Below, one piece after another: positions 1 through 40,136 of a stretch of DNA of 40,136 nucleotides (position 1 is its first letter; every line of letters starts with the position of its first letter). Both the position numbers and the translations under genes were made by a program. This stretch comes from Polymyxa betae (lineage: Eukaryota > Endomyxa > Phytomyxea > Plasmodiophorida > Plasmodiophoridae): positions 1 through 40,136 of the forward strand of contig RBZT01000098.1 of assembly GCA_003693705.1 (NCBI GenBank). Direction: 5' to 3'. The notes under the pieces were generated by a model that was not told where the DNA came from, made no database searches, and saw nothing but the letters and a program-made list of their open reading frames with translations.

Positions 1-330
1 GAGTTGAAAAGTCAAGTGGGAATTGATTATGATCTGTCTGTCTCCAAACGAACTGCTCATAACTGGCTTGTGAAATTAGATTTTCAATTTCAAGAATATC
101 GGCAAGGCAGCGCTTATGTGGACGGCCACGAACGGCCTGATGTTGTTGCACATCGAAATCGATTCGTTGTCGAAATGGCTGAATGGCAACGGCGAATGGA
201 AACATTTGTCGGAGACGAGATGGAAACCTGTATTCAGCCTGAATTAATTCCTGGAGAGAGTAAAGTTGTTCTCATTACTCAAGACGAGTGTATGGTTTCA
301 TTATTATATTTTTATATATGCTATATATAA
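1..330 (+). pseudogene. DDE transposase fragment, 5' cut by window edge
   Basis: An open frame runs in from the left edge. It has an HTH-like stretch (SKRTAHNWLVKLDFQFQEY), then VDGHERPDVVAHRNRF, then PGESKVVLITQDEC. From family knowledge, the order 'WL..LGW', 'DGHEREDVV.YR..F', 'VTHDE' is typical of a transposase family common in fungal and protist genomes, where the final acidic residues begin the DDE catalytic core. The frame stops 15 codons after DEC, in AT-rich DNA. Either an intron starts at about 294 or the copy is truncated. No downstream catalytic core is recognisable up to 1 kb, so I call it a relic. The fragment at 12669-13151 looks like the N-terminus of the same family. Confidence 0.6.
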
Positions 331-1000
331 CCCCCTTATTACTGATAAGATAATTGGGAAAATCTTTTATGTATTCAGGTTCAATAATATCAGTCATTAT
401 TTTTAATAATATTTTCATTTTTTTAATATTATCCTGGATTAATCTTTAATATCATCACGGATAAATCGCCCCTGACTTGAATACCACCCATACCACAATG
501 ATATTATTGAAAAATTTTCCAAAAATATCACGTTATAAGACCTTTTACCGTGATTTTTTTGAAAGTGTTTTCCCCAAGACGACAGAAAATCAACGTTTCT
601 TGGTTAACATGATTTGCCCAGGCGGTAATTCAGCCCCAGTCGAGGGGTGCATTGCCTGCTTGGGACAGAAAATTGCTCGTGATTGGAGATGGAAGGACCA
701 GAACTTTTTCCCTTTCAAAAATTTACATGAATACAAAGGTATATGATTGATGGAAAGAACATCTTCTAGATGGCTTGCTCGCAAAAGGATTCTTTAAGAT
801 GCCTTGGAGCGTATGCAACTAACCGTTCCATTTTGAAAAACGGATATAATCCTCATCAGAATCGATAATTGATTGGGGATAACCAAAAACCTGCCAGGAA
901 TTCAGTTAGGGCCCATGCAAACTTGATCTCGATCTTTTTTACCGGGTTGTGCACAGGTGCCCATTTGATGCTTGGATTTCCCCGATCATTGATCCCAAAG
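331..1000. other. no recognisable gene; AT-rich gap
   Basis: This stretch is AT-rich up to about 600. A short open frame at 477-746 includes NMICPGGNSAPVEGCIAC, which I do not recognise. It may be more transposon debris from the fragment upstream. I see no RNA gene or regulatory signal. Confidence 0.4.
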
Positions 1001-1008
1001 ACATCCCG

Positions 1009-1590
1009 TCCTCAATCAGCAACACTGCAGCCTCTTCCTCCACGGCCTCAGCCGGACCCAAGTCCGAACGACCGTCCTGGCTACCGATGCTCATGGCGAC
1101 GCTGAATGGCATCAACCATTAGCTAGGCCAACTCGCGCAACTTCATCGCAACCCTCTACTCCGAAATGTGACGGCCACACCAGGCACCAGCCCAATCCAA
1201 GTGCCGGTCCCTGTCACTCTGCCCACGTCTTCGACGGGCGCAGCCCTCACCACGGAGCGCACTTCTTCTGAAGCGCAGCCTCCGGCTATTATCGCCGTCA
1301 ATACGGAGATCCCTGAGCCCGCGGCTCCAGTGATCCAGGCTCCAGCCCACGGCGCAGCCCGCCACGATGCGGCCGACTACCACCTGGCACCAGGTTCGAT
1401 GCCCACCGCCGCTCCAGCAGAACCAGCTTCTGCGAGGCGTGAGCAACTTCATGATCTGGAAGGACCGGTTGACGAGCAGCCTGGCGTGCACCAATTTGAG
1501 CGCTTTCGTCTTCGGACATAAGCGCTGTCCAGCATCTGATTCGAGCGGTCTCACTTCTGTAACTGGTCGCGTGCCTGGTGATCAAGGTTA
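1009..1590 (+). pseudogene. Ty1/copia gag, N-terminal part (relic)
   Basis: A Pro/Ala/Ser-rich open stretch (about 1168-1430) leads, after a shift of reading frame, into GVSNFMIWKDRL..LACTNLSAFVFG at about 1433-1510. Known copia gag proteins have a conserved 'G.NF..W...L...L....L...V.G' block near the N-terminus, and this fits it. An upstream piece in the first frame ends at a stop at 1120-1122. The frame is cut at 1590 by the TA-flanked element at 1591-4949. A matching later part of a copia gag (LERLPASMKDLQ..) is found at about 9850-10078, which suggests one element split by later insertions and deletions. Stops and frame changes make it non-functional. Confidence 0.5.
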
Positions 1591-1610
1591 GACCACAAAA
1601 TAACTAACCA
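1591..1610 (+). repeat. left terminal inverted repeat of the pogo-like element
   Basis: GACCACAAAATAACTAACCA. It matches the reverse complement of 4930-4949 except at the second base and is preceded by the TA target site. A second, looser CAAAATAATTAACCAC copy follows at 1613-1628. Confidence 0.85.
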
Positions 1611-1919
1611 CCCAAAATAATTAACCACTCCACTGTGGCGAATTTCAGACCTCAAAACACCCGGTCACAGAGAGACCAAACTGTATATCAGGACTTTTTA
1701 CAGCCTGTCTCAGAGAGCCCAGGGCCCAAGGGACGAACAACAGACGGGCTGCGCCTCCGTTACTTGTCGATAGCGTTTCTGAAGATGTTTTTGACAGTGA
1801 TCATTCGTCGTTCGCCAGTTACACACTATTGCTTTATGAAATAAACAGACTAGTTCTAAATTCACTACTTAAACGTCAGATCTGTACTCTAGCTAGATTT
1901 TGAGCAGCTGTCTAACATT

Positions 1920-2839
1920 ATGAACGACGACGTGTCACGATTTTACCAATTCGGAATGCGCCTCGGTGGGAAAACGTTTATGCCGACTGACGTCCCGGCA
2001 AATGAAAACTGCCAGTTTCATTCGATTTTGCAATCAGGTCAGGGTTTTTACGACATATCTCTTTATAATATGATTCCGATTCTTACGATCTGAGACCAGG
2101 CCTAATACCACTGAATTCTGCAGAGGCTCTGCGCTCAAAAATGCTGGAGTTCTGCAAGTTTGAAGGCCATGATATAGCCGAAAGAACATTCGATTTGCTT
2201 TTTCCCACGATCCCTGGACGACGTCGCAGGTTGGACGAATATCTCGAACAGCACTTAGCCGTTCCTGGCAAGAGGGGTTGCAACTTTGAAATGGTAATTG
2301 AATCGGCGATTTCCTGCCTAGATTGCCAATGCATTTCAAATATATCGCCAAAACCAGCTGATTTTTAGTTTCTCGGCAGTTTCTAGAAACTCATATCAAG
2401 CAAGTAAACGTCGGATTTCAGGCCGGCTCGCCAGTCATTCACCTCTTCCATCATCTCTATATGCGACAATATTATTCCTGTTCCTCAGGATCTAGCTCAT
2501 CAGCTTAACCATTTCCTTTATTTGCGACCTTTCGGAATGGAACAACGAGACTTTCATCAAAACCTGAATCCAAGAATGGAATCGCCGGCTGTCGTTGCAG
2601 CTTTCGACAGCGACAAGCAAAAATTCCAACCAGAACGGGGCGCCACCCAGAAGAAAAAACCCGAAATTGATGTCGAATCAAGACAAAAAGATTGGATTAA
2701 CGTTTTTAAGCCAGAAGTGGAGCCAGTTCGCAAGCGGCAGCAAATGGCTGATATAGAAATCCAAAAACGAAAAGAAAGAAAAAGGCTTCTTATGGAAAAC
2801 TCGGACTTATATGTCAGAATCGCGAAATTGATAGTTTGA
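1920..2839 (+). pseudogene. OTU-like cysteine protease domain carried by the transposon
   Basis: Exon 1 starts at ATG 1920 (MNDDVSRFYQFGMRLGG..) and reads PANENCQFHSILQS. A 62-nt GT..AG intron at 2038-2099 joins it in phase to GLIPLNSAEALRSKMLEFC and on to a stop near 2368. Further on comes DLAHQLNHFLYLRPFG (about 2493-2535), followed by a Lys/Glu-rich tail to 2839. Known OTU peptidases have a catalytic Cys box 'D.(G)NC.FHS', a following 'LR..V..' helix, and a late His box 'HF..L'. The Cys and HF..L boxes are both seen here, with the usual Asp before NC replaced by Asn. I infer an OTU-like protease in the element's N-terminal module. The frame between the two parts is broken. Confidence 0.5.
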
Positions 2840-2906
2840 AACATTGTAAATGATCGTAAATTTGAAAAACTCTAAATCCTAACTTGCTTCAAGGTCGAAA
2901 CAGTAA

Positions 2907-4760
2907 TGGCATCAGGGTCTGGTCAACTGGCTCCATACAGGCCTCCTCCAAAACTTACTGTTATATCTGCTTCGGAAAAAAGAGAGCTTCCTTGGAGTGC
3001 ACGGTCAAAAATAATCTTCTTTTACTCCATCCATCGCTGGGAGGCAATGATCGCGAAATGAAGTCACGATACTTCGAAATTTGTCAGGGTACTGTGTAGT
3101 TGTCGAGCTAGCACACCAACTTGAAACTAAATTTGACACAGAAACTTTACGAGGATGGTTGAAACCTAAGAGCATTTTCAAATGGATGCAAGAAGTAAAA
3201 ATTTTGACTGTCAAAGATGTGGCGGTGTCAGACAGCTGTCTGTACCGGAAAACTTCGATCGACTTATCTGAAAGTTGACGAAGCGAGCAGGCTAGGAGAA
3301 TCTGCATTGAGATTGTATATTGACAAACTGCCTACTTCCCGAAAAACTTCTCAATGCCTGCTTACCAGAATCAGCCAAAACATGCTTAATATTCAGAAAA
3401 TGACTAGCTTAGTGACGCAAAGCAAAATTCTGCCTCTGCATCTATCGTTTACCTGAGAAGAGCTGATAAAAGAATTGTAGAGTCTGGACGAAAACTTGGA
3501 AAACCGTTAGGCTACCAGGACGAAAAGCAGTACCTGATCAAACTTCTACAAACTCAATATGAAAGAGGCATGCCAGTTGACGATGAGCAGCGCCAAACAT
3601 CAACTGTACATCCATTTTGCTGGAATCGCAATGACAGAACGTTTTCGAAAACTTGTGGCGAACAAAAACATTAAGACTATTGACAACATTTACAAATCAA
3701 TGAAACTGAAACACACGTACCGTATAGGTTTGATACATGGTTCAACAGAGTTCTGGAACGGAACCGATTGGCAAACAGAAAGCATACCGTGTCTCAAGTT
3801 GTCCCGAGCAACTGGAAAGAGATTGCAGGTCGCGATAGTCTGGAGATCAGGAAACTGTTCCGACAAGCTGACGTCGACCATGTTATTGCTATGGACGAAA
3901 CCTTCATCAGGTTTCACGAGGCTGATGATCGGGTACTCGTGCCGCAGGGTAAGAACCGTGTCGCAGGAGCGTTTCGTCCGCACGATCCAAAGTCTGGTGT
4001 CACGCTTGTCTGAGCAGCCGAACTGACGACACGTCGTTGTTGCCCGCTTTCAGCATAGGCACTGCAAAGTTTGGTGCCACTCTAATGAAACAGTGGGCGC
4101 ACTATAGTAAAAGTGCCGTGGTTTTCAATGAAAGCCACAGGATGATGCAAAAATTGCGATCATGTTTTTACATTTTCTGACCGTCCAATTAATTACCTAA
4201 TCGATCAATAGGTAACAATTTGAAATTCCAAGCAAATTGTATTGAATTTCGTCGGCAGGTTTGATGTGGGATCGTGCATCAACCCATTACGGCGCTGATA
4301 TTGAGCAATCGCTGCAACAGTTTAATGCGTCGCATCCAGCGAGCCAAATTTACGTTAAGTTTATTGCTGAAGGGATGACCTCCGTTATGCAAGTAAGAAA
4401 GTCTGACTAATCAACTTGTGATTTCAAAGAGATTTTGAAGGTTGGAGACATCGCCATTAATAAGCAACTTAAATCCTATATCCGTGAAAAATAAGAAAAC
4501 CTGCGTTGGAGCCGCATCGCAGACATTCCTGTTGCAGCTAAATTTGCAGTCAGCCGCGATGAGCTGATATCGCTTATCGAAAACGCGTACGCCCGATACG
4601 ATTCGGAGCATTCAAAACGTCGAACTGTCGCTGAGACATTCGGGCGTTGTGGCCAAGACCCTTTTATCGATGAAGATATAGCTCTCAAACGACTTGAAAA
4701 GCATTTGAATTCTATAGATGAATGTAGTTTTTTATCAAGCCATTGCAGCCCTTGATCTCT
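2907..4760 (+). pseudogene. DDE transposase of the pogo-like element (degraded)
   Basis: The pieces follow in order in shifting frames. MASGSGQLAPYRPPPKLTV is at about 2907. HTH-like sequence includes GNDREMKSRYFEICQGT (3043-3092) and LRGWLKPKSIFKWM (about 3148). RIVESGRKLGKPLGYQ.EKQYLI is at about 3472. The catalytic core follows: HVIAMDETFIRFHEADDRVL at about 3880 (first Asp), then a TAKFGATLMKQWAHYSK block at about 4065. After an apparent intron ending near 4259 come LMWDRASTHYGADIEQ (second Asp), KFIAEGMTSVMQ and GDIAINKQLKSYIREK (third Asp). This matches the DDE_1/pogo layout. A TAA follows IREK at about 4492, and coding-like sequence continues to about 4755. It is a relic with multiple disruptions. 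Confidence 0.7.
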
Positions 4761-4929
4761 CTTAAATCTGAGAGTTTTTGTGACATAATACATTTTGTTT
4801 ACTGATAGCGTTACAGCTTACGTTACCAGCATGCTTGTGTCTGGTCTTTTCCTCAAAACACCCTGTCACAGAGAGACCACAGTTCGGGAGAAGCCTCAAT
4901 ATTCTAGCAGAGACCAGGAGCTGGACCCC

Positions 4930-4949
4930 TGGTTAGTTATTTTGTGGAC
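4930..4949 (-). repeat. right terminal inverted repeat of the pogo-like element
   Basis: TGGTTAGTTATTTTGTGGAC, the inverted partner of 1591-1610, followed directly by TA at 4950-4951. Confidence 0.85.
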
Positions 4950-4951
4950 TA

Positions 4952-5372
4952 CGGTAGGTGAAGACGTCGAGCTTCGCCCCTGTTTAGCCGGCGAAGCGAG
5001 GAGTCGCGGCGCTTTGAGCGCGTGGAGATCGAGGACAGGCGAAAGAGTTCAGGCAAGGTAAGTACTCTCCCAACTGGCACCGCCGGCACCGGCCGAGCGG
5101 GGCCGGGGAGTCCCTGCGATGACGCCGACCAACTCTGGTTTCTGGCAAGCCCCAGCTTCAAGAGCATGCGGCGGGACGCCGGGCCGACCGGGCTGACGCC
5201 CGGTCCGGTTACTTTTGTCTTTCTAGCCCGAGATCAGCGCAAGCGATCCTCGGCAGAAGACGCGATATATTACGATCACGCATCGTGCGATTAAATAAAC
5301 ACACAAAAATTTTTCAAAAACATAAACTCTCTAACCCGAGATCTGCACAAGCGATCAAAGGCAATGGAGGCG
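4952..5372 (+). other. GC-rich leader of the LINE, with a direct repeat
   Basis: From about 4970 to 5220 the sequence turns GC-rich, against AT-rich surroundings. Two related units, CCCGAGATCAGCGCAAGCGATC (about 5229) and CCCGAGATCTGCACAAGCGATC (about 5336), lie about 107 bp apart in the same direction. The position just before a non-LTR retrotransposon body suggests its 5' untranslated promoter region, where tandem monomers are common. That role is inference. The exact junction with copia gag is not visible. Confidence 0.35.
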
Positions 5373-5706
5373 AAATGCCACGAACGCAAATCGTGCGACA
5401 AACGGAACCGATCAGGTTCCACCGAATTGTAAAAAAACCTCTCTGTCTATATGAGTTTAGAACTCGCAGCAGGCCACCATTTACGGTCTCAACACTTCCA
5501 CAAACAATTAATAAGATGTATTACATAAAACAAGTAGACTATATACAACACCACAACAAGGAACCGAACCCTGGAAGTGTTAACAAATCCCTTACAGGGG
5601 CGTTACGAATTCAGTCAAAAACAAAAAATAAACGAAAAAACCAGCTGCCCGTCATACACATACAAAACTGCCTCAAACGTGAGGCTGCACTATTAAGGCG
5701 AACCGT

Positions 5707-6805
5707 GTGGCAATTGAAAAGTATTCAGCCATACAACGTTACAAAAAACGAGTTATAAAGAACCAAAATTCGCTGCGACCTTCATTATCCATTCTCCACG
5801 CCAGCACACATTCCGTGTCTCCGAAATCATGGCCTTATAATAACAACAATATAGCGACCATGAACAACAACATCGATAACATGCAAATAGACAACGCCAA
5901 CAGCGACAGTCGTCAGCGTTCACTGCGGCTGCAGACCCCGCGACGGCAACCCACTGCTCCTAATAGCCGGCAGAAACGAGTAACGAATCCCAACCCTGCG
6001 ATTACAAATCGTAAACGATCACACATTGAAATACATCTCACTTGACACCCTAGACACGACGAACATCCCGAAAAAGATCCTTCGCGACACCAGCAATTAC
6101 CATTCAGCAGTAATTTACACCAAAAGGACGATGGGACACTGCCCGATCCCATTGAGCACCTGAAGTTCTATCAAGAACACGCCACCTTCCTGGAGAAATA
6201 CAACCTCCACCAAATGAGTTATCATGAAAGTGGACGCCTCGCGCAAGGTAACATTACACACAAAATAATTTACATCTATAGATGTAATGACAAAATTCAG
6301 GACAATTTCGACAGTTGGCCGAAGCAGCCAAAACCCTCAACAGACCAGACACCCCCATTACGATGCCAAATCAGACGAAAACCGACAGGTCGTCATTTTC
6401 CGCGTCCCTGAAGCACAAATCAACAAACATTTCCTCAAGTTCTTCCGAGATCCGGAAAAACCTGTTGAGCGCATCAAGCTCAAGCAGCCCAACACCGTCA
6501 ATGTCGTCTACAGCTACCCTGCCGACGCACAGGCCGTTATTGCCCGGAAATGTGTCACCGTCGGTGACAATCGCTACGCCGCTGCAGCACCGAAGACAAT
6601 ATGCAAGCAACGCCACACTATCGATTGTGAGCAACGGCATCGATGCAGAAAAGTGCGCTGCGGGATATGCGGGAAACCTCACAAGACCCAAGCCTGCAGT
6701 GAAGACCCCAACAATTTTTCACACTATCACCTGCATCTTGGAAGGGCATTTGGCCCCAGAATGCCATTTACGCGGACCACCAGCCAACTAAACAATCCAC
6801 AATAA
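5707..6805 (+). pseudogene. LINE ORF1-like protein with CCHC knuckle
   Basis: A basic, low-complexity N-terminal stretch (from about 5860: MNNNIDNMQIDNANSDSRQR) is stopped at 6045. Coding-like sequence resumes in another frame at 6287-6805. It contains ENRQVVIFRVPEAQINKHFL, an RNA-binding-like fold typical of ORF1 proteins, then RCRKVRCGICGKPHKTQAC, a CCHC zinc knuckle (C-x2-C-x3-H-x4-C). A second knuckle half (CILEGHLAPEC) is visible only after a frame change near 6720. ORF1 proteins bind the element RNA. Frame breaks make this a relic. Confidence 0.55.
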
Positions 6806-7084
6806 ACCGCTGGATCCTTGCGTCAAACAACAATGCACTCATTTCCATACAAACTCTTACAAATAGTAGCCGAACTCTGATCAGTAACCGAAGTGACAGA
6901 CCACACCAGAAGCAATCTATCTAACAAGATGACAGACTCGATGAAGCGAGGGACTGCATTTACCGACTGCCCCCGCCCGGAAACACTCCAAACACAAAGG
7001 CCACAGACACTAATGACAAATTATTTCAGTACATGATCTGTTCAAAACACGACACCCACCCCCGCGGTTCTAACGTCGCAAAAC

Positions 7085-7813
7085 GAAACGCTAACTCTCT
7101 TAGAGTGGAACGCGCGATCCTTGAACTTGGCTAAGGCAACAGAGCTGTCACACCTCTACAAGAAAAAACAAATCGACATAATCTGCGTATCGGAGCTGGG
7201 CTCCAGGAGACAAATAACCGGTTTCCAACACTTTGATCATACACCTCGAGACCCACAAAGCGCCATTTTTTGGCGCAACGGGATTTCAGTTAAAATAATC
7301 ACTAAAGAGCTTGGACTGCAAACCACTTCCAGGATTCAGGTTCAAAGCATAGAAATAGAAGACGATATCACATTAATCCACGCATATATAAACCCTGACA
7401 CTACTATAGAAGACAGAACAAGTTTCTGAGACACAATCTATGAGCTAATTCTATACAATAAATTCAAAAAGAAGCTCATGATTACTGGCGACCTCAACAC
7501 ATTAGATTCTCGGTTCGGCATTAACCACCCTAACACATTCCAACATTTAGATGCAATATTATATCCAGCAGGTCCTTTACGAGTAATCAATGATCCCAAA
7601 AGGCTTTTGGGTTTTGGCAAAAGCAAAACTAGAGATGACAACATGCTCGACGTCACACTGGGCAGCAAAAAAGCGAAACACAGCGTCATCGAATGGAAAG
7701 TGCTGCATAAGTTAGATAGCGATCACTTCCTACTACATGCAAACTCAAAATCGAATCCAGCAGTCGCAACTTCCCTAAATGCGACTACCGTAACGAGATA
7801 TACGCAGTTTTGA
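7085..7813 (+). pseudogene. LINE ORF2, AP-endonuclease domain
   Basis: The frame opens with LTLLEWNARSLNLAKATEL and continues IDIICVSELGS (catalytic Glu box), IEDDITLIHAYINP, then a TGA at 7427-7429. It resumes with KKLMITGDLNTLDSRFG (GDxN box), LDVTLGSKK and LDSDHFLLH (SDH box), ending at a stop in 7813. These are the ordered motifs of apurinic-type endonucleases that nick target DNA for target-primed reverse transcription. The hAT insertion begins 36 bp downstream, at 7849. Confidence 0.75.
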
Positions 7814-7840
7814 ATTGCAAAGAGACTTTTAAAAAACTGA

Positions 7841-7848
7841 CAATAAGC
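7841..7848 (+). repeat. 8-bp target site duplication, left copy
   Basis: CAATAAGC, repeated exactly at 8695-8702 on the other side of the hAT element. Confidence 0.9.
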
Positions 7849-8694
7849 CAGGCCTCGTTAAATTTGGCAAACTATTAATAGATGCCAAATTTATTAAAGT
7901 TAAGGAAAAAAATATGCCAAAAAGTAACCAGTAAAAATGATAGCGGTTTCGACCAGAAAACAAAGCTTCAACGATTGATACTCGTCATTCAGTCTATAGT
8001 GAAGTTTTTGGGCCTCTTTCGCCTGAGGAAATCGCTGGTCGTGAACAGCATGAGCATTCTGGGTCTTTTTCTGTCTTCCATGATGATGTTTCATGATTTC
8101 TTAAAGACCAAGGATTGTTTATTTCCGCAATAATAAAAAAAAACATGGCCGAATGGGATCAGCAAATTTGGCAACAAGAGCTGGGACAGCTTTTGGTGGG
8201 GTTTGTTGACGGAGTTGCAAAATTTTATGCATTGAGAGATTCGAAAACAACCCAATCGACCACTGCAATCCCACCGTTTTCCCCCAAAAACTTTGCCGGC
8301 TGCGTGGTCGTGAGTTTGGGATAATTATTGCACAATACCACGGCTTCATTCCGGCAATCATGGCTTCTGGTCAAAGACCCGCTTCCCCACACTGCAATCA
8401 TTTGCAGGAGCCTTGGCAACTCTGTTTCCAAATACTTCCACTGTCGAGTAGGACTTCTCCACTCTAAGGTGGAAAACGAGTACCGCCAGTCAATTGCTGA
8501 TCTTTTCACTTGAAAGAGTGATGAAATCAAAACAGTATGAAACAATCATGAAATTGATGATATAAAATTTAATAAACCACGCTTCCTGGCTGATTTTCTA
8601 GCAATTCCAAAAATACCAAAATTAGAGCCAGATCTGGTGCCAAAAATAAGCTATTTTTGGTAATTCTGGCATTTGCCAGGTTTAACGAGGCCTG
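7849..8694 (+). mobile_element. hAT transposon, internally deleted, 846 bp, inserted in the LINE
   Basis: The ends are inverted: CAGGCCTCGTTAAA is identical at both, and identity runs 21 of 23 bp over the first 23. The element is flanked by a perfect 8-bp duplication CAATAAGC (7841-7848 and 8695-8702), the hallmark target duplication of hAT elements. Internal sequence encodes, with frame breaks, ATLFPNTSTVE.DFSTLRWK..(about 8420-8490) and SLERVMKSKQYE (about 8505-8540). This is the C-terminal dimerisation region of hAT transposases (consensus FPNSA.VER.FS.....R..L.....E). An earlier piece reads IWQQELGQLLVGFVDGVAKF. One in-frame TAG lies in TVE.DFS. The element is far too short to be autonomous. 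Confidence 0.88.
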
Positions 8695-8702
8695 CAATAA
8701 GC
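8695..8702 (+). repeat. 8-bp target site duplication, right copy
   Basis: CAATAAGC, identical to 7841-7848. LINE sequence resumes immediately after it. Confidence 0.9.
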
Positions 8703-9848
8703 ATGGCCGAAATCGATAGAGATGCCGTCGACCTAAGTCAAATAAAAGAACTGCTTAGCCAGGCGATCACTTAAAAAAAATATGAAACACAGACAAATGG
8801 ATTCTGGACAAAAGAATTGGTTCAGTCAAGACGAGCTCGTAATCGAGCCCGCACTGACATTATAAGAGCTAAAAAAAGAGGTCAGCAGATATCGCAACGA
8901 GTTATTAAATACAAAGAAAAGCGCAAACTGTTCGCAAAAGCTTTCTCCAAAGCACGAAGGCAGAACATCATCGCTATATTCCGCACCGCATGCGAAGACG
9001 AGACGGGAGCACAAATATCTCAACTTATAAAACAGATTGAACCATCACTCAACAAAAAAAGCACAACAAACTCCACAAAACAAGGTGAAGCCCAAGAGAC
9101 TGCCGAGCGCATCGCTGACCAATTCGAATCCATCTTCGACCAAAAAGATGTTCTTCCGGAAGACCGGGAACAACAGGAGCTGCAGCAAATATTGACAACC
9201 TGCAAGAACGTTCAAAAAACGAGAATCTGTCACCAATAAGTGAACGTGAACTATTACAAGCCCTTAAAGCAGCAAATAATCGTTCTGCACCTGGCCCAGA
9301 TAGGATCGCCAACAAATTTCTTAAGGTAGTCTGCAAAATAAAGACCTCCTACAACTGCTCTGCACTGCCATCAACAACCAGATTCTTAAAATCGGGACCT
9401 ACCCGAACGATCTCAAATCCGCTCGGATCGTCGCCCTCCCCAAGCCAAAACCGGGAGAATATCGTCCGATCAGCCTGCTTTCGAATCTATCAAAACTCAC
9501 CGAGTTCATAATACAAACTCGAATCCGAGACATAATCAACAATAAACTGCCACGAAACCAGTTCGGGTGCCGTACCGGACACTCAACCTCGCACGTTCTC
9601 ATACGCCTAATGCACTACTGCATGCGGTACAAGCGCGGCCAAATTTGAAAAATGAACGGTTTGGATGCATATGTTACAATTTCACAAAAGCAAATGACAG
9701 AGCTCCTAAACACATATTAGTCAAAAAAATGCTAAAACTTGGAATCCCACCTCAACTAGAATTAATAATTTATGACTGGTTATGCGAAAGAACTTTCACA
9801 GTAACACATAAAAACGCCCTATCTCAAATCCGAGAACAAAAGAACAGC
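8703..9848 (+). pseudogene. LINE ORF2, reverse transcriptase (N-terminal half only)
   Basis: After the hAT element, coding resumes with the basic linker VQSRRARNRARTDIIRAKKRG. RT motifs follow in order: SERELLQALKAANNRSAPGP (about 9240-9300), YPNDLKSARIVALPKPK and GEYRPISLLSNLSKLTEFII (about 9400-9515), LPRNQFGCRTGHSTSHVLIR (about 9548-9607), and CYNFTKANDRAPKHILVKKM (about 9670-9730). Frame shifts occur near 9230, 9330 and 9640. The catalytic [FY]xDD box and everything after it are missing because copia gag sequence begins at about 9850. Confidence 0.8.
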
Positions 9849-10078
9849 ACTTCTACACTCTGGAGCGGCTCCCAGCGTCAATGAAAGACCTGCAAAGATC
9901 AATTAGATTTGGCCATCCCGAGATGCTGCAGCTTAGCAACGTCGTTACAGCCCTGATTCGCTACCACCAGAGTCAAGGACAGAATGAGTCTCGACCCGCC
10001 GAAGTCGCCGCCGTATCCAAGGACCGAAAGGGCAGGAAGAAGAAGGTTTATAAGGACGTTTTATACTTTTCTTCGTGG
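9849..10078 (+). pseudogene. Ty1/copia gag, later part (relic)
   Basis: HFYTLERLPASMKDLQRSIR continues FGHPEMLQLSNVVTALIRYH and ends in a basic KDRKGRKKKVYK stretch, right where a gag zinc knuckle would follow. This resembles the C-terminal half of copia gag ('L..LP.....L.........L....V...L...'). It probably belongs with the gag start at 1.0-1.6 kb. About 100 residues between the two parts are not visible. The knuckle itself is missing. Confidence 0.5.
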
Positions 10079-10304
10079 TGAGACAGTGAGGCAGTAACTA
10101 AGAACTGGCTGGTATTCATTCTGTTGATTTGGAGGATGAATGTTTTACTCAGTGCTTCTCCTTGGTTTTGTTCTCCGCCAAGGCAAAGTCGAAAACGCGC
10201 CGTTTCCTTCTCTAAAACCAAGCAAGAATTGTTTAATGTGAAATTGCTCAAAGTGGCCGTGACCCGACCAAGGCGTTCGATATAAGACCCATAAAAATCT
10301 GTCG

Positions 10305-10890
10305 ATGCATGCCGCTTTCGAAGATATCGGTTTGATGAGCAAGGCTAAAACAGGCGAGATTTTCTGGTGCCCGAATAGCAGAGCTGTCCGGTGCCTCTGA
10401 AGACCAGATCCGTCACCTCGGCAAATGGAACAGTCAGGCCATGGAGAACTGCTATCTGAACTGTCTTCCACGAGATGCTATCAGTGCGCATGCTGGATTC
10501 TCATCAGGGCACTTTTTTATTTCACGCGCAGCGGCTGACCCCCCGAGCTTTGAAATGATGGTGTTTGTGGCAAACGATCAGCACCGGATATTACTATGAA
10601 ACGATTGCAGCGCGAGGCTTTTTGGAGCTTTTGAAAAAATCGAAAGCCGTGATCTTTCAACATTCCGTACTTTTGAAATCCAGATCATTGCCAATCTGGA
10701 AGAATGAGACTTTTCTCTTCGGAATTGTGTAGTGACGTTTCACGAAAACTGATTCAGGCATGCACGTGCCAGCTGTGACCCGCGCGGCCAAATCCCGTCT
10801 TCAGCAAGCCATGCCTTTACTGTTACAGAAGATTGATGATGCATCTGGATCTGAAGACTGCGATCGTTGCAAGCGTCGATGACTCAGGCA
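10305..10890 (+). pseudogene. Crypton-type tyrosine recombinase relic (Ndc10/GCR1-like domain)
   Basis: MHAAFEDIGLMSKAKT leads, after a frame shift near 10350, to RFSGARIAELSGASEDQI, then HLGKWNSQAMENCYL and LPRDAISAHAGF.. to about 10550. FLELLKKSKAVIFQHSVLLK and IWKNETF follow. From family knowledge, Crypton recombinases and fungal Ndc10-domain proteins show 'H.GR...A..AEL.G.S..QI..LG.W....ME..YL..LP', where the Tyr of 'YL' is the nucleophile. That Tyr is present, but the His of the HxxR box is damaged by the frame shift. It lies between copia gag and copia RNase H remains. Confidence 0.55.
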
Positions 10891-10899
10891 CTGATGACG

Positions 10900-11451
10900 T
10901 TACAGAACAATCTCAACGACCTGCTCTCAGGTAGGGTTTAATTTATATCAAGGCCAATTGGGCCAGACATAGCTATCAGGTCCAACCCTGGTCAATGGCC
11001 TGCTCTTACGAATGATCGCGGTCTCCTTTTGATGTTCAGGTGGCCAACGCAACCATGCAGCATACGAGTCCAGTCATTTACAAGATGAGTAGAAGAATCA
11101 AGAATCGTAACAGAGGCGATCTGGTTACGTGGTCTTCTCGAGCTCAAGCAAGCGGGAGATGAATCTCGAAGGTACAGCCAGTCCACGATCGCTTTATCGG
11201 AAAACAGGCGGTTATCGCGGCGTTCGAAGCACATCGAGGCCCGCTACCACTATACACGGCAGAAGATCCAGGACGGAGTTATCAAACTGGTGTACTGCTC
11301 AGCTAAAGATAAGATTGCGGACATGATGACAAAGGCGCTGTCGCCGGAGGTCTACGTCCGTCTTCGCACTAAACTACTGCGTTCGGATTCCATCATTGGG
11401 AGTTCGGGCGGGAGTGTTGAAGTTGGTGGAACGCGTGCGACCTCCCACTGA
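10900..11451 (+). pseudogene. Ty1/copia RNase H end (relic)
   Basis: From about 11165 the frame reads STIALSENRRLSRRSKHIEA, RYHYTRQKIQDGVIKLVYCS and AKDKIADMMTKALSPEVYVR. This is the diagnostic C-terminus of copia pol (consensus 'A..P..H.RSKHI...YH..R......I.L.Y......AD..TK'). It ends at TGA 11449-11451. The preceding 11040-11160 may hold a little more RNase H (VTWSSR) in another frame. Integrase and most of the reverse transcriptase are absent. Confidence 0.75.
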
Positions 11452-11590
11452 CGGGCCTCAACATTATGCCGGCGGTTGCGTGCGGAGCGAGCACCTGACC
11501 GGTCTTGGAGTACATGACGATCTTTGTTACTAAACTCACTTTGGTTTTGACCACTAACTGTAGACGACTGAGTTCTGAGTAGCTGGATGG
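11415..11590 (+). repeat. possible copia 3' LTR start
   Basis: A purine-rich CGGGCGGGAG precedes TGTTGAAG at 11415. Copia LTRs usually start with TG(T)TG right after a polypurine tract at the end of pol, so the position fits. No second LTR copy could be found in the window and the far end is not defined. From about 11588 a new frame, MASTRFASSQARDSSNGSAD, resembles a low-complexity gag start but is stopped after 32 codons. Confidence 0.3.
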
Positions 11591-11982
11591 CGAGCACTCG
11601 TTTTGCATCATCTCAGGCTAGAGACAGTTCGAACGGTTCAGCGGACAATCCAAGTCCGGACTCCGTGACTTTGAATATGGCGTAGCAGAGTCGTATCGAA
11701 CCTTCCCAGAGCCAGACAACTTCTCATTGCCACAGCTGGGGCGGGAGCGACTCTAGGGCGTTTATTATTTTAGAATTCGGGATGGGTGGCGAAACTCGAC
11801 AACTGAAATCTGGTCCAGAAAAGTGCGTGTGAAATATTTGAAAGCGGCAATTCGGTGTTATTGCCGGTTTCAATTATTATGCCCTATGGATGTGGAGAGT
11901 AAAGTGATAACGCAATTATGGGCTCCCTGAGAGGCCATTTATTTCAAAAGAGGATTTTGTCATCTAATAAACCGGATTTCAC
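11460..11982. other. gap after copia remains
   Basis: It holds the probable LTR remnant and a short Ser-rich frame (11588-11686). Nothing else is recognisable. Confidence 0.35.
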
Positions 11983-12264
11983 TTAAATTTCGTTTGCGAA
12001 TCGTGTGAATAGTTTTTTATGGTCTTGCAGCTTCTTGATATAAAAACAAGGATTTCTTTTTAAAGGCCAATGAGCTGATAGTTGACTCGGAGCAGTATTG
12101 GCAACTGTTCCGGTCCTCTTGAATAGCTCCGTCCGTCTTCGTAAAGACCTTTTAGGAACCCCAATAATTAAAGACACATTGGGAGCACGAATAGGTGAGT
12201 ATAGAACGAGGCATCTCCATCGATAATCTTGCCTAAGCATGAAGAAAGTTGTGCAAAAAATCAC
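11983..12264 (-). pseudogene. transposase HTH fragment (Tc1-like), reverse strand
   Basis: Read on the minus strand, this 93-codon frame contains LIIGVPKRSLRRRTELFKRT then GTVANT and, later, KRNPCFYIKKLQDHKKL. The pattern 'GVPKRTLRRR...F..TGTVA....GRP......L.....PT.YL.EL' is that of helix-turn-helix plus linker regions in Tc1-type transposases. No DDE core follows, so it is a fragment. Recognition is by pattern only. Confidence 0.35.
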
Positions 12265-12668
12265 AAAATTGCCTTCAAAATCACAAAGTAGGGAAACCCA
12301 GGAGCGCTACGGAGAGGGGAGCAAAATGGCACCCTTGGATGTGGCCGAAATTGCTCGATTTGCTTTAATTCGGCATACTCGAAGCTCTTAATCCAGCATA
12401 CTATCCGGATTTACAAAAACTCACAGTCAATTTACTTTTTTAAACAAGGGGCTTCCACGTTTTTTAATCCGGGCTTCCACGCAGTAATTCCCGCCACGGA
12501 CATTGCTTAACCGGGGAAGTTTATTATGGCGAGTGACAGAATTCCTGAAAACGGCAATAAATCAAACCAGGACTAAACTGCTGCGCCGCTCTGTGAAGTA
12601 CCAGACACGCACTTTTGTATTGATTTCGGAGTTTCAAATAGGAAGCTGCGCATCCTCGGGAACCGGAT

Positions 12669-13151
12669 TTGATTCTTGTCGCGAGGCGTATTCCAAAGCT
12701 GACAATGCCCCGGCCGTCCAAACAAAAGGCTCACTGTCGAAAGCTTGCTGCTGCCGCTGCTTCAAGAGCCAGGCAAAGAAAAGAGCCTCAATCCAGCATC
12801 ACAGCCAATGCTGAGGATGCGATTGAACTGAAGGATTCCTGCAGCGGGTCTTCTGAATCACTCCGCGACGAGACTTTACCTTTAATCAAAGACATCGAAA
12901 CGATCAACGCAGAATCTGCTCAACACATTATGGAGTCTGATCATGCTAAGCCACTTGGCCATATTCTTTCACGGAAGGATGGAGCCGGTTCATCATTACG
13001 TCCTGCCTACACAGGAGAGAGCCGTACGACCGCTTGGAGGAGGGAACACAACAAGCAACGTCGCCTTCAGTCTGTGAAAGATGTTCCAAAATCACCAAGT
13101 TCTTCTCTTCCAATCGCGAAGGAGTCTTATAAACCGCGTCGTTTCTATTGA
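12669..13151 (+). pseudogene. N-terminal part of a DDE transposase family protein
   Basis: The best start is MPRPSKQKAHCRKLAAAAAS (ATG 12705). The protein is basic and Ser-rich, with YTGESRTTAWRREHNKQRRL at about 13010-13070. 'Y.G.SRTT.WRR' is the conserved N-terminal signature of the transposase family whose middle part ('DGHERPDVV') is at the window's left edge, where it precedes the HTH. The frame ends at 13151. A frame at 13148-13369 may continue it, but no catalytic residues are present. Confidence 0.45.
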
Positions 13152-15505
13152 TATCGCTCTTCACAGCTTGTTCAGGAGTGTCTGATGAAGTTGCTGAAAA
13201 ACAGCGACATAATATTGGTACTACTTATTGGGATATATTCCGGAAACCGGCTGCTCGTCATTTCCTGCTGTCGCTGAAACAAGAACGGACAATAATTGCA
13301 TCCTCTGAGCAAATCGCCACTTTTAGTTTCCTGGACGCAACGCAGAAAACATTGTGGAAACTGACATGATATTGGACTCAGTATATTTCCTCAGTGGTGA
13401 AAATTTCCATAATGCATTTAGCCTAGTTGTTTCATGTCAAGACCTGATTTCTCGGACTTCGTAGTTCCGGGTGTTTCCGGATTTTGCTGTAATCTATTGA
13501 ATACATGACACTGTCGCAAAACGCTATATAAGTTAATCCGAGAATCAGCAGAGTAAAAGAAAGAGCGGCATGAAATAATCGAATGAATAAAGAAGATTGT
13601 GTCATTGGTAAATATTATAACCAATCGACTCGCGGTGACTAACAGGGAGCCAACGGATTTGAAGGTAATAAAAGGATGTATTCAATACGGTTTGACAATA
13701 GAGAAAACCGATTCTAAAATGAATCGGTTGTAGACAGGGTTGGGAAAGGTATATTGGCCGACTCATCTGCCGACATGGCTACTCAGGTGCTGTCTTCCAT
13801 CGCCATTACGAACTGCTGCGGCCCTTGAACGCCGCTCGGCTGTAGCACGTAGTGGGCGCTGGGAAGTTAGTGAAACTTCGAAAATTTTCAGAAACTTTCT
13901 CGTTATAATATCAGTTCACTCATTTTCATGTGGTAAGCAATCTTTTTTTGCTGAGTGATTCCAGCAGATATGGGCAATAAGAATTATGCTTTTAGATTGA
14001 GATTCAAGGAGTACGTGCCAGTCGTACAGCCCGAAGATTGCGACCTAAATGTCAGCTATGTTCTCAGAATCGCTTTCAATTTCGGAGATTTTAGCAGCAG
14101 CAGCATTAGTGACTTTTTGGGGCATTTTATGAGGGGTGAAAATAATAGTTTTGCTGAAGGCGGGCGTTTTTGGAGATCAAACCTTATGTGATAGCACTCC
14201 TGTCGTGAAGGTCGCATCACCAGCGGCTGGCTTTTTTCGGATGGCGCGAAGCCTTGAGCCCTCCGATCTTGCGGCTTCACGGTTCATCTGCTTTCAGTAA
14301 CAATAGAACGTCGACAATTGTCAATTTGCACTCACAGATCATCCTCTGCGGCGCTGTTCTTTTTATCGCACCAGTATCATAAATGTTGGGGGCCAGCATT
14401 CACCAGTGTTGACTGGCCTAACGTCCCGTGCAGATTCTAGGAACCCTTCAAGGTCAAGTGGCTTTTAAGAAACCAGCGCTATTAAGAGAGCTTCGTGAAT
14501 AAGATTCTGAGGTATCGAATAATAGGAGAAGAAGAGCTTAGAAAGTCTTGCTTTGTTGGAGATGGATCGCCGTCTATTTCCAGCCTGCTTGTCGGTCGTA
14601 TTGGGCTCATTGGAGCACCATGATCTTGATATGAAGCGAATGCCTCCGTGACTAATCCATCTGGCTGTGATTTTGTTGGTTGATAAGTTGGAATTCCTTA
14701 GAAGAATCTGTCGATCTATATATATATTCTAGCAGGCGTACAGAATCATTCAAATTGCTGGATAGCGAAAGCTCTACGAATGACAGTTTCAATCTTTTTC
14801 CGATTTCCGCCCTTTGAAGCGTTACATGACCTCTATCAGTGCCTATCTGGAGATGAACCAGAATCTTAAGCATGACAGCTTGCTCGCGCATGATCGTTCT
14901 TTGCCTGACTAATCTCATTACATAAACACAACTTTTCTTTGGAATGAATCGTACCACACCACCCTGATAAGTGATAACATCACTCGATAATTTGAGTCGT
15001 TTGGTTGATCTTTACAGGATCGTTTGACTTCGTTCTCAACAATCGAATAGAATGTCTATTAAGTTATATGATATGTACGTATGAATGAGCCTATTCTGAA
15101 TCCATCAAAACTTCTCCAAATGTTCGAGCCAAGAATGATTGTAGCTTCAAAGGCTGAACCAAAATCAGGCACGAAGAATTGTATTGTTGGAAGCCTTCCC
15201 TTATGATATAGATCTGCTTACCAAATGGAGCATTGAATTGCTTTTGACCTTCGCTCTTATTAAGTGCAGATATACTGCTGGCTAAAAGCAGTCGGATTTT
15301 CATGCAACAAAAGGCTGGTTGAATACAGTGTGCTTGATGTGATCAGGAGAAGCGGAGATCTGTCATAGAATGAATTTGTTTTTGCAATACTTTCGTTTTT
15401 AGGTTTCCAGTACATCAAGTCTTGCAGATTTAGCAAGCTACCACATCCCGCTCATCGCGGAGTCCGATATACGGACTTTGCCCTATCACATTACTCCTAT
15501 GGGCA
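13152..15505. other. unassigned 2.3-kb stretch with short open frames
   Basis: Frames worth noting are 13967-14191 (+, MGNKNYAFRLRFKEYVPVVQ..), 14957-14652 (-, basic/Leu-rich) and 15303-15091 (-, MKIRLLLASSISALNKSEGQ.., signal-like start). None matches a family I know. In this genome, where introns can be about 30-60 nt, some may be exons of a minus-strand gene, but I could not link them in phase. No tRNA or repeat array is seen. Confidence 0.3.
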
Positions 15506-15869
15506 ATGGCCCTAATACACCTGCTGTGCTCATCCCCATTTTTACTCATCTTTTACTGTACGGCCGTCCGGGCCGTTTCCTATCATGAGTACACTCACTT
15601 GAATTTTCTCTCTGATTGCGCTCCCCTCGATTTCGAAGTGCACATACTACCTGGACAATTCCCATCTGAGTTTTGTCGAAATAATCTTTCAAGGATCAGG
15701 CAGTTCATGCTGCGGTGACCACCTGAATTTATGGTCTACATTCAGAGCAAAGCATCAGAGCTGTCCCATCATCGTCGCATTCTCCACAAAATCTCCTGGC
15801 GTGATGACCTACAATTTCAAGGAGCTATCACAACTGCATCGATGGGTTGAGGTCACCCATACCAAATAG
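15506..15869 (+). CDS. small secreted protein, 110 aa (two exons)
   Basis: ATG 15506 opens MALIHLLCSSPFLLIFYCTA, a typical signal peptide with cleavage likely after VRA (residue 22). The mature part has Cys in SDCAPLD and EFCRNN. Exon 1 ends at 15714 (phase 2). A 31-nt GT..AG intron (15715-15745) joins in phase to RAKHQSCPIIVAFSTKSPGV and MTYNFKELSQLHRWVEVTHT, ending at TAG 15867-15869. Without splicing the frame stops at once, so the splice is supported by coding quality on both sides. I recognise no family. Length, signal peptide and Cys content fit a small secreted, effector-like protein, but that is inference. Further 3' exons are possible. Confidence 0.5.
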
Positions 15870-16190
15870 AATTCTGAGGTATGATTTGCTTCCGAATTCA
15901 TTGAAGCCCTGCGACCATGTTCTGTAACTGCCAGCGAAACTGGTGAGAGCTCATTGCACTGCCTATGAAGTGAAAGTCGCCGGTAAACCGTAAACAATGA
16001 GTTTATAAATAGAGATTGTGGTTTGAAATGATACCAGATTGAACGAACCGCAGGAAGCACTCACAGCGACACAAAGATAAGAGAACGATAAAATGAGAGA
16101 TGCTAAAGATTAAGCCACATAACGCCGACATTTCGCAGCAATCGCATTCTAAATTGCCTATCGACTCAAAAGTCAACATATAATTAAGTG
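15870..16190. other. intergenic gap
   Basis: No convincing coding frame or RNA. It separates convergent genes, the secreted protein (+) and the membrane protein (-). Confidence 0.4.
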
Positions 16191-16191
16191 C

Positions 16192-18303
16192 TCAAGACTG
16201 GTCGTATGGTCGTTCAGGAATGCCGGAATGAACATGGATTTTGATTCCGTTCTTCAGTGTATACTGGAACTCTCGGGGCTCTATAATCAGATTATCCAAC
16301 GAGATTGGAAGCACCTGCGTCTCCATCAATAGTAACAGAGCCACGGATAACGTCAGGACGCCGAACACGCCCAACAAAATTCCAATTTCCGTACTCCACT
16401 GATAATCGAGGGCCTCGGGGCCGGGAAACCCATTAAGATCCGACCTGATCAACGTCGCCGTCAACGGCTGTCCATCAACAGACGATACAGACACCAAACG
16501 AGGATCACAATTTGGATGCGCAAAGTGGCGGCGCACGATCATCTCCGGAGCCGGATAGTTGACGGGGGCGGCATGACGACCATCAGAAGGCGGCTCGGGT
16601 GGTACGACCTCCGAAAAGATAGGCGGTTCCGAATTCGGGTTTGCATCCGCGTCGTTGGACTGCAGGTCCGGTACTGGACCATCATCATCAACGGGATCAA
16701 TTTGGTGGTTGTTTTCGGATTGTGGAAGTACTGGACCAGCGTCAGCGGGATCGACATGGTGCTTGTCCTCGGATTGCGCGAATCGAGGCCCATCATCATC
16801 GACATCGGTATGGCGGTTTTCTTCCGATTGAGTAGGTACTGGCCCATCACTGCCGGGATCGATATGGTTGTCTTGAAATCGCGTATGGTGAACCTCGGGT
16901 GCGGAATTTTCCAAGAGTAGATCGACCTTGTTGTCCGTAAAATACGGCGGAGGCAGATGATGGTGATCTGCGGCGGGTGGCTCCGCATCCTGCGATTCTG
17001 TGTATAGCTGTTCGAGACCGTAATCGAAGTCAGACTCCGAGAAGCTGACCTCGGACGAGAACGACAAGAACATGTCGAGTTCATCATGATCGACAGGGAC
17101 GTGCTGGACCACGGACTCCAACAGGTCGTCAAGACTGATGTCCAATGAACCCGATGACGATAGCGAGTGGTATTCTTCAGATTTGTCGTCAGGATCCGAA
17201 CAGGGTTCTGTCGTGAACTTCTTCGAGGATCCCGAAACGTTGTCATCTAATAGGGTGCTCGTTTCCGGAAGGACCTCGAGCCTGCCTGGGTCAAAAGAGG
17301 TAGATGGAGGCGGTATTGCGGGGGTGGGGTTAGTGACAACATTATGCGACGAGAAGCTGATCTGGATAGGCGGACGCGGCGGACGCAGAGATGTCGAAAT
17401 TGGGATCTCGCTCGGACCGATAATGCCCAATTTACGTGAAGACATGCCGAAGTCCAGAGCTGTACTTGGCATATGCAGCTGCGGCGTTGTTCCGGATCCG
17501 GGAGGTAACCAGCTTGATTCAGTTTCTGAGAGACGTCAATCAATACCTTAGAATAGAACGTGGAACGCAAAAACAACATAAGCAATGATTAAGACAACAA
17601 GAGAACCATAATATATAAAATTTCGAAAAAAGGAATATCGGAAGAAACTTACTGATGAGGCCACGCGCTGACATGTATGAATTCAGTAAGCGGGGTGTGA
17701 TGAATTCCTTCTCATGAGGAAGTCGCCATGCATTCGGGTCCGGAATGTTCCGGTGCGGATAATCGCTGTAGTAATAGTGCAGGATATCGGCGAGGCGGTC
17801 CCAGTACTCAAGCGAATACTCGGCCATTATCCATGTAACGCGTGAATTCAATTCCGCCTGTAGCTTGGCATTGCTGAGACGTAACAGTCGAGCTTGCTCT
17901 ACAGAGTGCATGAAGTGTTTGCCCGGAAGCGGCGTCTGTAGGACCCTGAGCAGCTCACCATAGTATGGCTGAGATTTATGGATGCTAAGACCTAGAAACG
18001 GTTACCCTCTTTTTGAAATCGAAAGCACTAAAAGCTCTTAAAAATGCCGTAAAATTTGACAAAAACTTCCCAGATATCAAAGCAAAAAGGGAGAAAAATC
18101 AAGAACCTTTCTGAGCATAAGTTTCAATGCTTTGGGGATCCCTACAGCAGCATCCCGTCACCGAGAATTATTGCGATCAATGGACATAGCGCCTACGGAT
18201 TCGTGGCGGTAGTGCCAACCGTATCGGTACCGATAACGGACGCCAGCAGCAGTCCGATGAACAGCAGTGCGACGTCTAACCCAAACGCTCGTGCCGAAGC
18301 CAT
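16192..18303 (-). CDS. type I membrane protein with acidic repeats, 590 aa (three exons)
   Basis: Exon 1 (18303-18197) starts MASARAFGLDVALLFIGLLL and is a signal peptide. Intron 1 (18196-17985) joins exon 2 (17984-17653; IHKSQPYYGELLRVLQ..EYWDRLADILHYYYSDY). Intron 2 (17652-17526, GTAAGT..CTCAG) joins exon 3 (17525-16192) in phase. Exon 3 codes a long Ser/Asp/Pro-rich ectodomain, then one transmembrane helix (IGILLGVFGVLTLSVALLLL) and a tail of about 48 residues. Mid-exon there are about four imperfect repeats of about 20 residues around 'DNHIDP..DGPVP.QSE'. The family is not recognised. It is probably a surface or endomembrane protein. Both splice phases match. The intron 1 acceptor could instead be a few nt upstream. 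Confidence 0.65.
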
Positions 18304-18478
18304 CCGGGTCGGACGAGACCTCCGAGGTCGGGAGGTTGGTGTCCACCCGATTCGACACGACTAAATGGGAGAGTGAAATGACCCCTCATACAGAGCCGCC
18401 CTGCTGCCATACGCAGTAAATTGACTCTTCTCTCACTCACGCAGAGTCTGATTAGGGTTTCCATCTAATCTTGATGGG

Positions 18479-19080
18479 TTGCTCTGCCAACGTTACCCTG
18501 TTCAGCGGTCTATTAAAGAGCAGCTCGAGCAGAGGGCCGCCTCCCAGCTTGGAGCCAAGAAGTGGACCCTTTGGAAACTATCAATCCTGCCTTTGGGAGA
18601 ATCGCTGTCACTGATTTTCCTGCCGGAATGTATCCTGTTGATTAAGAAATCAATGAAGCTTCGCAAAGGTGCGCCGGTCGACGTCGTCTCCATGCTCGAT
18701 GGTTCCTGCTTCACATTCATTCAGACCTACATGACCTGTCGTTTCCATCTCCGAAATACAGGTTCGCCGACTGCTGGTTGGCTGATGGTGCCATAACTGT
18801 CGAAGGAATTCCTTTCACAGATTTCTTTTTTGATCTCGGGAGGGGTGTAGAGAAATTTCAGGGACAAGAGAGAAGATCGCATTATACAAAAGCGTTGGAA
18901 AAAAGACTTGAATGTCAAAGCCAGATTGCGGCATTATCGAGGAAACACCATCATCGATTTACTCCGACCCATTCTACTAATCGAAGGGAATACTTCTTCA
19001 GTCGCATCGACTTAGCGATCACAAAATCAGCCTTTTGTGATATGACCACGCTCAGTTTTGAGATAATCTATTTAGGATAG
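18479..19080 (+). pseudogene. degenerate coding stretch of unknown function
   Basis: Coding-like sequence runs across overlapping frames. QRSIKEQLEQRAASQLGAKK is followed in one frame by KLRKGAPVDVVSMLDGSCFT, and in the next frame by WLADGAITVEGIPFTDFFFD and FFSRIDLAITKSAFCDMTTL, ending at 19078. The last block loosely recalls the 'SRID' region of endonuclease domains, but I would not assign it. It could be an intron-rich gene or a broken transposon frame. Confidence 0.3.
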
Positions 19081-20066
19081 GAAGCACTCATCGGCCAAGG
19101 ACGATGGCTCAAGCGCTTTGAGCAATCCGTTTGGAGCCATTTGAATGTTCCAATTATGCAGAATCCAATATGTGATTGCCAGTTTGAAACAATGGCTGAA
19201 TCTGTGGTGTTTAGAGTCGCAGACGAATGATAAGTTTTTTCATATCCATGCCATCCAGATGAAGGCGATTTATAAAATGCAGAGCCTGAAGAGTAAAAAC
19301 TCAAACCTTCAACGGAATGCCGTTTGTCATTTTGGTCCTCTAATTGCGAAGGTTGAGAGACCTTTTGCTTCAACAAGATTGTCGGGAGCTATATTCTTGT
19401 GACATCGCCGGATAGCAATGCAATATACTGTATTTAATTAACCGAAAATACCCTCTCTAGAATTCGCAAAAAGATAATTTTAAATTATTGCTCTTTCGCA
19501 GGCTATCATTAACTTTTGTAGATCTGACACCATCAACCAATTCGAAGCTGAGAACGTTTAAATCCATATTTTCTAATCCATCATTGCAAAGTCCGATCAG
19601 ATATATCAGTCTAATAGTGCAGCCTAAGGCCATGGGCAATCTGCTTGCTGCTATCGCGTGACCGCTCTGACCTGCCCTTGGATAAAGCCTAGTAACTGAT
19701 GCGGCTCACGGACCCGGAACTGCCCAGGTCAAGCTCGCGACAGCCCTTTCCAAAAACCAGCGAGGCAAGCTAATGCGTTTCGCAGCACTGCGGGCTCCGA
19801 GCTACCTTCCAGCTACGGGGAATTTTGTGCGGCGGTCATTGCAGTTGATGAGCCCAAGGTCAGGACGCAGCCCACCACGTGGCATTTCGAGAAAGTTGCA
19901 GCTACCAAAACCTTAATGAGAAGGTGGACGGTTCTACCTATTAAAGTTGAGCGAAACCATTATCAGACTTTGTACTGAATATGATAGCTGGGTTAGGGAG
20001 AAGCCTAAAGAGGGATAGGGTAATGGGGTCCGGGGTCCCGGCTGTTAGATAGGACGGGTGTCTATC
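19081..20066. other. about 1-kb gap without assignable gene
   Basis: One open plus-strand stretch near 19693-19915 (VTDAAHGPGTAQVKLATALS..) is coding-like but isolated. Nothing else is recognised. Confidence 0.3.
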
Positions 20067-20735
20067 CTACATCTTCGGGGCTCCAAGAGATCCTACCAAA
20101 AGAGCAGAATCAATTATTGTTCTATACTGGGTGAAATACTGCCCGCTCTGGAAATGAGGTACGAACACCTGAGTTCGTTCATGTGAAAGATCCGACAAGG
20201 ACATCCGGAGTGGTTTTTTATCACCTTTGATGGTCGGAAAATCGGCTTTCACTCTAGCAAGTGTTCTGAAATACTGTAGCTATGCCTCAACAGAACATTT
20301 GTAGGGTTTGAACTCGCCCAGTGAACATCTTTCAGCGAAGCAAGCGTCTACAGCAGCTTTAGTATGTCGCTCGTCGTGGTATCCATCACGTAATGTACAG
20401 GAATCGTCCCCAATCCATTGGATATCAGCATCAGAAATTCCGTTACGATTCAGGCGCGCTTTCATTCGAAGAATGATCGAACCGATTTCAGATCCCCTGA
20501 ACTTGACAAGCTCTTATGGCGTGACAGGAGGGGTCTTGTTCTGCGATGCTTCATTGATGGCATCCCGTTCTGCAGCCACATTGGGAATACCATCCACCAA
20601 TTAAACAAAAAGCTGGGAGACTAACTTAGCAATGTTGTCTTGTTCTGAAACTGGAATCTGACGCATAGCTTTCATCACGTGCGAGCCTAGATCATAGATA
20701 AAATCACTGAAAACAAAAACCTTTTTCTCCAAAAA
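20067..20735 (-). pseudogene. long reading frame with three in-frame stops, unknown function
   Basis: On the minus strand one frame runs about 220 codons without a frame shift. After a TTTTGTTTTCAG acceptor-like site it reads DFIYDLGSHVMKAMRQIPVS, DGIPNVAAERDAINEASQNK, ELVKFRGSEIGSIILRMKAR, WIGDDSCTLRDGYHDERH, YFRTLARVKADFPTIKGDKK and ERTQVFVPHFQSGQYFTQYR. It is broken only by TAA (after SQLFV), TAA (after PPVTP) and TAG (after CSVEA). All three can arise from Gln codons by a single C-to-T change. The family is unknown. Short introns could remove some stops, but I found none in phase that keeps this frame. Confidence 0.4.
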
Positions 20736-21119
20736 TGGAAATTAATTTAAAACACGAACTTTTTTTATAAGAAATCGCATTTTGACCACCCTTATTTAGG
20801 GCTCGCTGCGAGATTTATTTAGTGATATTTAAGTACCATCCCCATACAAGGGCCCTATTTAAAGAGGGCTGAGTGCGTACCGTAACTCTCTCTCTCTGTC
20901 ATCCCCAGGAGCGTCGTCAGCGGGGCCCAGCCACTCGCTGACCTATCTTCACCGGCCAATGATCGCTGGCCGGAACCCCACCAATGTACTGAAAACTGAA
21001 AGCAGTATGTTGCGAACTCTGGACATGGATTGTGAACTCTATTCGTAAAAGTTCGCACAGTTGTATAGAGAGTTTTCAAGAATGAATAGAAAACTGTGTA
21101 TTAGTTAAGTTACAAGTGC
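20736..21119. other. intergenic gap
   Basis: No supported feature. It separates two minus-strand coding regions. Confidence 0.35.
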
Positions 21120-22860
21120 CTACAAAAGTTTGGCCAGCTTGTAAACTGGGCTGGTGTACCGAACATACGCAGTCTGATATTTCTGGAGAATATCGGACGC
21201 TTCCTGTCTTGTGGCAGGTTTCAGGAATCAGGAACCGCATCAGATTCTAAGACGCGAGCCAGATCATCTCCTACTGCGACCAACCATGATTTCCGGTTGT
21301 CAGGATCGACCGTGGCAGCCAGATTCGTCCATTCGGGTGCCACACCCGGGTTCTCACAAATGAAGAACCGACAGAGAACATCGAGCTCTGAAGTATGGAC
21401 TTCAGGGCTGCCGATGCGCTGCAGATAATTTTGTAGGTCTTCCGGCCTACATTCGCCAAAATTGGCGAAATGACTGCCATCTTCAATCTCCTGATGCTTT
21501 GAAGAAGGATTTCCACGTCCCTGTGATCATTGCTCAAAAACTCAGCGGTTTCATTTTCAATAATGCGATTACTCTGGAGAAAGCGCTTTTGCGTGCGCAT
21601 GAGAGCACTTGCGCAGTTTTACAAACCTACCCCCTCATCATCACTCTCAGCTTGGGCAGTATGGTCTGTCCGCTCCGATTTGGATTCCGTAATAGAATCT
21701 GTTGCAAAATTCATATTCTAATTCAAATATACAAAGTTCCATACCTTTTTCGTTGAACTGGGCCCATTGGAAGGAGCACGATCGATTCGGCGGTGTTATG
21801 TGCGTTACTTTTCGCCAAAACGTTTCTCAAGTGCAGTTGCGACTCTGGAAATCGCAATTCTTGTTACACACACTCCTTCAACACGGCCAGTTCATCAAAC
21901 GTCCAGGCGTCGAACGGCATATCTCTGAACACAGAATCTAGAGTCAGAAATCGCCATCAAAAAAGAATAGAGAATTCTACTCGGATTTCTGCAGGAAACC
22001 ATTAGACTTTAAACCTGTGTCGGCTTGAAGATGTCCGTTATCGTCAACAGATTGGGGCTGATAGATTTCACCGGCTGGAGATTTTATCAACTGACTCTTT
22101 AAATTGGCAAATTAATCCTTCCAATTTTTTTTCCTGAAGACAAACGTAAAACTTACTCTGTAACGGTGACTTTTTGCGCTTTTTCCGATACACATTCATC
22201 ATGAAGTCTCTTAGAACGTGTAGTATTTCTGGATTTTCAATTATGAATTATGATGAGCAAAGAAAATTATGAAGACTGATACCGTGTATGACGGAATGGA
22301 CTCCCTTCCTAGTTTGTTAGTTAGCCCGGCCCATCAAATTAATTCATTGTTCATGGTAAACAGACCCTGTGGAATCTGGTTCACAATCATGATCGGTAAC
22401 GATCCATTTAGTGCCCTGAGCCATAGTGAGCACTGTCCAAAGTGATTGACCGGAAGATTTGCGCTTGAAAACCTTGGCGATTATGGATATGGGCAGAAAC
22501 ACCCATTATACAGGTGATCGAGCGGTGCAAATCATCTCATAATTCATCAGACCCGGCTGCGGATCTTTGATCAGCTGGGCGACGGTACAACCCTGGAACC
22601 TCGGACTCGGGCTCCACACCGTTGTATATTCACCTGCGATTCCGCTGCCCACTTTTGGATTGCAGTTGGCACCGAGTTCTGGAGAATTGAGAGAGCGGCG
22701 GCTTTTTGTGCCTCCTCTGCTGCTCTCCTTTGTTCTGCCAGCTGCATGATACTCGGCGCTGGTAAAAAAGCTTGATCATGTTGAATGCAATCATCGCTCT
22801 CGATAATTACATCATTATCATGGTCTATACAAAAATCAGTGAAAGGTATAAGAGCCCGAA
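21120..22860 (-). CDS. intron-rich gene of unknown function
   Basis: Coding segments chain on the minus strand when short introns are removed. SIMQLAEQRRAAEEAQKAAA..WAAESQ (to about 22633) joins over 41 nt to CTVAQLIKDPQPGLMNYEMI, over 39 nt to VFKRKSSGQSLWTVLTMAQG..HDCEPDST, over about 59 nt to KGVHSVIH, and then to EILHVLRDFMMNVYRKKRKK. After less certain joins come DAWTFDELAVLKECV, SDDEG, SNRIIENETAEFLSNDHRD, and IEDGSHFANFGECRPEDLQN..NPGVAPEWTNLAATVDPD. It ends YQTAYVRYTSPVYKLAKLL at TAG 21122-21120. Phases agree at the first four joins. The later ones include 23-32-nt gaps that may instead be indels in a pseudogene. No family is recognised. The start is not determined. Confidence 0.4.
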
Positions 22861-23190
22861 TAGAAAGAGAAAACCCACAAATTAAAATCTCAAATAGGAT
22901 AAAATCACATATCAGATTCAGATCCGAAATCTTAAAAACTAATGCCGACCTGTGTTAGGCATCGACCTGTATAACAGGATGAAGCCTAACACATGATGCT
23001 CCCCGTTCTCGCTTGGTGCTACTCAAATCAGCGTCAGCAGAGACCGATCCCCCTCGACTCCGACCGCTCTCAGACATACTTTCACTGTCGCAGTCGCTCC
23101 GTGTCGCTCCTATCGTAGGTACATAGTCGTAGATAGCTGGTAAGAAGCAGATCTAGAATGAAAGGTTTAGCATTGAGTCATATCAATTAG

Positions 23191-24264
23191 TTAGATAGCG
23201 CCATGATGGCGCGTGCCTCCGGCGAGGACGGCCGGCCCTGTTGATTCCCAACACCCGTACAGTCCTGCTTCGGGCTGAAGAGATGCAGAACGCAGGATTT
23301 TCGCGATCTCCGGAACATACTGGACATTGCTGCCCTCCGCCACGTGCCACCCCTTCGATGTGAGAACATACGTACGTCACATAGCGAGCCCCAATTTGGG
23401 GCTCACAAACGCAGCAAATGAAAGCACATAGCTGGTACGGGCCCGAACTCGTCGGTAGTGGAGCTTCAAGATCTATTTGCAAACAGAGCTGAGACATAGC
23501 CCGGAGAATTATGGATTCACTTCCTGCTCACTGTCCTCGTTAGATGACGAAGTATCTGATCTCTAAAAAAAAATTATATTAAAATGAAATAAGGCTGTGC
23601 GTAATTGCTTACCCCAGAACGGCTACAGAGTTCCCAGCCCTAATTTGCTATCAGATACAAAAAAAACGATTTTGTACCAAGTCTGCCTACCTGATCTGTC
23701 TCCTGGGGGCATGATGCATCCTATAGGCTCGTAACCTGATCATGAAATTGTCAACGTTGCAGCCGTTTCCAAGGTAGTATCCACAGTACCTCAGCCTGAG
23801 GAAACAGCTGGGACAGCTGTAGATTGAGTTCTTCCTCAACTGGCTTTAACTTAAGGAAGAAAGTTTTCAAACTGACAGCGTTTGCCCAAACAGCAACGCG
23901 ATCGTGCTCTTGGGCCGTCAACGCCCACTGGGTTCTTTCCCGCAATATATTGTTCTCAGTGCAGCGAAAAATGAGAAAACATAGCCATTTTGCCCAGTGT
24001 CGTAGAAGAATCAAAGCCAATAGGGCCGAGCTTCTCGCCATCGAGCGCTTGTAGGACCAACTCCAAGCGCTGTTTCGACTGAGCTGTGTCATTTGGATGA
24101 TAGCTAGCCCACTCGAAGAGCAGACAACTATTCATACGGTCGTCGTGGATCGCATGACATAGGCCAACCATTGTTTCAACTGGCATAGACTCGGCCCAAG
24201 GCGTCTTGAGGGCTGTGAGACAGCCCTCCATCAGTTGTTCCAGTTTAGATCGTAGAGAGCTCAT
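23191..24264 (-). CDS. intron-rich gene of unknown function
   Basis: ATG 24264 starts MSSLRSKLEQLMEGCLTALK, followed by MVGLCHAIHDDRMNSCLLFE. After an internal intron or frame change (about 24060-23960) comes NNILRERTQWALTAQEHDRV..LNLQLSQLFPQAE. Further phase-compatible joins give DASCPQETDQ, QIRAGNSVAVLG, DQILRHLTRT, LCLQIDLEAPLPTSSGPYQL..GARYVTY and YVPEIAKILRSASLQPEAGL, ending at TAA 23193-23191. The last intron (GTATGT..CCAG, 52 nt) and two of the others have good splice sites. The helical, Leu-rich composition suggests an intracellular protein. No family is recognised. The first junction is the weak point. Confidence 0.45.
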
Positions 24265-24295
24265 TAGGAAATGACAGTGAAATCCCCGGAACTAG

Positions 24296-24425
24296 CTCGA
24301 TTTGTCGATCGATCTAGGGTTCCGATCGATACCGATACTACCCGACTACCGGCGCTCCGGTAGTCTCCCGGTCGGATACCGGTAGATGGGTGGTACCCGA
24401 CCCGACTACCGACACTACCGGCCTA
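24296..24425. repeat. low-complexity CGACTACCGG-type repeats with a hairpin
   Basis: Units of the type CCGACTACCG and CCGGTAG recur in both orientations. ACTACCGG-CGCT-CCGGTAGT is a perfect 8-bp stem. It lies just upstream of the minus-strand gene that starts at 24264, so it may sit in its promoter. Confidence 0.45.
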
Positions 24426-24484
24426 GGAATAGTGAGTGCTGGAAAATCTGCGTGGCGGACTTTCTTTGAAATCCTTTTGTATTC

Positions 24485-24682
24485 TTGTTTCATACACGGA
24501 AGCGGAGGGCTGACGCTCCACTGTGCCCCGTAAATGCACCTTTCCTTTGCGCCAATCTAAGGATTGAAGTTTTCGATCCTGTCGTGAATGATTACGAGCC
24601 CATAGCTTTGAGTGAGAGCTTCGGCAGTAGCCTTGTGTCCAAAAACATTATCGGTCCAACATCCTTGGAATATCATAGCTGA
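24485..24682 (+). CDS. short open frame, possible exon
   Basis: 65 codons with natural-looking composition (LRIEVFDPVVNDYEPIALSE..). There is no ATG at its start and no recognisable partner exon or family. It is listed only as a candidate. Confidence 0.2.
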   Translation: MFHTRKRRADAPLCPVNAPFLCANLRIEVFDPVVNDYEPIALSESFGSSLVSKNIIGPTSLEYHS

Positions 24683-25429
24683 GAGAAAGAAATTGCAGCT
24701 CTGAAATAATCATATTTTACAGAGAGAAGACAAAGTCGATATCATCGAAGCGAGACACAGTGTAGGCAGACTCAATGGTATGATAGAGCCGGAAAGCAGC
24801 AGATTTCACCTGACGATCCTCCTGTGGAATGCATCCATAATAAATTCGGAAAAGCCGGCACAACTGCAGCTTTTAACATTAAATGCACTATAGATATCCT
24901 TTGCATATCAGAATTATGATCACATAGACAGATTAATGGATTTCCCAACAATTTACAGAATGATAAGAACTGATAGGGTAGGCACCCTCCTCAATCCAAC
25001 CGGGACTCGAACACTCATCTACTACTTCCTTACTAAAGTGATCAGCTTTCTACCTAATACAATATGATTTATTAGCTGGAAGATGACAGTTACCCAATTG
25101 GCTCGTTTTTGTTAAAGCTCTACCAGAGACTCATGGAGCCGCACCCTAAAGACCTGCGTTTACCATGTGAGAAGGCGATGTCTGAGCGCCATCAGCTCCG
25201 GTCGGATTGTTGAACATTATAGTGCTCGTTATTACGGCTGGATTGTTGGCCTCTATCTAAGATGCGTCGTCAGGGACTGAACAGTTGTCCTGTCAGGATT
25301 GGACCATTTGACCAGATTTAGACCAAAGCAGTTGGACTTCGGCGGCACGGAGTTTTCGACCATCTGGAGATCGTTGGCCGATTTCAGGTCCTATTCGATT
25401 GTCTTTATCCATACAGAACCCTGGTCACA
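24683..25429. other. gap upstream of the secreted-protein gene
   Basis: It contains a tRNA-like remnant (about 24985-25065, minus) and otherwise no supported gene. The last 100 bases before ATG 25430 should hold the promoter of the next gene, but I see no clear motif. Confidence 0.3.
24985..25062 (-). pseudogene. tRNA-like remnant
   Basis: On the minus strand a GTTCGAGTCCC (B-box-like) follows a TAGGTAGAAAG (A-box-like) at roughly tRNA spacing. ACTT..AAGT can form a short anticodon-like stem between them. The T stem and acceptor stem do not pair. It is probably a decayed tRNA gene or chance. Confidence 0.2.
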
Positions 25430-26461
25430 ATGTTGAAGGGAGTTCTTCTGGTATCTGCAGTCATTGTGATTGCTCTGAGCACGGCCTCTGCCCGTACTGA
25501 CAACGGTATGTACAAACCCTAACCCTAACCCTACGGCTATTCCTTATACATCTACAGATGTGAATTCGGTCAGCACAGATGGATACGACTGGGAAGCGCA
25601 GACAACCTCACCCATTGAAGGAGAGCCTTCAGCCGCTCCAACAGAGGGAATTGGATCCTCTCCTCACGAGATTCTGGAGGCTGTCCTCTGCCATGCCCAG
25701 CCTGACCCAGCTCTAGAGGCAAAGCTCGCGGTGGTTAACAAGGCCCATTTCAGCATGGTCAAGGACAACCTCCGCCAGGAGCTCAAGCAGCGCCTGAGCC
25801 GGATCGTTCTCGAGCTCCCTTCGTCCCGAGACAGCTTCGTCCGCGACATCAAATGGCTGGTGGCGGCATGCAAAGATGCACCGCGGAATGTTTCCGTCCT
25901 GAGCGATCTGCTGACGGATGAGACGGCATCGCTGCTCCTGCATCGGCTGCTGTTGATCGTCGACGACGAACCCGACCTGGTCGTGGACCTGTTCGACGTC
26001 ATCGGGCCCATCAAATCCGTGGCCGAACTGACGCCCGGCTGGGTCGTCATCCTCCACGATCACCATTGGCTGCTCGTAAGCGATGACAGCAAGAAACGGA
26101 TGTGTCATCAAATCCTGAGCAAGACGCCCATCACCGACGCCTCTCCCTCAGCGACATTCCCGGCGCTATTCTCGACACAATCCTCCAGTACGAAGGCCGG
26201 ACTCCGGACAACCTTTCGATCCGGCGACGGCTGCCGGGCCCGTTCGCAGCAATCAAAAACGGGTCAGAATTCCGTGTCGCCAACAGCATCACCGTCCAGC
26301 ATGCGCCCCTGATCCGATCGCGGCCCGTACTGGCCCGAACGCTGTTCTTCCTCGGGACGCCCCTCCAACTGGACCTGATGTGGATCGCGGCGTTCACGGC
26401 CTCCGACCTGGAAACCCTGCTGCCGTTCGTCCTGTCGGTCGTATGCTGTGGCAGGTTCTGA
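25430..26461 (+). CDS. secreted protein of unknown function, about 309 aa (three exons)
   Basis: ATG 25430 opens MLKGVLLVSAVIVIALSTAS, a clear signal peptide (cleavage after ASA). Exon 1 ends at 25505 in phase 1. Intron 1 (25506-25557, 52 nt, GTATGT..CTACAG) contains three CCCTAA units. Exon 2 (25558-26101) encodes a Ser/Thr-rich linker and then a Leu-rich, mostly helical region (HEILEAVLCHAQPDPALEAK, KSVAELTPGWVVILHDHHWL). A 50-nt intron (26102-26151) restores frame in phase 2 to exon 3 (DIPGAILDTILQYEGRTPDN.., LARTFFLGTPLQLD-like block), ending at TGA 26459-26461. Without that intron the frame turns low-complexity. The family is unknown. A last exon ending near 26543 is possible. Confidence 0.6.
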
Positions 26462-27370
26462 GATCCAGTCACTGTTTGACGACCCCAGAACCCATTGATG
26501 GAGAGGCCCCATCCACCCCAGAACAGGAAATCAACGATGTCTAACAGCAAATAAAATCAGCAATTCTGCTGTCAGGTATTTTCCGTGATAAAATGGCGAA
26601 TAAATCTGAAATTTGATGTAGAACCCCAATATCACCTCATCATACAAACTTTTATTAAGAAAAGTTGAAAAACGCTTCAGTAAGAAATTCTCAAAGAACA
26701 AGGTCAAGAAGAAGTCATTTTGCAAATTATCCGGAAAGATCCCCATTAGGTGATGGATATCTATGAGTTAGACATAGATGTGGATTCACAGATATCCCAC
26801 TTCAAATAGATGATGCAACTTCAAATTGGACACGAAAAGGCAGGCCATATTCGATGTAGAGTACACCTGAGGTTAATTGGATATAGAGCAGGATAATACT
26901 TCTAAGCATTGCAATTGATATTCCGAAACGATTGAGCATCAACTGATTTCGTGCACGTCGCTCAAAAACAAAATTGTGGAAATTTCGACGCAAGTACAAA
27001 AGACGAAGAATAGCAGATTTGAACTAAGCATTCTATAGACAAAAATCTAAGAAAGTTTCTAAGCGCAGGACATAAACACTGATGTTACAGATAACGAAAT
27101 GGAAGGAAAGCTGGACAACCAATAGGGATGGATTCTGAGGGGGAATGTTAGTCCATGTTAGATTAGGCAGGTGTCTATCATAGGTCCGGACATAGAAAGC
27201 CGAACACTGCTTAATCCTATACAAAACTGATGGAATAATGTCCATTCGGCAACTGAATAGTAGGAGATCCTAAAGTGACCATATTGTGTCCCTTAGGCCA
27301 TTTGTTAACGAACAGAACCGACTCTTCTTCCTTGATGAGAATCAGCGTTAATCCAAACCAATGAAATCAC
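26462..27370. other. gap with possible minus-strand exons
   Basis: AT-rich. Minus-strand frames at 27245-27033 (MDIIPSVLYRIKQCSAFYVR..) and 26999-26802 (MYLRRNFHNFVFERRARNQL..) have coding-like composition but could not be joined confidently. 27371-27170 (minus) also reads KGHNMVTLGSPTIQLPNGHY. They may be 3' exons of the gene at 27371-27850 or a separate gene. Confidence 0.25.
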
Positions 27371-27850
27371 TCAGGTGCCGGTTCTGCTGGATTTGAGCAA
27401 ATCCAGAGGCAGGAGGTAATTGAGTGCAGCAGCTGCCATTACGATCTGTATAATTGGCTATACGAATGACGCATCCTGGCAAGGTTGTATCCAGATACCC
27501 ATAGAGGGAATCCACTGCAATTGTCATCCATAATGGATTCGTCTTTGAAGATTTCCTGCAAAGCGATCTAGCCAGCGATATCCGCCGCTCGCCAGTTATC
27601 TCCCGGAAGCAGAATGTGAACTTCCCAGATTGGGCCAGCTCGCATCCAAACCTCGAAACGATGGGCATTGAAGAAGGGCAGGAACTCGTAGACGGAAAGA
27701 AGAGCCTCTCATTGAATGTTCATGTTTTGAATCAGGCTTATCCGAATCACCTACAAAAACCCCAACATAACCAGTTGCCCAACAGGTGATATCTGCTACA
27801 CTAGATGATAAGTTTATTGATCCACGACGCCATATGAACCATAGTATGAC
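27371..27850 (-). CDS. intron-rich gene fragment, unknown function
   Basis: Minus-strand segments join in phase. NLSSSVADITCWATGYVGVF (about 27815-27751) joins over a 45-nt GTGATT..GAG intron to EALLSVYEFLPFFNAHRFEV and WMRAGPIWE. A 54-nt intron then leads to IALQEIFKDESIMDDNCSGF and PLW, and a 41-nt intron to PIIQIVMAAAALNYLLPLDL, ending at TGA 27373-27371. Upstream, the frame is closed by a TAA inside AACCCTAACCCTAAG, which looks like the 3' end of another intron with telomere-type repeats. Hydrophobic stretches suggest membrane association. No family is recognised, and the 5' end is not found. Confidence 0.4.
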
Positions 27851-27861
27851 TTAGGGTTAGG

Positions 27862-28022
27862 GTTTTACATTTATCACCACTCACTCTTCTGTATTTCCTC
27901 TCATATTAAAGCATTCTCATCCACATGTTTGACTGGTTTATCACATCTTTTTGAGTGAGAATGCATAAAACGGTTTATGAGTGGAAATTACAGAAGGAGT
28001 GTGTGATGATAAATGTGAAAAC
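27862..28022. mobile_element. fold-back/MITE-like element, 161 bp
   Basis: The two halves are imperfect inverted repeats. The left arm reads GTTTTACATTTATCACCACT then CACTCTTCTGTATTTCC..CATTCTCA. The right arm, reverse-complemented, reads GTTTTCACATTTATCATCAC then ..TTCTGTAATTTCC..CATTCTCA. This makes a long hairpin of about 60 bp per arm with no coding capacity. It abuts TTAGGGTTAGGG at 27851-27862. No clear target duplication is seen. Confidence 0.6.
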
Positions 28023-28445
28023 GGGTCATTGGATGACCAATATGACGTCGTGGGCAGGACAATTGGGTCAATCAATGTTAGGTTTCTAAGCTCACCGACC
28101 AACTGTAGCCGACGAATATCGATGTCTCATTCTACAGATTCCTCCGAATGATGGAATTGATGCCGGTAATTGCGGTACAGTACCAACATGATTGGTGCTT
28201 TTGGCGCTTTCAATGACAGTGTGGACAGATGAAGGTCATGAACTTTGGTCATTGTTTTTGCTATTTCGTTCAGTGAAGTTTTCCCAGAGCATTAAACATG
28301 GGAAACCGTTTAGGCTAGCAATCTAGCCACCAAGTTTGATATTGACGAAGAGCACGCATCCAGAGACAAGCAATCAAACCATCAGGATGACAGAAACGTC
28401 AAAATAATGTTTGAAGATCAAACGTAAAAGGTTTCTTAAGAAACT
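28023..28445. other. intergenic gap
   Basis: No coding frame or repeat that I can support. Confidence 0.35.
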
Positions 28446-28517
28446 TCCGAAATAGTATAGTGGTTTAGTATTCGCCCCTGTCACGGGTGGGACCGTTGTT
28501 CAATCCCCGTTTCGGAG
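28446..28517 (+). tRNA. tRNA-Asp (GTC)
   Basis: The acceptor stem TCCGAAA/TTTCGGA pairs perfectly (28446-28452 with 28510-28516). The anticodon arm CGCCC-CTGTCAC-GGGTG gives anticodon GTC. A TAGTATAGTGG A-box-like element is present. A T run at 28519-28527 is a Pol III terminator. The T stem is poor (CGTTG opposite CCCCG, two mismatches), so it could be a weak or recently decaying gene. All other parts look functional. Confidence 0.75.
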
Positions 28518-28518
28518 A

Positions 28519-28527
28519 TGTTTTTTT
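28519..28527 (+). terminator. Pol III T-run after tRNA-Asp
   Basis: A run of T directly after the tRNA 3' end, the standard Pol III stop signal. Confidence 0.7.
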
Positions 28528-28795
28528 TTGGGGAATCTGAAACCGAATATCAGTATTGTCAGAGTATCAACACGTGACGCAACCCTCTACTTGTCAATGT
28601 TAGATAGAGGCTTTCATCACGATGGAACAAGCGAGCTTGTGTGGCAGTTTCGCTATTCGCGAACCTTCAGAGATATTCTTTGAGCGTGTGACGGTCAGAT
28701 GAAGACGAAGGGACCTTGTTGTGGTGCCGCTGCCCGCTGCCGCTACCCTATGGCAGCTCGTTCCTGCCAGAACGATACCTCTGGTGCCACCAGCG

Positions 28796-30842
28796 ATGAC
28801 GATCCGCCCTGACGATGTCGCCGTCAAGATCGCTGATTCGCGACGTCGGCATACCTTCATGCTGCAAGGCGTCGGAAAGGATTTCACTGTCGACATTAAG
28901 GTCGGTTTCAGGCCAAGCGGTGTGATCGGATTACCGCCTTAATCGTCGACGATTTAGTATACCCCCATGAAGGTGCTTGGATCGGGAGCTTATGGTATAG
29001 TGGCAGCTGCATTTGATAACGATCTGGAAAGAAAAGTCGCAATTAAACAGGTTTGTCTTTTTTTCTCGCCTTATATCTGGTGTTAGGTTTTGCTTCAATC
29101 ATTTTGGTTAATCTGCTGATTGGTTCAGTCGATATTTGACCACTTTCTGCGGTTGTCTAAATTCATTCTTGACCGTAGCTGTAGGTTGCCAATGTCTTTG
29201 AAGACGAAACCGACGCCCTCCGTGTTTTACGAGAGGTTAAATTGCTGCGTCACCTTCGACACCCGAATATTGTGACATTGTATGATATTGAGCGACCGCT
29301 CACTATCGAACAGTTCCGCGATCTGTATCTAATTATGGAGCATATGGAAGCTGATCTGCATAAGTGAGTCTGGTCTTCTGTGGTCTGCAAGTTGCTTACA
29401 CAAGTTCAGAATTATTCATTCGAAACCGCGACAGTTGACTGAAGATCACATCCGCTACATTCTTGTACAGTTATTAAGTGGTGTGAAGCATATGCATTCA
29501 GCTGGTGTTATTCACCGCGATCTTGTATGGATCGTTTCAATGAATGCATCAACATGGGCTAAGCGTTTCGGTTGCTTAGAAACCGTCGAACATTCTATTA
29601 AACTCCAGCTGTGATTTGCGAATATGCGACCTTGGTATTAGACTTGACTCCATCTCTCCTCTCGAAATTCATCGCTTTTTAGGCCTTTCCCGTGGGCTCG
29701 AATCCAGTAGCGGCAAGAAAACACGATTGACAGAATATGGTAACTTCTCATTTATTACTTTGGATTTTGGTTTTGATTTGCCAAATCATCTGTGAGAGCT
29801 GTTTGCGTTTGTAGTCTTTCCGTGTTACCTTTATTATCGTGTAACTTTCTGCTACGTTTAGTTGTTACACGGTGGTATCGGGCTCCAGAAATTTTATGCT
29901 CATCGAACTATTCCTACCCTGTCGACATGTAGGCTCAATACGACATTTGTCTGCATTTTTTAACATCGACTTAGGTGGGCGATTGGCTGCATTTTTGCAG
30001 AGATGCTGCGTTGCGAAGCTCTGTTTCCTGGTGAGAATTCTGTTGATATGTTAAATCGAATTCATAAGGTACGACAACAGCATGATGAGGGTTTTTTATC
30101 ATTAATCTTGTCGATGTAGGTTTTCGGATCCAAGGAAATGAACGCTTTACGCGCTCATGCAACGCATCAGCGAGCGCACCAGTTTTTGGCAGACATGAAA
30201 TCATGCGACCCCATTCCGCTTGACCATGTTCGTAGCCGATGTGTTTCTAAGGCCCCGTTCTCCATATTCTGACCTTTGAATCTTTAGGTATGCTTTGGAG
30301 CTAGTCAGGAGGCACTGTCATTACTCGGCCGCATGCTTCGTATCTTGCCCGAAGAGCGCATCTCTATTGACCAAGCTTTAAACGATCCATTCCTGCAAAG
30401 ATTCAATTCCTGTCATATCGAAGCCGACGTAAGATTCGGTTGAATCCGCTTTCTCCATGCTGTTAATAGCATCACTATTTTCAGGTGGAGGTATTTCGAT
30501 TTGATTTTGAGAAAGAGGCTAAAGGCAAAGATACCATTCGTCGATTGATGTTCAACGAGATCCTAGATTTATCTGCCAAGAATTCTACAGTAAACCGTTC
30601 AGATGATGATGAATCAGGCATGGCTGGAGTCGACAATGTATGCGCTTCAATGCAAAATCTATCTGTTCGTCGCTCACGTTCTGGTTAATCAATGCTTGTC
30701 AGAATACTTAAAATATGATTGTTTAAATTAATACTTGAAATATTCTTGCCTTTCAGTAAACGCCATGAGCGATTTAATGTCGGTTTTCAAACAAAAGCTG
30801 GGATCAGACCACAAAGCCACTTCTGGTGAGAATATCACATAG
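28796..30842 (+). CDS. MAP kinase (TEY type), about 12 exons
   Basis: Exons chain in phase: 28796-28900, 28958-29050, 29185-29363, 29410-29524, 29580-29634, 29683-29739, 29862-29928, 29975-30068, 30120-30227, 30288-30428, 30485-30683, 30757-30842, giving about 432 aa. Without the last splice the protein ends at TAA 30686-30688, at 405 aa. Motifs are [15 protein letters not shown] (Gly loop), KVAIKQ (Lys), VIHRDL + KPSNILLN (catalytic loop), CDLG (DFG position), [16 protein letters not shown] (TEY activation lip) and [12 protein letters not shown]. This is an ERK-type serine/threonine kinase acting in a MAPK cascade and activated by dual phosphorylation of the TEY Thr and Tyr. DLG for DFG is a conservative change. 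The start in exon 1 (ATG 28796) is the least certain point. Confidence 0.85.
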
Positions 30843-31002
30843 CAACATAATCCTAGAGCGGTTTACTTTGATGTGAATGGTTGTGGACTATACAATAGCA
30901 GTTTAAAAGCAAAAATCAAGCCAGAATGTAAAAGATTATCTTCATTATTTAGCTTGTCAGAGCTGATCTAATTATATGAACGGCAGTCTGGCTGACTACT
31001 GC

Positions 31003-32304
31003 CTATGATTGGATATTACATGCGGATCCGCTCCAGCCTGATTCACAGATACAGGCTCCAGTTCCCGACTTGCCATCGTTGCAATGCCCATGTGGACCAC
31101 ACGGCACCGGACATAAGAGGCATTGCTTGCCCCAGTATCCAGACGCACACACCGAACAATCGGGGTTAGCATAACCATCATCGCATCGCGTACACTGTCC
31201 CGATCCGCTGTATCCGTCGTCGCATCGCATTCGCGCATTCGTACACGCGGGACACGGCTGACAATCGGAGCCGTACAGGCCGCTGACGCATTGGTCGCAG
31301 TGGAGGCCGTACTGGCCGGCGTGCGGGCATCCGCCGATCGGGCACTGCGTATTGCAAGTGGCCATGAAGCCGGCCACCGCGCAGAACGATTCCTGGATGG
31401 GTGAATGTCTCATGACCATCGCGCTGATGCCATACGCCCTTAAGCTCGAGCTCGTATCGTTCAGCCAGGATTTCAATCCGGCGTAGACTGAATCGAGATC
31501 GGCGACGTTCACGAACTCGACGGTGACCACCTGATTGTCGGCGCTGCTGCTGCCGACCACGCTGGTTGTCACATCCGGGAATCTTCTATTTAGCAGGACC
31601 TGGACCTGATCTCCTGATATGAAGCTGGTGCTGTGAAAATCCACCTGCCGATCGATATTCGGCGTCGTGTTGGAGATCGTGGGGTTCCATATCACCAGGA
31701 TTATGACAACAACGACAACGACGCCGGCCAAGATCAACAGGTTTCTTCTGCGGCGTTCCGAAGCGGTTTTTGGCTTCTTTGCCGGTGATGGCTCGATGTT
31801 TGCTGGAGGCGGGGAGTACGGCATGGAGATCGCATTAATCGAAGGCGGCGACGGTGGGATGATCCGCAGATCATAAGGTCGTGGTGGCCCCACCACCCCC
31901 TCAGGTCGCCCCTGATCCGCCATAGATTGAAATGTAACGAATGGCACGCGTGCCTAACAACATGCCAACCCTAACCCATATCAGGTTGTATCTGAGCCAG
32001 TTCTTGACTTCCACATCTTGACAAAGCGTCCTTCAGGCATCATCTTTGTGCTGTATTCATGATCCGATGCCGGAATGGCCCCGCTAACAAGCCTATTGAA
32101 CTCAGAAATTCTTCTGCTGAGAATCGTTCTCGAGCGATTTAGCGCAGCCCGGAGTCGCAGCCCCCTGCCTGTCTCGCTCGGGTCGGGCTTCTCGTCTTTC
32201 TTTGCAGGTCGCCCGCCGACTCTCATCTTTGTTGTCAGCATGGTGGCGACCAGGTCATTGAAGCGCGCCGAGTCTGCCCGCAAGCTGCAGTCCTCAGAAT
32301 GCAT
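31003..32304 (-). CDS. type II membrane protein with EGF/laminin-like Cys-rich ectodomain, about 410 aa
   Basis: Exon 2 (31953-31003) has a Pro-rich cytosolic part (MADQGRPEGVVGPPRPYDLR..), a basic stop (KKPKTASERRRR), a transmembrane helix (LLILAGVVVVVVIILVIW), then a Cys-rich ectodomain ending in CGPHGHCNDGKSGTGACICE and SGWSGSAC, a classic EGF pattern. Exon 1 (32304-32023; MHSEDCSLRADSARFNDLVA.., basic) joins in phase 0 over a 69-nt intron (32022-31954) that contains GGGTTAGGGTT. If that intron is not real, exon 1 is a separate 107-aa gene ending at 31981 and this protein starts at ATG 31923. It is likely a surface protein. It lies head to head with the signal peptide peptidase gene. Confidence 0.7.
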
Positions 32305-34048
32305 GACCGGCGTCCTGCCCGCTTATGTCCTGATTCTGGCCCTGACCGTCATCCCACACTTCGTCGAAATCCCAGTTGCCGCTCAACTGATCCCGACTTC
32401 ACTTGTACTCTTGTATGCTCTGTTTTTGACTTTCTTCAAAACATTTCTTTCTTTTTTCAGCCTGTTATGCGTGTTATTACCTTTTTGCAATATTTTTGCT
32501 ACAGATTATTAGCTGCAATTACTTTCAAGCACTTTTAAGTGAATTGCAGCTATAATTAGAAGTCAATGCGTTCCTCTCACCAACGCTTTGTATTTCTATT
32601 ATCCCGTTTGTGGCTGTCTCGTTTTTGCGTTTTATTTCAGCTTGAACGTTTACCAGATCGTCTAAGTTTGGTTTAGATATGTTGGGTGCCACATTTCGCT
32701 TCGGAATCTGCATCGAGGTGGCAGTGAAGAAAGTCAGACAATTGGAACGAAGGATGCCTACATGGTTCCCGTCTTCGGCTCGATGGCACTTCTCTCACTT
32801 TACGCCGCTTACAAGTTCTTGCCGCCATACTATCTGAACCTTCTCGTCAACGGCTACTTCTTCCTTGTCGGTGTCATCTCTATGTCATCGAGCATCAAAA
32901 TGTGACTAATTTCTTATGTTCGGCTGTGGTTTCAATCTCGATTCTTACGAATTTTGCTGTCCTTTACCAGCTTGTTGACTTCGGTTCAGATTCAGCGGTT
33001 TCGCTTCTTTGTTATTGGGAATTTTTTCTTTAACTTTGTTATTGCTGTTCTCACCCTAATCGAACCGCTCAGATTGGTTTCGACTTTGCTCTGTCAGGAG
33101 AAGTTCAACTCTTTGAATGCCCCGATTATTCAGTTCCGGTTGCCTGCCATTTTGGCTAAGCTGCTCTGCGAGTCCAATAAGAAAGACGACGATCTGATTC
33201 AGATCTCCAAGCTCGATTTTCCATGTGCCTTTCTTGCATCGATCACCGCTTTCTGGTATATGAAGACAAAGAACCCGATGTCCAACAACTTGTTCGGAAT
33301 TGCTTTTACTATTCAAGCGCTGTCTCTAATCAGCGTTGATTCTTTCATGGCTGGCGCTGCTCTACTCTTGGGTCTATTCTTCTATGATATCTTCTTCGTC
33401 TTTGCCACTGATGTGATGGTATGTCATCATTTGTTTTCTGTTTGTTTGACAATTTTGGCAATGTGCAACTGTTTTATATTACATATACATTGCGTTTGGA
33501 TATCTTCTAGCTGTTCTTCAATCTGCTGTATTACAGTTTTTCATTATTGCAATAAATGCTCTTTGTTTGCAACAGATCAGTTTGTTAGGGTTCCAAGTTT
33601 TGTTTTTGCAAATTCTCCACTTCTTCTTGCACATTTCTAAATGTCTGTTCAGGTTACGGTAGCCACGAAATTTGATGCACCGATCAAGCTTCTGTTCCCG
33701 CGCGGTCTTGGCCAGCGCCCATCAATGTTGGGTCTGGGCGATATCGTCATACCAGGCATCTTCCTATCGCTTATGCTCCGTCTCGATCATCAAATTCATT
33801 GCAAGTCACGTCAGGCCAACACCTTCTCGAAGCCTTACTTCTGGTCATGTATGGGCGGTTATCTTATCGGTATTGCGGTCACGCTTTACATCATGTTCGC
33901 ATTCGAGCATGCCCAGCCGGCTCTTTTGTACCTGGTCCCTGGCTGCCTATTGTCGGTGATAACCTGCGGTCTTGTACGGCGCGAACTCATGACTTTACTC
34001 AAATTCAAAGACAATCCAGAAGTTGAGGATCGCGCGCATCAAGATTAA
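32303..34048 (+). CDS. signal peptide peptidase (intramembrane aspartyl protease)
   Basis: The start is likely ATG 32303 (MTGVLPAYVLILALTVIPHF). A middle exon at about 32730-32898 carries TIGTKDAYMVPVFGSMALLS..YYLNLLVNGYFFLVGV. The penultimate exon ends at 33418 and holds FFYDIFFVFATDVM with the first catalytic Asp (YD). The last exon 33653-34048 begins VTVATKFDAPIKLLFPRGLG and holds SMLGLGDIVIPGIF (GxGD) and QPALLYLVP (PAL), ending EDRAHQD. All three signature motifs of the SPP/presenilin fold are present in order with the expected membrane helices. The enzyme cleaves signal-peptide remnants in the ER membrane. Splice sites around 32398-32730 and 32900-33098 are unresolved. There is no C-terminal KKxx. 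Confidence 0.88.
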
Positions 34049-34509
34049 ACCAATCTCTATCTTCAATGTCTTAAATTCTCTCTATACTTGTTGGTCTGGT
34101 GCATTATCTAAATAATATCACCGCTTGGGCTCATGAATGTTTTCAGTGCAAATCCATCAGCGGCATTTTTGGCAATCTGGTTTCACGTGCGTTGAATGAA
34201 GTCGAATAAGACTGGCTGCTTTTTTTTGCTGTTTATCTAATCATAAGCAGAAATCAGGAGGATCCTTGGTGGAGCTTTCAACACATTTTGATTGTTCCTG
34301 GTCAACTTTGTTTGCTTTGTTAAAGCAAGAATTGCCCAAGCTGTGGGCCGCAATTAACAGCTCGAAAGCTTCCAGTGAAGCTATGATGGCAGTATTGTGT
34401 CTGACAACCGGATAGGAGGAACCCACCATCAATTGGAATCGGATCGAATCGATTGGTATGACCCGGCGACTGTCATCTTTATCACAATGTCGCCAACATT
34501 CCAGAAATG
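34049..34509. other. intergenic gap
   Basis: No supported coding frame. AT-rich 3' flank of the protease gene and 5' flank of the tRNA. Confidence 0.35.
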
Positions 34510-34592
34510 TGTTGGTGGCCGAGTTGGTCTAAGGCGCTAGCTTAAGGCGCTAGTTTCGTTCGCGGAGCGCGGGTTCGAATCCCGTCCGACAC
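34510..34592 (+). tRNA. tRNA-Leu (AAG)
   Basis: This is a class II tRNA. The acceptor stem TGTTGGT/TCCGACA has six of seven positions paired. The D arm is GGCCGAGTTGGTCTAAGGC. The anticodon arm CTAGC-TTAAGGC-GCTAG is perfect and gives anticodon AAG. The long variable arm carries a CG-TTCG-CG hairpin, and the T arm is GCGGG-TTCGAAT-CCCGT. A T run follows at 34596-34601. The B box GGTTCGAATCC is intact. Confidence 0.88.
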
Positions 34593-34595
34593 AGT

Positions 34596-34601
34596 CTTTT
34601 T
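34596..34601 (+). terminator. Pol III T-run after tRNA-Leu
   Basis: TTTTTT a few bases after the tRNA 3' end. Confidence 0.7.
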
Positions 34602-34740
34602 TGTTTGGCCGCTCTGTCACATCTATCCTTTTCTTGATCAATCCTTTTGTTGATGGAATCGATTGGATACATCAATCCTTTCTTTCGGCCGCTCTGTTTC
34701 ATCAATCCTCTTTTTTGGCCGCTCTGTCACATCAATCCGG
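34602..34740 (+). repeat. imperfect tandem repeat, unit about 30-45 bp
   Basis: Three copies of GGCCGCTCTGT(C/T)(A/T)CATC(A/T)ATCC follow one another between the tRNA and the next gene, with spacing of about 87 and 37 bp. In the frame of the downstream gene they would encode INP.F.PLC.INP repeats, but that region lies upstream of the chosen start. Confidence 0.6.
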
Positions 34741-34826
34741 CTGCATTAGTCCCTGTCACGGATTGCGGCAATGACGAGTCCCTCGAACGTCATGTCGAAT
34801 TCCGTTGTCTCACTATCAAGTCAGTC

Positions 34827-36699
34827 ATGCTGTCTCGATCATTCCTGAAATGGGCCGCCATCAGCATAGGCATTGCGGTCGTGATCATGAACGCCGATCT
34901 ATCTCCGGCTCTGTCCGGTTCCTTGCCCGAACTTGCCGATCGCTTTGCTGGCCACGATGTAGCGCAACGACCCGAGTCATCGCTAATGGCCACATTGGAT
35001 AAAATGTTACAATTGGAAACCAACTCGCCCGAGTTGCGGGAGTTTGTTCAGACGAGCTTTAAGGCGCTGGCCTCTGTCGTAAGGTATGACCTGCGAAGAG
35101 CGGCCTCCGTCTCATACTGACACACGTTACCTATGTAGTGACCTGAATGTAACGGATCTGGAGATGGCGGCCGATTTCGTGGATCGTGCTTGGGTTGAGA
35201 ATATATTTCAGGATATCCACCATATCAACATGCTCTCTATCGCCTCCGCTCTTATGCGGCGTCTCAAGTACACCAGTTTTATCTCAATACGTTTTCCAAC
35301 TTTTCACGATTTTTTCTACAAAAAAATCTCATGTTTCTTATTTTTCCAAATACTTTTGCTTCTGTTGTATCTAACTTTTTGTGCTTTCTGGAGAGCCACG
35401 TTGTTCAAAGATTCTGTCTGTGTCACGTTACTGATAAACGTTACAGGTCTGTTACGGACACGGACGCCATCAATGCGCTGTGTCACATGCTGTCCCTCGT
35501 GGTCGCCTCACTGAATCGTAACAATGCGCTAAGTGCGGTGTTGAAGACGCCGGAATTCACCGATCTGGTCCAAGACGCGTTCGCGCTGGCCCGACGCCCG
35601 CTGTTTGCGATCCGTTTCGGACAGTTTTCGTATTGCATCATGGACGTCATCCTGGAGGTCATGCTGGGGACCGGGAACACCTTCTCCCCGCTGCTGGCGG
35701 ACCTGAAGAAACGCTACGACGAGTTCGAGATCGACGTTACCATGCTGACCGATATCATCCGGGACGTCCACTTCGATCGCGATGTCGAGTATCAGCTGCC
35801 GCTCGATTACGGGTACGACATGCGCGCCACGCAGATCAAGTTCTTCGCCGTCTCGGGGAGCGGATTACGGGACGGCGTGTGCCGGGCCGTCGAAGGCCTC
35901 TGGCTCACATGGGCGTCGTTTGTGCAACGTTTCAACCAGATAATGTCGCATTCGGAACTGGAGATGTTCGACGAACGCTGGCAACGGGTCATCCGCAGGA
36001 AAACCGTCGCACTGTTGCCGGAAGCGCGCTCCAAAACAGATCGCATCAGTCACGATTTGCAGCTGATTAACGATCCCGAATTGTGCGTGACTTTTCACCA
36101 ACTTTGCACTTTTCTACGCTCTTTTTTTTTCGTTTCTTCTTTCGCAGATTTTTTCTTTTGTTGTCTTTCCCGTCTTCCTTTTGCTGATTTTGGCAGCGTT
36201 TTTTTTTTAAGTTTCATTGTTTCGTTTCATAATTCTTTATTGTGCTAACTGCTCCTGGCAGGCGCGAGTCGCTCTTATCACTATCGGATCAGTTCACGGA
36301 ACCATCGGTGGAGACGGTCTCGGCCGTTGGCTCCCATCTGCATAGGTAACCGACCATTCACCACCGATCCGCGTCAATCTAATATCTGCTATCAGCTGCT
36401 CGGGCGACGATCTCGTCATTCTGATCCAGACCCTGGAGACATTGGTGTACCGGCTTCGGAGTCAGAACCCGGCCGGCGATCGCGCCATCGCCGATCTGTT
36501 ACGCTCACTCGATATGGAGCTGCGCCTCGCTGAACAAACCGCCGAAGCCGACAAATCGTCGCCCGAAGCCGTCGAGCTGGCTAAGGATGCTCCTATTCAG
36601 GCACCCAGGCATCAACCTACTGGACCCCGTCGTACGATTAGATGGAACTCTGAACTCGAACAAGTCCGTGAATTTAACAAATATGCGCCAGTCGCATAA
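34827..36699 (+). CDS. secreted or membrane-anchored protein, 469 aa (five exons)
   Basis: ATG 34827 opens MLSRSFLKWAAISIGIAVVI, a signal peptide or signal anchor. Exons 34827-35083, 35139-35267, 35447-36082, 36262-36345 and 36396-36699 all join in phase 2. The protein is mostly helical: ADFVDRAWVENIFQDIHHIN, SYCIMDVILEVMLGTGNTFS, GVCRAVEGLWLTWASFVQRF. It ends RRTIRWNSELEQVREFNKYA and PVA before TAA 36697-36699. The C-terminal RTIRW fits the RVxF-type docking motif for protein phosphatase 1, and 'R..W....LE.VREF' resembles its context in PP1 regulators. No domain is otherwise recognised. An in-frame ATG at 34653 exists but would bury the signal sequence. Confidence 0.7.
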
Positions 36700-36825
36700 T
36701 ACATTTATTCGGCGATTGTTTCGCGTGTTTCAAAATCGAAACGAGACCGACAGGATCATGGCGGTCTAACGACCTGGTTTTGCTTCACTCGTACAGGCCC
36801 GAGAATTCTGAAATTTGATTTGTTT

Positions 36826-38834
36826 TTATTCAGAATCCGGTACAATATCGCCTTCTTCAATCTCGTCGTTGTCCTCTGCGGAGGTAGAAGTAACAGCGGA
36901 ATCAGGTCGGACGGCGGTTGATGAAACTTCGACGCTGTCTGTTGCCTGAACGGCATCTATCTCATCATCGCGAATCTCTCCATCTTCGTAAACATCGTTA
37001 TCCGAATGCCAATCCCCATCTCGACTCACAACATATATTTGATCGGTCTACAACATTGAATAAACCCTAAACCCTAACCAATTCGCAATAGTCACGGACC
37101 TGTGGTGGCGACCTTTGCATTTCGTCGTGGTGACCCGACTTGCAATCATGATTGTGATCCGCGGCTTTTACATGATGATCGCCCTAAAATTTCGATCAAA
37201 ACCCTAAACCCTAATTGTCGGCCCCTGTGGTACCAATTGTTGCCTTTCGGCTTCATTATTATCCGTTTTCCAATCATCATTTGAACGCGCGCACTACAAT
37301 ACTCATAAGAACTTGAGCCCTTATAGAAGACCGTCACCGACCTGAGGCAGCCACCATGCCATTTCGGCTTCGTCAACTTCTTCATTCTTCATGGATCCCT
37401 AAGACACAACAGTGAGCTCTAAACCCTAGCCCGACGCATCCACCGACTTGTTGTATCCGAAACTGCCTTTCAAAATCCTCATACGTCGTCATAGCACCAA
37501 ATGGACACTTCGGATACGCTCGACGATGCACCTATGTTTTATGTTGACAACCCTAAACCCTAACCAAAAGGCGCAGATTACCTCACGCTGTAAACGTCGC
37601 AATTCCAATAACTCGTGATCCAGGCTCCAGTGGTAATCGTTGTTCTTCATATAAACTGGATGATGGGCCTACGAAATTCGATTAAAACCCTAAACCCTAG
37701 ACAAGGCAACCGCTACGTGAGTTGGCAGCCGCCGTTTCATTCTTGCAATCTTTCGGAAAGCCAGACTTTGTGTCGGGTCCGATTCCTCCAACAAGTCGTC
37801 ATCGCTTTCTTCGGACTCCGGCTGGGAGTCCGTCGCCGCCTCAAGATCGCTCCAATCCAGGTCCGGGTCCGGATGCGGACTCGACGCCCGCAACGACCGC
37901 TGTTCGTGCGTGAAATCCGGCTGGGCGAACAGCTCATCGAACCCGACGCCGAGATAATTGGGCGAATTCGTCGGAGGTCGTAGATCTGCAAGGAACTCAT
38001 TCAATCTCGTAGTGATTTCCATAGCTGAGGGAGTTGAGAGATGCAGCGGATCTCGGTTACGTCCAGAACCTGAGCGAGCTTCATTTGGAGGATCAACGGG
38101 TGTCTGTTGAAGGAGAGGCGGTGCTGATACACGACGAGCTGGTGTATCCGGCACGGCCGGGAACAATCGCGAAAACGACTCGGTGAGAGACGGGCTTGGC
38201 GGTGACCGCGGCCCATCCAATTGTGCCTCCGCCTGGCTATCCGGACTGTAATACGGCGAACTATCCCACTCATCATCAGCGCCATCCGAAGGTGTGATCG
38301 TCAGGGTGATATTCGGATCGGGGTGCGGCGGGAATCCGCTACAGTAGCACCGGGCTCGAGGGATAAGATCCGACAAGCTGTCCCATAGAATGCCGAGATC
38401 GCCATACAGATTGACATTGCAAGGCGAGTCTTCGGAGTCCCAACCGCGGCGAGCTGGTGGAGAATCGGAGTAGATTGGAGGCGGAGTTAAGGGCGGCAGA
38501 GTCGAACTTGAAGAGCGCGAAGATGATATTGAGAATGATGGGTCCGAGCGCGGGCTTGCGAGCGCATGCGGTGGGCTTGGCGCGGAAATAGGGCTGCGAG
38601 AGCGGGAGTTGCGTTCGGCTTGAGCGTCCCAGCAAACGAACGACGACCCATTCTCATCGAGATCAGAGATGTCGCTCATGAAGAAATCGTTCTGAGCAAA
38701 TATCTTCTGTAACGGCGTCTCATAATCAATGACGAGTTGTTCGACGACTTCGGACGGCGACTGGGACGTCTCGATCCTGGTCTTGCCAGTTTGCACTTTG
38801 TAGCAACTCCAAATCGTTGCTGAGCTCACGCCAT
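36826..38834 (-). CDS. disordered acidic/proline-rich protein, 552 aa, with telomere-motif introns
   Basis: Exon 1 codes only MA (38834-38830). A 53-nt intron joins exon 2 (38776-37717; AIETSQSPSEVVEQLVIDYE.., then Ser/Pro/Asp-rich disordered sequence with LDWSDLEAATDSQPESEESD near its end). Six further exons follow, all in phase 0: 37668-37582, 37531-37448, 37398-37342, 37293-37234, 37183-37100 and 37047-36826. They give HHPVYMKNNDYHWSLDHELL, YPKCPFGAMTTYEDFERQFR, MKNEEVDEAEMAWWLPQ, NDDWKTDNNEAERQQL, DHHVKAADHNHDCKSGHHDE and the acidic tail DGDWHSDNDVYEDGEIRDDE. Without splicing, exon 2 would end at a TAG inside the telomere-like block at 37690-37692. No family is recognised. A regulatory or scaffold role is only a guess from composition. 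Confidence 0.7.
37048..37099 (-). repeat. intron with TTAGGGTTTAGGG (52 nt)
   Basis: GTCCGT..TTGTAG, phase 0. The TAGGGTTTAGGG block ends 17 nt before the 3' splice site. Confidence 0.65.
37184..37233 (-). repeat. intron with TTAGGGTTTAGGG (50 nt)
   Basis: GTACCA..TTTTAG, phase 0. The block ends 18 nt before the 3' splice site. Its 3' part, GGGTTTTGATCGAA, closely matches the intron at 37669-37716. Confidence 0.65.
37294..37341 (-). repeat. intron with degenerate motif (48 nt)
   Basis: GTCGGT..TTGTAG, phase 0. TAAGGGCTCAAG occupies the same position as the motif in its sister introns. Confidence 0.5.
37399..37447 (-). repeat. intron with CTAGGGTTTAGAG (49 nt)
   Basis: GTCGGT..TCTTAG, phase 0. 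The block ends 18 nt before the 3' splice site. Confidence 0.6.
37532..37581 (-). repeat. intron with TTAGGGTTTAGGG (50 nt)
   Basis: GTAATC..ACATAG, phase 0. The block ends 19 nt before the 3' splice site. Confidence 0.65.
37669..37716 (-). repeat. intron with CTAGGGTTTAGGG (48 nt)
   Basis: GTAGCG..TCGTAG, phase 0. The block ends 19 nt before the 3' splice site. The unspliced frame meets TAG inside the block. Confidence 0.65.
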
Positions 38835-38839
38835 ATCAG

Positions 38840-39509
38840 ATTGTGTGCCGACTAGCAGACTGCCTTCAGCTCTTGCAATCTCAGGTCCTTACTATTTTTG
38901 AGAAGTGCTCTATTGAGCCATGATCGTGCCAGTTGGCACTCTTCAGCAGATGAGAAGTTCAATCCCCGTTGACGTTTCTGAGACATTTCTGCTAGCAATA
39001 ATGATTTGCCGTCGCAACGGAAAACCCACTCGTTTTCCAGTCCTACCCTCGCAGTTTACAGATAGCTGTAAAAATTTTACCGTTTTCCGTCATGGGGTGG
39101 AACCAAAAATCTGTATTTTTTACTGAAAATTACAGTTACCGCGGCATTTTCGGTCCGCTGGTTAGCATGTCGCTCGGTGTTATCAAAATGTCCGTAATAT
39201 TTGTCCGTAAATCTCGCTGTTTTCGCAATTGCCGCCAATCTGAATTTGGGAATCAAAATCTGAATTTGGGAATCTACCGTAGCGATTGCTGTTTGATAGT
39301 GCTAATCGCTCCCTCTACTGCCAAGCAAAGACATCAGCGATTTCGCACACAAGTTTGACCTGCAATGTTGTTATGGACTACGTCTATGTTATGACCCCGA
39401 ACAAATGTGTAATGTTTCATCAGGCTAAAAAATTAGGCAAAATTCAACATCGCACACTGTAAGCAGCAATAGACAAATCCCAACATCGACATAATCCAAC
39501 AGTCATCGT
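38840..39509. other. gap upstream of the minus-strand gene
   Basis: Short plus-strand frames (38920-39126, MIVPVGTLQQMRSSIPVDVS..) have no recognisable family. ATCTGAATTTGGGAATC occurs twice in tandem near 39238-39274. The promoter of the 36.8-38.8 kb gene should be here, but no motif is evident. Confidence 0.3.
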
Positions 39510-39830
39510 TCACGTCATCAAAGTTTTGTCAAATTTTCGCAAATCGAGTTCGCTGTCAATGCGTATGTCGATTCTGATGGCTATACGAATGTGTCTGGTT
39601 AAGTCCATTACGACAATTCTGGATACGCGGCCGACGATGCTGTTGAACATCGTAGATTTGGTTTCACGAATTGTGAATCCAACACTGCCTGTATAGGTAC
39701 AATTGGATTGGATTTTGTCTAGTTCGTTGATTTTGCCAACAAAAGGCGCGATATCCAAAGCGATAGGCCAATAGTATCTTGGCATTGCCTTGATAGCTAT
39801 CAGTGCAGCAACTACCAATATTGGAGCTAT
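39510..39830 (-). CDS. possible 3' exon of a membrane protein gene
   Basis: The minus-strand frame reads APILVVAALIAIKAMPRYYW (hydrophobic helix), then LDKIQSNCTYTGSVGFTIRE and a basic stretch (RHIRIAIRIDIRIDSELDLR), stopping at 39510. There is no ATG before the helix, so an upstream exon is needed. A possible acceptor lies at about 39830. No family is recognised. Confidence 0.35.
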   Translation of the reverse strand: MAPILVVAALIAIKAMPRYYWPIALDIAPFVGKINELDKIQSNCTYTGSVGFTIRETKSTMFNSIVGRVSRIVVMDLTRHIRIAIRIDIRIDSELDLRKFDKTLMT

Positions 39831-40136
39831 ATACTCCTATATGATCATAGTAGGACTCGAATCCTACTACGAATCCTGATGACCGGGTTTTTAGGGTTTT
39901 AGGGTCTGATGGATGGCAACTCGGCCCTATCAGCAGGACCTGTGAGAGTCTCTAATACTCCCCTACTGGTTTCCCAGTATAATATCGTCCTTATATAAGG
40001 CAGCCTTTCTTGTGTGCGCAGGCCAGGTATTTGGCCATGAATGTTTCGTGTGTGTATTAGAGCTTATTGGGAATTTCAAATTCTTCGTATTTCTCTCTCT
40101 GATTCCTGAATCTTTTTCGTTTAATCAGTTTGTGTT
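39831..40136. other. right-end gap with palindrome and telomere-like motif
   Basis: TAGTAGGACTCGAATCCTAC (about 39849) is a near-perfect palindrome. TTTTTAGGGTTTTAGGG lies at about 39889-39905, as in introns elsewhere in the window. It may be in an intron of a gene that runs off the right edge. Confidence 0.35.

Follow-up and report, generated by a model that had tools for sequence, protein, structure and literature searches.

The window, which is the whole stretch of Polymyxa betae DNA that was analysed (40,136 nt), contains on its minus strand a block of short introns and exons that probably represents a diverged tandem array of exon-intron units in one protein-coding gene. The founding intron would have been of ordinary size and probably already contained a short tract of the telomere-like kind seen many times in the genome, with telomerase-linked repair as the presumed source of that tract. 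It would have been copied again and again along with an adjacent exon of about 84 nt, by what we take to be unequal exchange, to give an array in which two copies are 24-30 nt shorter than the others. Because all of the introns are in phase 0 and the repeat exons are multiples of three nucleotides, each duplication would have added about 28 residues with the reading frame unbroken. Each of these elements is known by itself, tandem exon duplication as well as short interstitial telomeric tracts, and here they would be joined in one array.

Introns and repeat units of the block

The features of the predicted gene, in transcript order and in window coordinates, are as follows.

38893..38986, minus strand: possible first exon, whose membership of the gene is uncertain
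38820-38892, minus strand: uncertain 73-nt intron that would join the possible first exon
37717..38819, minus strand: long upstream exon of 1103 nt, open in the frame entering intron 1
37669..37716, minus strand: intron 1, 48 nt, phase 0, with TAGGGTTTAGGG exact at 37688-37699
37582..37668, minus strand: exon between introns 1 and 2 (repeat), 87 nt
37532..37581, minus strand: intron 2, 50 nt, phase 0, with TAGGGTTTAGGG exact at 37551-37562
37448..37531, minus strand: exon between introns 2 and 3, 84 nt, with the weakest individual similarity to other copies
37399..37447, minus strand: intron 3, 49 nt, phase 0, with the one-mismatch motif TAGGGTTTAGAG at 37417-37428
37342..37398, minus strand: exon between introns 3 and 4 (repeat), 57 nt, a shorter copy
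37294..37341, minus strand: intron 4, 48 nt, phase 0, with the degenerate motif TAAGGGCTCAAG at 37312-37323 (placed from the intron end)
37234..37293, minus strand: exon between introns 4 and 5 (repeat), 60 nt, a shorter copy
37184..37233, minus strand: intron 5, 50 nt, phase 0, with TAGGGTTTAGGG exact at 37202-37213
37100..37183, minus strand: exon between introns 5 and 6 (repeat), 84 nt
37048..37099, minus strand: intron 6, 52 nt, phase 0, with TAGGGTTTAGGG exact at 37065-37076
36826..37047, minus strand: last exon, 73 codons and a stop (36826-36828), with an acidic tail; the opening 90 nt were treated as one more repeat copy in the comparisons

All six introns that the sequence-only reading had placed at 37048-37716 on the minus strand were verified as features of the sequence, with GT-AG ends, phase 0 and lengths of 48, 50, 49, 48, 50 and 52 nt in transcript order. 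The motif likewise behaves as described there, being exact in introns 1, 2, 5 and 6, changed at one position in intron 3 and degenerate in intron 4, and ending 17-19 nt before the 3' splice site (19, 19, 18, 18, 18 and 17 nt for introns 1-6); the corresponding donor-to-motif distances are 17, 19, 19, 18, 20 and 23 nt. When one mismatch is allowed, the 12-mer was found five times in the window, compared with 0.06 occurrences expected by chance. The two introns said to have further sequence in common are introns 1 and 5, both of which carry GGGTTTTRATCGAA, and pairwise intron comparison finds that they share sequence to the right of the motif as well. The claim that the introns run into stops if left unspliced stood for introns 1, 4, 5 and 6, each of which has an in-frame stop, and failed for introns 2 and 3, which have none and would instead disrupt reading because their lengths of 50 and 49 nt shift the frame. 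As for the motif being the branch site itself, this was rejected, since the candidate branch in the window introns lies downstream of it.

A length of about 50 nt is nothing unusual for introns in this genome, given that ten introns of TCP1 genes are 46-56 nt long (selected by hand from predictions, with longer or odd ones left out) and that Plasmodiophora brassicae genes are reported to have on average four introns of 60 bp (PMC4471660). The TCP1-gamma protein predicted from the genome (L042) is 86% identical to that of Spongospora subterranea and 83% to that of P. brassicae, the remaining listed matches reaching at most 70%, which marks the genome as that of a plasmodiophorid and probably of neither species. 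Phase 0 is also common, accounting for 61 of the 122 introns predicted by our own gene finder. In one TCP1-type gene (L040, contig C500), a predicted intron ends CCTATTTAGGGTTTGTAG, placing a telomere-like piece exactly at the 3' splice site.

The sequence-only reading had left open a tandem duplication of whole exon-plus-intron blocks in units of 105-137 bp, and it is this possibility that the comparisons favour. Motif-to-motif spacing was measured as 137, 134, 105, 110 and 137 bp, and the units so defined can be aligned over their full period, including exon ends and donors. Aligning whole units brings the exon ends of units 2 to 5 into register, with the GT donor of intron 5 lying about 8 nt upstream of the aligned position that serves as the donor of intron 6. 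When the five repeat exons, together with the initial 90 nt of the last exon, were compared with the motif omitted and all 15 pairs summed, the score was 154.6. Genomic windows gave 108.0 (sd 6.4) and codon shuffles 116.1 (sd 6.1), with 0 of 400 reaching the real score in either case. The 45 nt before the motif scored 116.2 against 88.8 (sd 5.3) for genomic windows (0/1000). Similarity continues through the splice sites on both sides, as measured against an anchored null of segments taken at the splice sites of 67 introns in 30 genes, which our own gene finder had predicted ab initio. The exon end with the intron start scored 122.2 against 93.6 (sd 5.7; 0/2000), the intron end with the exon start 148.2 against 112.1 (sd 6.8; 0/2000), and the two jointly were matched in 0 of 2000 draws. 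A version of this null in which one locus was present twice (L006 overlaps L009) gave 12/500 and 6/500, the outliers coming from that locus.

This similarity between units is weak and mostly collective. Individually, three of the eight exon pairs tested fall below 0.05 (3-4, 4-5 and 5-6), as do five of the 15 pairs of 45-nt pre-motif segments (1-4, 3-4, 4-5, 4-6 and 5-6); unit 2 is the weakest link, with no pair below 0.05 among the exon pairs or pre-motif pairs tested. Outside the motif, units 1, 2, 5 and 6 have a mean identity of 0.48, compared with 0.377 for aligned random windows (the highest of 25 being 0.454). A pairwise intron comparison against simple shuffles missed the likeness to the left of the motif, which appears once exon ends are included. 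Consecutive units are alike over both exon and intron (collectively, and weakly for unit 2), with a single intron phase and exon lengths of 87, 84, 57, 60 and 84 nt, and the likeness of exons, pre-motif segments, splice-site sides and whole units points to old tandem duplication and not to intron insertion.

What plain duplication followed by neutral decay fails to explain is the unchanged 12-mer in four of the units. In units 1, 2, 5 and 6 the motif is identical at 12 of 12 positions compared with 48% mean identity elsewhere, and under a star tree the probability of retaining it neutrally in all four is 5.8e-10, 1.8e-6 or 6.8e-4 at identities of 0.48, 0.61 or 0.75, respectively. Because neutral retention is so improbable, either the tract is constrained or the copies are homogenised there; selection on the 12-mer or recombination between copies centred on it could be responsible, and both are compatible with a tandem array.

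Selection is a reasonable possibility that stops short of being probable, and it would add to the array explanation without excluding it: the array would have arisen by tandem duplication, and the 12-mer would now be under selection either as a DNA element that is bound or, through its two GGG runs, as a splicing aid near weak branch sites. GGG runs can aid the splicing of short introns. Both the contrast in identity and the improbable neutral retention speak for selection, as does the absence of CTAAC from all six introns compared with its presence in three of the ten hand-picked TCP1 introns. Against selection, GGG is infrequent in the ten TCP1 introns (2 occurrences), and a strict need for the motif is countered by introns 3 and 4, which still fit the splice model described below with their decayed motifs, and by other copies of the motif in the genome, which have no fixed position.

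More tentatively, and on balance we think it unlikely, the intronic telomere-like tract may itself be the joint at which the exon was multiplied, with copies recombining or converting at this point so that the 12-mer stays uniform while the rest diverges. In yeast, interstitial telomeric sequences are reported to promote rearrangement, more so when they are longer (PMC11626172). Were the tract such a joint, new coding repeats would have a source in stray telomere DNA within introns, which would seed new repeat proteins in plasmodiophorids.

Reading frame and gene model

To what extent the block reads as a gene was assessed with a splice-model test, in which the motifs were kept fixed and the sequence between them, together with 150 nt of the upstream exon, was shuffled in two-base blocks (n = 3000), to see if GT and YAG sites could be chosen around each motif so that the reading frame stays open. 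Allowed spacings were set around those observed on the minus strand, and as the shuffles scramble the exons too, the open frame and the splice sites are tested jointly. The first motif stopped 2952 of the 3000 shuffles; 45 got past one motif, three got past two and none passed the third, while the real minus strand passes all six motif introns; its score is 6 and not 7 because the test demanded a last exon of 225 nt, which extends past the true stop. A gene on the plus strand was rejected, as that strand passes at most one motif intron under the spacing rules from the minus-strand model. From this structure in the sequence we infer splicing at the six junctions.

The protein that would result is an orphan within the searches made. 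Searches with the 596-residue model gave no Pfam domain at E <= 1 and no homologue at E <= 0.001 among 8000 candidates scored from a database that includes Spongospora and Plasmodiophora proteins, and for its region 385-560 no homologue was found at E <= 1 among 157 candidates scored. The translated exons encode a loose pattern around D-x-x-W-x-x-D-x-E, read by eye. Model residues 1-50 are 52% identical (E 6.3e-5) to an ORF on contig C11 (locus L037), and the DNA upstream of the gene is 77% identical to the same locus over 115 positions. This locus (C11:7125-7268 and flanks) holds a piece of Plant_tran transposase (PF04827, 7.9e-52) beside the small ORF, and a transposon remnant likely lies at the 5' end of the predicted gene.

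We consider it improbable that the block is no gene at all, being instead a non-coding repeat that has degenerated around telomere-like cores and lies close to the remnant of a transposon. The lack of a homologue or Pfam match and the resemblance of the upstream sequence to a transposase-bearing locus would both fit such a repeat, as would the absence of the gene from the window genes called above score 8 by our own codon-based gene finder, which was trained on DNA of the genome and yielded a usable but noisy set of introns. However, a non-coding repeat leaves unexplained why the real sequence passes six introns when no shuffle passes the third, and why every repeat exon has a length divisible by three when the introns vary in length. 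Tandem Repeats Finder reports only short 7-bp periods at the block and no satellite of about 137 bp.

Telomere-like tracts across the genome

Searching the genome (24.4 Mb in 541 contigs), we found short telomere-like tracts dispersed above chance expectation. The T3 motif, which is the exact 12-mer, has 479 matches compared with five for its reversed control, the T4 form 272 compared with four and the T2 form 370 compared with two; the T2/T3/T4AG3 matches number 1121 in all, with overlaps and telomere-like arrays included. On contig C64 (L016), not far from the end, is an array made up of TTTAGGG (6), TTAGGG (6), TTTTAGGG (2) and other forms (4), which we take to be a chromosome end, with a little other sequence following the array. 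The telomere repeat of P. brassicae is reported as TTTTAGGG (PMC6823432). Together, the excess of all three forms over reversed controls and the C64 array bear out the telomere-type nature originally attributed to the motif. Given the mixture of T2, T3 and T4 types, the dispersed tracts look like heterogeneous telomere DNA and not like one fixed binding site, and the fact that the five recognisable motifs of the block are nonetheless all of T3 type is as a single founder would give. Such an excess in a plasmodiophorid genome deserves a proper survey. Within the window itself, further short telomere-like tracts occur at 39892-39904 on the plus strand (TAGGGTTTTAGGG) and at 27852-27862 on the plus and 25523-25533 on the minus strand (both TAGGGTTAGGG).

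Where these tracts lie relative to genes was studied in 97 motif copies, a non-random sample from the first 100 of the 479 places (contigs C1-C131) plus the four in the window, with duplicates and copies in telomere-like arrays removed. At a score of at least 3.5, 14/97 motif copies in sense and 22/97 in antisense orientation fit an intron, compared with 3/50 in each orientation for a stop-matched control (TAG-N4-TAG, only 50 places, with the L006/L009 overlap retained); at 5.5 the two hardly differ (3/97 and 4/97 compared with 1/50 and 1/50). Ten of the 34 spliced candidates printed were tested against Pfam, and four gave matches above the cut-off: PCMT and Cluap1 (sense) and an amino acid permease (antisense), for which the match spans the motif-intron junction, and a protein kinase (antisense), for which it ends two residues past the junction. 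The other six gave nothing above the Pfam cut-off. These matches at candidate junctions indicate that ordinary genes do carry copies of the motif in their introns, some in sense and some in antisense. Averaging the coding potential around motif copies gave a profile too weak to tell promoters and introns apart. In some intron-like segments (L067, L059), an antisense copy puts CCCTAAC at the place expected of a branch site.

The sequence-only reading had favoured a recently multiplied, introner-like family built on telomere-type sequence, and had suggested finding it through the motif at a fixed intron position elsewhere in the genome. On this view, an element that resides in introns and carries telomere-like sequence would have entered the one gene six times. 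Its appeal is clear from the introns themselves, since the motif has the same position in neighbouring introns that are all in phase 0, and introns 1 and 5 are alike to the right of it. A motif at this fixed place was nevertheless rejected as the mark of a general intron family, because the position rule that holds for 4/4 copies in the window holds elsewhere for only 6/93 in sense and 5/93 in antisense orientation, similar to random positions (390/6600; 5.9%). Introners are characterised by similarity confined to the intron. Here, in contrast, collective similarity extends through the exons on both sides, and similar introns are found at this locus and not in many unrelated genes: the longer stretch that introns 1 and 5 have in common was found, at up to three mismatches, in those two introns only, and the 681-bp block has no other genome match at E <= 0.001. 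Nor is 'recent' apt for units that are only about 48% identical outside the motif. Insertion of an introner-like element is thus very unlikely to account for the block, and a tandem exon array can mimic an introner family when introns alone are compared.

Six independent insertions of telomere-like tracts into six pre-existing introns, through telomerase-linked repair, would draw on the genome-wide excess of all three forms and on the tracts that some conserved genes carry in their introns, in either orientation, but we hold this to be just as far-fetched, given that position and orientation are the same in all six introns and type in the five recognisable motifs, that close motif pairs are rare elsewhere, and that the similarity of the units requires duplication anyway. 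Apart from a telomere-like contig (C290), motif pairs 108-138 bp apart occur only in the window (two pairs) and on contigs C127 and C128. The C127 and C128 pairs were rejected as tandem duplicates, their flanks being dissimilar.

Comparison with known systems and other features of the window

As a tandem array of exon-intron units, the block most resembles two systems. The 90-bp exon arrays described in Tetrahymena likewise consist of consecutive exons of similar size with introns nearly all of one phase, and are explained there by clonal expansion with unequal crossing over. They run to tens of thousands of exons spread over many genes, whereas the block reported here is one small, diverged phase-0 array with a telomere-like intron core. 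In the tandem-duplication intron gain described in potato, the duplication crosses an intron-exon boundary and inherits the branch site and the 3' splice site, with the donor coming from formerly exonic sequence, which may be compared with the slid donor of intron 5 here; the potato case is a single recent event, whereas here there are several old copies of an exon-intron unit.

The telomere-like tracts have counterparts of their own. Plant telo boxes are also short telomere-like motifs dispersed in the genome, for whose spread a model of telomerase and recombination is given; they are reported as concentrated in 5' UTRs, while the comparison made here covers intron position alone (PMC3022908). 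Mammalian short interstitial telomeric sequences, to which we liken the tracts, are described as inserted at break repair, with telomerase suspected, and in human none are reported in exons and 31% in introns; the vertebrate sequences are T2AG3 repeats, and no tandem exon array appears in the passages compared (PMC7215372). Introners (PMC9860276) share with the block the occurrence of similar introns at several places, some families having target-site duplications or terminal inverted repeats, and differ from it in that similarity here is neither confined to introns nor dispersed over the genome. Among the literature matches listed, judged by titles and the starts of abstracts, there was no tandem exon array with telomere-like introns.

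The window contains several other features. A signal peptide peptidase domain (PF04258, 9.2e-16) is encoded at 32954-33640 on the plus strand, and an ORF with a teneurin-like EGF domain (PF23106, 7.2e-06) lies at 31003-31947 on the minus strand. Two tRNA genes (Rfam RF00005) are present on the plus strand at 28446-28517 and 34509-34593, possibly with an intron or a long variable arm in the latter, which is 85 nt long. Finally, a domain of Endonuclease-reverse transcriptase type at 7430-7810 on the plus strand, below the cut-off (PF14529, 2.8e-05), is possibly a LINE-like remnant.
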